NCBI RefSeq assembly: GCF_000240165.1
Contig: NC_017586.1
Location: 3,162,001-3,226,000 of the forward strand
Source: Streptantibioticus cattleyicolor NRRL 8057 = DSM 46488
GTDB lineage: Bacteria; Actinomycetota; Actinomycetes; Streptomycetales; Streptomycetaceae
Reading direction: 5' to 3'
DNA length: 64,000 bases
The translations under genes and the position numbers were made by a program. The notes beneath the pieces are model-generated. The model was not told the origin of the DNA. It worked only from the letters and a program-made list of their open reading frames with translations, and ran no database searches. Below are positions 1 to 64,000 of this stretch, one piece after another (within the stretch, counting starts at the first letter, position 1; the number at the start of each line of letters is the position of its first letter).

Positions 1-1013
1 ACGCCGGCGCCCCGTCCGGGACCGCGCCCGAGGGCGCACGCGCCGAGGTCATCAACTCCGACCTCGCCAACGAGCCCGGCCTCGACCCCAGACACCGCGA
101 GGTCGCCGCCCACCTGGGCTTCCACGCAAGCTACGGGCTGCGGCTGGCCGCCGAGGGCGCCGGACACCTCGGCGCCGTCCTGTGGCTGTACGACGAGGCG
201 GGCCAGCCCGGCGAGCGCCAGCGCCACCTGGCCGGGCTCTACGTCCGCTGCGCCGCCGCCCATCTCGCCCGCCAGATCGAACTGACCCGGGCCCGGGACA
301 CCGTCGCCGTACTGCGCGAGGAACTCCTGCCGAGCCGGCTGCCGAGGGTGCCGGGGGTACGGATGGCGGTCCGGCACCGCACCGGACCGCTGGGCGGCGG
401 CGACTGGTACGACGCGCTGCCGCTGCCGGAGGGCGCGCTGGGGCTCACGGTCGGCGGGGTGACCGGTTCCGGGCCCAGCACGGTGGCGGCGATGGGCCGG
501 CTTCGCGCCTCGCTGCGGGCGTACGCGGTGATGGAGGGCGAGGATCCGGTCGCCGTCCTGTCCGACCTGGAGCTGCTGCTGCGGCTGACCGAGCCGGCCC
601 GGGCGGCGACCGCGCTCTTCGCCTACGTCGAGCCCACGGCACGGCACCTGCTGATGGCGGGCGCCGGGCACTGCCCACCGCTGATCGTCGGCGCCCACCG
701 CACCGAGTACGTGGAGACCTCGCTGTCGGCGCCGCTGGCCATGCTGAGCTGCTGGGAGGCGCCCAGTGTGGAACTGGACGCCGCGCCGGGAGAAACCGTA
801 CTGCTGTACACCGACGGGCTGCTGCACCGTACCGGCGAACCGGTGGACCGGGCGTTCGCGCTGCTGCACGCGGCGGCGGCGGGCGCTCCCCGGACGGCCC
901 GCGCGGACCCCGACCTCCTCGTCGACCACGTGCTGGAGGTGTGTCTGCCGGACGGACGGGACCGGATGGACAGCCCGGAGGACGTGGTGCTGCTGGCCGC
1001 GCGGTTCGACTGA
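1..1013 (+). CDS. SpoIIE/PP2C-type phosphatase-like protein, 5' end cut by window
   Basis: The reading frame is open from base 3 to TGA at 1011-1013 (336 residues visible), so the N-terminus lies outside the window. The first ~100 residues look like the end of a GAF sensor domain and run into a helical linker. A PP2C_SIG domain of the SpoIIE/RsbU kind follows. The first metal motif GGDWYD is intact. The second motif, normally IGDVxGHG, reads VGGVTGSG, so the metal-binding Asp is Gly. The last motif, usually DDxT/A, is SPEDVVLL. Family members dephosphorylate anti-anti-sigma factors. This copy may be weak or inactive as a phosphatase (inference). An RsbW-like ATPase at 2727-3188 is close by and could belong to the same partner-switching circuit. 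Confidence 0.85.
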   Translation, partial: AGAPSGTAPEGARAEVINSDLANEPGLDPRHREVAAHLGFHASYGLRLAAEGAGHLGAVLWLYDEAGQPGERQRHLAGLYVRCAAAHLARQIELTRARDTVAVLREELLPSRLPRVPGVRMAVRHRTGPLGGGDWYDALPLPEGALGLTVGGVTGSGPSTVAAMGRLRASLRAYAVMEGEDPVAVLSDLELLLRLTEPARAATALFAYVEPTARHLLMAGAGHCPPLIVGAHRTEYVETSLSAPLAMLSCWEAPSVELDAAPGETVLLYTDGLLHRTGEPVDRAFALLHAAAAGAPRTARADPDLLVDHVLEVCLPDGRDRMDSPEDVVLLAARFD

Positions 1014-1058
1014 ACGGACGGCGGACCCGGAGCGCCTATGTCGTGGGCATGATCCGAG

Positions 1059-1085
1059 TTATCCACAGGCGGGACGTTGTCCACA
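1059..1085 (+). other. Pair of DnaA boxes upstream of pepP
   Basis: TTATCCACA at 1059-1067 and TTGTCCACA at 1077-1085 lie in the same orientation, 18 bp start to start, in the gap between the phosphatase gene and pepP. Both match the streptomycete DnaA box consensus TTNTCCACA exactly. They sit just upstream of the likely pepP -35 element, so DnaA binding could affect that promoter (inference). Confidence 0.6.
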
Positions 1086-1093
1086 GGGTGGCG

Positions 1094-1121
1094 TTCACGG
1101 ATCCCCGCACATGCTTACGAT
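1094..1121 (+). promoter_or_regulatory. Probable pepP promoter
   Basis: TTCACG at 1094-1099 and TACGAT at 1116-1121 are separated by 16 bp, which fits a housekeeping sigma promoter. It would give a leader of about 25 nt containing the GAGGAGG ribosome-binding site at 1139-1145. Confidence 0.4.
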
Positions 1122-1151
1122 GGCAATCGTCCAAGTGCGAGGAGGCATGAC

Positions 1152-2633
1152 GTGGCCGAGGAGCGCGCCCCGGAGAACACCGAAGGCGGACCCGAGACCG
1201 ATCGCCCCGCCGACCAGGCGGAGATCAAGCAGCGGAAGAACGGCCTGTACCCGGCCGTCTCCGACGAACTGGCCGAACTGATGAAGTCGGGCTGGGCCGA
1301 CACCGAGCTGCGCGACCTGCGGCCGGCCGACCAGGCCGAGTACGCCGCCGAGCGCCGCGCCGCGCTCTCCGCCCGCTTCCCCGGGGAGCGCCTGGTGATC
1401 CCGGCGGGCAACCTCAAGACGCGCTCCAACGACACCGACTACCCCTTCCGGGCCTCATCGGAGTACGTCCACCTCACCGGTGACCAGACGCAGGACGCCG
1501 TGCTCGTCCTGGAGCCCGAGGGCGACGGCCACCGGGCCACCGGCTACCTGCTGCCCCGTTCCAACCGGGAGAACGGCGAGTTCTGGCTGGACGGCCAGGG
1601 CGAGCTGTGGGTCGGCCGGCGGCACAGCCTCGGCGAGGCCGCCGTGCTGCTCGGCCTGGAGTGCCACGACGTACGCGAGATCGCCGACCACCTGCCCGAC
1701 GACCAGGTGCCCACCCGCGTGGTGCGCGGCTACGACGCCGGGGTCGAGCGGATCCTCGACGGCCGCACCGACGCCGGGCGCGACGAGGAGCTGAAGACGT
1801 TCCTCAGCGAGCTGCGGCTGGTCAAGGACGCCTGGGAGATCGGTGAACTCCAGCGGGCGGTCGACTCCACCGTGCGCGGCTTCGAGGACGTGGTGAAGGT
1901 CCTCGACAAGGCCGAGGCCACCTCCGAGCGCTACATCGAGGGCACCTTCTTCCTGCGCGCCCGCGTCGAGGGCAACGACGTCGGATACGGCACCATCGCC
2001 GCCGCCGGCCCGCACGCCACCACGCTGCACTGGGTGCGCAACGACGGCCCGGTCCGCTCCGGCGACCTGCTGCTGCTCGACGCCGGCGTGGAGACCACCT
2101 CGCTCTACACCGCCGACGTCACCCGTACCCTGCCGGTCTCGGGCACCTACACCGAGCTCCAGCGGAAGATCTACGACGCGGTGTACGAGGCCCAGGAGGC
2201 CGGTATCGCCGCGGTACGGCCGGGCGCGAAGTACCGCGACTTCCACGACGCGGCGCAGCGCGTGCTCGCCGTCAAGCTGGTCGAGTGGGGGATCCTCGAA
2301 GGCCCCGTCGAGCGCGTGCTGGAGCTCGGCCTCCAGCGCCGCTGGACGCTGCACGGCACCGGTCACATGCTCGGCCTCGACGTCCACGACTGCGCCCAGG
2401 CCCGCACCGAGACCTACGTGGACGGCACCCTGGAGCCCGGCATGGTGCTCACCGTCGAGCCCGGTCTCTACTTCCAGGCCGACGACCTGACGGTGCCTCA
2501 GGAATACCGTGGCATCGGCGTCCGGATCGAGGACGACATCCTGGTCACCGAGGACGGCAACCGCAATCTGTCGGCGGCGCTCCCCCGCCGTTCCGACGAG
2601 GTCGAGTCCTGGATACGGGGGCTGCGCGGCTGA
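1152..2633 (+). CDS. pepP: Xaa-Pro aminopeptidase (aminopeptidase P, M24B)
   Basis: Cytoplasmic metallo-aminopeptidase that removes an N-terminal residue preceding proline. GTG at 1152 is chosen because GAGGAGG (1139-1145) sits 6 nt upstream; the frame is open further upstream but has no better site. The 493-residue product has an N-terminal AMP_N domain (roughly residues 60-200) and a C-terminal pita-bread domain. The five dimetal ligands can be picked out: Asp in LLLLDAGVE, Asp in TADVTRT, His in HGTGHMLGLDVHD, Glu in TVEPGLYF and Glu in GVRIEDDILVT. The first ~35 residues are acidic, charged and probably disordered. It is transcribed alone behind two DnaA boxes and converges with the next gene. 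Confidence 0.95.
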   Translation: MAEERAPENTEGGPETDRPADQAEIKQRKNGLYPAVSDELAELMKSGWADTELRDLRPADQAEYAAERRAALSARFPGERLVIPAGNLKTRSNDTDYPFRASSEYVHLTGDQTQDAVLVLEPEGDGHRATGYLLPRSNRENGEFWLDGQGELWVGRRHSLGEAAVLLGLECHDVREIADHLPDDQVPTRVVRGYDAGVERILDGRTDAGRDEELKTFLSELRLVKDAWEIGELQRAVDSTVRGFEDVVKVLDKAEATSERYIEGTFFLRARVEGNDVGYGTIAAAGPHATTLHWVRNDGPVRSGDLLLLDAGVETTSLYTADVTRTLPVSGTYTELQRKIYDAVYEAQEAGIAAVRPGAKYRDFHDAAQRVLAVKLVEWGILEGPVERVLELGLQRRWTLHGTGHMLGLDVHDCAQARTETYVDGTLEPGMVLTVEPGLYFQADDLTVPQEYRGIGVRIEDDILVTEDGNRNLSAALPRRSDEVESWIRGLRG

Positions 2634-2726
2634 GCCGTCGGCTTCCACGGCGTGTCCCCGGCCGGTCCCGCGCCGGTCCGGGGGCGGCCGGCCGGGCCGG
2701 GGCGCGCGGGGCTCGTCCTCACCCGG

Positions 2727-3188
2727 TCAGGACGCCTTGAGCAGGGCGTCGTCACGCCACTTGAGCACCTTGTCGAAGCTGACCACGGCTCCGCTGCCGG
2801 GCTTGTTGCGGAACTGCACGTGGTCGACGAGGGCCTCGATGAGGAAGAGTCCGCGGCCGTGCTCGGCGTGCTGATGCGGCGTCGGCTGGGCGGGCCTGGG
2901 GCGGACGGGGCGGCGCCGGGTCAACGGCAGCCCGGGGCCGGAGTCGGTGACCTCGATGTGGCACCGGTCGCCCTCGATGTGGGCGGTGACCCGGTATTCG
3001 CCGGACGCGGATTCGGTGTCCCCGGCGTGTTCCACCGCGTTGGCACACGCCTCCGACAAGGCGACGGACAGGTCGTAGGAGATGTCCGGGTCGACCCCGG
3101 CGGTCTCCATGGTGCCCAGCAGAAGCCGGCGGGCGAGCGGAACGCTCGCAGCTTCGCGCCGCAAATGGAGAGACCACCAGATGCTCAT
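2727..3188 (-). CDS. RsbW-like anti-sigma/HATPase_c_2 protein
   Basis: A 153-residue single-domain GHKL ATPase of the type found in actinobacterial anti-sigma factor/serine kinase proteins. Visible motifs are the N box (ALSEACANAVEHAG), G1 (DSGPGLP) and G2 (HGRGLFLIEALVD). A basic, proline-rich loop (about residues 112-128) replaces the usual lid. It starts at ATG 3188 with an AGGAGG-type ribosome-binding site. Such proteins bind a sigma factor or phosphorylate an STAS antagonist, but no sigma or STAS gene is adjacent, so the partner is unknown. The SpoIIE-type proteins at the window start and at 24016 are candidate opposing phosphatases (inference). Confidence 0.85.
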   Translation of the reverse strand: MSIWWSLHLRREAASVPLARRLLLGTMETAGVDPDISYDLSVALSEACANAVEHAGDTESASGEYRVTAHIEGDRCHIEVTDSGPGLPLTRRRPVRPRPAQPTPHQHAEHGRGLFLIEALVDHVQFRNKPGSGAVVSFDKVLKWRDDALLKAS

Positions 3189-3664
3189 GCTCCAGCCTCC
3201 TGGCTGCGGCTCGACATACGGATACGTATTGCCGCGAAGTTCTCCTCATAAGCCTGCCGTTGATGTGAAGCCGCTCATTCGGCGGACGCGGAAGGTGGAC
3301 GGCAGGGGGTATGGGCCACTGCGACGGACGGTGGCCGCGGATACGGCGCCCGGTACGGACCGGGCCTGGTGAACGTACGGCCCCGGCGCCGGACGGACGC
3401 CGGGAGAACGGCCTGGCGCGCAGGCCGGTGGCGGTATGCGGCGGCCCGGCGGCACCCGGGCGGATGCGTACCGGCACCCCGAGACGCCGGGGTACGTAGC
3501 CGCCGGCGCCCTGGAGGCGCCGGGCGGGAGTGGACCGGTCCCGGCGGACGCCGGGTGGACGAGACGTAGGTCGCCCCGGACGGGCCGGGTGCGACGCGGA
3601 CGGCGCCCCGGAGGGACCGGGCGGGCCGAGCACCCTGCCACGGGTGGCGGAAGGGAGGGGTGGG
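3189..3664. other. Non-coding gap between divergent genes
   Basis: 476 bp separate the ATPase gene (leftward) and the membrane protein gene (rightward). The left edge holds an AT-richer patch with a repeated CGTAT motif (about 3214-3232), probably promoter sequence for the leftward gene. The rest is very GC-rich with no frame that looks coding. Confidence 0.5.
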
Positions 3665-4480
3665 ATGATGACGGCCGTCATGACTGCCCCCCTGCGTGCC
3701 GACGCCGGCCTGCGACTGCTGAGGGCCGCGGTGTTCGCCGCGGCCTGCGTGACGCTGTCCGCGGCCGGGCACGCGATGGCTTCGGGCGACACGATCCCGC
3801 TGTGGGCGTTGCTGGCCGGCTGGGCCGCGGTGACGGCCGTCGTCGCGCCGTTGGCCGGACGGGAGCGTTCGCTGCCCGGCATCGCCACCGCCATGGCGGC
3901 CGGCCAGCTCGGCCTGCACGCGCTCTTCAGCACCGGCCAGTGGTGTGCCGGGGCGGCGGGCGGTCAGGGGGCGGGCCGCGGCGAGCAGCTGATGGCGTTC
4001 GCCGGACGGCTGCTGTGCAACGCGCACCTGACGCCGATGACCCCGGGCCGTGCCGAGCACGTCATACGCCAGGCCGGTATCGACCCGGCCGCCGTGATCG
4101 GTACGTCCTCCTCCGCCGGTGGCGCGATGGCCCCGGGCGGGCACGCCATGACCGGTGCGATGGGGTACACGCTGCCGATGCTCTGCGGGCACCTGGTGGC
4201 CGCGGTGATCGCCGGCTGGCTGCTGCGGCGGGGCGAAGTGGCGCTGTGGCGGCTGGTGCGGCTCTCCGCGCAGGGCGCCCGGACGCTGGCCGGGACGCCC
4301 GGGTGGCGGATGGTGCTGGCGGCCGTCAGGGTGCTGGCGCTGGTCGCCGGGGTGCTCGCCGAACGGCTCGGGGCGGTACGGGCACGGCGCGCGGCGGAGC
4401 GGCCGGTGCGTCCGCGCGCGGTGGCGCTGCGCCATTCGGTGGTCCGGCGCGGTCCGCCGCTGTCCGCCGCCGCGGTCTGA
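3665..4480 (+). CDS. Integral membrane protein at the head of the copper cluster
   Basis: A 271-residue protein I cannot assign to a named family. ATG 3665 follows GGAGGGG (3654-3660); ATG 3668 is an alternative. Hydrophobic segments at roughly residues 15-35, 40-60, 75-90 and 170-190 predict four or more membrane spans, and the last ~70 residues are Arg-rich and probably cytoplasmic. A Met/Gly/His-rich loop (PGGHAMTGAMG, about residues 155-168), Cys near 97 and 118, and His residues could bind metal. It lies directly upstream of ycnI and the sco-PCuAC-copCD-dyp genes and is conserved there in streptomycetes, as I recall. A role in copper handling is inferred from position only. Confidence 0.8.
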   Translation: MMTAVMTAPLRADAGLRLLRAAVFAAACVTLSAAGHAMASGDTIPLWALLAGWAAVTAVVAPLAGRERSLPGIATAMAAGQLGLHALFSTGQWCAGAAGGQGAGRGEQLMAFAGRLLCNAHLTPMTPGRAEHVIRQAGIDPAAVIGTSSSAGGAMAPGGHAMTGAMGYTLPMLCGHLVAAVIAGWLLRRGEVALWRLVRLSAQGARTLAGTPGWRMVLAAVRVLALVAGVLAERLGAVRARRAAERPVRPRAVALRHSVVRRGPPLSAAAV

Positions 4481-4573
4481 CCGGCTCCCCGGGGCGACGT
4501 CCGGGAGGGGGCCGGGGCGACCGTGCGCGCACGTCACCCGAACCACCTCTCACCCAAGTGGAGTCATCGCATC

Positions 4574-5290
4574 ATGACCACGTCACGTCGTCGTACCCTG
4601 CGCCGGGCCTCAGCGGTCGGCGCGGTTGCCGGAGCGAGTGTGCTGCTGCTCGCGGCGCCCGCGTTCGCGCACGTCACCGTCCAGCCGGGGCAGGCCGCCA
4701 AGGGCAGCTACAGCACGGTGTCGTTCAAGGTGCCCAACGAGCAGGAGAAGGCCAACACGGTCAAGGTCGAGGTGAACTTCCCGGCCGACGAGCCGCTGGC
4801 GTCGGTGTCGACGCAGCCGGTGCCGGGCTGGACGGCCACCGTCACCAAGAGCAAGCTGGCCAAGCCGATCACCACCGACGACGGCCAGGTCACCGAGGCC
4901 GTCACCAAGATCACCTGGACCGGCGGGCAGATCAAGCCGGGCGAGTTCCAGCAGTTCCCGGTCTCCCTGGGCCCGCTGCCGACCAACACCGGCAAGCTGG
5001 TCTTCAAGGCGCTCCAGACGTACGACGACAACCAGGTCGTCCGGTGGATCGACGAGCCCACATCGGGCGGCCCCGAGCCGGCCAACCCGGCGCCGACGCT
5101 GGCCCTCACCGACGCCAAGGGCGACAACGGCGCCGGCGGGCAGCAGAGCGCCGCGCCGAAGTCGTCCGACGACAGCGACACCACCGCGCGGGTGCTGGGC
5201 ATCGCCGGCATCGTCGTGGGCGCCGCGGGCGTGGCGTTCGGCGTGTTCGCCGGGCGCAGGCGGTCCGGCGGCGGTTCCGCCGAGGCGTGA
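4574..5290 (+). CDS. ycnI: YcnI-family (DUF1775) copper-binding exported protein
   Basis: A 238-residue exported protein. The start at ATG 4574 gives a signal peptide with a twin-Arg-like basic N-terminus, a hydrophobic core and cleavage after AFA. The mature protein then begins HVTVQPG. That N-terminal His is the conserved copper ligand of the YcnI family. The DUF1775 domain covers about residues 34-170. A Ser/Asp-rich linker leads to a C-terminal membrane helix (about 208-228) and an RRR anchor, so the protein is held on the outer face of the membrane. YcnI proteins are described as Cu(II)-binding chaperones. Its place beside PCuAC, Sco and CopC/CopD genes supports that role. Confidence 0.9.
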
Positions 5291-5960
<670 letters not shown>

Positions 5961-6662
5961 ATGCGTACAACTACGACCGACCAGCACCCGATGGCCGTCG
6001 GCGCGCGGAAGGCGGCCGGGCGGCGGCTGGTGGGCTGCGCCGCGCTGGTCGCCGCGGCGGCGCTCACGCTGAGCGCGTGCGGCGGCTCGTCCGACGGGAA
6101 CAAGCCGGTGGTGTCGGTCTCCGCCTCGGCGACCAAGGCCGCGGTCACCCTCGACCAGCCCAAGGACAAGCCGGACCTGGTGCTGACCGACACCCACGGC
6201 AAGCGGTACGACCTGGTCAAGGAGACCGCGGGGAAGCCGACGCTGCTGTACTTCGGCTACACCCACTGCCCCGACGTGTGCCCGACGACCATGGCCGACA
6301 TCGCCAGCGCCAAGCACCGGCTGCCCAAGGCCGACCAGGACAAGCTCCAGGTGGTCTTCGTCACCACCGACCCCGAGCGCGACACGCCCAAGCGCCTCGG
6401 CGAGTGGCTGGCTCCGCAGGACCCCGCCTTCACGGGGCTGACCGGGGACTTCGCCACCATCCAGGCGGCGGCGCGCAGCCTAGGCGTGTTCATCGACAAG
6501 CCGGTCAAGCAGAAGGACGGCAGCTACAGCGTCCAGCACGGCGCCGAGGTCTTCGCCTTCTCCCCCAAGGACGACAAGTCCCACTTCCTCTACACCTCAG
6601 GGGTCAGCGCCGATCAGTTCGCGGCCGACCTGCCCAAGCTGATCAAGGGAGAGACGCCGTGA
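5961..6662 (+). CDS. sco: Sco/SenC copper chaperone lipoprotein
   Basis: A 233-residue lipoprotein that delivers copper to cytochrome c oxidase or to other cuproenzymes. ATG 5961 is used because it gives a complete lipoprotein signal with lipobox LSAC (Cys about 40). The Sco thioredoxin fold follows, with the copper-binding CPDVC (CxxxC) near residue 96 and the distal His in VQHGAEVF near 194. The family's usual length is ~200-230 residues. It is the first gene of a four-gene block in which each gene overlaps or nearly touches the next. In S. lividans the matching Sco protein accepts copper from ECuC (the PCuAC protein) and serves morphogenesis (established there; transferred here by synteny). 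Confidence 0.93.
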
Positions 6663-7150
6663 CGCCGACCACCCGCCGCGCCATCCGCCCGACCGCCCGC
6701 TGGGCCCTGGCCACGGCCGCGCTCGCGACGGCGGCGACGGCCCTCACCGGCTGCGGCGGCAACGCCTCCGGGACCGCCGCCGCACCGCAGCTGAAGGTCA
6801 GCGGCGGTTACGTGCCGCAGCCGCCGATGGCCGACATGGCCACCGGTTACTTCACCGTCACCAACACCGGGGCGGGGGATGACCGGCTCACCTCGGTCAG
6901 CAGCGACCTGGCGCCCGAGGTGACGATGCACAGCACGCAGGGCGGGGCGATGCGCGCGGTGAGTTCGTTCCCGGTGCCGGCGAAGGGCCGGCTGGTGCTG
7001 AGCACCGGCGGCAACCACCTGATGCTGATGAAGCTGAAGCGCCGTCCGGCCGTCGGTGACAAGGTCTCCTTCCAGCTGCACTTCGCCAAGTCGGCGCCGA
7101 TAACCGTGGAGGTCCCCGTCGAGCCGGCGTCGTACCACCCGAAGGGCTGA
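6659..7150 (+). CDS. PCuAC (DUF461/ECuC-like) copper chaperone lipoprotein
   Basis: A 163-residue periplasm-side Cu(I) chaperone. GTG 6659 overlaps the sco stop (GTGA), so the two are translationally coupled. Lipobox LTGC places the acylated Cys at residue 32. The PCuAC copper motif H-M-x10-M-x21-H-x-M is represented by His in VTMHSTQGGAM and by HLMLM. Family proteins pass Cu(I) to Sco and to the CuA site of cytochrome oxidase. The product ends in SYHPKG with no membrane anchor. Next to Sco and CopCD, its role as the extracellular copper carrier is well supported. Confidence 0.93.
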   Translation: MTPTTRRAIRPTARWALATAALATAATALTGCGGNASGTAAAPQLKVSGGYVPQPPMADMATGYFTVTNTGAGDDRLTSVSSDLAPEVTMHSTQGGAMRAVSSFPVPAKGRLVLSTGGNHLMLMKLKRRPAVGDKVSFQLHFAKSAPITVEVPVEPASYHPKG

Positions 7151-7156
7151 TCCGCG

Positions 7157-9022
7157 ATGAGGGCCAAGCGGCTGCTGATCGTGCTGGCGGCGGTGGTCAC
7201 CGCGCTGCTGGCCGGCGCGGTCCCCGCCTCGGCGCACGCCGCCCTGCTGAAGACCGACCCGGCGCAGAACTCGGTGGTGGCCACCGCGCCGACCGCCGTG
7301 ACGCTGGGCTTCTCCGAGGGCGTGCTGCTGTCGGCCGACTCGCTGCGGGTGCTCGACCCGGCGGGCCGGCCGGTGCAGCAGGGCGCCGCGCACCACGCGC
7401 CGAGCGGGTCGGACACCGCCACGGTGGCGTTGCGCGCGGGGCTCGCCAGGGGCACGTACACCGTGGTGTGGAAGGCGGTTTCGGCGGACAGCCATCCGGT
7501 GTCGGGGGCCTTCACGTTCTCGGTGGGCGCGCCGTCGAAGACCTCGGCGGTGGTGCCGCAGGAGCCGGCCGGCGGCGGGGCGGTCGGCACGCTGTACGGC
7601 ATCGGGCGCTGTCTGGCGTATGCCGGTTTCGCCGTGATGGTCGGTGTGTCGGTGTTCCTGACGGTGTGCTGGCCGCGTGGGGCCGGGCTGCGGGTGATGC
7701 AGCGGCTGGCGGTGTCGGGGTGGGCCGCGATGGTGGTCTCGACGCTGGCGTTGCTGCTGCTGCGCGGGGCGTACGCGGACGGGGCCGGGCTCGGCAAGGT
7801 GGCCGACCTGGGGCTGCTGCGGTCGGCGGTGGAGACCCGGCCGGGCGGCGCGCTGGTGGCCCGGCTGCTGCTGCTCGCCGCCGCGGCGGCCTTCCTGTCG
7901 GTGCTCTTCGGGGCGTACGGACGCCGGGACGATCCGCGTGAGCGGCGGGACCTGGCGTTCGGGCTCGGGGTCGGCGGCGCGGTGATCGCCGTCGGCATCG
8001 CGGCCACCTGGGCGATGGCCGAGCACGCCTCGGTGGGCATACAGCCGGGCGTGGCCATGCCGGTGGACGTGCTCCATCTGCTCGCCGTGGCCGTGTGGCT
8101 CGGCGGTCTGGCCGCGCTGGTGACGGCGTTGTACCGGACGGCCGGGGTGGACCGGGGCGCGGTACGGCGGTTCTCCCGGACCGCGTTCGGCTGCGTGTGC
8201 GTCCTGGTGGCCACCGGGGTGTACCAGTCGTGGCGGCAGGTCGGCTCCTGGCACGCGCTGACGGCCACCGCGTACGGGCGGCTGCTGCTGGTCAAGCTCG
8301 GGCTGGTGGCGGTGATGGTGGCCGTGGCCGGGGTGTCGCGGCGGTGGACCGGCCGGCTGGCGGAGAGCGCGCGGCCGATCGCGGAGGCCGAACCGACGGC
8401 GGTCGCCGAGGCGGAGCCCGAGCCCTCCGGCGACCCCGCGCGCGCCGCTCAACTCGCCCGCCAGCGCGCCGCGATCGCCACCGCGCGGATCCGCCGGGCA
8501 CGCGACGCCGACCCGGCCCGCTCCGGGCTGCGCCGCTCCGTGCTGGCCGAGGCCGCCGTCGCCGTCGCCGTGCTCGCCGTCACCACCGTGCTCAGCGGCA
8601 CCGAACCGGGCCGCGCCGCCCAGGCCGCGGCCGGCGCCGGCGCCGTACCGGCTTACCAGGGGCCGGCGTTCGTCACCTTCCCGTACGACACCGGCGGGCC
8701 GCACGGCAAGGGCATCGCGGCGCTCCACCTCGACCCGGCGCGGACCGGCCACAACGAGCTGCACCTGGAGCTGGCCGACCCGGCGGGCAAGCCGGTGGAC
8801 GTCCCCGAGGTGCGGGTGGCCTTCACGCTGGACGGCGGCGCCAGGAGCGGCGGCGCCGGGGCGATAGGGCCGCTCCCGGTCCCCCTGGAACACCTGGACA
8901 CCGGTTCCTGGGCGTCGACGACCGTGCAGCTGCCGTTGGCGGGCCGCTGGCAGGTGTCCGTGACCGTACGCACCTCCGACATCGACGAGGTGACCGAGAC
9001 GAAGGAGGTGACGGTCGGCTGA
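7157..9022 (+). CDS. CopC-CopD fusion copper transport protein (YcnJ-like)
   Basis: A 621-residue fusion. Residues 1-26 form a signal peptide ending ASA, and the mature protein starts with His, the CopC Cu(II) ligand. The CopC beta-sandwich spans about 27-125 and includes SADSHPVSGAF near 112. A CopD-type membrane domain of about eight helices covers about 150-400. A charged cytoplasmic loop (about 400-455) leads to one more helix and an extracytoplasmic beta domain (about 490-621). CopD-family proteins move copper across the membrane; YcnJ imports it. The gene starts 6 nt after the PCuAC stop and its own TGA overlaps the next ATG (TGATG), so it sits mid-operon. Confidence 0.93.
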   Translation: MRAKRLLIVLAAVVTALLAGAVPASAHAALLKTDPAQNSVVATAPTAVTLGFSEGVLLSADSLRVLDPAGRPVQQGAAHHAPSGSDTATVALRAGLARGTYTVVWKAVSADSHPVSGAFTFSVGAPSKTSAVVPQEPAGGGAVGTLYGIGRCLAYAGFAVMVGVSVFLTVCWPRGAGLRVMQRLAVSGWAAMVVSTLALLLLRGAYADGAGLGKVADLGLLRSAVETRPGGALVARLLLLAAAAAFLSVLFGAYGRRDDPRERRDLAFGLGVGGAVIAVGIAATWAMAEHASVGIQPGVAMPVDVLHLLAVAVWLGGLAALVTALYRTAGVDRGAVRRFSRTAFGCVCVLVATGVYQSWRQVGSWHALTATAYGRLLLVKLGLVAVMVAVAGVSRRWTGRLAESARPIAEAEPTAVAEAEPEPSGDPARAAQLARQRAAIATARIRRARDADPARSGLRRSVLAEAAVAVAVLAVTTVLSGTEPGRAAQAAAGAGAVPAYQGPAFVTFPYDTGGPHGKGIAALHLDPARTGHNELHLELADPAGKPVDVPEVRVAFTLDGGARSGGAGAIGPLPVPLEHLDTGSWASTTVQLPLAGRWQVSVTVRTSDIDEVTETKEVTVG

Positions 9023-10251
9023 TGGCCGGTCAGGAGATCACGCGCAGGCGGCTGCTGGGTACCGCGGGGGCGGCGGGGGCGGCCGGACTGGTGGCCGGCG
9101 GCGCGGGCGGCGCGCTGGGGTACGCGGCGGCCGGTACCGGCGGTCCCGCGCTGACCTCGGTGGGCACCGGCGCCGTACCGTTCCACGGCACCCACCAGGC
9201 CGGAATCACCACGCCGTTGCAGGCATGCGGTCATCTGATCGCGTTCGACCTGGCGACCGGGGCGGGCCGCAAGGAGGCCGCGGCGTTGCTGCGCCGCTGG
9301 TCGGCGGCGGCGGAGGCGATGACGCAGGGACGGCCGCCGGCGGGCGACAACCAGGTGGCGCTGGACGCGGGGCCGGCGTCGCTGACGGTGACGTTCGGTT
9401 TCGGGCGGTCGTTCTTCGCCCGGACCGGGCTCACCGACCGGATCCCGGCGGCGTTCCAGCCGCTCCCGGCGTTCTCCTCCGACGCGCTCGACCCCCGGCG
9501 CAGCGACGGCGACCTGTGGGCGCAGATCGGGGCCGACGACGCGCTGGTCGCCTTCCACGCGCTGCGGGTGCTCCAGAAGGAGGCGGCGGGCACGGCCCGG
9601 GTGCGCTGGCAGATGAACGGCTTCAACCGCACCCCGGGCGCCACCGCGCGGCCGATGACCGCCCGCAACCTGATGGGCCAGGTGGACGGCACCAACAACC
9701 CCAAGCCGGCCGACCCCGACTTCGCCGCGAAGGTCTTCGTCCCGGACCAGGGCGGCGACGAGGCGTGGCTCAACGGCGGTTCGTACGCGGTCGTGCGGCG
9801 GATCCGGATGCTGCTGGACGACTGGGAGCGGCTGCCGCTCGACCGGCAGGAGGCGGTCATAGGCCGCCGCAAGTCCGACGGCGCCCCGCTGTCCGGGGGC
9901 ACCGAGACGACCCCGGTCGACCTGGGCAGGTTCAACCCGGACGGTTCGCTGGCGATCCCCGGGGACGCCCACGTCCGGGTGGCCGCCCCGGCGTCCAACG
10001 GCGGGGCCGCGATGCTGCGCCGCCCGTTCTCGTACCACGACGGCTACGACGCGGACGGCACGCCCGACGCCGGGCTGCTCTTCGTGTGCTGGCAGGCCGA
10101 TCCGGGCAACGGCTTCGTCAAGGTGCAGCGCAAGCTCGACCGCGGGGACGGCCTGTCGCGCTTCATCCGCCACGAGTCGAGCGCGCTCTTCGCGGTGCCG
10201 GGCGGTTGCGGGAAGGGCGAGTACGTGGGGCAGCGGTTGCTGGAGTCGTGA
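9022..10251 (+). CDS. dtpA: Tat-exported dye-decolorizing peroxidase, copper-cluster type (DtpA-like)
   Basis: A 409-residue heme peroxidase. ATG 9022 overlaps the copCD stop. The N-terminus has a Tat signal (ITRRRLLG followed by an Ala/Gly core), so it is exported folded. DyP hallmarks are GFGRSFF, the distal GxxDG motif as QVDGTNN with catalytic Asp, and a likely proximal heme His in GDAHVRVA. In S. lividans the DyP gene linked to sco and ecuC, dtpA, is needed for maturation of the copper oxidase GlxA. The same neighbourhood here argues for the same function rather than iron uptake. A second, EfeB-type DyP is encoded at 18485-19780. Confidence 0.92.
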   Translation: MAGQEITRRRLLGTAGAAGAAGLVAGGAGGALGYAAAGTGGPALTSVGTGAVPFHGTHQAGITTPLQACGHLIAFDLATGAGRKEAAALLRRWSAAAEAMTQGRPPAGDNQVALDAGPASLTVTFGFGRSFFARTGLTDRIPAAFQPLPAFSSDALDPRRSDGDLWAQIGADDALVAFHALRVLQKEAAGTARVRWQMNGFNRTPGATARPMTARNLMGQVDGTNNPKPADPDFAAKVFVPDQGGDEAWLNGGSYAVVRRIRMLLDDWERLPLDRQEAVIGRRKSDGAPLSGGTETTPVDLGRFNPDGSLAIPGDAHVRVAAPASNGGAAMLRRPFSYHDGYDADGTPDAGLLFVCWQADPGNGFVKVQRKLDRGDGLSRFIRHESSALFAVPGGCGKGEYVGQRLLES

Positions 10252-10315
10252 GGGCGGGCGGGGTCGCCGCACGGCCCCGGCGTACCGCCCGCCCCGGGGC
10301 CGTCCGCACGGCCAT

Positions 10316-10327
10316 TAGGCTGACGTC
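10316..10327 (+). promoter_or_regulatory. -10 element of pheA, leaderless arrangement
   Basis: TAGGCT at 10316-10321 is followed by 6 nt and then ATG 10328, so transcription would begin at or next to the start codon. No Shine-Dalgarno sequence is present, in keeping with a leaderless mRNA. Confidence 0.5.
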
Positions 10328-11260
10328 ATGACCTCGCCCTCCGCGCGTTATACGTATCTGGGCCCCGAGGGGACGTTCACCGAGGCGGCGTTGCGGACGT
10401 TGCCCGAGGCGGCGACCCGGGAGCTGGTGCCGATGGTGTCCGTGCCGGCCGCGTTCGACGCGGTGCGCGGCGGGGAGGCGGAGGGCGCCTTCGCGGCGAT
10501 CGAGAACTCGGTGGAGGGCGGGGTCAACGCGACCCTGGACGAGCTGGCCACCGGGGCGCCGCTGATGATCTACCGCGAGGTGCTGCTGCCGATCGCCTTC
10601 GCGCTGCTGGCCCGGCCCGGCACCAGGCTCTCCGACGTCAAGACGGTCACCGGCCACCCGGTGGCCCAGGCTCAGGTGCGCGGCTGGCTCGCGGCCAACC
10701 TGCCGGACGCGGTCTGGGAGTCGGCGGCCTCCAACGCCGACGGGGCCCGGCTGGTGCAGGAGGGCCGGTTCGACGCGGCGTTCGCCGGCGAGTTCGCCGC
10801 CGCGCGGTACGGGCTGGAGCCGCTCGCCACCGAGGTGCACGACAACGCGCACGCGCAGACCCGGTTCGTCCTCGTCGGGCGGCCGGGCCGGCCCGCCGCG
10901 CCGACCGGGGCGGACAAGACCTCGGCGGTGCTGTGGCTGCGCGAGGACCACCCGGGCGCCCTGCTCGAACTGCTCCAGGAGTTCGCGGTGCGCGGCGTCA
11001 ACCTGCTGCGCATCGAGTCCCGCCCGACCGGGGTCGGCATGGGGCGCTACTGCTTCTCGGTGGACGCCGAGGGGCACATCACCGACCGCAGGGTGGGCGA
11101 GGCGCTGATGGGGCTGAAGCGGATCTGCCCGCAGGTGCGGTTCCTCGGCTCCTACCCGAGGGCCGACGAGACGGCGCCGCAGGTGCGCGCCGGCACGTCG
11201 GACGGGGAGTTCGCGGCGGCGGCGGACTGGCTCGCCCGGGCGATGGACGGCCGCGTCTGA
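10328..11260 (+). CDS. pheA: Prephenate dehydratase
   Basis: Converts prephenate to phenylpyruvate in phenylalanine synthesis. The 310-residue protein is the stand-alone actinobacterial form with no chorismate mutase part. The PDT domain (about 6-185) starts YLGPEGTFTEAA and contains AAIENSVEGGVNATLD. The catalytic Thr-Arg-Phe triplet is in AQTRFVLVG (about 178). The ACT domain (about 200-275) carries the phenylalanine-binding ESRP motif (NLLRIESRPTG) and predicts feedback inhibition. The start at ATG 10328 fits a leaderless promoter. The gene is followed by the DnaA-box cluster and then serS. Confidence 0.96.
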   Translation: MTSPSARYTYLGPEGTFTEAALRTLPEAATRELVPMVSVPAAFDAVRGGEAEGAFAAIENSVEGGVNATLDELATGAPLMIYREVLLPIAFALLARPGTRLSDVKTVTGHPVAQAQVRGWLAANLPDAVWESAASNADGARLVQEGRFDAAFAGEFAAARYGLEPLATEVHDNAHAQTRFVLVGRPGRPAAPTGADKTSAVLWLREDHPGALLELLQEFAVRGVNLLRIESRPTGVGMGRYCFSVDAEGHITDRRVGEALMGLKRICPQVRFLGSYPRADETAPQVRAGTSDGEFAAAADWLARAMDGRV

Positions 11261-11294
11261 CCGGTCGCATCCGGCCGAACGTACACCCCCGGCC

Positions 11295-11638
11295 GCGTCC
11301 ACAGTTTTCCACCGAGTTATCCACAGGCTCTCGTGGAGACCTGGGGACAAGTCGACAAGCCAGCCGCCCCCAGACCGTGATCTAGTCGACAAATCGGTCT
11401 GTTGCCTCCGAGCCGTCCACAGCGCCGCACTCCATCATCCGTCACCCCAATTACGTCGATCAACTCCATAGAGGGAACGAGAAGGCGCACTTCTCACCCG
11501 AATGGGACCTCTGGCAATGTTTGAAACCGGAATTACACATCACTCTCCCGGGAAAGCGGAATGATCAACTCCGTCTTCCACAGCCCACCCCCACACCCTG
11601 TGGACAACGGCCCGGGAGCCTCGGCTCCCTGTGGATAA
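11295..11638. other. Cluster of DnaA boxes between pheA and serS
   Basis: The pheA-serS gap (11261-11831) is AT-richer than its surroundings and holds three exact TTNTCCACA boxes: TTATCCACA at 11317-11325 (+), TTGTCCACA at 11599-11607 (-) and TTATCCACA at 11630-11638 (-). Near matches are TTTTCCACC at 11305-11313, TTGTCCCCA at 11342-11350 (-), CCGTCCACA at 11413-11421, TCTTCCACA at 11574-11582 and GCGTCCACA at 11295-11303. Clusters like this outside oriC titrate DnaA in S. coelicolor (H69, H24 and D78 are described). I see no dnaA or dnaN here, so this is not oriC itself. No convincing coding frame lies in the gap. Confidence 0.65.
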
Positions 11639-11819
11639 CCTGCGCCGACACCCGGCTCGACGGCCGGTTTCGCGGGCCGAAAATGCAACTCCGGAGGGCG
11701 ATGCCGTTAAATTCGGTTGACGGGCAGTGGGGGTCGCCGATTATTTCTTCCGTTTCCCAGAAACGGACATTTGCCAGCAAACTCGACTTATTTTGTCGCG
11801 GCCGGAGGCGGCCTGCCGG

Positions 11820-11831
11820 TAGCCTGTAGCC
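11820..11831 (+). promoter_or_regulatory. -10 element of serS, leaderless arrangement
   Basis: TAGCCT at 11820-11825 lies 6 nt before GTG 11832, and there is no ribosome-binding site. The -35 region is weak. I saw no T-box specifier structure or antiterminator upstream. Confidence 0.45.
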
Positions 11832-13109
11832 GTGATCGACCTTCGCCTGCTTCGTGAGGACCCCGACCGAGTGCGCGCCTCCCAGCGCGCCCGTGGAGAG
11901 GACGTCGGCCTGGTCGACGCCCTGCTCTCCGCCGACGAGCGGCGCAGGTCGTCCAGTCACCGCTTCGACGAACTGCGCGCGGAGCAGAAGGCGCTGGGCA
12001 AGCTCATCCCCAAGGCCGCCGGCGAGGAGAAGGCCGGGCTGCTGAAGAAGGCCGGCGAGCTGTCCGCCGCGGTCAAGGCCGCCGACGCCGAGCAGAACCT
12101 GGCGGCCGAGGAGGCCCAGGCCCTGCTGCTGCGCATCGGCAACCTCGTCCACCCGAACGTGCCGGTCGGCGGCGAGGAGGACTTCACCGTCCTGGAGACC
12201 GTCGGCACCCCGCGCGACTTCGCCGCCGAGGGCTTCGAGCCCAAGGACCACCTGGAGCTCGGCCAGGCACTCGGCGCCATCGACGTCGAGCGCGCCGCCA
12301 AGGTCTCCGGCTCGCGCTTCTACTACCTCACCGGTGTCGGCGCCCTGCTGGAGCTGGCCCTGGTCAACGCGGCGATCGCGCAGGCCACCGAGGCCGGCTT
12401 CACCCCGATGCTCACCCCCGCGCTGGTCAAGCCGCGCGCCATGGAGGGCACCGGCTTCCTCGGCCAGGCCGCGGAGAACGTCTACCACCTGGAGAAGGAC
12501 GACTACTACCTGGTCGGCACCTCCGAGGTCCCGCTGGCCGCCTACCACATGGACGAGATCGTCGAGGCGGCCAGGCTCCCGCTGCGCTACGCCGGTTTCT
12601 CGCCCTGCTTCCGCCGGGAGGCCGGCACCTACGGCAAGGACACCCGAGGCATCTTCCGCGTCCACCAGTTCGACAAGGTGGAGATGTTCTGCTTCGTCGC
12701 CCCCGAGGAGGCCGAGGCGGAGCACCAGCGGCTGCTGGCCTGGGAGAAGCAGTGGCTCGGCGCGCTGGGGCTGCCGTTCCAGGTGATCGACGTGGCCACC
12801 GGCGACCTGGGCGCCTCCGCCTCGCGCAAGTTCGACTGCGAGGCGTGGATCCCCACCCAGGGCAAGTACCGCGAGCTGACCTCGGCCTCCAACTGCGACG
12901 AGTTCCAGGCCCGGCGGCTGTCGGTGCGGATGCGGGACGAGCGGGGCACCCGTCCGCTGGCCACGCTCAACGGCACCCTGTGCGCCGTGCCGCGCACCAT
13001 CGTGGCGATCCTGGAGAACCACCAGCAGGCGGACGGCTCCGTGGTCGTCCCCGAGGTGCTCCGCCCCTACCTGGGCGGGCGCGAGGTGCTGGAGCCGGTC
13101 GCCAAGTGA
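11832..13109 (+). CDS. serS: Seryl-tRNA synthetase
   Basis: Charges tRNA-Ser (and tRNA-Sec where present). The 425-residue class II synthetase begins [18 protein letters not shown], the typical SerRS N-terminus. It has the long antiparallel coiled-coil tRNA-binding arm at about residues 30-105, then the catalytic core. Visible class II motifs are motif 2 ([18 protein letters not shown]) and motif 3 ([15 protein letters not shown]). [10 protein letters not shown] and [15 protein letters not shown] are SerRS signatures. GTG 11832 is the start and follows a leaderless-type promoter. Its TGA overlaps the next GTG (GTGA), coupling it to the HAD phosphatase. Confidence 0.97.
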
Positions 13110-13897
13110 CCTACCGGCTGATAGCCACCGACCTGGACGGCACCCTGCTCCGCGGCGACCACACGGTCTCCGCCCGTACCCGGCGGGCGCTCGCCACGGC
13201 CACCGCGGCCGGCGCCGACCACATCGTGGTCACCGGCCGCCCGGCCTCCCGCACCCTGCACATCTTCGACGCGCTGGACTACCAGGGGCTGGCGGTGTGC
13301 GGGCAGGGTGCCCAGGTCTACCACGCGGGGGAACGGCGGCTGCTGACCTCGGTGACCCTCGACCGCCAGGTGGCCGCGCTCGCCCTGGAGAAGATCGAGT
13401 CCGAGGTCGGCCGGCTCGCGGTCGCCGCCACCCGCGACGGGGTGGACGGCGCCTTCCTGGTCGAGCCCGGCTACCGGTTCGTCGCCGAACTGCCGGTCAC
13501 CACGGCGCACGAGCGCGAGCGGTTGTGGGAGGAGCCGATCGGCAAGATCTTCCTCCAGCACCCCACGCTGACCGACGACGCCCTGGCCACCGCCGCCGAG
13601 GTGGCGGTCGGCGGCCTGGTGGGCGTGGTGATGGCCGGCGAGGGGCTGGTCGAGCTGCTGCCGCTCGGCCTGTCCAAGGCCACCGGCCTGTCGCTGGCCG
13701 CCCGCCGCCTCGGCCGTACCGCGGCCACCACGATCGCCTTCGGCGACATGCCCAACGACATCCCGATGTTCCGCTGGGCCGCCCACGGCGTGGCGATGGC
13801 CGGCGCCCACCCCGACCTCAAGGCGGTCGCCGACGAGGTGACGGCGGGCAACGAGGAGGACGGCGTGGCGGCCGTGCTGGAACGCCTCTACGGGTGA
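13106..13897 (+). CDS. Cof-type HAD-family phosphatase
   Basis: A 263-residue member of the Cof/YbhA subfamily of haloacid dehalogenase phosphatases, which hydrolyse small phosphorylated metabolites such as sugar phosphates or flavin and pyridoxal phosphates. Motif I is DLDGTLL near the N-terminus, motif II VVTGRP, motif III the Lys in GLSKATGL, and motif [13 protein letters not shown]. The C2-type cap sits between them (about residues 80-190). GTG 13106 overlaps the serS stop, so the pair is an operon, as in other streptomycetes. The substrate cannot be told from sequence. Confidence 0.9.
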
Positions 13898-13922
13898 CCG
13901 GAGCGCTTCCCGCCGCGAAGCG

Positions 13923-14498
13923 TCACGCCGCGCGGCGTACCTCGAAGTGGAAGCAGCCGAACTCCACCGCCCGTACGTGGACCACGGCCACCCGGGGGTC
14001 GGCGAGCGACTCGGCCAGCAGCGCCTCGCCGCCCGCCCGGCCGGGCCACTCGATCATCCGGCCGCCCAGGATGGTGCCGTTGGCGTCGTAGGCCCGCAGC
14101 ACCCGTCGCGCACCGGTGCGGATCTGAGGGAACTCCAGCTGTCCGCCGCACGGCTCGGGGTGGATGAAGACCGGGCCCACCTCGTCGTACGCCGCCGGCT
14201 CGGCCCCCGTCCCGGCGGCCCAGCGGCGCAGCGGGGCGTACGAGACCAGGGCCAGCGGCTCGTGCGGGCGGGCCACGGCCAGGCAGCAGCGCAGCGGCGA
14301 GCCGCCGTCGGGGCCGGCGTCGACCAGGCGCGGGGCCCGCCCGGCGTCGTCCCGTATGCGCAGCGCGGCGACCACGTCGGGGGCGATCGCCCGGATCTCG
14401 AAGGCGGTGGCGGCCACCGCGGCGTCCATGTCGTCGATGAGGGTCATGGCACCGAGCCTGCCGCGCCGCAGCCGCGTCCACCGGCGGGAATCGGTCAT
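13923..14498 (-). CDS. DUF1203 family protein
   Basis: A 191-residue cytoplasmic protein of unknown function matching DUF1203 in length and layout. It has an N-terminal IRAIAPD segment, a CCLAVARPHEPLALVSYAPL core, the Pro/His/Glu patch VFIHPEPC and the C-terminal HVRAVEFGCFHFEVRR. ATG 14498 is preferred because GGGGGAA precedes it; ATG 14447 would give 174 residues. It converges with the Cof gene only 25 bp away and diverges from metG, with 81 bp between start codons. It sits at the point where gene order appears to switch between two distant chromosome regions. Confidence 0.75.
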   Translation of the reverse strand: MTDSRRWTRLRRGRLGAMTLIDDMDAAVAATAFEIRAIAPDVVAALRIRDDAGRAPRLVDAGPDGGSPLRCCLAVARPHEPLALVSYAPLRRWAAGTGAEPAAYDEVGPVFIHPEPCGGQLEFPQIRTGARRVLRAYDANGTILGGRMIEWPGRAGGEALLAESLADPRVAVVHVRAVEFGCFHFEVRRAA

Positions 14499-14566
14499 GG
14501 CGTTCCCCCGCCGGGCGCCGCCCCCGCCGCGGGGAAACCGAGGCGCGAGTGATATCGGCGGGCCGA

Positions 14567-14579
14567 TAGGATTTCGTCC
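14567..14579 (+). promoter_or_regulatory. -10 element of metG, leaderless arrangement
   Basis: TAGGAT at 14567-14572 is followed by 7 nt and then ATG 14580, with no ribosome-binding site in between. Confidence 0.45.
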
Positions 14580-16229
14580 ATGGCGGCCACTGCACATGAG
14601 AAGCTCGACCCCGCGGAGCGGCGCGCTCCCCGCGACGGCGCGGACGACGCGACGACGTTCTACGTCACGACGCCCATCTACTACGTCAACGACGCTCCGC
14701 ACCTGGGCCACGCCTACACGACCGTCGCAGGCGACGTGCTCTCCCGCTGGCACCGCCAGCGCGGCGAGAAGGTGTGGTACCTCACCGGCACCGACGAGCA
14801 CGGTCAGAAGATCATGCGCACCGCCGACGCCAACGGGGTCACCCCGCAGGAGTGGTGCGACAAGCTGGTGGGCGAGGCGTGGCAGCCCCTCTGGAAGCAT
14901 CTGGAGATCGCCAACGACGACTTCATCCGCACCACGCAGGAGCGCCACACCGCGCGCGTCCAGGAGTTCGTGCAGGACCTGTACGACAAGGGCGAGATCT
15001 ACCGCGGCGGTTACGAGGGCCCGTACTGCGTGGGGTGCGAGGAGTACAAGTCCCCCGGTGAGCTGCTCGACGGCGAGGACGGCAGCAAGCTCTGCCCGAT
15101 CCACAAGAAGCCGGTGGAGATGCTGAAGGAGGAGAACTACTTCTTCAAGCTCTCCGCCTACACCCAGCGCCTCCTCGACCACTACGAGGCCAACCCCGGC
15201 TTCATCCAGCCCGAGTCGGCCCGCAACGAGGTCGTCAGCTTCGTGCGGCAGGGGCTGGAGGACCTGTCGATCTCCCGCTCGACGTTCGACTGGGGCATCC
15301 CGGTGCCGTGGGACCCCAAGCACGTCATCTACGTGTGGGTCGACGCGCTGCTCAACTACGCCACCGCCGTCGGATACGGCTCCGACCAGGCCAAGTTCGA
15401 GCAGACCTTCCCGGCCGACGTGCACCTGGTCGGCAAGGACATCCTCCGCTTCCACGCCGTCATCTGGCCGGCCATGCTGATGGCCAACGGGCTGCCGCTG
15501 CCGGGGAAGATCGCGGCCAACGGCTGGCTGATGGTCGGCGGCGAGAAGATGAGCAAGTCCAACCTGACCGGCATCTCCCCGCACCAGCTCACCGAACACT
15601 TCGGGGTGGACGCCTACCGCTGGTACTTCCTGCGGGCGATCCACTTCGGCCAGGACGGCTCGTTCTCCTGGGAGGACTTCTCCGCCCGCTACACCAGCGA
15701 ACTCGCCAACGACTACGGCAACTTGGCGTCCCGGGTGGCGGCGATGGTCGGCAAGTACTTCGGCGGCACCCTGCCCGAGGCCACCGCGCACGGTGACGCC
15801 GAGCAGGCGATCGCCGACGCGCTGGGCCGCGCGGTGGCCGAGGCCGACAGCCGGATCGGCGAGAAGCTGGACTTCGCCGGCGGCATCGAGGCCGTCTTCG
15901 ACTTCGTCAAGCAGGTCAACGGCTACCTCACCGAGCAGGAGCCGTGGAAGGTCGCCAAGGACTCCTCCCCCGAGGCGCAGGCCCGGTTGGCGACCATCCT
16001 GTACACCGCCGCCGAGTCGCTGCGCGCGGTCGCGGTCCTGCTCAACCCGGTGATGCCGGCCACCTCCGAGAAGCTGTGGGCCTCCCTCGGCGCCGCCGAG
16101 CACCTCGGCGCCCTCGCCGACCAGCGCGTCCAGGACGCCGCCGCCTGGGGCCGCCTCCCGGCCGGCGCCACGGTCACCAAGGGCGAGGTCCTCTTCCCCC
16201 GCCTGGAAGACCCCAAGAAGGACGCCTGA
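14580..16229 (+). CDS. metG: Methionyl-tRNA synthetase
   Basis: Charges tRNA-Met and initiator tRNA. The 549-residue class I enzyme has the HIGH-type motif as HLGHAYT (about residue 41) and the intact KMSKS loop in GGEKMSKSNLTG. The connective-peptide zinc knuckle is seen as CVGC, 22 residues, then CPIH, so one ligand is His. The anticodon-binding helical bundle covers about 385-535. There is no C-terminal EMAP/tRNA-binding extension. The first ~25 residues are variable and polar. A strong hairpin terminator follows at 16256-16290. Confidence 0.96.
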   Translation: MAATAHEKLDPAERRAPRDGADDATTFYVTTPIYYVNDAPHLGHAYTTVAGDVLSRWHRQRGEKVWYLTGTDEHGQKIMRTADANGVTPQEWCDKLVGEAWQPLWKHLEIANDDFIRTTQERHTARVQEFVQDLYDKGEIYRGGYEGPYCVGCEEYKSPGELLDGEDGSKLCPIHKKPVEMLKEENYFFKLSAYTQRLLDHYEANPGFIQPESARNEVVSFVRQGLEDLSISRSTFDWGIPVPWDPKHVIYVWVDALLNYATAVGYGSDQAKFEQTFPADVHLVGKDILRFHAVIWPAMLMANGLPLPGKIAANGWLMVGGEKMSKSNLTGISPHQLTEHFGVDAYRWYFLRAIHFGQDGSFSWEDFSARYTSELANDYGNLASRVAAMVGKYFGGTLPEATAHGDAEQAIADALGRAVAEADSRIGEKLDFAGGIEAVFDFVKQVNGYLTEQEPWKVAKDSSPEAQARLATILYTAAESLRAVAVLLNPVMPATSEKLWASLGAAEHLGALADQRVQDAAAWGRLPAGATVTKGEVLFPRLEDPKKDA

Positions 16230-16255
16230 CGCCCGGGCCCGCGCCGGTACACGTA

Positions 16256-16290
16256 ACGCGAAGAGCCCCGGCAGCCGGGGCTCTTCGCGT
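16256..16290. terminator. Bidirectional hairpin terminator, metG/immunity gene
   Basis: ACGCGAAGAGCCCCGG at 16256-16271 pairs perfectly with 16275-16290 across a 3-nt loop, giving a 16-bp stem. It lies 27 bp after metG and 3 bp from the end of the opposing gene, so it can serve both. There is no U-tract, as is common in streptomycetes. Confidence 0.85.
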
Positions 16291-16292
16291 CT

Positions 16293-17000
16293 TCAGTGGT
16301 CCTCGGGGTACCGGACCGGCTCGTACCGAGCCGCGTAATCACGCAGGAAGGCGACGGCTTCTTCAGGCAGAGGGACCGTGTTCACCAGGAAATAGGCGAG
16401 GACCCGTTTCGGCGGGTAATATTCGAAGAATTCGTAGGCGAGATCCGGCTGATCGATGAGAGCCGGGTAACGGTCCAATACTCCGAGGTGGCCAAGAAGG
16501 TCGCCCAGTCCCCAGTGGTAGATGTCGTCTCCGGGGTCTTCCGGCATGACGAACACCGTCTCGCCACCCGCGGAGCGGACCGGCCGGCCGGCGGCGATCT
16601 CCTTGAGTTGAGATTGATCGAGTCCGTACCAGGGACCACTGTGCTCGACCACCAGCCAGCGGTTCATCGTGCCGTGCCGGAAGATCCGGCAGAGTTCTCC
16701 GGAGAAGATTTCCGTCCGATAGTCCAGGCCGTTCCTGGCAAGAACTTCGCGGGCGCCGCCGATCTCCACCTCGAACGGTTCATGCGAACCGGTGGCCATC
16801 GCGGTGAATTCACGGGAGAACTCACCGGGGTCCGGGAGTTCGCGAAGGCAGGAAAAATGCAGCGGCCCATCGACGAACCACCGGTCACCGGACCGCCAGG
16901 GCGCCCGCACCAACCGGTAGCCAGGGATACGAGCAGCCCAGCCGTCGACCTCGGGGGCGGGGCGCCCGCAGATCTCACAAGCATGGCCCTCGGCCGCCAT
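16293..17000 (-). CDS. Putative immunity protein for the adjacent toxin
   Basis: A 235-residue soluble acidic protein I do not recognise. It starts at ATG 17000 behind AAAGGAGG. The N-terminus has a CEICGRP knuckle, and a further Cys (FSCLREL) near residue 50 may complete a metal site. No catalytic motif is visible. It begins 38 nt after the toxin gene stop on the same strand, the usual place of an immunity gene. Its third codon positions are noticeably less GC-rich than neighbouring genes (for example GAA, AAT and ATT codons in the FFEYYPPKR stretch), which suggests recent acquisition. The immunity role is inferred from position and composition. Confidence 0.6.
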   Translation of the reverse strand: MAAEGHACEICGRPAPEVDGWAARIPGYRLVRAPWRSGDRWFVDGPLHFSCLRELPDPGEFSREFTAMATGSHEPFEVEIGGAREVLARNGLDYRTEIFSGELCRIFRHGTMNRWLVVEHSGPWYGLDQSQLKEIAAGRPVRSAGGETVFVMPEDPGDDIYHWGLGDLLGHLGVLDRYPALIDQPDLAYEFFEYYPPKRVLAYFLVNTVPLPEEAVAFLRDYAARYEPVRYPEDH

Positions 17001-17038
17001 ACCGGCCTCCTTTCTCTGTGCCGTCAATGGTAGTGGGG

Positions 17039-18401
17039 TCACCGGCTGCTCGCGATCTTCGGAACGGGCACGATGTACCCGCGGTCGTTGACCGGTCCGC
17101 CGACCGGGTATTCACCAGGGGGCAGGGCGTGGATCCGCCGGTCGTCGAAGAAGCGGATTTCTCCGTTACGGCTGATCACTGCCTCCAGGTGCGGAGCACG
17201 TTTGTACGTCATATCGGTTTTCATGGATCCGTATTCATCGTCCGGAATGCCCAGCCGGTATCCCACGCCATGGTCCTTCTCCCAGTCGGAGAGAGGGCCG
17301 GGCAAACGGTCCTCCGGGTGGGTGTGCACGATGAACCGGTATCCCTGCCTGCCCAGTTCCCTGGGTATGACGGTTCTGGCCTGTTCACCCTGTATGAGGC
17401 GGAGGTCTCCGTCCGGGCCCTGGATCGCGGCGTGCTCCACCGAATTGAATTTCTGGAGTTCGGCCAGGTGCGAAGCGCTCACCTCGCCGGGCCCGATCGT
17501 CACCGGACCGTTCTCCAGGGCGCGCGCGAGTTGTTTGGCCTTCGGGGAGAGATCACCGTAGGTGATCTGGCCGCCGGGATGGCTGAAGTTGCCTTTCATC
17601 GGGGGGTTGATGTTGCGGGTGTCCCCCTCGTGGTGGCCGGTGCCCACTCCGTCCGTGTGCGGCGCCTCCTCCGCGAGCTGCCGGTCCCTGGCCTCGATGG
17701 TCCGGGCGGCCTTGGCGAGGCTCTTGTCGGTGTCGGTCAGAACGGTGTGGAGCGCGCCGGGCAGCTTGGGTCCGCACCGTGGCTGCGGTTCTGCGAAGGC
17801 CCTGGGTATCGACCTTGAGGGCATAGCCCTCCATGGCCACGCCCACCCCGCCGGTCAGTAATTTCGCGACCGACCGGCCCACGTGATCGCTGACCTCCTC
17901 GGCCGACTTGTCGACCAGCATGCCGAGGAGTTTGGCCTCCAGTTCCTGGAGCGCGAACTTGATCGCGGTCTTGGCGACCGCCACTTCGAGCGGGACTTCC
18001 CCCTCAGCCAACCCAAAGGTCACCAGCGCCTCGCCCTGGGTCGCGATCACCGCGGTGGCGAGGGTGACGGCAGCGCCGATCACCACCCCCTTCTGCACCT
18101 CCACGGCCACCGCGGCGTCCTCCAGCGCGGCGGCGAAGACGTGCATCGGCTCCCGCATCGCCGTGATCTGCGCGTGGTGGCCGTCCCATCGCCGCGCCAT
18201 CGTTCTGACGAACGCCGACTCACTGGAGCCCGACAGCTCCTGCACCGCGTCATGGGACAGCCTGGAGATCTGCGTGATCTCGTCGGCGAAGGCGCGCAGA
18301 TCCTTCGCCCAGCCCCGTAACTCGTCCTCGTCCACCCCGGGCCACGGCAGGCCCACGAAGTAGAAGGCGTCAACCACCCAGCCGGGTAACTCGATCGACA
18401 A
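17039..18401 (-). pseudogene. Polymorphic (T7SS/WXG-type) toxin gene with a +1 frameshift
   Basis: The N-terminal part, read from TTG 18401 after a G6 run, is a helical WXG100-like domain of about 210 residues (start SIELPGWVVDAFYFVG, a WDG turn, then a long hydrophobic helical region). Near 17768-17770 the coding frame changes by +1: dropping one C of the CCC run restores a continuous 453-residue protein. The C-terminal part, in the second frame, has a variable linker and a domain with VEHAAIQGPDGD, HTHPED and LSDWEKD. This resembles a JAB/MPN metalloprotease core (Glu, HxH, then Ser/Asp), but the spacing is not canonical. Codon 5 is TTA, which needs the bldA tRNA. Alternatives are a sequencing error or true +1 frameshifting. 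Confidence 0.65.
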
Positions 18402-18484
18402 CGGTCCCCCCACGCTTCGGCTGCGTCCACCGGCGGGGCAGCCGCCCGGGGTGCTTCGGCGGGCGGACCCGCCGGGGACGGAGC

Positions 18485-19780
18485 CTACGCCGACAGCAGG
18501 CCTCGGCCCAGCCAGTCCCCGGGGTCCTTGGCGCCGGGGAGGCAGAAGAAGTAGCCGCCGCCGGTGGGGGAGATGTAGTCGACGAGGGGTTCGTCGATGA
18601 GTCGGGTCTGGGTGGCCTCGAACTGGCGGATGGGGTCCTGCTGGTAGCAGCAGAAGACCAGGCCCATGTCGAGGTTGCCGACGTTGTCGACGCCGCGGTC
18701 GTAGTTGTAGCCGCGGCGCAGGATGCGGGAGTCGTCGGTCCTGGGGGTGCGGGGGTTGGCCAGGCGGATGTGGGCGTCCAGGGGGATGGCGTTGCCCTTG
18801 GGGTCCTTGGCGTAGTCGGGGGCGTCGGTCTCGTTGGCGCCGTCGAGGGGGGCGCCGGTGTCCTTGCGGCGGCCGAACATCTTCTCCTGCTCGGTGAGGG
18901 AGACCCGGTCCCAGAACTCGACGAGCATGCGGATGATGCGGATCACCTGGTAGCTGCCGCCCACCGCCCAGGAGGGCTCGCCGGCCGCGTCGGTGACCCA
19001 GACCAGGCGGTCCATCTCGCGGCCGGACTTCACGTCCGGGTTGGCGATGCCGTCCTTGAAGCCGAGCAGGTTGCGCTGGGCGCCGCTGGGCCGGGGGGCG
19101 TTCTGGAAGCCGTCGACGCGCCACTTGATCTGCATGGCGCCGCGGGTGTGGCGGGCTATGTCGCGCAGCGCGTGGAGCACGGTGTCCTGGCTGGCGGCGC
19201 AGATCTGCAACGACAGGTCGCCGTGGCACTCGGCCTGGTTCAGGTTGTCGTTGGGGAAGGTGCGCATCGGGACGAGCTTGCGCGGCTTGGCCTTGGCCAG
19301 GCCGAAGCGGTCGTCGAAGAGCGAGGCGCCGACGCCGACGGTGACGGTGAGCGCGTCGGCCGGGACGACCGGGCCGAGGATGCCGTTGTCGGACGGGGGC
19401 GCGCCGACGCCGAGGTCGACGGGGGTGCCGCCGACGGTCAGGAAGCGCGCCCGTTCGGTGATCGTCCGGAACAGGTCGGTCAGTTCCTTGCGGTTCTCGG
19501 CGATCACGTTGAACGAGACGAAGGCGGCGGCGGTGGGCTGCGGGGTGAGGATGCCGGCCTGGTGGACGCCGTGGAAGTCGACGGCGGTGGTCCGGCCCGC
19601 CGAGGAGTCGTCGGCGGCCTGGGCGCGTCCCGGGGTGAGGGCGAAGCCGCCGCCGGCCAGCGCGGCGCCGGCGGCACCGGCGCCCAGCGCCGTCTTCATG
19701 AAGGCCCGGCGGGCCGGACCGGCCGGGCAGCCGCCCTCGGCGGCCGACGCGAGCTGTTCGTGGTTGACAGGGCAGGACAT
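18485..19780 (-). CDS. efeB: EfeB deferrochelatase/peroxidase (Tat-exported DyP)
   Basis: A 431-residue DyP-type heme peroxidase of the EfeUOB ferrous iron system. The N-terminus carries a Tat signal ([12 protein letters not shown]) after a short Cys-containing head ([15 protein letters not shown]). DyP motifs include the GxxDG region as [10 protein letters not shown] and the heme-side stretch [12 protein letters not shown]. Overall length is usual for EfeB. ATG 19780 overlaps the efeUO stop (TGATG), so the two are translationally coupled. EfeB oxidises Fe2+ outside the membrane and passes it to EfeO and EfeU. Expression is probably controlled by the iron box at 21940-21958. Confidence 0.93.
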
Positions 19781-21837
19781 CAGGCGGACTTCCGGATCTC
19801 AAGGAGGTCGGGGATGGGCGCGAGGTCTTCCAGGAGCTGACCGGTGGCGCCGTTGAGCGTCTGGCGGCTGGTCTGGTCGAGCTGATCGACCGGGGTCCAC
19901 GCGTCGCCGTGGTGGGCGGCGTCCAGCAGCTTCTGGACCCGGGTGATGTCGCCGTCCACGGTGGTCAGCAGGGCGGCGTCGCGCTTGGCGATCAACGGGC
20001 GCAGCACGGTGAGGAGTTCACGGGTGCCCGACAGGTTGGCCGCGGCGGTGGCCAGGTTGGTGCCGCTGCCCTCGTCGGTGTCGGCGGTCAGCTCGAACTG
20101 GAGGGTGTTCTCCAGGATCTCGTGGGTGCGCAGCGGCAGGTCGGAGACGTCGAAGTCCTGGCTGGGGAACGCCTTGCGCAGCCCCTTGACGTCGGCGGCG
20201 AGCTGGTCGGCGGGGGCGCCGAGGGAGTCGGCGGACTCGCCGTGCCACAGGCCGTACTCGATGCGGTGGAAGCCGGTGAAGCCCTTGTCGTGGACGCCGT
20301 CGGGCAGACCGTCGGCGCGGCCGTTGATCTTCTTGTCGAAGTCCTCGAAGGTGCCGTAGGCGGCGCCCAGCGAGGAGTACGTCAGATGGGCGGTGAGCCA
20401 GTCCTTCTTCGCGGCGTCGAGGTCGCCGGAGTGGATGTCGTCGGCGAGCTTGCCGGTCTGGCCGATGAGGGTGGCCAGGCCTGCGTCGACGTACCCCTTG
20501 TACGCCTTCAGCGGCTGCTGGAGGTCGTCCTCGGAGACCGGGGCGACCGGCCTGGTGTTGCCGGAGCCGCTGACCCGGACCGCGGCGGAGGTGGTGACCT
20601 TGCCGCCGGTGGGGACGCAGCGCCAGGCGTACTGGCCGCCGCCGATGGTGGCGACCAGGCCGCGGGTGGTGCCGGGGGCGAGGCCCTCGATCTCGCCGAA
20701 GACGGCGTTGGTGCCCGGGTCGATCAGGTAGACCTCGGAGGTCTTGTTCCCGGTGTTGTGCATCTGGAAGGTCTGGCGGCCGGGCTTGGGGGCGGTGAAC
20801 CCCTTGCCGCAGTCGGTCTCGGAGACGGAGACGGTCTGCGCCCCGGCGGGCTTGGAGCCGCCCAGCGCGATCACGGTGCCGGCGACGACCACCGGGACGG
20901 CGACGACGGCGGCCGGGACGACCCAGGCCGGACGCCTGCGCGAAGCGGCCTCGGCGGACTTGCCGGCCTCGGCGGCCCCGGCGGTCTTCCCGGACTCGGC
21001 CGGCGCCGCGGCCGGCTTGGGCTTCGCCGTCCGCACCCCGCGGACGAAGAGCGTCATCACCACGGCCAGGTAGGCCACGTACGCGACCACCTGGAGCCAG
21101 GTCATCTGCGGGGTGAGGTTGAAGACGCCCTGGAGCAGCGTGCCCCACCAGGAGCTGGCGTCGACGCTGTCGCTGAAGTGCACCGCGAAGGCGTGGGCGC
21201 CGGGCAGGACGCCGCCTTCCTGGAGGTCGCGCAGGCCGTAGCCGAGGACCCCGGAGGCGATGACGATCAGCACGATGCCGGTGCAGGTGAAGAACTTGGT
21301 GAGGTTGATCTTCAGTACCCGGCGGTACAGGCCCCAGCAGAGCCCGGCGGCGATCACCAGGCCGACCGCGGCGCCGATCAGCGGGCCGGTGGACTCCCCG
21401 GCGGCGCGGGCGGTGGTCCACAGGAAGAGCGCGGTCTCCAGGCCCTCCCGGCCGACCGCCAGGAACGAGGTGACCACCAGCATCCCGGCGCCCATGGAGA
21501 GCGCGGCGGTGACCTTCTCGCGGATCTCGCTGGAGAGGTTGCGGGCCGAGCGGCGCATCCAGAAGACCATGGCGGTCACGAAGCCCACCGCGATGACGCT
21601 GAGCGCGCCGCCGAACGCCTCCTGGGCGGTGGCCGGCATGTTGGCGGCGCTGAAGGTGAGGACGGCACCGAAGCTCATGGCCACCGCGATGGCGGCCAGC
21701 ACCCCGGTCCACACCTGGGGCAGCCGGGACTTCTGGTCGGCGCGGACGATGGTGGCGACCAGGATCGACACGATGAGGCCGGCTTCCAGCCCCTCTCTGA
21801 GGCCGATCAGAAAGCTGGGAAACGCGTCGTCCCACAT
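19780..21837 (-). CDS. efeUO: EfeU-EfeO fusion: FTR1 iron permease joined to cupredoxin/M75 protein
   Basis: One uninterrupted 685-residue frame encodes both permease and lipoprotein-like partner, which are separate genes in most EfeUOB systems. Residues 1-275 form the seven-helix FTR1 permease with both REGLE motifs ([10 protein letters not shown] near 12 and [10 protein letters not shown] near 135). A Lys/Ala/Pro linker (about 275-310) leads to an extra helix (about 312-332). Then come an EfeO-N cupredoxin domain (about 345-440) and an EfeO M75-type domain (about 445-685) with the metal motif HRIE in [17 protein letters not shown] 21837 is the first residue before the permease starts. It is the first gene of an operon with efeB behind a DmdR1-like iron box. 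Confidence 0.9.
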
Positions 21838-21939
21838 GGTGACTGCTGTGTCCTCCCCGGCGCGCCCGCCCTGGTACATCCCTGTATGCCGCGAGGTTCA
21901 CCGCGCGGACGCGCCGCACGCGTCCGCCGCAAACGGCAG

Positions 21940-21958
21940 TTAGCTTAGGCGAACCTTA
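21940..21958 (-). promoter_or_regulatory. DmdR1/DtxR iron box of the efe operon
   Basis: TTAGCTTAGGCGAACCTTA at 21940-21958 matches the streptomycete iron-box consensus TTAGGTTAGGCTCACCTAA at 15 of 19 positions and has partial dyad symmetry. It lies about 100 bp upstream of the efeUO start and predicts repression by Fe(II)-DmdR1. Confidence 0.8.
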
Positions 21959-22019
21959 GTAAACCCCTCAAGGGGTCGGACACCCGGGGCGCAACGCGAC
22001 GCGCCGGGGCGGACGCGAA

Positions 22020-22052
22020 AAGGCCCCGCAATCCCATGGATTCCGGGGCCTT
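22020..22052. terminator. Terminator after aspS
   Basis: The arms 22020-22034 and 22038-22052 (AAGGCCCCGCAATCC and its complement with one mismatch) form a 15-bp stem with a 3-nt loop. It lies 26 bp beyond the aspS stop on the minus strand and separates aspS from the efe promoter region. Confidence 0.8.
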
Positions 22053-22077
22053 CGCGCCAGCTGTGTCCGGTATTGCC

Positions 22078-23868
22078 CTACTTGGCGGGGTCGGACTTGG
22101 CCTCCGGCTTGGCCGGGGGCTTGCGGATGCTGAGGTGAAGCTCACGCAGCCGGGCCTCGTCCACCTCGCTCGGGGCGCCCATCAGGAGGTCCTGGGCGGT
22201 CTGGTTGAGCGGGAAGGCGATGGTCTCGCGGATGTTGGGCTCGTCGGCCAGCAGCATCACGATGCGGTCGACACCCGGGGCGATGCCACCGTGCGGCGGG
22301 GCGCCGAAGTGGAACGCGCGCAGCATGCCGCCGAACTCGCTCTCCACCTGCTCGCGGCTGTACCCGGCGATCTCGAACGCCTTGTACATGATGGCCGGCT
22401 CGTGGTTCCGGATGGCGCCGGAGGAGAGCTCCACACCGTTGCACACGATGTCGTACTGCCAGGCCAGGATGTCCAGCGGGTCCTTGGTCTCCAGCGCCTC
22501 CAGGCCGCCCTGGGGCATGGAGAACGGGTTGTGGCTGAACTCGATCTGCCCGGTGTCCTCGTTGCGCTCGAACATCGGGAAGTCGACGATCCAGCAGAAG
22601 CGGAAGACGTCCTCCTCGAAGTGGCCGGCCCGCTTGGCGGCCTCGACGCGCACCGCGCCCATGATCTTGGAGACCTCGTCGAACTCGCCGGCCCCGAAGA
22701 AGATGGCGTACCCCGGCTTGGCCTCGACCGCGCCGAGCAGCGCCTTGGTGTCGTCCTCGGTGAGGAACTTGGCGATCGGGCCGGTGAGCGTCAGGTCCTC
22801 GCCGACGCGCAGCCAGGCCAGGCCCTTGGCGCCCTGGGTGGTGGCGAACTCACCCATCTGGTCGAAGAACTTGCGCGGCTGCTCCGCGGTGTCCGGCACC
22901 GCCAGCGCCCGCACGTGCTTGCCCGCGAACGCCTTGAAGCCGGAGTCGGCGAAGACCGCGCTGACGTCGGTCAGCTCCAGCTTGGCCCGCAGATCGGGCT
23001 TGTCCGAGCCGTACTTGAGCATCGCCTCGCGGAACGGGATGCGGGGGAACGGCGAGGTGACGTGGCGACCGCCGCCGAACTCCTCGAACAGCTCGGTCAT
23101 CACCTTCTCGATGACCCCGAAGACGTCCTCCTGCTCGACGAAGCTCATCTCGACGTCGAGCTGGTAGAACTCGCCCGGCGAGCGGTCGGCGCGGCTGTCC
23201 TCGTCGCGGAAGCAGGGGGCGATCTGGAAGTAGCGGTCGAAGCCGGCGATCATCAGCAGCTGCTTGAACTGCTGCGGGGCCTGCGGCAGCGCGTAGAACT
23301 TGCCGGCGTGCACCCGCGAGGGGACCAGGAAGTCCCGGGCGCCCTCGGGGGAGGTGGCCGACAGGATCGGGGTCGCCATCTCGTTGAAGCCGAGCGCGGT
23401 CATCTTCTCCCGGATCGACCGGATGACCGCGGAGCGCAGCATGATGTTGCGGTGCATGCGGGCGCGCCGCAGGTCGAGGAAGCGGTTGGTGAGCCGCATC
23501 TCCTCGTTGGCGTTGTCCTCGGGGAAGACCGGGAACGGCAGCGGGTCGGCGGCGCCGAGCACCTCGAACGCGGTGACCTCGACCTCGACCTCACCGGTGG
23601 CCAGCTCGGGGTTGACGTTCTCGGCGCTGCGCGCGAGCACCCGGCCGTCCACCCGGATGACCGATTCCTTGGACTGGCCGCTGAGCGCCTCGTAGGCCGG
23701 GTTGTCCGGGTGGGCGATCAGCTGGACGACGCCGTAGTGGTCCCGCAGATCGACGAAGAGGATGCCGCCGAGGTTGCGCCGGTTGTGCAGCCAACCCGCG
23801 AGGCGCACCTCGTTGCCGACGTCGGCGGCGCGCAGCTCGCCGCAGGTGTGGGACCGGTACCGATGCAT
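22078..23868 (-). CDS. aspS: Aspartyl-tRNA synthetase, bacterial type
   Basis: A 596-residue class IIb synthetase. ATG 23868 gives the normal N-terminus [13 protein letters not shown]; the frame is open further upstream but without family similarity. Domains in order are the OB-fold anticodon-binding domain (about 10-110), the class II core with [12 protein letters not shown] and motif 2 ([11 protein letters not shown]), the inserted GAD domain (about 300-420), and the end of the core with motif 3 ([13 protein letters not shown]). The GAD insert marks the bacterial type. A Lys/Pro-rich tail of ~15 residues ends the protein. It is monocistronic with a terminator at 22020-22052. Confidence 0.97.
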
Positions 23869-24002
23869 CGTCCATCCAAGGGGGCTCCGGGGGCGCGCCC
23901 CCGGGATAAGGAAACAGCAGACCCCCCACAGCGTACCTTGGCACCTCGCGCCCTCTATTGGTATGGACATGTCCTACGGGTGCTCACGCGAACGAATCAC
24001 CA

Positions 24003-24015
24003 TAAAGTAGGGCCG
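24003..24015 (+). promoter_or_regulatory. -10 element of the PAS/PP2C gene, leaderless arrangement
   Basis: TAAAGT at 24003-24008 is followed by 7 nt and then ATG 24016, with no Shine-Dalgarno sequence. Confidence 0.4.
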
Positions 24016-26163
24016 ATGCAGACAGAGGGTGCTCCCCAGCCGCTCCGGGCCGAGGACGTGCTGACGGCCGTAGGCACCGGCCTTTGGCGTTGGGAGAACT
24101 CCAGCGGCACGGTCACCGTGGACCGCCGGGCCGCGGCGCTGCTGGGCATGGCGGACGGCGCCGGCACCGTCCCGGCCACCGCGGTCCGCGCCTGCCTGGC
24201 CCCCGAGGACATGGTCGACCTCACCGCGGCGGTGGACCTGGGGCTCGCCGAGGAACGGGTGGCCGAGGCCCGGCTGCGGGTGATCGGCGAGGACGGGCGG
24301 GTGGTACGGCGGCTGCACACCCGGCTGCACGGCGAGCCCCATCCGTCCGGCGGAGCGCACACCGTGGTCGGCACCCTGGCCGAGCTGCCCGAGGACGGCG
24401 CCCTGCACCAGGTCAGCGACGGCGGACGGCGGGCCCGGGAGGCGTTCCTGCTGGACGCCGGGCGGGCGCTGGCCGAGGCCGACAGCACCGCCGAGGTGCT
24501 GCGGGTGGCCGCCTCGCTCTCCATGCCCGGCTTCACCCCGGACGGCCAGGCGATCTTCGCCGTCCAGGGCGACCAGCTGGTGATGATCGGCCACCACGGG
24601 CACCGGCACGGCGGCGAGCGCCCGTTCCTCCAGATGCCGCTGGCCACCGACTACCCGGCCGCCGAGGTGGCCCGTACCGGCCGGGCGATCTACCTGCCCG
24701 CCCCGGAGGCGTACCGCGACCGCTTCCCGGCCACCTGGCCGCTGGTGGAGCCGCTGGGCCGCCGGTCGTGGGCCTTCCTGCCGCTGGTGGTGGCGGGGTC
24801 GACCACCGGCGCGTGGCTGGCCGCGTTCCGGGAGCCGGTGCGGTTCACCCCGGACGAGCGCTCGGTGCTCACCACGGTCGCCCGGATGCTGGCCCAGGCG
24901 CTGACCCGGGCCCACCTCCAGGAGTCCGAACGCGAGCTCTCCGACGGCCTGCAGCGCACCATGCTGCCCACCCACAAACCCGAGATCGCCGGGATGACGC
25001 TGGCCGCCCGCTACGTCCCCACCGGCGGCGGCCTCCAGATCGGCGGCGACTGGTACGACGTGATCGACCTGCCCTCCGGGCGCACCGCCCTGGTCATCGG
25101 GGACGTCCAGGGACACGACGTGCGGGCCGCCGGGCTCATGGGCCAGCTGCGCATCGCGCTGCGGGCGTACGCCTCCGAGGGGCACCGGCCGGACGCGGTG
25201 CTCTCCCGCGCCTCGCGCTTCCTGGCCGGGCTCAACGACGCCGCCGACGCCCCCCGGCCGGCCGGCGCCGAGGTGGCCGGGGGCCGGCCGCACGGCTTCG
25301 GCGACCGCTTCGCCACCTGCCTGTACGTGGAGGTGGACCCGGCCACCGGGAACCTGGACATCGCCCGGGCCGGCCATCCGGACCCGGCGATCCGGCTGGG
25401 CGACGGCACCACGATCGTCCGCCACACCCCGGGCGGGCTGCCGCTGGGCATCGACCCGGACGCCGACTACCCGACCACCACGCTGGCGCTCGACCCCGGC
25501 GAGGTGCTGCTGGTCTGCACCGACGGGCTGATCGAGACCGGCGGCCACGACCTGGACACCGGCTGGCGCCGGCTCACCGACGTCCTGGCGGCCACCCCGG
25601 CGGACGACCTGGAGACGCTGGCCGACGCGCTGGTGGCCGCGGTGCACGGACCCCCCTCGCACCACACCCCCGGCCCGCTCGCCGACCGCCGCGAGGACGA
25701 CGTGGCGCTGCTCCTGCTGCGGTGCGGCGAGGCCCGGGCGGAGCTGGCCTACCCGCCCCGCCGTACCGCGCTCACCGTCGGCCAGGACCAGCCGCAGGCG
25801 ATCCGCGGCGCCCGGCACGAGATCCGGGCGCTGATGCACGACTGGGCCGACCCCGACCAGGTGGACTCGGCGGTGCTGATGGTCTCCGAGATGCTCACCA
25901 ACGTGCTGGTGCACACCGACGGGGACGCCGGTGTCACCGCCGAGGTGCTGGGCCGGCCGGGGTCACGGCGGCTGCGGGTGACGGTGGCCGACCGCAGCGA
26001 CGAGATGCCGCACCGCCGCAGCCCCGGCGAGATGGCCTCCTCCGGGCGCGGCCTGATCCTCCTCGACGAGCTCTCCGACGCCTCCGGGGTGGACCCGGCG
26101 GGCCAGGGCAAGTCGATCTGGTTCGAGCTGTACGAGGCGGACGCGCCCGGCACCCCGCACTGA
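24016..26163 (+). CDS. PAS-GAF-PP2C-HATPase signalling protein (SpoIIE/RsbU type)
   Basis: A 715-residue cytoplasmic multidomain regulator typical of streptomycetes. A PAS-like domain covers about residues 10-115, GAF about 140-300, PP2C_SIG about 315-575 and an RsbW-like ATPase about 590-710. The phosphatase motifs are complete: GGDWYDVID, VIGDVQGHD, RAGHPDP, CTDGLIE and REDDVALLLL. The ATPase has an N box (VSEMLTNVLVHTDG) and G2 (GRGLILLDELSD), but a G1 motif is hard to see (VADRSDEMP), so nucleotide binding may be altered. It combines phosphatase and kinase-type modules for sigma-factor partner switching. Signal and target are unknown. Confidence 0.92.
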   Translation: MQTEGAPQPLRAEDVLTAVGTGLWRWENSSGTVTVDRRAAALLGMADGAGTVPATAVRACLAPEDMVDLTAAVDLGLAEERVAEARLRVIGEDGRVVRRLHTRLHGEPHPSGGAHTVVGTLAELPEDGALHQVSDGGRRAREAFLLDAGRALAEADSTAEVLRVAASLSMPGFTPDGQAIFAVQGDQLVMIGHHGHRHGGERPFLQMPLATDYPAAEVARTGRAIYLPAPEAYRDRFPATWPLVEPLGRRSWAFLPLVVAGSTTGAWLAAFREPVRFTPDERSVLTTVARMLAQALTRAHLQESERELSDGLQRTMLPTHKPEIAGMTLAARYVPTGGGLQIGGDWYDVIDLPSGRTALVIGDVQGHDVRAAGLMGQLRIALRAYASEGHRPDAVLSRASRFLAGLNDAADAPRPAGAEVAGGRPHGFGDRFATCLYVEVDPATGNLDIARAGHPDPAIRLGDGTTIVRHTPGGLPLGIDPDADYPTTTLALDPGEVLLVCTDGLIETGGHDLDTGWRRLTDVLAATPADDLETLADALVAAVHGPPSHHTPGPLADRREDDVALLLLRCGEARAELAYPPRRTALTVGQDQPQAIRGARHEIRALMHDWADPDQVDSAVLMVSEMLTNVLVHTDGDAGVTAEVLGRPGSRRLRVTVADRSDEMPHRRSPGEMASSGRGLILLDELSDASGVDPAGQGKSIWFELYEADAPGTPH

Positions 26164-26169
26164 CCGGCG

Positions 26170-27120
26170 TCAGTGGCCGGCCGGTACCGTGCCCAGCCGT
26201 CCGGCCCTGAAGTCCTCGAAGGCCTGGGCCAGTTCGGCGTGCGAGTTCATCACGAACGGGCCGTAGTGGAAGACCGGTTCCCGGATCGGCAGCCCGCCGA
26301 GCAGGACCACCTCGAAGTTGGCCGTCCGCGACTCCTGGGTCCGGTCGGCCCGGATGGTGACCGAGTCGCCCGCCCCGAAGACGACCGCCTGCCCCATCCG
26401 GAAGGGGCGCCCCTCCTCGCCGGCCGAACCGTGCCCGGCGAGCCCGTAGGCCAGGGCGTTGAACTCCGGCCGCCAGGGCAGGGTCACCCGGGCGCCGGGG
26501 CTGACGGAGACGTGGGTCATGGTGATCGGGGTGTGCGTCGCCCCCGGCCCGGCGTGGCCGCCGAGGTCGCCGGCGATCAGCCGGATCAGCGCGCCGCCGT
26601 CCTCGGAGGCCAGCAGCTTGACGGTGCCGCCGCGGATGTCCTGGTACTTCGGGGCGATCATCTTGTCCTTGCGCGGCAGGTTGACCCACAGCTGGAGCCC
26701 GTGGAAGAGGCCGCCGCTGACGACCAGCTCCTCCGGGGGCGCCTCGATGTGCAGCAGGCCCGACCCCGCCGTCATCCACTGGGTGTCGCCGTCGGTGATG
26801 ACGCCGCCGCCGCCGTGCGAGTCCTGGTGGACGAAGGTGCCGTCGATCAGGTACGTCACGGTCTCGAAGCCGCGGTGCGGGTGCCACGGGGTGCCGCGCG
26901 GCTCCCCGGCCGCGTAGTCCACCTCGCCCATCTGGTCCATCATGATGAACGGGTCGAGGTGCTGGTGGTCGATGCCGGCGAAGGCACGGCGCACGGGGAA
27001 GCCCTCGCCCTCGAAGCCGGACGGGGCGGTCGTCACGGCGAGCACCGGACGGCCGGCCGCGTCGGCGGCGGCCGTCACACGCGGCAGGGTCAACGGATTT
27101 TCTACGGTCACGGCGGGCAT
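26170..27120 (-). CDS. Pirin family protein
   Basis: A 316-residue bicupin of the pirin family, known as Fe-binding proteins with quercetinase activity or regulatory roles (in streptomycetes and Serratia they affect acyl-CoA dehydrogenase or pyruvate dehydrogenase). ATG 27120 follows GAGGAGG. The N-terminal cupin has the metal ligands in PHRGFETVTY and HQDSHGG, with GLLHIEAP carrying the later His/Glu. The C-terminal cupin (about 180-290) is degenerate. It is nearly tail-to-tail with the upstream signalling gene. The promoter region has a GTTCA direct repeat. The acyl-CoA dehydrogenase gene at 27863 is a possible functional link (inference). Confidence 0.92.
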   Translation of the reverse strand: MPAVTVENPLTLPRVTAAADAAGRPVLAVTTAPSGFEGEGFPVRRAFAGIDHQHLDPFIMMDQMGEVDYAAGEPRGTPWHPHRGFETVTYLIDGTFVHQDSHGGGGVITDGDTQWMTAGSGLLHIEAPPEELVVSGGLFHGLQLWVNLPRKDKMIAPKYQDIRGGTVKLLASEDGGALIRLIAGDLGGHAGPGATHTPITMTHVSVSPGARVTLPWRPEFNALAYGLAGHGSAGEEGRPFRMGQAVVFGAGDSVTIRADRTQESRTANFEVVLLGGLPIREPVFHYGPFVMNSHAELAQAFEDFRAGRLGTVPAGH

Positions 27121-27148
27121 CGCGGCCTCCTCGGGGTCGTCCGTGTCC

Positions 27149-27168
27149 AGTTTAGTTGAACAGTGAAC
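27149..27168 (-). promoter_or_regulatory. Pirin promoter with overlapping GTTCA repeats
   Basis: On the minus strand TAAACT (27149-27154) can serve as -10. Immediately upstream, GTTCACTGTTCAAC (27155-27168) contains two direct GTTCA units 7 bp apart, which could be a regulator site. No good -35 is visible. Confidence 0.35.
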
Positions 27169-27245
27169 GACTTGCCGGGCGAACGTATTCCGGGCCGCCA
27201 CGCGTGTCGCGCGGCGGCCCGGAAACGGTCGGGGCGGAGTCGGCC

Positions 27246-27701
27246 TCAGCCGTACATGCGGCGCATGGCGAACTCCACCATCTCCTCGACCGCCTTGGCG
27301 TCGAAGACCATCCGGTGGTCGCCCTCCATGTCGAGGACGAAGCCGTAGCCGGTGGGGAGCAGGTCGAGCACCTCGGCGCCGGTGATCACGAAGTACTTGG
27401 ACTCCTTGCCGGCGTAGGCGCGCAGCTCCTTGAGGGAGGTGAACATCGGGATCACCGGCTGCTGGGTGTTGTGCAGCGCGAGGAAGCCCGGGTTGTCGCC
27501 GCGCGGGCAGTAGACCTTGGAGTTGTGGAAGATCGTCTGGAAGTCCTCCGGCGACATGGCACCGGTGGTGAAGGCGCGCACCGCGTCCCCCAGCGAGGGC
27601 GGCGAGGGCTCGGGATAGAGCGGCGGCTGCGCACCGTAGGCTCCGGGCGTTCCGGCGGGCGGCGCGCCACCCGTGGCAGCGGTCTGGTCGTAGCCGTACA
27701 C
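27246..27701 (-). CDS. SseB-like protein
   Basis: A 151-residue cytoplasmic protein with a C-terminal SseB-type N-domain fold (about 45-140): VYCPRGDNPGFLALHNTQ, the VIPMFTSLKELRAY strand-helix unit, and a TGAEVLDLLPTGYGFVLD segment. The first ~45 residues are Gly/Pro/Ala/Tyr-rich and probably disordered. GTG 27701 is preferred over ATG 27740 because a TACCCT -10 lies 7 nt upstream of it, placing the transcription start at the GTG. Function is unknown. Related streptomycete proteins occur singly or beside type VII or tail-like loci; nothing nearby supports such a role here. Confidence 0.8.
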   Translation of the reverse strand: MYGYDQTAATGGAPPAGTPGAYGAQPPLYPEPSPPSLGDAVRAFTTGAMSPEDFQTIFHNSKVYCPRGDNPGFLALHNTQQPVIPMFTSLKELRAYAGKESKYFVITGAEVLDLLPTGYGFVLDMEGDHRMVFDAKAVEEMVEFAMRRMYG

Positions 27702-27714
27702 GGGCAACAGGGTA
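27702..27714 (-). promoter_or_regulatory. -10 element of the SseB-like gene, leaderless arrangement
   Basis: On the minus strand TACCCT (27709-27714) is followed by 7 nt and GTG 27701. This is the main reason for choosing the downstream start. Confidence 0.4.
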
Positions 27715-27793
27715 GCGAGCCGGAGGGAGTGCCGGGTCACAGTCGGGCGGTTGGGGGTTGCTTCTTATTACCGACGGGTAGCATCATCGGGTA

Positions 27794-27807
27794 CTACTAA
27801 TCAGTAG
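27794..27807 (+). promoter_or_regulatory. Putative TetR-type operator upstream of the acyl-CoA dehydrogenase gene
   Basis: CTACT-AATC-AGTAG at 27794-27807 is a perfect 5-bp inverted repeat with a 4-bp spacer in an AT-rich island. A TAGCAT (-10-like) lies just upstream at 27779-27784. The palindrome sits 56 bp before ATG 27863, where a repressor of fatty-acid oxidation genes would be expected. The regulator gene is not in the window. Confidence 0.4.
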
Positions 27808-27862
27808 ATTCTGCGAGGCATGCCCCTTCTGGGTCCCCTCCCGAGCTGACGGAGCCTTCGTC

Positions 27863-29689
27863 ATGGGTCACTACAAGGCGAACCTGCGCGACATCGAGTT
27901 CAACCTGTTCGAGGTGCTCGGGCGCGACACGATCTACGGCACCGGCCCGTTCGCCGAGATGGACGTGGACACCGCGAAGAGCGTCCTCGCCGAGATCGCC
28001 CGGCTGGCCGAGAACGAGCTGGCCGCCTCGTACGCGGACGCCGACCGCAACCCGCCGGTGTTCGACCCGGAGACCAACACCGCGCCGGTCCCGGAGAGCT
28101 TCAAGAAGAGCTTCGCCGCCTACATGGACGCCGAGTGGTGGCGGCTGGGCATCCCGGAGGAGATCGGCGGCACCACGACGCCGCGCTCGCTGCTGTGGGG
28201 CTTCGCCGAAACGATCCTGGGCGCCAACCCGGCGGTGTGGATGTACGCCTCCGGCCCGGCCTTCGCCGGGGTCCTCTACGAGGAGGGCACCGAGGAGCAG
28301 CACAAGATCGCCCAGCGGATGACCGACAAGCTGTGGGGCTCCACCATGGTGCTCACCGAGCCGGACGCCGGCTCGGACGTGGGCGCCGGCCGCACCAAGG
28401 CGGTCCAGCAGCCCGACGGCTCCTGGCACATCGAGGGCGTGAAGCGCTTCATCACCTCCGGTGAGCACGACATGGCCGAGAACATCATCCACTTCGTGCT
28501 CGCCCGCCCCGAGGGCGCCGGCCCCGGCACCAAGGGGCTGAGCCTGTTCATCGTGCCCAAGTACGACTTCGACTGGGAGACCGGCGAACTCGGCGAGCGC
28601 AACGGCGTCTACGCCACCAACGTCGAGCACAAGATGGGCCTGAAGGCCTCCAACACCTGCGAGATGACCTTCGGCGCCAACCACCCGGCCAAGGGCTGGC
28701 TGCTGGGCGAGAAGCACGACGGCATCCGCCAGATGTTCAAGATCATCGAGTTCGCCCGGATGATGGTCGGCACCAAGGCCATCGCCACCCTGTCCACCGG
28801 CTACCTCAACGCGCTGGAGTACGCCAAGGAGCGGGTGCAGGGCGCCGACCTCGCCCAGTTCAGCGACAAGACCGCGCCGCGGGTGACCATCACCCACCAC
28901 CCGGACGTGCGCCGCTCGCTGATGACCCAGAAGGCGTACGCCGAGGGCATGCGCTCGCTGGTCCTCTACACCGCCGCCGTGCAGGACGACATCCTGCTCA
29001 AGGAGGCGGCCGGCGAGGACGCCTCCGCCGCCCACGCCCTCAACGACCTGCTGCTGCCGATCGTCAAGGGCTACGGCTCGGAGAAGTCCTACGAGCAGCT
29101 CGCCCAGTCGCTGCAGACCCTGGGCGGCTCCGGGTACCTCCAGGAGTACCCGATCGAGCAGTACATCCGGGACGCCAAGATCGACACCCTCTACGAGGGC
29201 ACCACCGCCATCCAGGGCCAGGACTTCTTCTTCCGGAAGATCGTCCGCAACCAGGGTGCCGCGCTCACCGTGCTGTCGGAGGAGATCAAGAAGTTCCTGG
29301 CCGACGCCACCGGCGGCGAGGAACTGGCCGGCGCCCGGGAGAAGCTGGCCAAGGCCGCCGTGGAGCTGGAGGCGATCGTCGGCGCCATGCTGACCGACCT
29401 GGCCGCCACCGAGCAGGACGTCAAGGCCATCTACAAGGTGGGCCAGAACACCACCCGGCTGCTGCTCGCCTCCGGTGACGTGGTCGTCGGCTACCTGCTG
29501 CTGCGCGGCGCCGCGGTGGCCGCGGAGAAGCTGGCCACCGCCTCCGAGAAGGACAAGGCGTTCTACCTGGGCAAGATCGCCGCCGCCAAGTTCTTCGCGG
29601 ACAACGTGCTGCCGGGCGTGAGCCTCCAGCGCCGGCTCGCCCAGGCGGTCACCAACGAGCTGATGGAGCTGCCCGAAGAGTCGTTCTGA
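27863..29689 (+). CDS. Acyl-CoA dehydrogenase, long form
   Basis: A 608-residue FAD-dependent acyl-CoA dehydrogenase, longer than the ~380-residue classical enzymes because of an N-terminal ACAD extension and a C-terminal ~120-residue domain. The central FAD region has [14 protein letters not shown] and [16 protein letters not shown]. The C-terminal helical domain has the family signature [21 protein letters not shown], and the catalytic Glu is probably the one in [11 protein letters not shown]. It starts at ATG 27863 with a weak CGGAG upstream. It is monocistronic, with a hairpin at 29736-29772. It would carry out the first step of fatty acid beta-oxidation; chain-length specificity cannot be seen. 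Confidence 0.95.
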
Positions 29690-29735
29690 CCCGGAACGGC
29701 CCGGCCGGTCCCGGACCGGCCGCGTCAACCGTCGC

Positions 29736-29772
29736 GGCGGCGGCCCGCTCCCCTCGGGGACGGGCCGCCGCC
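29736..29772 (+). terminator. Terminator after the acyl-CoA dehydrogenase gene
   Basis: GGCGGCGGCCCG at 29736-29747 pairs with 29761-29772. An inner TCCCC/GGGGA stem sits at 29749-29753 and 29756-29760, with a single bulged C. It ends just before the next promoter. Confidence 0.65.
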
Positions 29773-29778
29773 CGCTTC

Positions 29779-29790
29779 TATGCTGGGGTC
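29779..29790 (+). promoter_or_regulatory. -10 element of the M18 aminopeptidase gene, leaderless arrangement
   Basis: TATGCT at 29779-29784 is followed by 6 nt and ATG 29791, with no ribosome-binding site. Confidence 0.5.
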
Positions 29791-31086
29791 ATGAGCGATC
29801 ACCCCGCCGCGTTCGACCGAGGCCACACCGACGACCTGATGGCGTTCGTCACCGCCGCCCCCACCCCGTACCACGCGGTCGCCGCGGTGGCCGCGCGGCT
29901 GGAGAAGGCGGGCTTCCGGCAGGTGGCCGAGACCGACGCGTGGGACGGCTCGACGGGCGGGAAGTACGTGCTGCGCGGCGGCGCGGTGGTCGCCTGGTAC
30001 GTGCCCCAGGGCGCGGCGCCGCACACCCCGTTCCGGATCGTCGGCGCCCACACCGACTCGCCCAACCTGCGGGTCAAGCCCCGGCCGGACACCGGCGCGG
30101 CCGGCTGGCGCCAGGTGGCCGTGGAGATCTACGGCGGCCCGCTGCTCAACTCCTGGCTCGACCGCGACCTCGGCCTGGCCGGCCGGCTCACGCTGCGCGA
30201 CGGCACCACCCGGCTGGTCGACGTCGACCGGCCGCTGCTGCGCGTCCCGCAGCTCGCCATCCACCTCGACCGGCAGGTCAACGACGGCCTCAAGCTCGAC
30301 CGGCAGCGCCACACGCAGCCGATCTGGGGGCTGGGCGAGGTGACCGACGGCGACCTGATCTCCTTCGTCGCCGAGGAGGCCGGGACGTCCGCCGCCGAGG
30401 TGGCCGGCTGGGACCTGATGGCCCACGACGTGCAGCCCCCCGCCTACCTGGGCCGGGACCGCGAACTGCTGGCCGCGCCCCGGCTGGACAACCTGCTGTC
30501 GGTGCACGCCGCCACCGCCGCCCTCGCCTCGCTGGCCGGCACCGACCTGCCGTACATCCCGGTGCTGGCCGCCTTCGACCACGAGGAGAACGGCAGCCAG
30601 GCCGACACCGGGGCGGAGGGCCCGCTGCTCGGCAACGTGCTGGAGCGCTCGGTGCACGCCCGCGGCGGCTCCTACGAGGACCGGGCCCGCGCCTTCGCCG
30701 GCACCGTGTGCCTCTCCTCCGACACCGGGCACGCCGTCCACCCCAACTACCCGGAGCGCCACGACCCCGGCCACCACCCGATGCCCGGCGCCGGCCCGAT
30801 CCTCAAGGTCAACGTCAACCAGCGGTACGCCACGGACGGTTCGGGGCGGGCGGTCTTCGCCGCCGCGTGCGAACGGGCCGGGGTGGCGTGGCAGTCGTTC
30901 GTCTCCAACAACGCCATGCCGTGCGGCACCACGATCGGCCCGATCACCGCCGCCCGGCTCGGCATCAGCACGGTGGACATCGGGGTGGCCATCCTGTCGA
31001 TGCACTCCACCCGCGAACTGTGCGGCGCCGACGACCCGTTCCTGCTCGCCGCCGCCCTCAAGGCGTTCCTCGCCGACGGCTCCTGA
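29791..31086 (+). CDS. M18 family aspartyl aminopeptidase
   Basis: A 431-residue cytosolic dizinc aminopeptidase that removes N-terminal Asp/Glu. Metal ligands and catalytic residues typical of M18 are visible: His/Asp in VGAHTDSPN, Asp in PRLDNLLS, the Glu pair in FDHEENGSQ, Asp in LSSDTGHAVHPNY and the final His in ILSMHSTREL. The proteins of this family form a dodecameric tetrahedron. The start at ATG 29791 fits a leaderless promoter. The small DUF6458 gene follows about 100 bp downstream. Confidence 0.95.
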   Translation: MSDHPAAFDRGHTDDLMAFVTAAPTPYHAVAAVAARLEKAGFRQVAETDAWDGSTGGKYVLRGGAVVAWYVPQGAAPHTPFRIVGAHTDSPNLRVKPRPDTGAAGWRQVAVEIYGGPLLNSWLDRDLGLAGRLTLRDGTTRLVDVDRPLLRVPQLAIHLDRQVNDGLKLDRQRHTQPIWGLGEVTDGDLISFVAEEAGTSAAEVAGWDLMAHDVQPPAYLGRDRELLAAPRLDNLLSVHAATAALASLAGTDLPYIPVLAAFDHEENGSQADTGAEGPLLGNVLERSVHARGGSYEDRARAFAGTVCLSSDTGHAVHPNYPERHDPGHHPMPGAGPILKVNVNQRYATDGSGRAVFAAACERAGVAWQSFVSNNAMPCGTTIGPITAARLGISTVDIGVAILSMHSTRELCGADDPFLLAAALKAFLADGS

Positions 31087-31187
31087 CCCCCGTCCCCCAA
31101 CGCCTCGGCCACGCATGGCCGTTGGTGCCCCGGGTAGGCGCAAGCCACGAGCCCGGGACACGCCAACGACCTTACGGAGGCACCACG

Positions 31188-31409
31188 ATGGGTATCGGTG
31201 GATGCATCGGTCTGATGGCGGTGGGGGCTATCCTCACCTTCGCCGTCGACTGGCACGTCAAGGGCGTCAACCTCGCCCTGGTCGGCCTCATCATGATGGG
31301 TGTCGGAGCGATCGGCCTCGCGGCCTACGTCAGCATCTTCAAGCGCCGCCGCGTCCAGCCGCCGAGCCCGGCGGCCCCGGTGGTGGACGTCGAGGAGCAC
31401 CGGTTCTGA
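31188..31409 (+). CDS. DUF6458-type small membrane protein
   Basis: A 73-residue protein with two membrane helices (about 4-20 and 28-50) joined by a short DWHVKGVN turn, then a basic stop-transfer (FKRRR) and a short polar tail ending VEEHRF. The ribosome-binding site CGGAGG lies 8 nt before ATG 31188. This compact two-helix layout, with Asp-Trp between the helices, is the pattern of the DUF6458 family in actinobacteria. Function is unknown. Confidence 0.85.
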   Translation: MGIGGCIGLMAVGAILTFAVDWHVKGVNLALVGLIMMGVGAIGLAAYVSIFKRRRVQPPSPAAPVVDVEEHRF

Positions 31410-31452
31410 CCGGCCCCGGCGCGCCCCGCCCCGCCGCCCGGCGGCTGCCGGA

Positions 31453-31743
31453 TCAGCCCGGCTCGCCGGGCAGGCGGTCGCCGATCGCCTGGACGGCGGT
31501 GAGGACGGTGGCGAAGCCGCGGCGCACCTCTTCGCGCAGCTCCGCAAGCTCCCGTCCCTGTTCCACCTGCGTCTCCCGCAACGCGTTCAGCACCTGTCGG
31601 TTCGCGCGCAGTTCCGTGCGGAACTCCGCCACGTCACGGTCGTTCATGGCCGCCAGGGCACGGGTCGCCGCGTCCTCGCGCAAGGTCGTCACTTCGGCCT
31701 CCAGCGCTTCGAGACGCCGACGGAGCTCTTCGATGTCGGTCAC
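31453..31743 (-). CDS. Short coiled-coil protein
   Basis: A 96-residue, strongly charged, Leu/Glu/Arg heptad-rich protein predicted to be almost entirely alpha-helical coiled coil (LRRRLEALEAEVTTLRED and later ELAELREEVRRGF). It has no signal peptide or membrane segment. GTG 31743 is preceded by a TAGGCT -10 element 6 nt upstream, which supports it as a real, leaderless gene. It probably oligomerises or acts as a partner-binding scaffold, but no function can be assigned. Confidence 0.75.
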   Translation of the reverse strand: MTDIEELRRRLEALEAEVTTLREDAATRALAAMNDRDVAEFRTELRANRQVLNALRETQVEQGRELAELREEVRRGFATVLTAVQAIGDRLPGEPG

Positions 31744-31755
31744 ACATTCAGCCTA
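31744..31755 (-). promoter_or_regulatory. -10 element of the coiled-coil gene, leaderless arrangement
   Basis: TAGGCT on the minus strand (31750-31755) lies 6 nt before GTG 31743. Confidence 0.45.
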
Positions 31756-31788
31756 ACCGATTCGTGATCACGATGCGAAGTCATATGA

Positions 31789-33630
31789 TCACTCAGCGTC
31801 CAGCCCTGCCAGCACCAGCGGCAACCGGCTCGCGCCGTCGGGGGTGACGCGGACCGGGACGCCCCAGTCCTGCTGGTGGACGTGGCAGGCGGGGTATTCG
31901 TTGGCCGGGTCGTCGTCGCAGGAGGCGGCCATGGCGGAGACGTGCAGGACGCCTTCGCCGACGGCGGGGTCGAGGACGAGGTCGCGGGTGAGGTCGGTGC
32001 CCTGGCCGGCGCCGGAGGTGAGGAGTTCCGGCGGGGTGGCGGAGACCAGCAGGCGGGTGGAGGGGCCGTAGCGCTCGTCGAGCTTCTGGCCGGTGGGGGC
32101 GGTGAAGACCACGTCGAGGCGGAGCGCGCCGGGGGCGACCTCGGTGGCCGGCCGCCGGGTGCGGTGGGCGGCGCCGGCCACCGCGACGGCCTCCTCCGGC
32201 AGCCGCAGCCGGGTCAGCCGGTGCCGGGCCGACTCGACCACCACGATGTCCTCCCCGACCAGCACCGCGTCCGACGGCTCGCGCAGATCCGTGGCGAGCG
32301 TGGACACCTCGTCGGCGGCCGGGTCGTAACGGCGCAGCGCGTGGTTGTAGGTGTCGCTGACCGCCACCGAGCCGTCGGGCAGCGCGGTGACCCCGATCGG
32401 GTGCTGGAGCAGCGCCTGGCCGGCCGGGCCGTCGCGGTGGCCGAAGTCGAAGAGCCCGGTGCCCACGGCGGTGCGCACCTCGTACCCGTCCTCGCCCCGG
32501 GTCACGTACCGCAGCGCCGAGGTCTCGGAGTCCGCGACCCACAGCCGGTCGCCGGCCGCGGCCAGGCCGGACGGCTGGGCGAACCACGCCTGACCGGCCG
32601 GGCCGTCCACCAGGCCCTCGTTGGTGGTGCCGGCGGCCACCGCCACCGTCGCGTCCGCCGGGTCGTACGTCCACAGCTGGTGGACGCCGGCCATGGCGAT
32701 CCACACCCGGTCGTCGTACCAGGCGACGTCCCAGGGCGAGGAGAGGGCCACCTCGCGGGCCGGGCCGGCGACGGGCGAGCCCTGCCACCACTGGCGTCCG
32801 GTGCCGGCCACCGTGGTCACCTCGCCGCTCGCCAGGTCCACGCGGCGCAGCGCGTGGTTGACGGTGTCGGCGACGATCACCGACTCCCCGTCCGGGAGCA
32901 GGGCGAGCCCCTGGGGTTCGCTGAACCGGGCCCGGTCGGCGGGGCCGTCGGCGAGGCCGCGTTCGCCGCTGCCGATCCGCCGGACCACGGTCTCGCCGTC
33001 CGGCGCCAGCTCCACCAGGGCGTGCCGGGTGGAGTCGGAGACCAGCAGGTTCCCGGTGGGCAGCAGCAGCGCCTTGCCGGGGAAGCGCAGGTCGGTGGGG
33101 ACGGGCTCGGGCGGCACGTAGGGGCCGTCGCCGCGGCGCAGCGTGCCCTTGGCGGCGTGCTCCGCCTCCAGCTCCTCCACCAGCGTGGCGATGGCGTGCG
33201 CGTGCCCCTCGCCGGCGTGCTGGGCGACCACGTAACCCTCGGGATCGATCACCACCAGCGTGGGCCACGCCCGTACCGCGTACTGCTTCCAGGTGGCCAG
33301 CTCCGGGTCGTCGAGCACCGGGTGGTGCACCCCGTACCGCTCCACCGCGTCGACCACCGCGGCGTGGTCGGCCTCGTGGACGAACTTCGGCGAGTGGACA
33401 CCGATGATCACCACGGTGTCACGGTGCTTCTCCTCCAGCTCCCGCAACTCGTCCAGCACGTGCAGGCAGTTGATGCAGCAGAACGTCCAGAAGTCGAGGA
33501 TCACGATGGACCCCCGCAACTCCCGCAGCGTCGGCTCACTGCCACCGGTGTTGAGCCAGCCACCCTTGCCGATCAGCTCAGGGGCACGGACACGGGCACG
33601 GGCACGCGGGGCGGAAGAGGCGTCGGTCAT
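31789..33630 (-). CDS. Thioredoxin-like domain plus NHL-repeat protein (NHLRC2-like)
   Basis: A 613-residue protein. ATG 33630 is chosen because similarity starts there. Residues 15-160 form a TlpA/thioredoxin-like domain with the redox motif FCCINCLH (CxxC near 57-60), LDFWTF and the cis-Pro loop AWPTLVVID. Residues 190-500 hold about five NHL beta-propeller repeats (for example LLLPTGNLLVSDSTRHAL and VIVADTVNHALRRV). A C-terminal beta domain contains CDDDPANEYPACHVHQQDW. There is no signal peptide, so it is cytoplasmic. It matches the conserved bacterial/eukaryotic NHLRC2 architecture. The substrate is unknown. Confidence 0.92.
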   Translation of the reverse strand: MTDASSAPRARARVRAPELIGKGGWLNTGGSEPTLRELRGSIVILDFWTFCCINCLHVLDELRELEEKHRDTVVIIGVHSPKFVHEADHAAVVDAVERYGVHHPVLDDPELATWKQYAVRAWPTLVVIDPEGYVVAQHAGEGHAHAIATLVEELEAEHAAKGTLRRGDGPYVPPEPVPTDLRFPGKALLLPTGNLLVSDSTRHALVELAPDGETVVRRIGSGERGLADGPADRARFSEPQGLALLPDGESVIVADTVNHALRRVDLASGEVTTVAGTGRQWWQGSPVAGPAREVALSSPWDVAWYDDRVWIAMAGVHQLWTYDPADATVAVAAGTTNEGLVDGPAGQAWFAQPSGLAAAGDRLWVADSETSALRYVTRGEDGYEVRTAVGTGLFDFGHRDGPAGQALLQHPIGVTALPDGSVAVSDTYNHALRRYDPAADEVSTLATDLREPSDAVLVGEDIVVVESARHRLTRLRLPEEAVAVAGAAHRTRRPATEVAPGALRLDVVFTAPTGQKLDERYGPSTRLLVSATPPELLTSGAGQGTDLTRDLVLDPAVGEGVLHVSAMAASCDDDPANEYPACHVHQQDWGVPVRVTPDGASRLPLVLAGLDAE

Positions 33631-33720
33631 GGGATCAAGGGTGCCACCCCGCCCGCGGGTCCCCGGCGGGGCGTACGTGTGAGCAGGGCCACGGCCCCGC
33701 CGGTGCCGGAAGGGTGAGCG

Positions 33721-34191
33721 ATGGCGCGGACCGAGTACTACGACGATCCGGAGGCTCCGGTGCCGAACAGCCTCGTGGTCGCCGCCTCGGCGGTGGTCAC
33801 CGACGAGGCGGGGCGGATCCTGCTCCAGCGGCGCTCGGACAACGGGCTGTGGGCGCTTCCCGGCGGGAGCATGGACATGAGCGATTCCCTCCCGGGCACC
33901 GCCGTCCGGGAGGTGAAGGAGGAGACCGGCCTGGACGTCGAGATCACGGGACTCGTCGGCACGTACACCGACCCCCGCCACGTGATCGCGTACAGCGACG
34001 GAGAGGTGCGGCGCCAGTTCAACGTGTGCTTCACGGCACGGATCACCGGAGGCTCGCTCGCCGTCTCCGCCGAGTCCACGGACGTGAGGTTCGTGGTCCC
34101 CGACGAGATCGACGCGCTGCCCATGCACCACACCCAGCGGCTGCGACTGAGGCACTACCTGGAGCGCCGGGAGCGGCCTCATCTGGGCTGA
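33721..34191 (+). CDS. Nudix hydrolase
   Basis: A 156-residue Nudix-fold pyrophosphohydrolase. The Nudix box reads GSMDMSD, 7 residues, then REVKEETGL, so the first conserved Glu (GX5E) is Asp, while the catalytic REVxEExGL part is intact. An N-terminal extension MARTEYYDDPEAPVPNS precedes the first strand. Family members hydrolyse nucleoside diphosphate derivatives. The substrate is not evident. The ribosome-binding site GGAAGG lies ahead of ATG 33721. Confidence 0.9.
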   Translation: MARTEYYDDPEAPVPNSLVVAASAVVTDEAGRILLQRRSDNGLWALPGGSMDMSDSLPGTAVREVKEETGLDVEITGLVGTYTDPRHVIAYSDGEVRRQFNVCFTARITGGSLAVSAESTDVRFVVPDEIDALPMHHTQRLRLRHYLERRERPHLG

Positions 34192-34331
34192 GCCGGCGAG
34201 GGCGGGGTATCAACCGCTCACCAACGCCACGGTGAGCCCCCGGGGATCGGGGCGTCACACGCGTCCGATCTCCGGTCGGCCCACGCTGGGTTCGGTCGCG
34301 AGGCCGCGGCAAAGGGAGCGAGGAGAGGCGC

Positions 34332-34901
34332 ATGCACAGCGAGAACCCGGGTGGACGGCGGCCCGAGCGGGGGTTCCGGCCGGTGCGGCGGGTCGGGGGC
34401 CGGCGGGTCGCGCGGGCGAACTGGGGGGCCGGGCGGTCGGTGTCGGCGGGGGAGGTCGAGGGGCGGGATCTCGTGGTGGACCGGGTGCGGGTCACCGAGG
34501 AGGCCGCCGCGGGACGGGTCGCCGGGGCGCTCGGGGTGGCCGTGGGGGAGCCGTTGTGCGTGCGTCGGCGGCGGTACGTGCTGGACGGCGAGGCCGTGCT
34601 GCTCGCCACGTCGTACCTGCCCGCCGCGCTGGTCGCCGGTACGGCGGTCACCGAGGACGACCCGGGCCCGGGTGGCGTCTACGCCCGGCTGGCCGAACTG
34701 GGGGAGGCGCCCGCGCGGTTCCGGGAGATCCGGTCGAGGATGCCGTCGCGGGAGGAGGCCGACGGGCTCGGCCTCGGGGCCGGGACGCCGGTCGTCCTCG
34801 TCCGCCGGACGGCGTTCACCGCGTCGGGGCGGGCGGTCGAGGTGAACGACATGGTCCTCGACTCGGCCGCGTACGTTCTGGAGTACGAATTCGACGCCTG
34901 A
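34332..34901 (+). CDS. UTRA-domain protein lacking the GntR helix-turn-helix
   Basis: A 189-residue protein whose residues ~40-185 match the UTRA ligand-binding domain of GntR/HutC regulators (the LVVDRVRVTEEAAAGRVAGA start, CVRRRRYVLDGEAVLLATSYLP, and the VEVNDMVLDSAAYVLEYEF end). The expected ~70-residue winged helix-turn-helix is missing. The first 38 residues are basic and Gly-rich, and the sequence upstream to 34192 encodes nothing HTH-like in this frame. GCGAGGAGAG precedes ATG 34332. It may be a decayed regulator or a free effector-binding module acting through another protein. Confidence 0.8.
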   Translation: MHSENPGGRRPERGFRPVRRVGGRRVARANWGAGRSVSAGEVEGRDLVVDRVRVTEEAAAGRVAGALGVAVGEPLCVRRRRYVLDGEAVLLATSYLPAALVAGTAVTEDDPGPGGVYARLAELGEAPARFREIRSRMPSREEADGLGLGAGTPVVLVRRTAFTASGRAVEVNDMVLDSAAYVLEYEFDA

Positions 34902-34950
34902 CGTGAGGTCGACGGGTTCCAGAATCGGCGGGCGGGGAAGGACAGGGGCC

Positions 34951-35445
34951 ATGAAGTACCTGGTGCGCGAGAAGATGTTCTCGATCGGCGACGACTTCTG
35001 GATCGAGGACGAGCACGGCGACCGGGCGTTCTACGTGGACGGGAAGGTGCTGCGGCTGCGGGAGACGCTGGTGGTCAAGGATCCGCACGGGCGGGAGTTG
35101 GCGGTCGTCCACAAGAAGATGCTCAGCGTGCGGGACGCGATGACGGTGGAGCGCGACGGCCGGGTGCTGGCCACGGTGCGCAAGAAGCTGTTCACGCCGT
35201 TCCGGGACGTGTACCGCGCGGAGTTGGCGTCCGGCGGGGAGCTGGAGATCCGCGGCGACATCGTCGACAAGGAGTACGACATCGAGTACGGCGACGAGCG
35301 CCTGGCGCGGATCTCCCGCAAGTGGTTCCGGCTGCGTGACACCTACGCGGTGCACGTGGAGCGGGACGACGCCGACCCGGTGCTGCTGATCGCGGTCGCG
35401 GTCTGCGTGGACCGGCTCGTCGAGCACGAACACGAACGCGGCTGA
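34951..35445 (+). CDS. LURP-one-related (tubby-like fold) protein
   Basis: A 164-residue protein with the repeated beta-strand pattern of the LURP-one/DUF567 family, from MKYLVREKMFSIGDDFWI to DTYAVHVERDDADPVLLIAVAVCVDRL. The fold is a tubby-like barrel around a central helix, usually linked to membrane phospholipid binding or scrambling. There is no signal peptide. ATG 34951 has GGGGAAGGA upstream. It may be co-transcribed with the UTRA gene 49 nt upstream. Confidence 0.88.
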   Translation: MKYLVREKMFSIGDDFWIEDEHGDRAFYVDGKVLRLRETLVVKDPHGRELAVVHKKMLSVRDAMTVERDGRVLATVRKKLFTPFRDVYRAELASGGELEIRGDIVDKEYDIEYGDERLARISRKWFRLRDTYAVHVERDDADPVLLIAVAVCVDRLVEHEHERG

Positions 35446-35467
35446 CGGCGCACCGGGTTCACCCGGC

Positions 35468-36283
35468 TCACGGGGTCGGCAGGCCGAGCACCCGGTCGCG
35501 CAGGACGGGGAAGTCGGCGCGGGTGGTGGCGACCCGGGCCGGGTCGAGGTCGGCCGAGAGCACCTGCTCGGCCGGGCCGGCCTCGGCGACCACCTCGCCC
35601 CACGGGTCCACGATCACGCTGTACCCGGCCTGCTCCACCCCGGCGTGGGTGCCGGCGGTGCCGCAGGCGAGGACGTACGCCTGGGACTCCACGGCGCGGG
35701 CGCGGGCCAGCAGCGACCAGTGGGCGCGGCGCCGGGCGGGCCAGCCGGCCGGGACCACCAGCAGTTCGGCGCCGGCGTCCACCAGGAGCCGGAACTGCTC
35801 GGGGAAGCGCAGGTCGTAGCAGGTGGCCAGGCCCACCGTGGCGGGGCCCAGATCCTCGGTGACGATCTCGTGGCCGGCCGCCATCAGCGTCGCCTCGCCC
35901 TTGTCGAAGCCGAACCGGTGGATCTTGCGGTAGGCGCGGCGCAGGGTGCCGTCGGGGGCGAAGAGCAGGGAGGTGTTGTAGAGCGCCTCGGCGCCGGAGC
36001 CGTCCGTACCGCGTTCCACGACGGAGCCGGCGTGCAGCCAGACCCCGGCGTCCCGGGCCGCGGCCGACATGGCGGTGGCGGTCGGGCCGTCCAACGGCTC
36101 GGCGGAGGCGGCGAATTCGTCGAAGGCGAAGGCACCGACCGGCCACAGCTCCGGCAGCACGACCAGATCGGCACCGCGTTCGGCACGGACCAGCGCGGCC
36201 ACCCGTTCGCGCCGCACTTGACCGGGTTCGTCCGGGTTCACATCGATCTGGATCAGGGAAACACGCACAGTAGCACCGTCCAT
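35468..36283 (-). CDS. Carbon-nitrogen hydrolase (nitrilase superfamily)
   Basis: A 271-residue amidase-type member of the nitrilase superfamily. The catalytic triad is clear: Glu in VVLPELWPVG, Lys in AYRKIHRFGF and Cys in LATCYDLRFPE. The later motif RARAVESQAYVLACGTAG is also typical. The ~270-residue length fits the omega-amidase/deaminated-glutathione amidase or beta-ureidopropionase-like branches; the exact substrate is open. The start at ATG 36283 diverges from the MDMPI gene, with 159 bp between them. Confidence 0.92.
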   Translation of the reverse strand: MDGATVRVSLIQIDVNPDEPGQVRRERVAALVRAERGADLVVLPELWPVGAFAFDEFAASAEPLDGPTATAMSAAARDAGVWLHAGSVVERGTDGSGAEALYNTSLLFAPDGTLRRAYRKIHRFGFDKGEATLMAAGHEIVTEDLGPATVGLATCYDLRFPEQFRLLVDAGAELLVVPAGWPARRRAHWSLLARARAVESQAYVLACGTAGTHAGVEQAGYSVIVDPWGEVVAEAGPAEQVLSADLDPARVATTRADFPVLRDRVLGLPTP

Positions 36284-36442
36284 GGATGACCAGCCTGACG
36301 ACAGCTCTACGATCGTCACACGAAAGGACTGCCATGGTGGCAGCACACGGCGTAATTTTGGGCGAGGTGCGCCCGCCGCGCCGCCCGTGCGGCCATCGCA
36401 CCGCACCGCCACGACCGCGCACCGATCCGTTCGAGGGGTTTC

Positions 36443-37267
36443 GTGACCGTCCACAGCACCTTGCAGCCCGCCATCGACGCCTGGACGCACTCCATCGAGG
36501 CGATCTCTGAGCTGGTCGCGCCGCTCACGGAGGGCGAATGGAACCGGCCGACCGAGTGCCCCGGCTGGTCGGTGCGGGACGTCGTCTCGCACATCATCGG
36601 CTTCGAGTCGGAGATCCTCGGCGATCCGCGGCCGATCCACACCCTGCCGCGTGACCTGTTCCACGTGAAGGACGACTTCAGCCGCTACTGCGAAGTCCAG
36701 GTCGACGTACGCCGCTGCCACACCGGCCCGGAGATGACGGCGGAGCTGGAGTACACCGTGATCCGGCGCTCGCGGCAGCTGCGCGACGAGAGCCGGCCGC
36801 CGCACACCGAGGTCGCCGGGCTGATGGGGCGCCGGGTCTCGCTGGAGACGCAGTTGACGATGCGCGCGTTCGACGTGTGGGTGCACGAGCAGGACCTGCG
36901 CCGGGCGCTGGACGCCCCGGGCAACCTGGACTCGCCGGGGGCCCACCTCACCCGTGACTTCCTGCTGCCGCAGATGCCCAAGGTGGTCGCCGGCCGGGCC
37001 GGGGCGCCCGCCGGGTCCACCATCGTGCTCGACGTGCACGGCCCGGTGGAGTTCATGCGCACGGTGCGGGTGGACGAGCAGGGGCGGGCCGTCATCGACG
37101 GCAGCGTCCCGCTCGGCCCGACGGCGACGGTGGCCACCGACTGGGAGACGTTCGTGCGGCTGGCCTGCGGCCGGGTACGTCCGGAGGCGGTGGCGGACCG
37201 GGTGAAGACCGAGGGCGACCAGGAGCTGGCCCACGCGGTGCTGGCGCATCTGGCGCTGACCCCGTGA
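36443..37267 (+). CDS. DinB/MDMPI-fold protein (maleylpyruvate isomerase family)
   Basis: A 274-residue actinobacterial protein of the mycothiol-dependent maleylpyruvate isomerase N-terminal family. The four-helix metal-binding domain (about 8-165) begins with SEWxRPTxCPGWSVRDVVSH-type sequence, here TECPGWSVRDVVSHIIG. It contains a second metal patch FDVWVHEQDLRRAL, giving the His/Glu/His triad. The C-terminal ~100 residues form an SCP2-like domain. The start is GTG 36443. Proteins of this type are thought to be mycothiol-dependent transferases or isomerases; the substrate is unknown. Confidence 0.88.
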   Translation: MTVHSTLQPAIDAWTHSIEAISELVAPLTEGEWNRPTECPGWSVRDVVSHIIGFESEILGDPRPIHTLPRDLFHVKDDFSRYCEVQVDVRRCHTGPEMTAELEYTVIRRSRQLRDESRPPHTEVAGLMGRRVSLETQLTMRAFDVWVHEQDLRRALDAPGNLDSPGAHLTRDFLLPQMPKVVAGRAGAPAGSTIVLDVHGPVEFMRTVRVDEQGRAVIDGSVPLGPTATVATDWETFVRLACGRVRPEAVADRVKTEGDQELAHAVLAHLALTP

Positions 37268-37285
37268 GGCCGGGCCGGCGTCGGG

Positions 37286-38611
37286 TCAGGCGGCGCCGGC
37301 CTCCACGGTGTGCACCGTCTCCACCCGGCTGACGGTGATCGTCTCGCGTTCCCGGCGGGCCGCCTTGCCGCGCAGCCGCAGGATCTGCGCCAGGCCCAGC
37401 AGTTGGACGACGAAGACGGTGCAGAACGAGAGCCGGTAGTCGTCCCCGGTGGCGTCCAGCAGCACACCGATGGCGAGCAGGGTGACCATCGAGGCGGTGA
37501 AGCCGCCCATGTTGACGATGCCGGAGACGGTGCCGAGGCGTTCGGGCGGGTTGGCCGGGCGGGCGAAGTCGAAGCCGATCATCGAGGCGGGTCCGCAGGC
37601 GCCGAGCACCACGCACAACACCACCAGCAGCCACATCGGGGCGTGGCCGGGCCACGGCAGCACCACCGCCCACACCGCGGCGGTGGCCCCGATCACGCCC
37701 AGCGTCAACGGGGTGCGGGCACCGTGGTGACGGGAGATGACCTGGCCGAAGACCATGCCGAGCACCATGTTGGAGGCGACCACCACGGTCAGCAGCGTCC
37801 CGGCGTCGGCCCGCGAGAGCCCCTCGGACTCGACCAGGAACGGCATCCCCCACAACAGCAGGAAGACCATCCCGGAGAACTGGGTGGTGAAGTGGACCCA
37901 CATGCCCAGCCGGGTGCCCGGTTCCCGCCAGGCGGCGGCGAGTTGACGGCGGACGGCGGCCGGGGCCATCGGCTGCGCGGGCGGGGCCCGGTGCCCCTCG
38001 GGGGCGTCCTTCATGAAGAGCAGGATCAGGACCAGGACGAGGGCGCCGCCGAGCGCCGTGCCGGTGAACGTCCGCGCCCACCCGGCCGAGTGCAGCAGCC
38101 GGGCCAGCAGCAGGGTGCTGACCAGGTTCCCGGCCATGCCGAACAGGGCGGCGCCCTGGGCTATCAACGGGCCGCGGCGGGCCGGGAACCAGCGCGAGCC
38201 CAGCCGCAGCACGCTGATGAAGGTCATCGCGTCCCCGCAGCCCAGCACCGCCCGGGCGGCCAGCGCGAGCCCGTAGGAGTGGCACAGCGCGAAGCCGAGC
38301 TGGCCGGCGGTGAGCAGCACCACCCCGACGCTCAGCACCCGCTTGGTGCCGAACCGGTCGACCAGCAGGCCGACGGGTATCTGCATCCCGGCGTAGACGA
38401 GCACCTGGAGGATGGAGAACGAGGAGAGCGCGGAGGCGCCGATGTGGAAGCGGTCGGCGGCGTCGATGCCGGCCACGCCGAGGCTGGAGCGGTGGACGAC
38501 GGCGATGAAGTAGACCAGCACGCCGATGCCCCACACCACGCCGGCCCGCGGCCCGCCGGGCGGGTCGCCGGGGAGCCGCAGCGGGTGCCTGCCGGTGTCG
38601 GTGGCGCTCAT
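37286..38611 (-). CDS. MFS transporter
   Basis: A 441-residue major facilitator superfamily protein with 12 predicted membrane helices. The first helix follows a 25-residue polar N-terminus (VVWGIGVLVYFIAVVHRS). The MFS motif A loop between helices 2 and 3 reads GLLVDRFGTKRV. Its ATG overlaps the stop of the GntR gene (ATGA), so both are in one operon with the regulator first. The GntR regulator and its operator at 39259-39279 probably control uptake of the effector, likely an organic acid (inference from FCD-type regulators). Confidence 0.92.
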   Translation of the reverse strand: MSATDTGRHPLRLPGDPPGGPRAGVVWGIGVLVYFIAVVHRSSLGVAGIDAADRFHIGASALSSFSILQVLVYAGMQIPVGLLVDRFGTKRVLSVGVVLLTAGQLGFALCHSYGLALAARAVLGCGDAMTFISVLRLGSRWFPARRGPLIAQGAALFGMAGNLVSTLLLARLLHSAGWARTFTGTALGGALVLVLILLFMKDAPEGHRAPPAQPMAPAAVRRQLAAAWREPGTRLGMWVHFTTQFSGMVFLLLWGMPFLVESEGLSRADAGTLLTVVVASNMVLGMVFGQVISRHHGARTPLTLGVIGATAAVWAVVLPWPGHAPMWLLVVLCVVLGACGPASMIGFDFARPANPPERLGTVSGIVNMGGFTASMVTLLAIGVLLDATGDDYRLSFCTVFVVQLLGLAQILRLRGKAARRERETITVSRVETVHTVEAGAA

Positions 38612-39249
38612 GCGTCCCCCCTCACGATGGCCTTGACGCGGCTGACGTGCCGCTGGACGACGGCCGCCGCCGCCTCGCCGTCGCCGTCCCGCAGCGCGGC
38701 CAGGATCTCGGCGTGCTCGGCGATGTTGCGCGCGACGCGGTCGGGCTCGGCGTGCATCACCGCCACGCCCATCCGCAGCTGCCGGTCGCGGAGCTGGTCG
38801 TAGAGCTGGGCGAGGATGGCGTTGCCGGCGGCGCGGACGATGGCGGCGTGGAAGCAGCGGTCGGTACGGGCGGCGGCGGCCAGGTCGCCGGTGGCCGCGT
38901 GCGTCTCGTGCTCGGCGAGCAACTCCTCCAGCCGGGCGACGAGTCGGGGCCCGGCCGGGGCCACCTTGCGCACCGCGTGCAGCTCGACCAGGAGCCGGGT
39001 CTCCACCACGTCCGCGATCTCCTGCGCGGAGACCGGCAGCACCAGGGCGCCCTTCTTGGGGTAGAGCTTGATCAGCCCCTCGGCCTCCAGCCGCAGCAGC
39101 CCCTCGCGCACCGGGGTACGGGAGACCCCGACCGCCTCGGCGAGACCGCCCTCGGTCAGCAGGGTGCCGCCCTCGTACCGCCGGTCGAGTACGGCCTGTT
39201 TGACGTGCGCGTAGACCCGCTCGGCGGCGGGCGGGCTGCTGGCTCTCAT
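38608..39249 (-). CDS. GntR-family (FadR/FCD subfamily) regulator
   Basis: A 213-residue repressor with an N-terminal winged helix-turn-helix (about 5-70, including LAEAVGVSRTPVREGLLRL) and a C-terminal all-helical FCD effector domain (about 80-205). The FCD metal-binding positions are visible as Asp in RTDRCFHAAIV with His, and the later His in NIAEHAEIL and VQRHVSRV. It starts at ATG 39249, about 9 nt after a TATGCT -10 element that abuts a GATAC-N5-GTATC palindrome, pointing to autoregulation. It is the first gene of a two-gene operon with the MFS transporter. Confidence 0.93.
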   Translation of the reverse strand: MRASSPPAAERVYAHVKQAVLDRRYEGGTLLTEGGLAEAVGVSRTPVREGLLRLEAEGLIKLYPKKGALVLPVSAQEIADVVETRLLVELHAVRKVAPAGPRLVARLEELLAEHETHAATGDLAAAARTDRCFHAAIVRAAGNAILAQLYDQLRDRQLRMGVAVMHAEPDRVARNIAEHAEILAALRDGDGEAAAAVVQRHVSRVKAIVRGDA

Positions 39250-39258
39250 GATGCGCAC

Positions 39259-39279
39259 AGCATAGATACAACGCGTATC
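39259..39279 (-). promoter_or_regulatory. GntR autoregulatory operator and promoter
   Basis: On the minus strand TATGCT (39259-39264) is a good -10. Directly upstream lies GATAC-AACGC-GTATC (39265-39279), a perfect 5-bp inverted repeat with a 5-bp spacer, centred where it would block the -10/-35 region. Confidence 0.55.
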
Positions 39280-39366
39280 CGTGAGGAGGGCTCGTCCGGG
39301 ATGTGGACGGCGTCCAGTGCAGGAAACGCGGTCGGCCCCGGGCACGCGGTCGGCCCCGGAAACGCC

Positions 39367-39404
39367 CCGGCCGGTCCGTCCCCCTCGGGGGACGGACCGG
39401 CCGG
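39367..39404 (-). terminator. Terminator of the first bkd operon
   Basis: CCGGCCGGTCCGTCCCC at 39367-39384 pairs perfectly over 18 bp with 39387-39404, with a TC turn. It lies 12 bp beyond the stop of the E2 gene on the minus strand. Confidence 0.85.
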
Positions 39405-39415
39405 TCACGCGCGGC

Positions 39416-40816
39416 TCACGCCCAGGTCATCAGGCGCTTGGGCTGCTCCAGTACGGCGGCCACGTCCGCCAGCACCTTGGAACCCAGCTCGCCGTCGACC
39501 AGCCGGTGGTCGAAGGAGAGCGCCAGCGTGGTGACCTGGCGGGGCTTCACCTTGCCCTTGTGCACCCAGGGCTGCTCCTTGACCGCGCCGAAGGCGAGGA
39601 TCGCGGACTCCCCCGGGTTGAGGATGGGCGTACCGGTGTCGACGCCGAAGACGCCGACGTTGGTGATGGTGAGGGTGCCGCCCTGCATGTCGGCCGGGGA
39701 GGTGCGGCCCTCGCGGGCGGTGGTCACCAGGTCGCCGAGGGCCGCCGCCAGTTGCGGCAGCGTCTTGTCGTGCGCGTCCTTGATGTTGGGGACGATCAGA
39801 CCACGCGGGGTGGCCGCGGCGATGCCCAGGTTGACGTAGTGCTTGTGGACGATCTCCTGGCGTTCCTCGTCCCAGGCCGCGTTGATCTGCGGGTTGCGCT
39901 TGACGGCGACCAGCAGCGCCTTGGCGACCAGCAGCAGCGGGCTCACCTTCAGCCCGGCGAACGCCGGGTCGCCCTTGAGCTCCTGCACCAGCCGCATGGT
40001 GCGGGTGATGTCGAAGGTGACGAACTCGGTGACGTGCGGCGCGGTGAACGCGCTGGCCACCATGGCCTGCGCGGTCGCCTTGCGGACGCCCTTGACCGGC
40101 ACCCGGGTCTCCCGCGCCCCCGGCTCGACGGCCGACGGCGCCGGGGCGGGCGCCTGCGGCACCTCGGCGGGCTCGGGCGCCTGCGCCCGCCCGGCCGGCT
40201 CGGGCCGCGCCGCCGCCCGGACGTCCTCGCGGGTCACCGTGCCGTCCGGCCCGGTCGGCACCACGGCGGCCAGGTCGACCCCGAGGTCCTTGGCGAGCTT
40301 GCGCACCGGCGGCTTGGCCAGCGGGCGGACCGCCTCCTGGCCGCCCGGCCCGGCGGCCTTGGTCACCACGTCGGGGACCACGGGGGCCGGGGCGCCCTGC
40401 GGCTGCTGCTTGCGCGGCCGGCGCTTGGTGGACGAGGCGGCCACCCCGTAGCCGACGAGCACCGCCTGCCGCTTGGGCTGGGCGGGCTCCGGCTCCGGCT
40501 CGGGCGCGGGCTCCGGCTCGGCCGGCTCCGGCGCCGACTCGGCGGGGGCGCCCGCGCCGGGCTCGGTGTCCACCACGATCACCGGGGTGCCCACGTCCAC
40601 CGTGGTGCCCTCGGGGAAACGGATCTCCGAGACCACCCCGTCGAAGGGGATGGGGAGTTCGACGGCGGCCTTGGCGGTCTCCACCTCGCACACGGTCTGA
40701 CCGTCGGTCACCGTGTCGCCCACCGTCACGTACCACTTGAGGATCTCGGCCTCGGTGAGCCCCTCGCCCACGTCGGGCATCCTGAACTCACGGAAGCGCT
40801 GACCGGTTGCGGTCAT
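39416..40816 (-). CDS. bkdC: Branched-chain 2-oxoacid dehydrogenase E2 (lipoyl acyltransferase), copy 1
   Basis: A 466-residue dihydrolipoamide acyltransferase. The lipoyl domain (about 10-85) has the modified Lys in EVETAKAAVE (K49). A Glu/Pro/Ala-rich hinge (about 88-115) follows, then the E1/E3-binding domain (about 160-200, KPPVRKLAKDLGVDL) and the catalytic domain (about 235-466) with the active-site SFDHRLVDG. ATG 40816 is used; GTG 40822 is closer to the GAGGAG ribosome-binding site but leaves too little spacing. It is the last gene of the E1alpha-E1beta-E2 operon. It makes branched acyl-CoA for fatty acid priming and secondary metabolites. Confidence 0.93.
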   Translation of the reverse strand: MTATGQRFREFRMPDVGEGLTEAEILKWYVTVGDTVTDGQTVCEVETAKAAVELPIPFDGVVSEIRFPEGTTVDVGTPVIVVDTEPGAGAPAESAPEPAEPEPAPEPEPEPAQPKRQAVLVGYGVAASSTKRRPRKQQPQGAPAPVVPDVVTKAAGPGGQEAVRPLAKPPVRKLAKDLGVDLAAVVPTGPDGTVTREDVRAAARPEPAGRAQAPEPAEVPQAPAPAPSAVEPGARETRVPVKGVRKATAQAMVASAFTAPHVTEFVTFDITRTMRLVQELKGDPAFAGLKVSPLLLVAKALLVAVKRNPQINAAWDEERQEIVHKHYVNLGIAAATPRGLIVPNIKDAHDKTLPQLAAALGDLVTTAREGRTSPADMQGGTLTITNVGVFGVDTGTPILNPGESAILAFGAVKEQPWVHKGKVKPRQVTTLALSFDHRLVDGELGSKVLADVAAVLEQPKRLMTWA

Positions 40817-40837
40817 GGTCACAGCTCTCCTCGCCCT

Positions 40838-41812
40838 TCAGAAGGCCAGCGCGCGGTCGACGGCGTCCAGCACACGGTCCAGATTCGGCAGGTACTCCTC
40901 CTCCAACCGGGCCGGCGGGTACGGCGAGTGGAAACCGCCCACCCGCAGCACCGGCGCCTCCAGGTGGTAGAAGCACCGCTCGGTGACCCGGGCCGCGATC
41001 TCCGCGCCCGCGCCGAAGAACACCGGTGCCTCGTGCACCACCACCAGCCGGCGGGTGCGCTCCACCGACGCCTGGACGGCGTCGAAGTCCACCGGGGAGA
41101 CCGAGCGCAGGTCGAGCACCTCGATGCTGCGGCCCTCCTCCTCGGCGGCAGCGGCGGCCTCCAGGCAGACCTTGACCATCGGGCCGTAGGCCGCCAGCGT
41201 CAGATCCGTGCCGGAGCGCACCACCCGGGCCTGGTGCAGCGGGCCGGGGATCGCCCCGGTGTCCACCTCGCCCTTGTCCCAGTAGCGCCGCTTGGGCTCG
41301 AAGAAGATCACCGGGTCGTCGGACTCGATCGCCTGCTGGAGCATCCAGTAGGCGTCCGAGGAGTTCGCCGGCGAGACCACCTTCAGACCCGCCACGTGCG
41401 CGAAGAGCGCCTCCGGCGACTCGCTGTGGTGCTCCACCGCGCCGATGCCGCCGCCGTAGGGGATGCGGATCACCACGGGGAGCTTGACCTTGCCCAGCGC
41501 CCGCGCGTGCATCTTCGCCAGCTGGGTGACGATCTGGTCGTAGGCGGGGAAGACGAAGCCGTCGAACTGGATCTCCACCACCGGCCGGTAGCCGCGCAGC
41601 GCCAGCCCGATCGCGGAGCCCACGATGCCGGACTCCGCCAGCGGGGTGTCGATCACCCGCTCCTCGCCGAAGTCCTTCTGCAGGCCGTCGGTGACCCGGA
41701 AGACCCCGCCGAGCTTGCCCACGTCCTCGCCCATGACCAGGACCTTGGGGTCGGACTCCAGCGCCTTGCGCAACGAGTCGTTGATGGCCTTCGCCAGCGT
41801 CATCACCGTCAT
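40838..41812 (-). CDS. bkdB: 2-oxoacid dehydrogenase E1 beta subunit, copy 1
   Basis: A 324-residue transketolase-fold beta subunit with thiamin-binding Glu in VLVMGEDVGKLGG, the start DTPLAESGIVGSAIG, and IPYGGGIGAVEHHSES carrying the conserved His. ATG 41812 overlaps the E1alpha stop (ATGA) and has GGAAGGGG upstream. It forms an alpha2beta2 heterotetramer with the preceding gene product. The gap to E2 is 21 nt. Confidence 0.94.
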   Translation of the reverse strand: MTVMTLAKAINDSLRKALESDPKVLVMGEDVGKLGGVFRVTDGLQKDFGEERVIDTPLAESGIVGSAIGLALRGYRPVVEIQFDGFVFPAYDQIVTQLAKMHARALGKVKLPVVIRIPYGGGIGAVEHHSESPEALFAHVAGLKVVSPANSSDAYWMLQQAIESDDPVIFFEPKRRYWDKGEVDTGAIPGPLHQARVVRSGTDLTLAAYGPMVKVCLEAAAAAEEEGRSIEVLDLRSVSPVDFDAVQASVERTRRLVVVHEAPVFFGAGAEIAARVTERCFYHLEAPVLRVGGFHSPYPPARLEEEYLPNLDRVLDAVDRALAF

Positions 41813-42966
41813 CGGGCCGCCCCTTCCTGGGTGTGCGCGGAGCTGTCGAAGGAGTCCAGGTACGCGGCGAACTCCGCGCGCTCCTCGTCGACCAGCGGGT
41901 GGCCGTCGGCGTAGACGTGCTCGAAGATCGCCATCGGGTCGGGGTCGGGCATGGCGCGGACGCCGTCCCGCACCCGCTTGGCGAGCGCGTCGCTCTCCGC
42001 CTCGACCTCGGCGTAGAAGGCGTCGTCGGCGAAGCCCTCCTTGGTCAGGTAGGTCTTCAGCCGGGCGATCGGGTCCTTCGCCGCCCACTCGGCCCGCTCC
42101 TCGTCCAGCCGGTAGCGGGTGGCGTCGTCGGAGGTGGTGTGGGCGCCCATGCGGTAGGTGAACGCCTCCACCAGCATCGGTCCGCCACCGCCGCGGGCCC
42201 GCTCCAGGGCGGCCCGGGTGACCGCGAGCACGGCCAGCACGTCGTTGCCGTCCACCCGGACGCCGGGGAAGCCGAAGCCGGCGGCGCGCTGGTAGAGCGG
42301 CACCCGGGTCTGCTTCTCGGTCGGCTCCGAGATCGCCCATTGGTTGTTCTGGCAGAAGAAGACCACCGGCGCGTTGTAAACGGCGGCGAACGTGAATGCC
42401 TCGGCGACATCGCCCTGGCTGGAAGCGCCGTCACCGAAATACGCGATCACCGCGGAGTCGGCGCCGTCCTTGGCGACCCCCATCGCGTAACCGGCTGCGT
42501 GCAGCGTCTGCGACCCGATCACGATGGTGTAGAGCTGGAAATTGTTCTCGTTCGGGTCCCAGCCGCCGTTGTTCACCCCGCGGAACATCCCGAGCAGGTT
42601 CAGCGGGTCCACCCCGCGGCACCAGGCGACGCCGTGCTCACGGTAGGTGGGGAACACGTAGTCGTCGGGGCGGGTGGCCCGGCCGGAGCCGATCTGGGCC
42701 GCCTCCTGGCCCAGCAGCGAGGCCCACAGGCCCAGCTCGCCCTGGCGCTGCAAGGTGATCGCCTCGCCGTCGAAGCGGCGGCTGAGGACCATGTCGCGGT
42801 AGAGCCCGCGCAGCTCTTCGGGCGTCAGGTCGATGGAGTACTCGTCGTGCTCGACGCGCTCACCCTCCGGGGTCAGCAACTGCACGAGATCGGGCTTGCG
42901 CCCGGCTCCCCCTCGACGCTTCGCGCCGCCGCGGCTGCTGCGCGCGGCAGTGCTCTTCACGCTCAC
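41809..42966 (-). CDS. bkdA: 2-oxoacid dehydrogenase E1 alpha subunit, copy 1
   Basis: A 385-residue thiamin diphosphate-dependent subunit that decarboxylates the 2-oxoacid. GTG 42966 has GGAGGAG upstream. The basic Ser/Arg/Gly-rich first ~35 residues are disordered, then the fold starts near LLTPEGERVEHDEY. The TPP motif is FGDGASSQGD to QNNQWAISE, and the His of the phosphorylation-loop region is in YRMGAHTTSDDATRYR. It is the first gene of the operon. Compared with copy 2 at 56610 the two E1alpha proteins are clearly divergent, so they may differ in substrate or timing. Confidence 0.94.
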   Translation of the reverse strand: MSVKSTAARSSRGGAKRRGGAGRKPDLVQLLTPEGERVEHDEYSIDLTPEELRGLYRDMVLSRRFDGEAITLQRQGELGLWASLLGQEAAQIGSGRATRPDDYVFPTYREHGVAWCRGVDPLNLLGMFRGVNNGGWDPNENNFQLYTIVIGSQTLHAAGYAMGVAKDGADSAVIAYFGDGASSQGDVAEAFTFAAVYNAPVVFFCQNNQWAISEPTEKQTRVPLYQRAAGFGFPGVRVDGNDVLAVLAVTRAALERARGGGGPMLVEAFTYRMGAHTTSDDATRYRLDEERAEWAAKDPIARLKTYLTKEGFADDAFYAEVEAESDALAKRVRDGVRAMPDPDPMAIFEHVYADGHPLVDEERAEFAAYLDSFDSSAHTQEGAAR

Positions 42967-43449
42967 GTCTGCTCCTCCGTCTGTCCGGCCCCCGGGATCC
43001 ACCGGTGGCCTTTGGCGGCTCACCCGGCTGGGCACGGGCGCACGGGGTGGGTGCGGCACGGCCGGGCCGGGCGGTGACAGCGTCCCGGCGACGGCCTGCA
43101 AAAGAAGACGTTACCCACAACTCCCGCAATAGCGCGAAGGGGCATCTACCTGCGGTTTTGCTTGGATTTCCTAGTAAGTGGCAAGAGGCTGGCAAGACCG
43201 CGGCACCGGGACAACCGCACGGTATCCCGATGTGCCCGAACGCGTAAGAGGGTTGGAGATCGAATTGTGCGCGCGGTCGCCCGGCACCCATTTCGATACC
43301 GGGCGGACGAAACGCCCCGATCCCGGCACGGAACGACACGTCGCAGCGCGTTGATCGTTTCGCGCGCCCCGGCGTACGCCTGGAGCGCACCCCGTATGAG
43401 CGACGCTGCGAATGCATCCGGTGACGCTGAGTGATCTACCATTCGCGGC
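42967..43449. other. Divergent promoter region, bkdA copy 1 and kinase
   Basis: 483 bp with no convincing gene. The stretch 43140-43200 is AT-richer and probably contains the bkdA promoter on the minus strand. A TACCAT -10 for the rightward kinase lies at its right end. Small open frames here (for example 43162-43434) have poor codon bias. Confidence 0.5.
43437..43449 (+). promoter_or_regulatory. -10 element of the APH-fold kinase gene, leaderless arrangement
   Basis: TACCAT at 43437-43442 is followed by 7 nt and GTG 43450, without a ribosome-binding site. Confidence 0.45.
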
Positions 43450-44568
43450 GTGTCCCTTCGTAGTCCGGCGACCACGCGGCCCTCCGACCGTCTGCTCGGC
43501 ACCCTGCTGCGCCGGTACGAGGGGGCGGGGACCCCGCTGTCGTGCGAACCGGTCGCCGAGGGGCTGCTCAACCGCGGCTACCGGGTGGCCACCACCCGCG
43601 GGCGCTTCTTCCTCAAGCACTACCTCGACAAGCACCACCTGGAAGAGGGCTACTGCGACACCTCGCACCCGGCCACCATCGCCCGCCAGCACCGCGCCAC
43701 GCTGCGGCTGGTGGCGCTGGGGCTGCCGGTGGCCGCGCCGCTGACGGACGCCGACGGCCGCACGGTGGCGGTGGTGGACGGACGGCGGTACGCGCTCTAC
43801 CCGTGGGTGGAGGGCCACCACCGGGCGGGTACCGAGCTGAGCGCCGCGCAGTGCGTCCGCCTCGGGGCGCTGCTCGGCCTGGTGCACACCGCGCTCGCCG
43901 AGGTGCTGCCCCGGTCCCGTCCGCCGTGCGTGGTGCGTCCGCGCAACGGGGGCGCGCGGGGCCCGGGGGGCGTGCCCTGCGTACGGCCGCACCCCAGCGC
44001 CCGCCCGCAGGACACCCACGCGCTCATCGGCGAGCTGCTGCGGCTGGTCCGGGCGCACCGGCCGCGCGACCGGTTCGACGAACTCGCCGAGTTCCGCCTG
44101 CTGGAACGGCGCGCCCTGCTGGAGCACCACGCGCACCGCCGCCCCGCCGACCCGGCCGTCCGGCTCACCGGCTGGGTGCACGGCGACTTCCACCCGCTGA
44201 ACCTGCTCTACCGGGGCGCCGAACCCGCCGCCATCGTCGACTGGGACCGGCTCGGGGTGCAGCCCCGCGCCGAGGAGGCGGTCCGGGCCGCGGCCATCTT
44301 CTTCCTGCGCGGCGGCGACGGCTCGCTGGACCTGGCCAAGGTCCGCGCCTACGCCCGCGCCTACCGGCGGACCGCCGGGGTGGGCGGCGCCGAGCTGGCC
44401 GCCGCCGTCCACCGGGTGTGGTGGGAACGGCTCAACGACTTCTGGATGCTGCGCTGGCGCTACGAGCGGCACGACCACCGCGCCGACCCGCTCTTCCCCG
44501 CCACGGCCGGCCTGGCGGTGTGGTGGACCCGGGAGTACCAGGCGGTGCTGGCGGCGTTCACCGAGTGA
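43450..44568 (+). CDS. APH-fold phosphotransferase (homoserine kinase II/choline kinase-like)
   Basis: A 372-residue cytoplasmic kinase of the aminoglycoside phosphotransferase fold. The N-lobe Lys is in RFFLKHYLD. The catalytic Brenner-type loop is VHGDFHPLNLLY with catalytic Asp. The metal-binding Asp is in AIVDWDRLG. A linker of ~25 residues (PRNGGARGPGGVPC) is inserted mid-domain and looks disordered. The similar homoserine kinase type II and fructosamine/choline kinases phosphorylate small alcohols or amines. The substrate cannot be chosen from sequence, and resistance activity is not implied. Confidence 0.88.
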   Translation: MSLRSPATTRPSDRLLGTLLRRYEGAGTPLSCEPVAEGLLNRGYRVATTRGRFFLKHYLDKHHLEEGYCDTSHPATIARQHRATLRLVALGLPVAAPLTDADGRTVAVVDGRRYALYPWVEGHHRAGTELSAAQCVRLGALLGLVHTALAEVLPRSRPPCVVRPRNGGARGPGGVPCVRPHPSARPQDTHALIGELLRLVRAHRPRDRFDELAEFRLLERRALLEHHAHRRPADPAVRLTGWVHGDFHPLNLLYRGAEPAAIVDWDRLGVQPRAEEAVRAAAIFFLRGGDGSLDLAKVRAYARAYRRTAGVGGAELAAAVHRVWWERLNDFWMLRWRYERHDHRADPLFPATAGLAVWWTREYQAVLAAFTE

Positions 44569-44626
44569 CACCGGTGCCCGGACGCTCCCGCTCCGGTGTC
44601 ACCCGAAGCGGCCCCGCACCGCGCGG

Positions 44627-44665
44627 GTGACGGACGAAGGGGCACGCGGCCCGTCCGTCCGTCAC
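44627..44665. terminator. Possible terminator between convergent kinase genes
   Basis: GTGACGGACG at 44627-44636 pairs with CGTCCGTCAC at 44656-44665 across a 19-nt GC-rich loop, between the stops of the two convergent genes. Confidence 0.4.
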
Positions 44666-44668
44666 GTG

Positions 44669-46414
44669 TCAGCCGTTGCTCCCGGCCAGCGTGCCCTGAC
44701 CGGCGTTCCCCGCCGAGCTGCCGACGGTCGATCCCGCGTTGCCGGAACCGTTGGACGCCCCGCTGTTGCCCGCGGAGGAACCGGTGGACGTGCCGCTGTT
44801 GCCCGCGGAGGAACCGGTGGACGTGCCGCTGTTGCCCGCGGAGGAACCGGTGGTCGTCCCGCTGTTGCCCGCGGAGGAACCGGTGGACGTTCCCGTGTTG
44901 CTCGAACCGGTGGTGGTGCCGCCGTTGTGCTGGCCGCCGTCGGCCGGCGGGTTGGAGGGGCTGTTGCCGGAGGTGGGCGGCGGGGAGCTGGGCTCGCGGC
45001 TGTGGTGGCCGTTGCTCGGCGGCTGGTTGTTCCAGCTGCTGCCGCCCTCGTCGCCGCTGTTCTGGTCACCGGTGGTCGGCTGGTCGCCGGCCGAGTCGCT
45101 CGCGCTGGGCTCGGTGCTCGGCGAGGAGCTGGACGACACGCTCGGGGAGACGGAGGTCGCCGGCGCCTGCTCGTGCTTCTTGGGGTTGGCCGCGGACACC
45201 GCGAACCAGACGCCGAGCGTGATCGCCACCAGCGCGGCCAGCACCAGCAGCACGGTGTTGCGGCCCCGGTTGCTGCCGCCCCGGCCGCCGCGCGGACCGC
45301 CGTCGTGGTAACCGCCGTCGCCCTCGGCGCCGCCCGGCCCCAGCAGCGTCGGCGGACGCATCTGCGCGGTCTGGCCGGCCGCCGCGTGCGGCAGCGCCGT
45401 GGTGGCCGCGGCGGCGCCGGGCAGCACGGTGGTGGCCGCCTGGACGTCCACGTAACCGGTGTCCCAGTTGCCCGTCCAGCCGCCGCGCTCGCCCAGCATG
45501 CGCAGCGCGTAGTGGAGCACGCCGAGCATCTCCTCGGCGCTCTGGAAGCGGTCGTCCGGGTCCTTGGCCAGCGACCGCAGCACCAGCCCGTCCAGCTCCG
45601 GCGGCACCCGCCCGTTGACCTGCGACGGGACCTGCGGGTTGTCCTGGACGTGCTGGTAGACCACCGACAGCGGGGTCTCACCGGTGAACGGCGGGCGCAG
45701 CGTCAGCAGCTCGTACAGCAGGCAGCCGGTGGCGTACAGGTCGCTGCGGTGGTCGACGGTCTTGCCGAGCGCCTGCTCCGGGGAGAGGTACTGCGGGGTG
45801 CCCATCACCATGCCGGTCTGGGTCATGGTGTTGGAGGCGCCGTGCAGGGCGCGGGCGATGCCGAAGTCCATCACCTTGACGTTGCCCGCGTCGGTGATGA
45901 TCACGTTGGCGGGCTTGATGTCGCGGTGCACGATGCCGTGCTGGTGGCTGTAGGCCAGCGCCTCCAGCACCCCGGAGACGATGACCAGCGCCTGGTCGAC
46001 CGGGGGTGCCTCGGACTCCAGCAGCAGGTCGCGGATGGTGCGCCCCTCGCACAGCTCCATGACGATGTAGGGGACGACGTTGCCGCCGATCCGGTCCTCG
46101 CCGGAGTCGTAGACGGCGACCACCGCGTGGTGGTTGAGCCCGGCCACGGACTGCGCCTCACGCGTGAAGCGCTTCTTGGAGACCGGGTCCTCGGCGAGGT
46201 CGCTGCGGAGCAGCTTGACCGCCACGGTACGCCCGAGGCGCACGTCCTCGGCCGCGAAGACCTCGGCCATGCCACCGCGCCCGAGGCGCCTGGTGAGCCG
46301 GTAGCGCCCGTCGCCGATCACCGCGCCCACGCCCAGCAGTTCCACCGAGTCGTACGATCGGGCCCGGTGAGCCGAGGACTCCTCAGGGTCGCCGGAGCCC
46401 CGCGTCTGGTCCAT
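44669..46414 (-). CDS. PknB-type Ser/Thr protein kinase with repeat-rich extracellular tail
   Basis: A 581-residue membrane kinase. ATG 46414 has GAGGA upstream. The kinase domain (about 35-300) has the Gly loop GRGGMAEV, VAVKLL, catalytic HRDIKPANVI, DFGIARA and GTPQYLSPEQ. A juxtamembrane linker (about 300-400) leads to one transmembrane helix (about 405-425, LLVLAALVAITLGVWFAVS). The ~155-residue outside tail is Ser/Gly/Thr/Asn-rich and ends in four 11-residue GTSTGSSAGNS-type repeats. There are no PASTA domains, so the sensed signal is unclear. It is divergent from a second kinase gene. Confidence 0.93.
   Translation of the reverse strand: MDQTRGSGDPEESSAHRARSYDSVELLGVGAVIGDGRYRLTRRLGRGGMAEVFAAEDVRLGRTVAVKLLRSDLAEDPVSKKRFTREAQSVAGLNHHAVVAVYDSGEDRIGGNVVPYIVMELCEGRTIRDLLLESEAPPVDQALVIVSGVLEALAYSHQHGIVHRDIKPANVIITDAGNVKVMDFGIARALHGASNTMTQTGMVMGTPQYLSPEQALGKTVDHRSDLYATGCLLYELLTLRPPFTGETPLSVVYQHVQDNPQVPSQVNGRVPPELDGLVLRSLAKDPDDRFQSAEEMLGVLHYALRMLGERGGWTGNWDTGYVDVQAATTVLPGAAAATTALPHAAAGQTAQMRPPTLLGPGGAEGDGGYHDGGPRGGRGGSNRGRNTVLLVLAALVAITLGVWFAVSAANPKKHEQAPATSVSPSVSSSSSPSTEPSASDSAGDQPTTGDQNSGDEGGSSWNNQPPSNGHHSREPSSPPPTSGNSPSNPPADGGQHNGGTTTGSSNTGTSTGSSAGNSGTTTGSSAGNSGTSTGSSAGNSGTSTGSSAGNSGASNGSGNAGSTVGSSAGNAGQGTLAGSNG
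44760..44891 (-). repeat. 33-bp coding minisatellite, four units
   Basis: Four tandem units of 33 bp (44760-44792, 44793-44825, 44826-44858, 44859-44891) share CCGCTGTTGCCCGCGGAGG on the plus strand and encode 11-residue Ser/Gly/Thr/Asn repeats in the kinase tail. The units are almost identical, so copy number probably varies between strains. Confidence 0.9.
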
Positions 46415-46815
46415 CAGTCCTCGCCGTCGCTCATCGCCTCGTACAGGTGCCGGTCCCTGTGCCAGTTCCTCGGTACAGCCTCGCACCGGATTCAGGGGTG
46501 GTACGAAGATGCACGCTACCGCGTCTTCGGCCACGGCAGGGAAGCCGAGGACCGGACAACCCCGCCCGTAAGGCGCTCACCTGCGCAAACCAAGCGGCGC
46601 CCGGATGCGGACGGAAAGCGCCGCGAACACGATGGCGCCGGGCCGCGCGCCGGTGCTTCACAGTTCCGAAACGGTTTGCCGGTCATCCGGTGACGGAACG
46701 GTCATGCAACTTGACGGCGGTGCCCTGACCGGCAGACTTGGCGGGCAGGCTGAAGATCGGTGTCTTGTGCGCACGGTTCCGCGACGGTCCGGTGCGCCCG
46801 AGGGGAAGCGGTTAC
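46415..46815. other. Non-coding region between divergent kinases, with a probable promoter
   Basis: 401 bp without a convincing gene. For the rightward kinase, TTGACG at 46711-46716 and CAGACT at 46733-46738 (16-bp spacer) make a plausible promoter about 70 bp upstream of ATG 46816. I see no strong inverted repeat. Confidence 0.4.
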
Positions 46816-48438
46816 ATGAGCGGGGACGCGCCGGGCGGCTTCTCGGGCGCTACGGTGGGCGGTGGCCGCTACCGGCTGCGCAGCCTGCTCGGCGAGGGCG
46901 GGATGGCCTCCGTCCACTACGGCTACGACACCGTGCTGGAACGCCCGGTGGCGGTGAAGACCCTCCACAGCGAGCTGGGCCGCGAGGCGTCCTTCCGGGA
47001 ACGCTTCCGCCGCGAGGCGATGGCCGTCGCCCGGCTCAACCACACCAACATCGTCTCGGTCTACGACTCCGGCGAGGACGAGTTCGACGGGCGCTCGGTG
47101 CCGTTCATCGTCATGGAGCTGGTGGACGGCAAGCCGCTGCGCCAGGTGCTCGACGAGGACGTGGCGCGGTACGGCGCGATGCCGGCCGAGAAGGCGCTGA
47201 AGATCACCGGTGACGTGCTCGCCGCGCTCTCGGCCAGCCACGAGATGGGCCTGGTCCACCGGGACATCAAGCCCGGCAACGTGATGCTGACCAAGCGCGG
47301 CGTGGTCAAGGTCATGGACTTCGGCATCGCCCGCGCCCTCCAGTCGGGGGCGGCCTCGATGACCCAGACCGGGATGGTGGTGGGCACCCCGCAGTACCTG
47401 TCGCCGGAGCAGGCCCTCGGGCGCGGCGTGGACGCCCGCTCCGACCTGTACTCGGTCGGCTGCATGCTCTTCGAGCTGGTCACCGGGGGGCTGCCGTTCG
47501 ACGGCGACTCCCCGCTGTCCATCGCCTACCAGCACGTGCAGGAGGAGCCGCCGGTCGCCTCGTCGGTCAACCGGTCGCTGCCGGCCGCGGTGGACGCGCT
47601 GATCTCCCGGGCGCTGCGGAAGAACCCGGACGAGCGCTTCCCCAGCGCGGACGCGATGCAGGAGGAGTGCGAGCGGATCGCGGCGGCGCTCAAGGGCGGG
47701 GCCACGCCGCTGGTGATATCCGAGGGCCCGCGGGCGCACCACGGCACCCCGACGCCCGCCGCCCCGTTCGCCGGATTCCCCCCGGCCACGCCGACCGTGC
47801 CGTCGGCCGAGGTGCCCGCCCCGGCGCCGTACCCGGCCCCGCCGGGAGGGTACGGCCATCCGCAGCCCGGCTACCCGCAACCCGCCCAGCCCGGACCCGG
47901 TTACCGGACGCCGCCGCCCGCCCCGGGTCCCGGGGGGTACCCGACCGCACCGGTGGCCGGTCCGCGGTCCGGTGCCGGGTCCGGTCCCCGGTCCAGGGGG
48001 CTCCGCCTGCCGCTGGTCCTCGTCGGCGCCGTGGTGATCATCGTCGCCGCCGCCGTGATCGCGGCCGTCTCCTTCCTCGTCCCCGGCAAGAAGGCCGTCG
48101 CCCAGGACCCGGTGCGCAGCGCCACGTCGTCGGCCGGCGGCGACGACCAGGTCAAGCAGGGCGACCCCAGCCGCACCATCGAACAGGCGCAGTGCGCCAA
48201 CCCCACCAAGAGCTTCACCACACCGGGCAAAGTGATCATCCCGGACTTCAGCCACCTGTACATCGACTCGGTGCTGGAGTGCCTGGACGCCGGGCACTGG
48301 GCCTACACCCTGAAGTCCACCAACGAACACCTGTGGGGCAAGGGCGTGGTGATCGCCCAGTCGCCGCTGCCCAACACCGACTTCAACCCGGACGGCAAGA
48401 TCACGCTGTGGGTCTCCACCGGCAGGTCGTCGCAGTAG
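46816..48438 (+). CDS. PknB-type Ser/Thr protein kinase with C-terminal PASTA-like domain
   Basis: A 540-residue membrane kinase. ATG 46816 has GAGGGGAAG upstream. The kinase domain (about 18-285) contains GEGGMASV, VAVKTL, HRDIKPGNVM, DFGIARA and GTPQYLSPEQ. A Pro/Gly/Tyr-rich cytoplasmic linker (about 300-385) follows, then one transmembrane helix (about 396-420). The ~120-residue outside part has a PASTA-like fold near the end (SVLECLDAGHWAYTLK, GKGVVIAQSPLPNTDF, GKITLWVSTG). It also has two Cys that may pair. Kinases of this kind sense cell-wall fragments. It shares a divergent promoter region with the kinase at 44669 and ends at a strong terminator. Confidence 0.92.
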   Translation: MSGDAPGGFSGATVGGGRYRLRSLLGEGGMASVHYGYDTVLERPVAVKTLHSELGREASFRERFRREAMAVARLNHTNIVSVYDSGEDEFDGRSVPFIVMELVDGKPLRQVLDEDVARYGAMPAEKALKITGDVLAALSASHEMGLVHRDIKPGNVMLTKRGVVKVMDFGIARALQSGAASMTQTGMVVGTPQYLSPEQALGRGVDARSDLYSVGCMLFELVTGGLPFDGDSPLSIAYQHVQEEPPVASSVNRSLPAAVDALISRALRKNPDERFPSADAMQEECERIAAALKGGATPLVISEGPRAHHGTPTPAAPFAGFPPATPTVPSAEVPAPAPYPAPPGGYGHPQPGYPQPAQPGPGYRTPPPAPGPGGYPTAPVAGPRSGAGSGPRSRGLRLPLVLVGAVVIIVAAAVIAAVSFLVPGKKAVAQDPVRSATSSAGGDDQVKQGDPSRTIEQAQCANPTKSFTTPGKVIIPDFSHLYIDSVLECLDAGHWAYTLKSTNEHLWGKGVVIAQSPLPNTDFNPDGKITLWVSTGRSSQ

Positions 48439-48460
48439 CCGGCGGACGACGCGGAACGTG

Positions 48461-48495
48461 GAAGGGCCGCCACCCGTGACGGGTGGCGGCCCTTC
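48461..48495. terminator. Bidirectional terminator, kinase/bpa
   Basis: GAAGGGCCGCCACCCG at 48461-48476 pairs perfectly with 48480-48495, a 16-bp stem with a TGA loop, between the convergent stops of the kinase and bpa genes. Confidence 0.9.
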
Positions 48496-48516
48496 GCGTC
48501 ACCGCGATCGGCTCGG

Positions 48517-49080
48517 TTACAGGTACGGACCGCTGCGGACGGCACCGGGGTGCTCGACGCCGTCCTCCTCACGGCCACCGGCCATCCCGGCGGGCAGCGC
48601 GCGGCGCATCTGCTCCAGCTGGGCGCGGGCCGCCATCTGCTGGGCGAAGAGCGCGGTCTGGATGCCGTGGAAGAGCCCTTCCAGCCAGCCGACCAACTGG
48701 GCCTGGGCGATGCGCAGTTCGGCCTCGCTCGGCACGTTCTCCTCGGTGAACGGCAAGGAGAGCCGCTCCAGCTCCTCGACCAGCTCGGGGGCGAGCCCCT
48801 GCTCCAGCTCCTTGACCGAGCTGGCGTGGATCTCCTTCAGGCGCACCCGGCTCGCCTCGTCCAGAGGTGCCGCGCGCACTTCTTCGAGCAGCTGCTTGAT
48901 CATGCTGCCGATGCGCATGACCTTGGCGGGCTGCTCGACCATCTCGGTTACCGGCAGCTCCCGGGCCTCGCCGTCCTCGCCGCCGTTCCGGCTGCCGCCG
49001 CCAAGGGCCATTCCGTCCGGGCCGACGACCAGGACGTGCGGGCTCTCGGCTTGCGACCGTTCGTTCATCGGCATCTCCAT
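48517..49080 (-). CDS. bpa: Bacterial proteasome activator Bpa/PafE
   Basis: A 187-residue ATP-independent activator that forms a dodecameric ring on the 20S proteasome and feeds it unfolded substrates. The conserved helical core (about 48-160) contains VMRIGSMIKQLLEEVRAAPL, LERLSLPF and AQAQLVGWLEGLFHGIQTAL. The protein ends in GPYL, matching the C-terminal proteasome-docking motif GQYL of Mycobacterium PafE with Gln replaced by Pro. Three in-frame ATGs occur at the start; 49080 is taken, but 49068 has GGAG at better spacing. The proteasome genes themselves are not in the window. Confidence 0.94.
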   Translation of the reverse strand: MEMPMNERSQAESPHVLVVGPDGMALGGGSRNGGEDGEARELPVTEMVEQPAKVMRIGSMIKQLLEEVRAAPLDEASRVRLKEIHASSVKELEQGLAPELVEELERLSLPFTEENVPSEAELRIAQAQLVGWLEGLFHGIQTALFAQQMAARAQLEQMRRALPAGMAGGREEDGVEHPGAVRSGPYL

Positions 49081-49217
49081 GCGGCCATTGTCTCGTACAC
49101 CTGACTCATCAAGGGTGTGCCCCGGGCAACCGGTGATCCACCCTCCGGTACGCCGGTGGACGCCCCCGCGCGCGAGCCCCGCGCGCCCCGCGCGGAGGCC
49201 GCCGGGAGCGGGACGGG

Positions 49218-50255
49218 TCAGGGGCGGCGCAACCGCAGGGCCATGGCGCCGATGCCCAGGCCGAGCAGGGCGAGCCCGGTGCCGAAGGGCAGCAGGCTGA
49301 CCGGACGGCGCCGGGGCAGGGCCGCCTCCGCCCGCCCCTCGGCGGTGGCCGTCCCGGACTCGGGCGCCGCCGTACGCGGCTCGGCCGCCCCGCCCCCGGG
49401 GACGGGCTCGCGGGGGCGGGGCGGGGCGGTGGGGCCGGGGAGGGCGGGCTGCGGTTCCGCCGGGGCCGGCCGGACCACCCGGCCTTCCAGGGCGTCCGCG
49501 CCGGGGCCGCCGGGGGCGCCGTGCTCCCGGGCCGGACGGTGGTGGCGCCCGGTCACCGCGGCGGGGTCGTGCGGCTGCCGGCCGGTCCGGGCGGCCCCGT
49601 CGGCCGGAGGCTCCCGCCGCTGGTGGGGGCGGTGCGGAACGAGGTCGTCGTCAGGCGCCCGCTGCTCCCGGTCCGGCGCGTCGTACCGGGGGTCGTACCG
49701 GCCGTCGTCCGGATCGGCGCCGGGGTCGACGTCCGGGAGGATGACCGGGTCCTGGTCGGGGTCGGTGGGCGGATCGTCGACGGCCCCGGCGGCGTGGTGG
49801 TGGGGCATCCGTGGCGTGGCGGGGCGCGCGGGACGCCCCGGACGCGCCAGGTGCCGCGCGTGCTCCGGCCGCACCGCCGGCACGGCCGCCGCCAGCAACT
49901 CCGCCTCGTCCGCCCCGCGCCCGGGGTGGCTGCGCCCCTCCCCGGCCCGGTTCCCGGCGAGCCCGGCGTAGCCGCCGGTCAGGGCGCGGTCGGTGTGCTC
50001 GCGGTGGGCGGCGCGGGAGCCGTGCGTCCGGGGCGCCGCGAAGGCGCGTCCCGGAACCGGCTCCGGGGTCCGCTCCGGCACCGCCGCCCAGCTGCGCGGG
50101 GCCGGCCACGCCGTCACGGCCAGGGTGAGCAGCACCCCGATGACCGCGGCCAGCAGCCCGAGGTACCCGGCGGCGAGCCCGCCCCGGCAGGACCGGCACG
50201 GCCCCCGGAAGCGACACGAGCAACGCGTTCCGGACGCGGTCGCTGTCGTCCTCAC
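49218..50255 (-). CDS. Hypothetical membrane protein with two terminal helices
   Basis: I do not recognise a family. From GTG 50255 the product is 345 residues; ATG 50339 would add 28. A Cys-rich head (CSCRFRGPCRSC) precedes a first helix (about residues 20-40, LGLLAAVIGVLLTLAVTAW). A long His/Pro/Asp/Arg-rich disordered stretch of ~250 residues then leads to a second helix (about 322-340) and a basic end (LRLRRP). Codon bias in this frame looks genuine from the GTG onward. It resembles cell-surface or sortase-like scaffold proteins only in general layout, and no sorting motif is seen. Confidence 0.55.
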   Translation of the reverse strand: MRTTATASGTRCSCRFRGPCRSCRGGLAAGYLGLLAAVIGVLLTLAVTAWPAPRSWAAVPERTPEPVPGRAFAAPRTHGSRAAHREHTDRALTGGYAGLAGNRAGEGRSHPGRGADEAELLAAAVPAVRPEHARHLARPGRPARPATPRMPHHHAAGAVDDPPTDPDQDPVILPDVDPGADPDDGRYDPRYDAPDREQRAPDDDLVPHRPHQRREPPADGAARTGRQPHDPAAVTGRHHRPAREHGAPGGPGADALEGRVVRPAPAEPQPALPGPTAPPRPREPVPGGGAAEPRTAAPESGTATAEGRAEAALPRRRPVSLLPFGTGLALLGLGIGAMALRLRRP

Positions 50256-50403
50256 GGCCACCACCACCGCCTTCCCGGGGGACGGGTCGTCCTGTGCCAC
50301 GTGTGCTGGCAGCGTCACACGTGGTGACGGAGCCGGCATCCGGGAAGCGGCGTTCGGGGGAGGGGGAGGAGGCGGGGGGCGGCGAGGGTCAGCGGTCAGC
50401 GGG

Positions 50404-51396
50404 TCAGCGGTCAGCGGGCCAGCGGGTCAGGACGACCTTGCCGACGTGGTCACTGGCCTCCACCACCCGGTGGGCGTCGGCCGCCCGCGGCAACGGCAGG
50501 GTGCGGTCGACGACCGGCCGCACCCGGCCCTCCTCCACCAGCGGCCACACGTGCTCGCGTACGGCGGCCACGATCGCCGCCTTCTCCGCCAGCGGACGGC
50601 CGCGCAGCGAGGTGGCGGCGATCGCGGCGCGCTTGGCGAGCAGCTTGCCGAGGTCGAGTTCGGCCTTGCTGCCGCCCTGGAGGCCGATGACGGCCAGGCG
50701 GCCGTTGACGGCGAGCGCGTCGACGTTGGCGGCCAGGTACTTCGCCCCGATGATGTCGAAGATCACGTCGGCTCCGGCGCCGTCGGTGGCCTCGCGGATC
50801 TCGGCGACGAAGTCCTGTTCGCGGTAGTTGATCAGGATGTCGGCGCCGAGTTCGCGGCAGCGTTCCAGCTTGTCGGCGCTGCCCGCGGTGACCGCGACCC
50901 GGGCGCCGACCGCCTTGGCGAGCTGGATGGCCATCGTTCCGATGCCGCTGGCGCCGCCGTGCACCAGCAGGGTCTCGTCCGGACGCAGGTGGGCCACCAT
51001 GAACACGTTGGACCAGATGGTGCAGACCACCTCCGGCAGCGCGGCGGCCCGCGTCAGGTCCACCCCGCGCGGCACCGGCAGCAACTGGCCGGCCGGGACG
51101 GCGACCTGCTCGGCGTAACCGCCGCCGGCCAGCAGCGCGCACACCTCGTCGCCCACGGCCCACCCCGACACGCCCTCGCCGAGCCGGGTGATCCGTCCCG
51201 CGCACTCCAGCCCCGGGTACTCGGGGGCGCCCGGCGGGGGCGGGTAGAAGCCCTGGCGTTGCAGGAGATCGGCCCGGTTGACGGCGCTGGCGGCCACCTC
51301 GACCACCACTTCGCCCGGACCGGGTACGGGGTCGGGCACCTCGGCCCAGACCAACGCGTCGGGACCGCCGAACTCGGGAATCGTGATCGCGTACAT
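50404..51396 (-). CDS. NAD(P)H-quinone oxidoreductase (MDR zinc-free type)
   Basis: A 330-residue medium-chain reductase of the quinone oxidoreductase/PIG3 branch. ATG 51396 starts MYAITIPEFGGPD. The N-terminal GroES-like domain includes NRADLLQRQGFYPPPPG and EYPGLECAG. The Rossmann domain has the nucleotide motif VHGGASGIGTMAIQLAKAVGA, and it lacks structural-zinc cysteines. It would reduce quinones or other electrophiles with NADPH. A TAGCCT -10 7 nt upstream suggests it is transcribed separately from moeA as a leaderless mRNA. Confidence 0.93.
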   Translation of the reverse strand: MYAITIPEFGGPDALVWAEVPDPVPGPGEVVVEVAASAVNRADLLQRQGFYPPPPGAPEYPGLECAGRITRLGEGVSGWAVGDEVCALLAGGGYAEQVAVPAGQLLPVPRGVDLTRAAALPEVVCTIWSNVFMVAHLRPDETLLVHGGASGIGTMAIQLAKAVGARVAVTAGSADKLERCRELGADILINYREQDFVAEIREATDGAGADVIFDIIGAKYLAANVDALAVNGRLAVIGLQGGSKAELDLGKLLAKRAAIAATSLRGRPLAEKAAIVAAVREHVWPLVEEGRVRPVVDRTLPLPRAADAHRVVEASDHVGKVVLTRWPADR

Positions 51397-51409
51397 GTGC
51401 GCGAGGCTA
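51397..51409 (-). promoter_or_regulatory. -10 element of the quinone reductase gene, leaderless arrangement
   Basis: On the minus strand TAGCCT (51404-51409) is followed by 7 nt and ATG 51396. Confidence 0.45.
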
Positions 51410-51444
51410 CTCCGGGCCGACGCGGGGCGCGGGGCGGCCACCGC

Positions 51445-52833
51445 TCACCAGCCCAGCCGCAGCACCTCCACCACCGCCCCGGCCGCCGCCCCGCCCGGCG
51501 GGATCACCGCCATCCCGTCCGCCGCGGCGAGACCGCGCAGCATGGCGGGCCCGTGGAACCCCAACGGCCTTGCCGTTCCGGCATGTTCGGGCACCGAGGC
51601 GACCGGCACCAGCCGGGTGTCGGTACGGTGGCCGGGAACCTCCTCGGCCAGACGCGCGGTGTGCTCGGGGTGCGGGTGGGCCGGCCGGCCGGCGAGGGCG
51701 CGCAGCACGGGTACGAGCAGCGTGACGACCCCGGCCACCGCCGCCAGCGGGTTGCCGGGCAGGCCGACCAGCGGACGCCCGTCCGGCAGCAGCGCCAGCA
51801 GCATCGGGTGGCCCGGACGCACCGCGACCCCGTCGACCAGCAGCCGGGCGCCGATCCGGCGCAGCACCGGGTGGACGAAGTCGACCGGCCCGGCGGCGGT
51901 ACCTCCGGTGGTGACCACGACGTCGGCGGTGCTGCCGGTCACGGCGCGCCGGAGCGCCTCCGCGTCGTCGCCGACGGTACGCACCTGCCGTACCCCGGCG
52001 CCGAGCGCCGCGAGCCAGGGCGGCAGCAACGGCCCGAGCGCGTCCCGCACCCGGCCGTCCCGTGGCGGACCGGAGCGCAGCAACTCGTCCCCGAGCACGA
52101 GCACGTCCGCCTCCGGCCGGGGTACCACCGCCACCTCGTCGTACCCGGCGGCGGCGGCCAGCCCCGCGATCGCCGGGGTCACCATGCGGCCCGCGGCCAT
52201 CAGGAGGTCACCGGCCCGGCACTCCTGGCCGCGCGGCCGGATGTCCTGGCCGGGACGGGGCGGCCGGCCGGCGTGCAGCGTCCCGCCGTCGGCGTCCGGC
52301 TCGACGCGGCCGTCCTCCCGGCGGACCACGGCGGTGGCCCCCTCGGGTACGGCGGCCCCGGTCGCGATCCGTACCGCCTCCCCCTCGCCCAACGCCCCGG
52401 CGGCCCGCTGCCCCGCCAGCACCTGCCCCCGCACCCGCCACGGCCCCGCCCCGGCCACCGCCCACCCGTCCATCGCCGAGGTGTCGAACGCCGGCAGATC
52501 GGTCCGCGCCGTCAACTCCCGCGCCAACACCCTCCCCACCGCCTCCCCCAACCCAACCCCCCGCCCCGCCAACACCCCGACCGCCCCGGAAGCCACCCGC
52601 CGAGCCTCCGGGAAGGGCAGTGCGCTTCCGTGATGCGGGGTGTCCGCTCCGCGGGGCGGCGCGGGTGACGGAGGGGGTGGGGCGGGGGCGACCGGGGTGG
52701 CGTCGGGGCGTACCGGGGCGGCGGGGCCCGCCGGGGCCGCCGGGGGGACGTCGGACGACGCCGGGACGGTCGGGACGCGGTCGGACGCTGCCGGAACGGC
52801 CGGTGCCACCGGGGGGTCGGGGCGGGGGTTCAC
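51445..52833 (-). CDS. moeA: Molybdopterin molybdotransferase MoeA
   Basis: Inserts molybdate into adenylated molybdopterin. The 462-residue protein has a long Pro/Ala-rich N-terminal extension (~68 residues) before the MoeA fold. Family motifs are DTSAMDGWAV, IATGAAVPEGATAVVRRED, VLVLGDELL, the substrate loop VVTTGGTAAG and VGLPGNPLAAV. A C-terminal MoeA domain IV covers about 385-462. GTG 52833 overlaps the mobA stop (GTGA), so moeA is translated from the mobA transcript. Together they form a molybdenum-cofactor operon. Confidence 0.93.
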   Translation of the reverse strand: MNPRPDPPVAPAVPAASDRVPTVPASSDVPPAAPAGPAAPVRPDATPVAPAPPPPSPAPPRGADTPHHGSALPFPEARRVASGAVGVLAGRGVGLGEAVGRVLARELTARTDLPAFDTSAMDGWAVAGAGPWRVRGQVLAGQRAAGALGEGEAVRIATGAAVPEGATAVVRREDGRVEPDADGGTLHAGRPPRPGQDIRPRGQECRAGDLLMAAGRMVTPAIAGLAAAAGYDEVAVVPRPEADVLVLGDELLRSGPPRDGRVRDALGPLLPPWLAALGAGVRQVRTVGDDAEALRRAVTGSTADVVVTTGGTAAGPVDFVHPVLRRIGARLLVDGVAVRPGHPMLLALLPDGRPLVGLPGNPLAAVAGVVTLLVPVLRALAGRPAHPHPEHTARLAEEVPGHRTDTRLVPVASVPEHAGTARPLGFHGPAMLRGLAAADGMAVIPPGGAAAGAVVEVLRLGW

Positions 52834-54164
52834 GACCGGCGCCCGGTGCGACGAGTGGCCTCCGGCGCGGCGTGGGGTGGGAGGTTGGGGGTGTCGGAAT
52901 CGGCAGCGGTGCGGGAGAACGCTTCGGCGGAGGAATCCGTAGAGCCCGAATCAGCCCCGGCACCGGAGTCCACCCCAGCCGAGGAATCCGTGGACCCTGA
53001 ATCGGCCCCGGCACGGGAGATCACCTCAGCAGACGGACCCGTGGACCCCTCATCCGTCCCCGCACGGGAAGCCGGTCCGCCCGGCGATTCCGGCGCCGCC
53101 GCACTCGCACCGGTGCCGGAGAAAGCCTCAGCCGGCGATCCCGGGGAATCCGCGCCCGCCCCGGCGCAGGAGACCACCCCAGCCGAGCGATCCGCGGCGC
53201 CCGAATCCGCCCCGGCACCGGAGACCACCTCAGCCGAGGGATCCGTGGAGCCCGAATCGGCCCCGGCATCGGTAGCGGCCTTGGCCGAGGGGGCCGTTCT
53301 CGGGGTGGGGGGCTCGGTGGGCCAGTGGTGGGCGAGGGCGGTGGCCTTGCGGAGCGCTTCCGCCACCGCGTCGGGGCCGCCGCCGGCGTGGGCCGCGGCG
53401 TAGCCGACGAGGAAGGTGGTCAGCGGGGCGGCGGGGCGGGCGACCTGGTGGGCCGCGTCGCGGGCGAGGTCGAGCAGGGCGGCGGTGTCGACGTCCAGGT
53501 CGATCCCGAGTTCCGTCTTGGCCGCGGCGATCCATTCATCCAACACGCGTCCATGCTCCCTGATCCCCGTCCGGGCGACCGCCAGGTCCTCCCAGGTGTC
53601 GCAGTCGAACGAGGCCCGGCCGGGCGCGGCGATCCGCCGGAGCGTCAACCGGGCGGTGAGCCGCCGCAGCGGGAGCCCGGCGAGTCCGTGGCCGCCGTCC
53701 GCGGCCAGGGCGGCGAGGGCGCGGCGCAGCGGGGCGGTGCGGTAGACGGCGGTCAGTGGCTGGTCGCGGCCGTGCGGATCGGTGAGGAGCACGCCGTCGG
53801 GGGCGCCGGGGCCGTCCAGCGCGGAGCGCAGCGCGCGCAGCGTGGCGCGGGTCAGGAACGGCAGGTCGGCGGCGAGGAGCGCGACGGTGCCGGCGGTGGC
53901 TCGGGCCAGTCCGGCGGCGAGCGCGGGGAGCGGTCCGCCGCCGGGCGGGTCCTCGCGCACCACGACGACCGGGCGCGCGGTGCGGCGCGGCGGACCCACC
54001 ACCACCGTGGTGGCCGCGTCCGCGCACGCGTCCAGCACCCGGTCGAGCAGCGTCACACCGCCGACCCGCAGCCCCGGCTTGTCGGCCCCGCCGAGCCGCC
54101 GCGCCGCGCCGCCGGCCAGCACGACGGCGTCGTACCCGCCCCCGGGGTCGTCACAGCTCGCCAT
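52830..54164 (-). CDS. mobA: MobA-like nucleotidyltransferase fused to DUF6457, with repeat tail
   Basis: A 444-residue protein. Residues 10-185 form the MobA NTP-transferase domain (VVLAGGAARRLGGADKPGL, LLAADLPFL, DCDTWEDLAVA), which attaches GMP to molybdopterin. Residues ~195-270 form the helical DUF6457 domain (LDEWIAAAKTELGIDLDVD), as often seen in actinobacteria. The last ~160 residues are a low-complexity Ala/Ser/Asp/Gly/Glu tail made of imperfect repeats, with no structure expected. ATG 54164 is the start. It is followed by moeA with a GTGA overlap. MobA activity next to moeA agrees with molybdenum cofactor synthesis. Confidence 0.88.
   Translation of the reverse strand: MASCDDPGGGYDAVVLAGGAARRLGGADKPGLRVGGVTLLDRVLDACADAATTVVVGPPRRTARPVVVVREDPPGGGPLPALAAGLARATAGTVALLAADLPFLTRATLRALRSALDGPGAPDGVLLTDPHGRDQPLTAVYRTAPLRRALAALAADGGHGLAGLPLRRLTARLTLRRIAAPGRASFDCDTWEDLAVARTGIREHGRVLDEWIAAAKTELGIDLDVDTAALLDLARDAAHQVARPAAPLTTFLVGYAAAHAGGGPDAVAEALRKATALAHHWPTEPPTPRTAPSAKAATDAGADSGSTDPSAEVVSGAGADSGAADRSAGVVSCAGAGADSPGSPAEAFSGTGASAAAPESPGGPASRAGTDEGSTGPSAEVISRAGADSGSTDSSAGVDSGAGADSGSTDSSAEAFSRTAADSDTPNLPPHAAPEATRRTGRRS
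52880..53280 (-). repeat. Imperfect ~50-bp repeats encoding the MobA-DUF6457 tail
   Basis: The plus strand repeatedly shows GAATCCGTGGAGCCCGAATC-like and CCGGCACCGGAGACCACC-like blocks about every 48-51 bp. On the minus strand they encode variations of GADSGSTDSSAEV. The units are diverged in the middle and better conserved at both ends. Confidence 0.7.
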
Positions 54165-54217
54165 GGCGCGAGTATGCCGTGCTCGCCCCGGGCCGTGCGC
54201 CCCCGGGGCGCCAGGAC

Positions 54218-55584
54218 CTACACCCCGCGCAACAGCACCGCCGGCTGCTCGACGCAGTCGGCCACGTACCGCAGGAAGCCGCCCGCCGTCCCGCCGTCGC
54301 AGACCCGGTGGTCGAAGGTGAACGACAGCTGGACGACCTGCCGGACCGCCAACTCCCCTTGGTGGACCCAGGGTTTGGGGGATATCCGGCCGACGCCGAG
54401 CATCGCGGCCTCGGGGTGGTTGATGATCGGGGTGGAGCCGTCGACGCCGAAGACGCCGTAGTTGTTGAGGGTGAAGGTGCCTGCCGTGAGTTCGGCGGGG
54501 GTGAGGGTGCCGGCGCGGGCGGCCTCGGTGAGGCGGGCGATCTCGGCCGCGAGCGCTTCGGTGGTGCGGGCGTGGGCGTCGCGCACCACGGGGACGACCA
54601 GGCCGCGTTCGGTCTGGGCGGCGAAGCCGAGGTGGACCGCTTCCAGCCGCACGATCTCGTTGCGCCCGGTGTCGACGGTGGCGTTCAGCTCGGGGTACCG
54701 GGCGAGGGCGGCCACGCAGATCCGGGCGAGCAGCGCGAGCACCGACACCTTCTCCGCGCCCGGCACCGCGTTCATGGCCGAGCGGGCGGCGAGGAGCGCG
54801 GTGGCGTCGGCGTCCACCCAGCAGGTGGCGTCGGGGATCTCCCGGCGGCTGCGGGCGAGCTTCTCGGCGACCGCGCCGCGTACCCCGCGCAACGGGACCC
54901 GGGTGGCCGCGGCCTCGCAGGCACCGCCCGGCACGGGGGCCGGACGGACCGGCGCCTCGGCCGCCGCCGCGACGGCCCGTTCCACGTCGGCGCGGAGTAT
55001 CAGCCCGTCGGGCCCGCTGCCGCGCAGCGCGCGCAGATCGAGGCCGTGCTCCTTGGCGAGCCTGCGGACCAGCGGCGAGATCACCGGAACGGGACCTTCC
55101 GCCCCGGCGGCCTCCTTCGGCGCGGACCGCACCACGTCGTCCACCGCCGGAGTCCGAACAGGCGCCGACGGCACAGGAGCCGCCGCCTGTCCGCCCGCCG
55201 GCGTCCTCACCCGCCGCCGCCTCGGCGCCGGCGCCCCGGTGCCGTACCCCACCAGCACGTTGCCGGAACCGCCCGGCTCCGACGACCCGGCCGGGGTCTC
55301 GTCCGGCGCCGGGGCGTCCGCGGCACCGGACCCCGCCGGTTCGCCGACGGCCACGGTGACCAGGGCCCGGCCGACCGGCACCTCCTCGCCCGGTTCGCCG
55401 AACCGGGCGGTGACCACGCCCGCGTACGGGCACGGCACCTCGACCATGGCCTTGGCGGTCTCCACCTCGACCACCGGCTGGTCGACGGCGACCACGTCCC
55501 CGACGGCGACGAGCCACCGGACGATCTCCGCCTCGGTGAGCCCCTCCCCCAGGTCGGGCAGGGTGAACTCCTTGACCACGGCCA

Positions 55585-55585
<1 letters not shown>
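54218..55585 (-). CDS. bkdC2: Branched-chain 2-oxoacid dehydrogenase E2, copy 2
   Basis: A 455-residue lipoyl acyltransferase. The lipoyl domain has its Lys in EVETAKAMVE (K45). A hinge is followed by the subunit-binding domain ISPLVRRLAKEHGLDLRALR (about 165-205) and a catalytic domain with TFDHRVCDGGTAGGF. ATG 55585 overlaps the E1beta stop (TGATG). It is the last gene of the second bkd operon, downstream of the ACCGA-N4-TCGGT operator and divergent from the Lrp-type regulator. It probably handles branched-chain acyl groups or other 2-oxoacids (assigned from neighbours). Confidence 0.93.
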
Positions 55586-56609
<1,024 letters not shown>

Positions 56610-56613
<4 letters not shown>

Positions 56614-57758
56614 CGGCGCGCCCCCGTCCCGGTGGCCGGGCCGGCCTCCGCCTCCGCCGCCAGCTCCGCTCCCAACAGGGCCTGCTGCTCGCGCAGTTGG
56701 GGGGTGGGTTCGGCGAAGACGTGCCGGAAGAGGTCCATCGGGTCGAGCTCCGGGTCGGCGTTCATCCGCTCGCGCAGGTCGGCGGCCATCGCCTCGGCGG
56801 CCTCCTCGGCGGCGCGTACCCGGGCCTCGTCGTACCGGCCGCGCTCGCGCAACTCCCGTTCCAGCAGCACCAGCGGGTCGTGCGCGCGCCAGGTCTCGAC
56901 CTCGTCGGCGTCCCGGTAGCGGGTGGCGTCGTCGGCGTTGGTGTGGGCGTCGACGCGGTAGGTGACCGCCTCTATCAGCGTCGGGCCGCCGCCGGACCGG
57001 GCGCGTTCGACGGCCTCGGAGAGCACCGTCAGGACGGCCGGCGCGTCGTTGCCGTCCACCAGCCGGCCGGGCATGCCGTAGCCGACCGCCTTGTGGGCGA
57101 GGGAGGGGGCGGCGCTCTGCTTCTCCAGCGGGACGGAGATGGCGAAGCCGTTGTTCTGCACGAGGAAGACGACCGGGGCCTGCCAGACGGCGGCGAAGTT
57201 GAGCGCCTCGTGGAAGTCGCCCTCACTGGTGCCGCCGTCGCCGACGAGGGCCAGCGCCACCGTGTCGTCACCCTTGAGACGGGCGGCGTGGGCCAGGCCG
57301 ACGGCGTGCGGGAGCTGGGTGGCGAGCGGGGTGGACAGCGGGGCGATGCGGTGTTCGCGCACGTCGTAGCCGTGGTGCCAGTCGCCGCGCAGCAGGGTGA
57401 GCGCCTGCGCCGGGTCGACGCCCCGGGCGACGACGGCCAGGGTGTCGCGGTAGCTGGGGAAGAGCCAGTCCTGCGGGCGCAGGGCGAGCGCCGCCGCGAT
57501 CTGGCACGCCTCCTGGCCGGTGCTGGACGGGTAGACGGCGAGCCGGCCCTGCTGGGTCAGGGCGGTGGCCTGGCGGTTGTAGCGACGGCCGCGGAGCAGC
57601 TCGGCGTGGAGCCGGTGCAGCAGTTCCGGATCGAGGTCGCGGGCGGCGGGGGTGCCCAGCAGCCGGTAGGGCTCGGGGTCGGGCAGCAGTGACGCGGGGT
57701 CGACCCGGGGGTGCCACTGGGGCGGCGGAGTACGGCGGGGCTGCTCCAGGACGGTCAT
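56610..57758 (-). CDS. bkdA2: 2-oxoacid dehydrogenase E1 alpha subunit, copy 2
   Basis: A 382-residue thiamin diphosphate-dependent subunit. The TPP motif runs from LVGDGGTSEGDFHEALNFAA to QNNGFAIS. The conserved loop VDAHTNADDATRYRDADE carries the region that is phosphorylated in eukaryotes. GAGGAGG lies 6-7 nt before ATG 57758. It heads the operon and faces the BkdR-like gene across a 201-bp divergent region. That region has one ACCGA-N4-TCGGT palindrome and three DnaA-like boxes. Confidence 0.94.
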
Positions 57759-57843
57759 CGCGCACCTCCTCGTGGGCGGTGTCCACGCACCCGCGGATGG
57801 CGAGTGCCTCGCAGCGGCGAGCGGAGGTCCCGCTCACTCACCT

Positions 57844-57857
57844 ACCGATTGTTCGGT
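57844..57857. promoter_or_regulatory. ACCGA-N4-TCGGT palindrome between bkdA2 and bkdR
   Basis: ACCGA-TTGT-TCGGT at 57844-57857 is a perfect 5-bp inverted repeat. The same palindrome with spacer CCAT recurs at 60937-60950 in front of paaN. The pair looks like a shared operator, most likely for the TetR protein encoded at 58504-59094. Confidence 0.6.
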
Positions 57858-57870
57858 CGATGACGGCATT

Positions 57871-57914
57871 TTGGCCACAGTCGGGTTCAGGCTGTGGACA
57901 AACGGTTCTCCACA
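57871..57914. other. DnaA boxes in the bkdA2-bkdR intergenic region
   Basis: TTGTCCACA on the minus strand at 57893-57901 and TTCTCCACA at 57906-57914 (+) match TTNTCCACA exactly. TTGGCCACA at 57871-57879 differs at one base. They lie within 45 bp and immediately upstream of the regulator gene. Confidence 0.55.
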
Positions 57915-57959
57915 GCCTGTCATGGAGGCAGTACGTCCATGGTAGGGAGGCCCGGGGGG

Positions 57960-58442
57960 ATGGCGACTGAACATATGGCCGAGCCTGACCTGCCCGTTCG
58001 TCCGCTGGACGCCATCGACCGGGCCATCCTGCGGCTGCTCCAGGAGGACGGCCGGGCCTCGATACGGTCCGTGGCCGACCGGGTGCACATATCCCGCGCC
58101 AACGCCTACGCGCGGATCAACCGGCTCATCGACGACGGCGTGATCCGCGGTTTCACCGCCCGCGTCGACCACGAAAGAGCAGGTCAGTCTGCGTCCGCCT
58201 ACATCACGCTGAAGATCGTCCAGAACTCCTGGCGCACGGTTCGGGACAAACTCCTCACTCTTCCGGGTGTTTCTCACATCGCGTTGGTGAGCGGCGACTT
58301 CGACGTGCTGCTCCTTGTCCACACGGCCGACAACCGCAGCCTGCGCGAACTGGTGCTCACCCGGATCCAGTCCATGGAGGAGGTGCTGAGCAGCCGGACG
58401 CTGCTGGTGTTCGAGGAGACCGACCGCGCGCTCCAGGAATGA
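57960..58442 (+). CDS. bkdR: Lrp/AsnC-family regulator BkdR
   Basis: A 160-residue leucine-responsive-type regulator. The helix-turn-helix (about 15-65) includes DAIDRAILRLLQEDGRASIRS and VHISRANAYARINRL. The C-terminal RAM/AsnC effector domain covers about 75-155. ATG 57960 is chosen for GGGAGG upstream; ATG 57975 is an alternative. It is divergent from the second bkd operon, and in S. coelicolor and S. avermitilis a regulator in this position (bkdR) controls the bkd genes. It converges with the TetR gene across a hairpin terminator. Confidence 0.9.
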   Translation: MATEHMAEPDLPVRPLDAIDRAILRLLQEDGRASIRSVADRVHISRANAYARINRLIDDGVIRGFTARVDHERAGQSASAYITLKIVQNSWRTVRDKLLTLPGVSHIALVSGDFDVLLLVHTADNRSLRELVLTRIQSMEEVLSSRTLLVFEETDRALQE

Positions 58443-58460
58443 GCCCGCGCAGGACGCCCG

Positions 58461-58495
58461 CCGGGGACGGGAGCGGGCCGCTCCCCCGTCCCCGG
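58461..58495. terminator. Terminator between convergent bkdR and the TetR gene
   Basis: CCGGGGACGGGAGCGG at 58461-58476 pairs with 58478-58495, with two bulged C residues, between the stops of the convergent genes. Confidence 0.6.
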
Positions 58496-58503
58496 TGACG
58501 CCG

Positions 58504-59094
58504 CTACGACGTCCGCAGCCCGTCGAAGGCCAGCCGCACCACGGTGTCGGAGACCTCCGCGCCGGCGGCCGGGGCGCCGGCGTCCGGCCGGTACCACTCC
58601 ACGATCGAGTTGATCATGCCGAAGAGCAGCCGGGTGGCGAGCCGCACGTCCACGTCCGCGCGCAGGTCGCCCTCGTCGACCGCGGCCCTGAGCAGCTCGG
58701 AGACCTGGTGGTCGAACTCCCGGCGGCGTTCGAGCGCCCACCGCTCGGTGCGGGTGTTGCCGCGCACCCGCAGCAGCAGGGTGACGTACGGCAGCTCGGC
58801 CATGAGCACGTCGGCGGTGCGGTGGACGACGTGCTCCAGCCGTTCGACGGCCCGGCCGCGACGGGCCCCGGGCTCGTCCAGGATGGCGAAGAGCCGGTCG
58901 AGCGCGCGGCCCACGGCGCGTTCGAGCAGTTCCTCCTTGCCGCGCACGTGGTGGTAGATCGACGACTTGGAGATCCCGGCGGCGCGCGACAGGTGCTCCA
59001 TGGACGTGCCGTCGTATCCACGCTGGTTGAACACCTCGACGGCGACCGCCAGCAGGGTCTCGGGGGTGTACGTGTCGCGCTTGGCCATGGTCAT
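58504..59094 (-). CDS. TetR-family repressor (PaaR/FadR-like)
   Basis: A 196-residue repressor. The N-terminal helix-turn-helix includes TPETLLAVAVEVFNQRGYDG and ISKSSIYHHVRGKEELLERA. The C-terminal ligand domain is helical, of the size seen in regulators sensing acyl-CoA thioesters (PaaR, FadR). ATG 59094 begins 2 nt after the dehydrogenase stop; ATG 59088 is possible. It is the second gene of the hbd-tetR operon. That operon is divergent from paaN, and the intervening region contains ACCGA-N4-TCGGT. PaaR operators in actinobacteria have a similar shape. The ligand is probably an acyl- or phenylacetyl-CoA (inference). Confidence 0.88.
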   Translation of the reverse strand: MTMAKRDTYTPETLLAVAVEVFNQRGYDGTSMEHLSRAAGISKSSIYHHVRGKEELLERAVGRALDRLFAILDEPGARRGRAVERLEHVVHRTADVLMAELPYVTLLLRVRGNTRTERWALERRREFDHQVSELLRAAVDEGDLRADVDVRLATRLLFGMINSIVEWYRPDAGAPAAGAEVSDTVVRLAFDGLRTS

Positions 59095-59096
59095 GA

Positions 59097-60803
59097 TTAG
59101 AACAGCTCTCCGCGGGCCGCCGTGACGTTTCCTCCCGGGTCGGCGGCCCCGGCCAGCGCCGGGCAGGGGGCGTAACGGCCGGTGGGGTACGCCGCGTGCA
59201 GGTTGCGCAGCACGGTGCGGACGTAGCCGGCGCCCAGCCGCCGTCCCCATTCGACCGGCCCCAGCGGGTAGTTGACGCCCAGTCGCATCGCGGTGTCCAC
59301 GTCCGCCGCGCTCGCCACGCCCCGCCCGACCGCGTCGGCGGCGAAGTCCACCAGCATCGCCACGGTGCGGGCCACCACCATGCCGGGGACGTCGGCGACC
59401 ACGGTGACCTCCTTGCCGAGCGCCTGGAAGAGCCCGACGGCCGCGCGTACCGCCGGTTCGGGCGCGGTGGCGGAGGGGGCCAGGGCGATCCGGGTGGCGG
59501 TGCGGTAGTCGAGGGCGAGGTCGAAGTGGATGACGGCGTTCCGCGTGCCGTCCGCCGCCGCGTCCGGGTCCGGGGTGGCCCGGGAGCCGTCGGTGAGGGC
59601 GAGCCGGGTGCCGTCGGGCAGGACGAGGTGGCCGCGGCCGGAACCGGAACCTCCGCCGGGCCGGGTGACGGTCACCCCGGCCGCCTCGATCAGCTCCGGC
59701 AGGACGGCCGCCGGGCCGAGGTCGCCGTGGACGGTGACGGAACGCGGCGCCTCGCACGGCGGCGCGGCCGGAACCGGCGCGGGCTCGGCCCCCTCCTCGT
59801 AGCGGTACCAGCCCCGCCCCGACTTGCGGCCGTGCAGCCCGGCCTCGACCAGCCGCCGCTGGGCCAGGGACGGGGTGAACTTCGGGTCGTGGAAGAACGC
59901 CTCCCACACCGAACGGGTGACCGCCTCGTTGACGTCCTGGCCGATCAGATCGGTGAGTTCGAACGGGCCCATCCGGAATCCGCCGCTGGCACGCAGCACC
60001 GCGTCGATCACGGCCGGCTCCGCGGCCCCCTCCTCGTACACCCGGAACGCCTCGGCGTAGAAGGGGCGGGCGACGCGGTTGACGACGAACCCGGGGGTGT
60101 CGGTGCACCGCACCGGGGTCTTGCCCCAGGCCGTGGCGAGAGCGTGGGCCTGGTCGGCGACGGCGGGGTCGGTGGCGTACCCGGAGACGATCTCGACCAG
60201 CGGCAGCAGCGGCGCGGGGTTGAAGAAGTGCATGCCGACGAAGCGGCCGGGCCGCCGCAGCGCGCCCGCGATCGCGGTGACGGAGAGGGAGGAGGTGTTG
60301 GTGGCCAGGACGCAGTCGTCGGCCACGATCTCCTCCAGCTCGGCGAAGAACCGCCGCTTGACCTCCAGCCGTTCGGCGATCGCCTCGATCACCAGGCCGG
60401 CTCCGGCCAGTTCGGCGAGGCCGGTGGCGGGAACGGTGGCGGCGCGCGCGGCGTCCCGGGCCCGCGGCGTCATCCGCCCCTTGGCCACCAGCCGGTCCAG
60501 CCGCGCCCCGATCGCCTCGGCCGCCTGCTCGGCCCGCCCGGCGACGGCGTCGTGCAGCACCACCCGGTGTCCGGCCACCAGCGCGACCTGGGCGATCCCC
60601 TGTCCCATGGTGCCGGTCCCGACGACGGCGACGGTACGGGGGTGGGGGGTGGCCGTTTCCGTGGCCGCTTCCGTGTCCGCCGGGGCGGGGGCGTCCGCGG
60701 ACTCGTTCGCGGGCTCGTTCGCGGCCGGGAGGCCGGGGGTTCCGTTCGTCGGCGGGTGACCGCCGGTGCCGGTCCCGGTGGTCCGTGCGCTTGCTGCGTC
60801 CAT
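59097..60803 (-). CDS. 3-hydroxyacyl-CoA dehydrogenase, two-domain long form
   Basis: A 568-residue NAD-dependent dehydrogenase. After a ~55-residue Thr/Ala/Pro-rich leader, the Rossmann domain starts VAVVGTGTMGQGIAQVALVAG. The catalytic His/Glu pair is in GMHFFNPAPLLPLVEIVSG. A first C-terminal helical domain (about 240-340) is followed by a second 3HCDH-C-like domain (about 475-555, DFAADAVGRGVASAADVDTA). This is the arrangement of PaaH-like 3-hydroxyacyl-CoA dehydrogenases. ATG 60803 gives the start. Position next to PaaN supports a role in phenylacetate or acyl-CoA oxidation. Confidence 0.92.
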   Translation of the reverse strand: MDAASARTTGTGTGGHPPTNGTPGLPAANEPANESADAPAPADTEAATETATPHPRTVAVVGTGTMGQGIAQVALVAGHRVVLHDAVAGRAEQAAEAIGARLDRLVAKGRMTPRARDAARAATVPATGLAELAGAGLVIEAIAERLEVKRRFFAELEEIVADDCVLATNTSSLSVTAIAGALRRPGRFVGMHFFNPAPLLPLVEIVSGYATDPAVADQAHALATAWGKTPVRCTDTPGFVVNRVARPFYAEAFRVYEEGAAEPAVIDAVLRASGGFRMGPFELTDLIGQDVNEAVTRSVWEAFFHDPKFTPSLAQRRLVEAGLHGRKSGRGWYRYEEGAEPAPVPAAPPCEAPRSVTVHGDLGPAAVLPELIEAAGVTVTRPGGGSGSGRGHLVLPDGTRLALTDGSRATPDPDAAADGTRNAVIHFDLALDYRTATRIALAPSATAPEPAVRAAVGLFQALGKEVTVVADVPGMVVARTVAMLVDFAADAVGRGVASAADVDTAMRLGVNYPLGPVEWGRRLGAGYVRTVLRNLHAAYPTGRYAPCPALAGAADPGGNVTAARGELF

Positions 60804-60904
60804 CTCGCCCACTTCCCTTTCCTGTCGTGCCCTGGACCGGGCCGTCGCGCGGGGCTCGTCCCGGTGGCCGCGCCCGGTTGCGGCGGGCCGGTGGCCGGCG
60901 GAAG

Positions 60905-60913
60905 TTATCCACA
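60905..60913 (+). other. Single DnaA box upstream of paaN
   Basis: TTATCCACA at 60905-60913 is an exact match, 24 bp before the ACCGA-N4-TCGGT operator. Confidence 0.4.
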
Positions 60914-60936
60914 GGCCGGATCTCCCTCTTGCCCCG

Positions 60937-60950
60937 ACCGACCATTCGGT
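60937..60950. promoter_or_regulatory. ACCGA-N4-TCGGT palindrome between hbd-tetR and paaN
   Basis: ACCGA-CCAT-TCGGT at 60937-60950 is a perfect 5-bp inverted repeat in the 205-bp divergent region. It could control both paaN and the dehydrogenase-TetR operon. A CATATT (-10-like) for paaN lies downstream at 60971-60976. Confidence 0.6.
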
Positions 60951-61008
60951 CAAGACTGGTTCCGCGACACCATATTGCCCGTCCCCGCTCGACGAGGAGT
61001 GGCCCAGC

Positions 61009-62718
61009 ATGGCCGCAGACGTTTCCGCCGCGGAGCTTTCCGCCGCCCAGTTGACCCAACGGCACCGCGCGACGCTGGACCAGGCGCTCCAGGCGATCCG
61101 CACGCGTGAGTACTGGTCCCCGCACCCGGAGAACCCCAAGGCGTACGGCGACTCCGGCACCGGTCAGGGTCCCGCCGAGGGCAAGGCCGCCTTCGACGCG
61201 CTGTGCGGCACCGAGTTCGGCCTCGACCAGCCCGGTACGGACGGCCGGGTCGGCGACGAGGTCTCCCCGTACGGCGTGGAGCTGCGGATCAGCTACCCCC
61301 ACCCCGACCCGGACGTGCTGATCCCGGCGATGCGCGCGGCCATACCGGCGTGGCGGGACGCCGGGCCCGAGACCCGGGCGCTGGTCTGCATGGAGATCCT
61401 GGCCCGGATCAACGCCCGGTCGCACGAGTTCGCGCACGCCGTGATGCACACCACCGGCCAGGCGTTCACCATGGCCTTCCAGGCCGGCGGCCCGCACGCG
61501 CAGGACCGCGGGCTGGAGGCGGTGGCCTACGCCTACGAGGAGCAGACCCGCGTCCCGGCCGGGGCGCACTGGGTCAAGCCGCAGGGCAAGCGCGACCCGG
61601 TCCGGCTGCGCACCACGTTCACCGCGGTGCCGCGTGGTGTCGCGCTGCTGATCGGCTGCAACACCTTCCCCACCTGGAACGGCTTCCCGGGCCTGTTCGC
61701 CTCGCTGGCCACCGGTAACCCGGTGCTGGTCAAGCCGCATCCGCGGGCGGTGCTGCCGCTGGCGCTCACCGTGCGGACGGCCCGCGAGGTGCTGGCCGAG
61801 GCCGGGTTCGACCCCAACCTGGTGTGCCTGGCCGCCGAGCGGCCCGGTGAGGGGCTCGCCAAGTCGCTCGCGGTCCGCCCGGAGATCCGGATCATCGACT
61901 ACACCGGCTCCACCGCCTTCGGCGACTGGCTGGAGGCCAACGCCCGCCAGGCGCTGGTCTACACCGAGAAGGCCGGCGTCAACACGGTGATCATCGACTC
62001 CACCGACGACTACCGCGGCATGCTGGCCAACCTCTCCTTCACGCTCTCGCTGTACAGCGGCCAGATGTGCACCACGACGCAGAACCTGCTGATACCGCGG
62101 GACGGCATCACCACCGACGCCGGCCACAAGTCCTACGACGAGGTGGTGGCCGACCTCGCGGCGGCGTTGCAGGGTCTGCTCGGCGACGACCAGCGGGCCT
62201 GCGCGCTGCTCGGCGCCCTGGTCAACCCGCAGGTGCGGGAGCGGCTGGAGGCGGCGCCGTCGCTGGGCGAGGTGGCCCTGTCCTCGCGGGCCGTGGCCCA
62301 CCCGGAGTTCCCGGACGCGGTGGTGCGCACCCCGGTGCTGATCTCCCTCGACGGTGCCAAGCCGGACGCCGAGGCGGCGTACCTGTCCGAGTGCTTCGGC
62401 CCGGTGTCCTTCGCGGTGGCCGTCGACTCGACGGCGGACGCGATCGCGCTGCTGCGCCGCACCATCCGCGACAAGGGCGTGATGACGGTGGGCGCGTACA
62501 CCACCTCGGCGGAGGTGGAGCGGGCGGTGGAGGAGGTCTGCCTGGAGGAGTCGGCCAACCTGTCGCTCAACCTGACCGGCGGGGTCTACGTCAACCAGAC
62601 GGCCGCGTTCGCCGACTTCCACGGCACCGGCGGCAACCCGGCGGCCAACGCCTCGCTGTGCGACGGCGCCTTCGTGGCGGGCCGGTTCCGCACGGTGGAG
62701 GTGCGCCGGCCGGAGTGA
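61009..62718 (+). CDS. paaN: Phenylacetic acid degradation protein PaaN (aldehyde dehydrogenase family)
   Basis: A 569-residue aldehyde dehydrogenase-fold enzyme of the PaaN type linked to phenylacetate breakdown. GAGGAG lies about 10 nt before ATG 61009. The NAD-binding region includes LIGCNTFPTWNGFPGLFASL and GNPVLVKPHPRAVLPL. The substrate loop is IDYTGSTAFGDWLE. The catalytic Glu and Cys are in YTEKAGVNTVI and SGQMCTTTQNLL. The C-terminal MaoC hydratase of PaaZ is absent, so ring-cleavage chemistry would need a separate hydratase. The divergent hbd-tetR pair and the shared operator support a common regulon. Confidence 0.93.
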   Translation: MAADVSAAELSAAQLTQRHRATLDQALQAIRTREYWSPHPENPKAYGDSGTGQGPAEGKAAFDALCGTEFGLDQPGTDGRVGDEVSPYGVELRISYPHPDPDVLIPAMRAAIPAWRDAGPETRALVCMEILARINARSHEFAHAVMHTTGQAFTMAFQAGGPHAQDRGLEAVAYAYEEQTRVPAGAHWVKPQGKRDPVRLRTTFTAVPRGVALLIGCNTFPTWNGFPGLFASLATGNPVLVKPHPRAVLPLALTVRTAREVLAEAGFDPNLVCLAAERPGEGLAKSLAVRPEIRIIDYTGSTAFGDWLEANARQALVYTEKAGVNTVIIDSTDDYRGMLANLSFTLSLYSGQMCTTTQNLLIPRDGITTDAGHKSYDEVVADLAAALQGLLGDDQRACALLGALVNPQVRERLEAAPSLGEVALSSRAVAHPEFPDAVVRTPVLISLDGAKPDAEAAYLSECFGPVSFAVAVDSTADAIALLRRTIRDKGVMTVGAYTTSAEVERAVEEVCLEESANLSLNLTGGVYVNQTAAFADFHGTGGNPAANASLCDGAFVAGRFRTVEVRRPE

Positions 62719-62770
62719 GGCGGATCCGGTCCCGTCCGGCGTCCGGTCCGGCCGGGCGGGGCCGCCGCGC

Positions 62771-63433
62771 TCAGATCCGCGCGTACCGCTGGATCCAGGC
62801 GTGCATGGCGATCGCCGCCGCCGCGCCCGCGTTGATCGAACGGGTCGAGCCGAACTGGGCGATCGAGCAGACCATGGCGGCGTGCTTGCGCGCCTCCTCG
62901 GTCAGCCCCGGGCCCTCCTGGCCGAACAGGAGCATGCAGCGCCGCGGCAGGACGGTGGTCTCCAGCGGGACGGCCCCGGGCAGGTTGTCGATCCCGACGA
63001 TGGGCACGTCCTGCCCGGCCGCCCATTCGGCCAGCGACAGCACGTCCTCGTGGTGGCGCAGGTGCTGGTAGCGGTCGGTGACCATGGCACCGCGCCGGTT
63101 CCAGCGGCGACGGCCGACGATGTGCACCTCCTTGGCCGCGAAGGCGTTGGCGGTGCGCACCACGGAACCGATGTTGAAGTCGTGGCTCCAGTTCTCCACG
63201 GCGACGTGGAAGTCGTGGCGGCGGGTGTCGAGGTCGGCGACGATCGCCTCCCGCGTCCAGTACCGGTACCTGTCGACGACGTTGCGGCGGTCGCCCGCGG
63301 CCAGCAGGGCGGGGTCGTAGCGGGGATCGTCCGGCCAGGGCTCCGGGTGGGGGCCGACCCCGACCTGCGGCCCGAACCCGTCGTCGTACTGCGCCGGCAG
63401 CTCGGCGGCCGTCCGGTCCTCGGTGGTGCTCAC
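62771..63433 (-). CDS. TrmH/SpoU-type SPOUT RNA methyltransferase
   Basis: A 220-residue SAM-dependent 2'-O-ribose methyltransferase with the trefoil-knot fold. Motif 1 is NIGSVVRTANAFAAKEVHIVG with Asn and Arg, motif 2 LLFGQEGPGLT, and motif 3 GSTRSINAGAAAAIAMHAW. The first ~60 residues are polar. GTG 63433 overlaps the HTTM stop (GTGA), yet a TACCCT -10 6 nt upstream also predicts a leaderless transcript from within the HTTM gene. The substrate is tRNA or rRNA; which one is not evident. Confidence 0.9.
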   Translation of the reverse strand: MSTTEDRTAAELPAQYDDGFGPQVGVGPHPEPWPDDPRYDPALLAAGDRRNVVDRYRYWTREAIVADLDTRRHDFHVAVENWSHDFNIGSVVRTANAFAAKEVHIVGRRRWNRRGAMVTDRYQHLRHHEDVLSLAEWAAGQDVPIVGIDNLPGAVPLETTVLPRRCMLLFGQEGPGLTEEARKHAAMVCSIAQFGSTRSINAGAAAAIAMHAWIQRYARI

Positions 63434-64000
63434 CCCACGAGGGTAGAGGGTCGCCCCGGCAGCGGGTCGGGGCGGCGCTTCACCCGCAGCAGCCGGCCGG
63501 CCCGGTCGGCGACCCAGCGCAGGAAGCCGGTGGGCAGGAAGACGGCGTCGGCCGCGATCATCGCCAGCGAGAAGAAGGGGAGCCCCAGCACCACGGCGAT
63601 CGCGGCGTGCTCGCACATCATCAGCACGAGCAGCACGTTCTTCACGGTGCGGTTGAAGAGCGTGAAGGGGAAGGCCACCTGCACGATCACGGTGCCGTAG
63701 GAGATCAGCATGATCATCAGGCCGCTGGTGGAGAGCAGGTGGGACAGGCCGGGCCAGGGGGTGAAGTCGTGCAGCCACAGCGGGTAGTACACCGCGGTGC
63801 CGTCCTCCCACCGCGACCCCTGGATCTTGTACCAGCCGGCCGTGGAGTAGATCAGGCAGACCTCGACCACGACGACGAGCATCGCCCCGGCGTGCACCAG
63901 GTTGGCGATCATGTCCAGTACGGTGCGCGGCTCGCCGGGGGCGTAACGGCGTACCAGCCACCACACGGCGGGCAGCAGCTGGGCGGTCCACAGGAGCACC
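63430..64000 (-). CDS. HTTM-domain membrane protein, N-terminal part beyond window
   Basis: The visible 190 residues are the C-terminal part of an HTTM (VKGC-type) membrane protein with four or five membrane helices (for example MLVVVVEVCLIYSTAGWYKIQG). The stretch YKIQGSRWEDGTAVYYPLWLHDF is the conserved signature around the catalytic-like Lys of vitamin K carboxylase homologues. The protein ends basic and Pro-rich. The frame is open to the window edge, so the start lies further right. Its stop overlaps the RNA methyltransferase start. Function is unknown. Confidence 0.85.
   Translation of the reverse strand, partial: VLLWTAQLLPAVWWLVRRYAPGEPRTVLDMIANLVHAGAMLVVVVEVCLIYSTAGWYKIQGSRWEDGTAVYYPLWLHDFTPWPGLSHLLSTSGLMIMLISYGTVIVQVAFPFTLFNRTVKNVLLVLMMCEHAAIAVVLGLPFFSLAMIAADAVFLPTGFLRWVADRAGRLLRVKRRPDPLPGRPSTLVG
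63434..63445 (-). promoter_or_regulatory. -10 element of the RNA methyltransferase gene, inside the HTTM gene
   Basis: On the minus strand TACCCT (63440-63445) is followed by 6 nt and GTG 63433, so an internal leaderless promoter may supplement readthrough. Confidence 0.4.

Follow-up and report, generated by a model that had tools for sequence, protein, structure and literature searches.

Box searches and a family alignment support the view that the gap between pheA and serS of Streptantibioticus cattleyicolor NRRL 8057 (positions 11261..11831 of the window, i.e., of the whole 64,000-nucleotide stretch of DNA analyzed here) is a deeply conserved, origin-proximal cluster of DnaA boxes. This gap is very probably the orthologue of the D78 cluster of Streptomyces coelicolor, and as such would be a non-coding DnaA-binding locus near the origin, one that restrains replication initiation. 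Newly reported here are the near-invariance of the boxes at 11317 and 11599, the absence of the cluster from two deep-branching genera and from the loci sampled outside Streptomycetaceae, and a helical phasing of its two halves. How origins are counted against DnaA is unsettled beyond a few model species, and the setting here is a multi-genomic bacterium with a linear chromosome, whose development is responsive to replication control.

Content of the pheA-serS gap

The gap is 571 bp long and lies between pheA on the left (prephenate dehydratase, 10328..11260, plus strand, Pfam PDT and ACT domains; closest named pheA from Streptantibioticus ferralitis, 87%) and serS on the right (seryl-tRNA synthetase, 11832..13109, plus strand, Pfam Seryl_tRNA_N and tRNA-synt_2b). 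A sequence-only reading had described it as an AT-richer gap with three exact DnaA boxes and several weaker ones, and this description held: its GC content is 61%, against ~66-79% per 2 kb in the surrounding window, and exact TTNTCCACA boxes were found at 11317-11325 (plus strand, TTATCCACA), 11599-11607 (minus strand, TTGTCCACA) and 11630-11638 (minus strand, TTATCCACA). The form TTGTCCACA is listed as the DnaA box consensus for S. coelicolor (PMC4285127). Across the aligned Streptomycetaceae gaps, the first box serves as an anchor, being exact in 131 out of 131, the second is exact in 95%, and the third is exact in 76% and located 29-33 bp from the preceding one.

The weaker boxes include three with one mismatch (11305, 11342 and 11574) and others with two (11295, 11332, 11350, 11383/11384 and 11413), but only some of them stand as conserved sites. 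The inverted box TTGTCCCCA (11342-11350, minus strand) is within one mismatch of the consensus in 87% of the family, and TCTTCCACA (11574..11582, plus strand) is so in 50% and within two mismatches in 95%, whereas 11295 and the box TTTTCCACC (11305..11313, plus strand) are poorly conserved at their exact columns; many relatives have an exact box 12-13 bp ahead of the 11317 anchor. The inverted weak box is itself enclosed in a conserved 20-mer, GACCTGGGGACAAGTCGACA (11338..11357, plus strand), which, allowing up to two mismatches, occurs once per genome in 67 of 150 family genomes.

Some conserved blocks of the gap are not DnaA boxes. The family alignment revealed paired AGTCGACAA elements (11350-11358 and 11384-11392), whose spacing across the family is mostly 22 bp and otherwise 13, 32-35 or 43-44 bp, i.e., roughly helical steps. 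At 11441..11536, a stretch of moderate conservation without boxes (GTCACCCCAATT..TCGATCAACTC .. GTTTGAA..GGAAT) is a possible site for another protein. Further on, the alignment shows a conserved GGTAGCCT (11818..11825, plus strand), a probable -10 element of serS that lies so close to the GTG start that the serS mRNA may be leaderless. Searches of the gap also returned one sigma-70-like site (11717-11744), a single one-mismatch match to the AdpA consensus (11661, outside the box core), no terminator-like site and no parS (GTTTCACGTGAAAC), and no Rfam family matched in 10200-13200. Between 3.0 and 3.4 Mb, most parS sites were found within C2:3263237-3348315 (C2 being the contig that holds the window).

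Enrichment and conservation of the boxes

A first-order Markov model of the gap, drawn 20,000 times, gave one exact box in 263 sequences, two in 1 and three in none. Genome-wide, 76 exact boxes were counted in 8.1 Mb (30 for a reversed-pattern control), with 26 of the 76 gathered within 225 kb around oriC/dnaA where 2.1 are expected. With uniform placement of 76 sites, a triple inside 500 bp would arise anywhere with p = 0.0006, and at least three exact boxes per 500 bp were found in just five places, all on contig C2 and at most ~111 kb from dnaA: the pheA-serS gap, 3219893, 3257933, 3282904 (oriC, beside dnaA) and 3319108. The gap thus holds what a D78-type locus should hold, namely an above-chance cluster of consensus boxes outside oriC.

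Conservation of these boxes is extensive. In each of the 80 named loci of the genome collection, the pheA-serS gap contains two or more exact boxes, usually arranged as one forward box and, ~260-280 bp on, a pair of reverse boxes 30 bp apart. Close relatives without the boxes would speak against such a site, but when this was checked the boxes were found to be kept across the 131 aligned family gaps. An accumulation of boxes by chance, for which one might point to the single exact boxes found elsewhere in the genome, was discarded as practically negligible, since it is opposed by the null models and by the family-wide conservation, the latter being already enough to refute it.

Outside Streptomycetaceae, no exact box was seen downstream of pheA in the sampled actinobacterial loci, even with serS adjacent. 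In two deep-branching genera of the family (g2 and g5), serS lies 2.6-3.7 kb from pheA (four genomes with both genes placed), and the stretch read downstream of pheA contained no cluster. With no cluster seen in these genera or in the other families sampled, a single gain inside Streptomycetaceae is the most parsimonious interpretation.

Position relative to oriC

With dnaA at C2:3283860-3284345, the cluster is located ~110 kb from dnaA, in line with the oriC-proximal location proposed from the sequence alone and with the origin-proximal position of a D78-type locus. The distance from pheA to dnaA is ~80-109 kb in ten other genomes, or ~80-111 kb over all 11 measured. The orientation of dnaA relative to pheA is, however, opposite in S. 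cattleyicolor to that in the compared genomes, and DNA comparison with three other Streptomyces genomes delineated an inverted segment of ~205 kb (~3176 kb to ~3381 kb) with oriC inside. One of its breakpoints falls just downstream of serS, so that the window from ~14000 onward belongs to the inverted segment, and the cluster, just outside this breakpoint, has changed sides relative to oriC while keeping a similar distance.

This position also bears on the idea that several DnaA boxes inside an AT-richer gap might mark a secondary replication origin. The cluster shares its box consensus with the Streptomyces oriC, but the latter is located between dnaA and dnaN, neither of which adjoins the cluster, and boxes of the oriC type have their usual place beside dnaA, ~110 kb away. 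A secondary origin is highly improbable, and was discarded on these positional grounds.

Probable correspondence with D78 of Streptomyces coelicolor

Smulczyk-Krawczyszyn et al. reportedly described, in 2006, three DnaA-box clusters of S. coelicolor outside oriC, named H69, H24 and D78. Of these, D78 is reportedly the strongest; its affinity for DnaA is said to exceed that of oriC, and its deletion to raise the origin-to-end ratio (over-initiation). We take SCO3961 and SCO3962 to be located on cosmid D78. SCO3961 is serS, for which a 28-mer, AGGCCACCCTTCGTCCACCTGTTTCTTG, is printed in a paper on ScbR targets (PMC4595836), and SCO3962 is pheA (PMC6585502). In one genome of our collection (G390, 8.63 Mb), an exact match to this 28-mer falls inside the pheA-serS gap, among five exact boxes, more than in any other cluster within 200 kb of dnaA/oriC. 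The S. cattleyicolor cluster is orthologous to that of G390, in the SCO3961/SCO3962 gap.

The next clusters of G390 flank oriC, a four-box one at 32 kb and, in the other direction, a pair of boxes at 35 kb, and both have counterparts in the other genomes examined; in S. cattleyicolor, the counterpart of the four-box cluster adjoins a rhomboid gene and that of the pair a MatE transporter gene. This layout, with two clusters to one side of oriC and a single one to the other, agrees with the published H69, H24 and D78, and gene order and rank likewise seem to fit D78. Together, the five-box gap, its rank and the flanking clusters indicate that the pheA-serS gap is very probably the D78 orthologue, which supports the earlier suggestion of a counterpart to one of the S. 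coelicolor clusters and points to D78 as that one. Both are origin-proximal, non-oriC clusters of high-consensus boxes, but they differ in genus, in the number of exact boxes (three here, five in the S. coelicolor-like genome) and in the side of oriC, the present cluster being on the opposite one, ~110 kb away, owing to the ~205-kb inversion.

Two other conserved clusters outside oriC, at C2:3257933-3258050 (L015:17933-18050) and C2:3319108-3319196 (L018:19108-19196), are candidates for the counterparts of H69 and H24. The former resembles the pheA-serS cluster in that a strong forward box precedes a weak, inverted GGGGANAAG-like one.

Helical phasing of the two halves

Within the family, the spacing from forward to reverse boxes takes mainly values of 257-261, 267-271, 278-282, 290 and 301-302 bp, i.e., it varies in ~10.5-bp helical steps, with the halves ~25 helical turns apart. 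We scored this phasing as the mean of cos(2 pi d/10.5) over spacing changes of 4-36 bp on the serS tree. For the box-to-box interval, the mean cosine was 0.47 over the tree changes (n=25; p = 0.001 vs. control) and 0.57 over independent pairs on disjoint paths (n=19; p = 0.0003 vs. control, p = 0.0001 vs. uniform), these p-values being optimistic because the control is partly double counted and because the spacings had already been inspected when the period and size range were set. The control, made up of intergenic gaps elsewhere in these loci, gave 0.085 for 149 pooled changes, of which some are counted twice since two gaps entered under both reference genomes. Neither the distance from pheA to the forward box (p = 0.27, no phasing beyond control) nor the whole length of the pheA-serS gap (0.09, unphased) displayed this pattern, which was limited to the box-to-box interval.

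This suggests that the two halves act together on one helix face, and favors an ordered DnaA complex over a passive sink, which needs no shared helix face. It is tempting to go further and propose that the D78-type locus works as a stereospecific nucleoprotein device, gained once in Streptomycetaceae, with its halves held on the same face and a loop that maybe reaches the serS promoter, a combination that we regard as a real but tentative possibility. As part of this proposal, the loop may be closed by DnaA, with or without a partner on the conserved non-box stretch. If a phased complex holds true across Streptomycetaceae, a passive DnaA sponge and an ordered regulatory complex could be told apart by half-to-half spacing.

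Possible modes of action

The best-supported reading of the cluster makes it a negative regulator of initiation of the D78 type, with DnaA binding predicted from the box consensus. Under this reading, DnaA would bind cooperatively to the forward half (11305-11358) and the reverse half (11574-11638), so that both would come to share one face of the helix within a looped or wrapped complex. Owing to its closeness to oriC, the locus would be duplicated soon after each initiation, and the duplicated locus would take up DnaA in its free (or ATP-bound) form and thereby delay the following round. Titration may be one mode of action among several, and conservation alone cannot separate it from catalysis of ATP hydrolysis or from regulation of serS.

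Restraint of initiation by DnaA-box clusters has precedents. Reviews citing Smulczyk-Krawczyszyn (2006) present the S. coelicolor clusters as analogues of datA that repress untimely initiation, and the clusters of Bacillus subtilis, which the present one resembles by this description, are likewise reported to repress untimely initiation (Okumura, 2012, as cited in PMC5742627). The datA locus of Escherichia coli is alike in outline, as a DnaA-box cluster away from oriC restraining initiation, but it has an IHF-type site between boxes and acts through DnaA-ATP hydrolysis, whereas the pheA-serS cluster has a moderately conserved non-box stretch and other neighbor genes. Within the D78 reading, a datA-like mode in which ATP hydrolysis by DnaA is promoted with a nucleoid protein between the halves would agree with the two box groups around this stretch, with their helical phasing and with the analogy drawn in these reviews; it is nevertheless rather doubtful, as both the bridging protein and an IHF-type site in the cluster are hypothetical.

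Alternatively, the boxes might mainly serve a DnaA-dependent regulation of the serS promoter, tying tRNA charging to the replication state, with secondary effects on replication. Wherever the cluster was found, it precedes serS; the serS -10 element is conserved, and the interval between the reverse boxes and this element tends to change by near-multiples of 10.5 bp, a phasing that is suggestive (p = 0.0004 for tree changes, 0.053 for independent pairs). Yet the last box is ~180 bp ahead of the -10 element, the distance from cluster to promoter ranges widely (79-325 bp) whereas box-to-box geometry is tight, and other actinobacterial families have adjacent pheA and serS without boxes, all of which makes this alternative unlikely.

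Other DnaA boxes in the window

Two exact DnaA boxes in inverted orientation lie 13 bp apart at 57893-57914, either at the beginning of an ORF resembling an Lrp/AsnC-type regulator (57894-58442) or just upstream of it, and the same 13-bp pair was found in two other genomes. Two further exact boxes, 18 bp apart and apparently intergenic, are located at 1059-1085.
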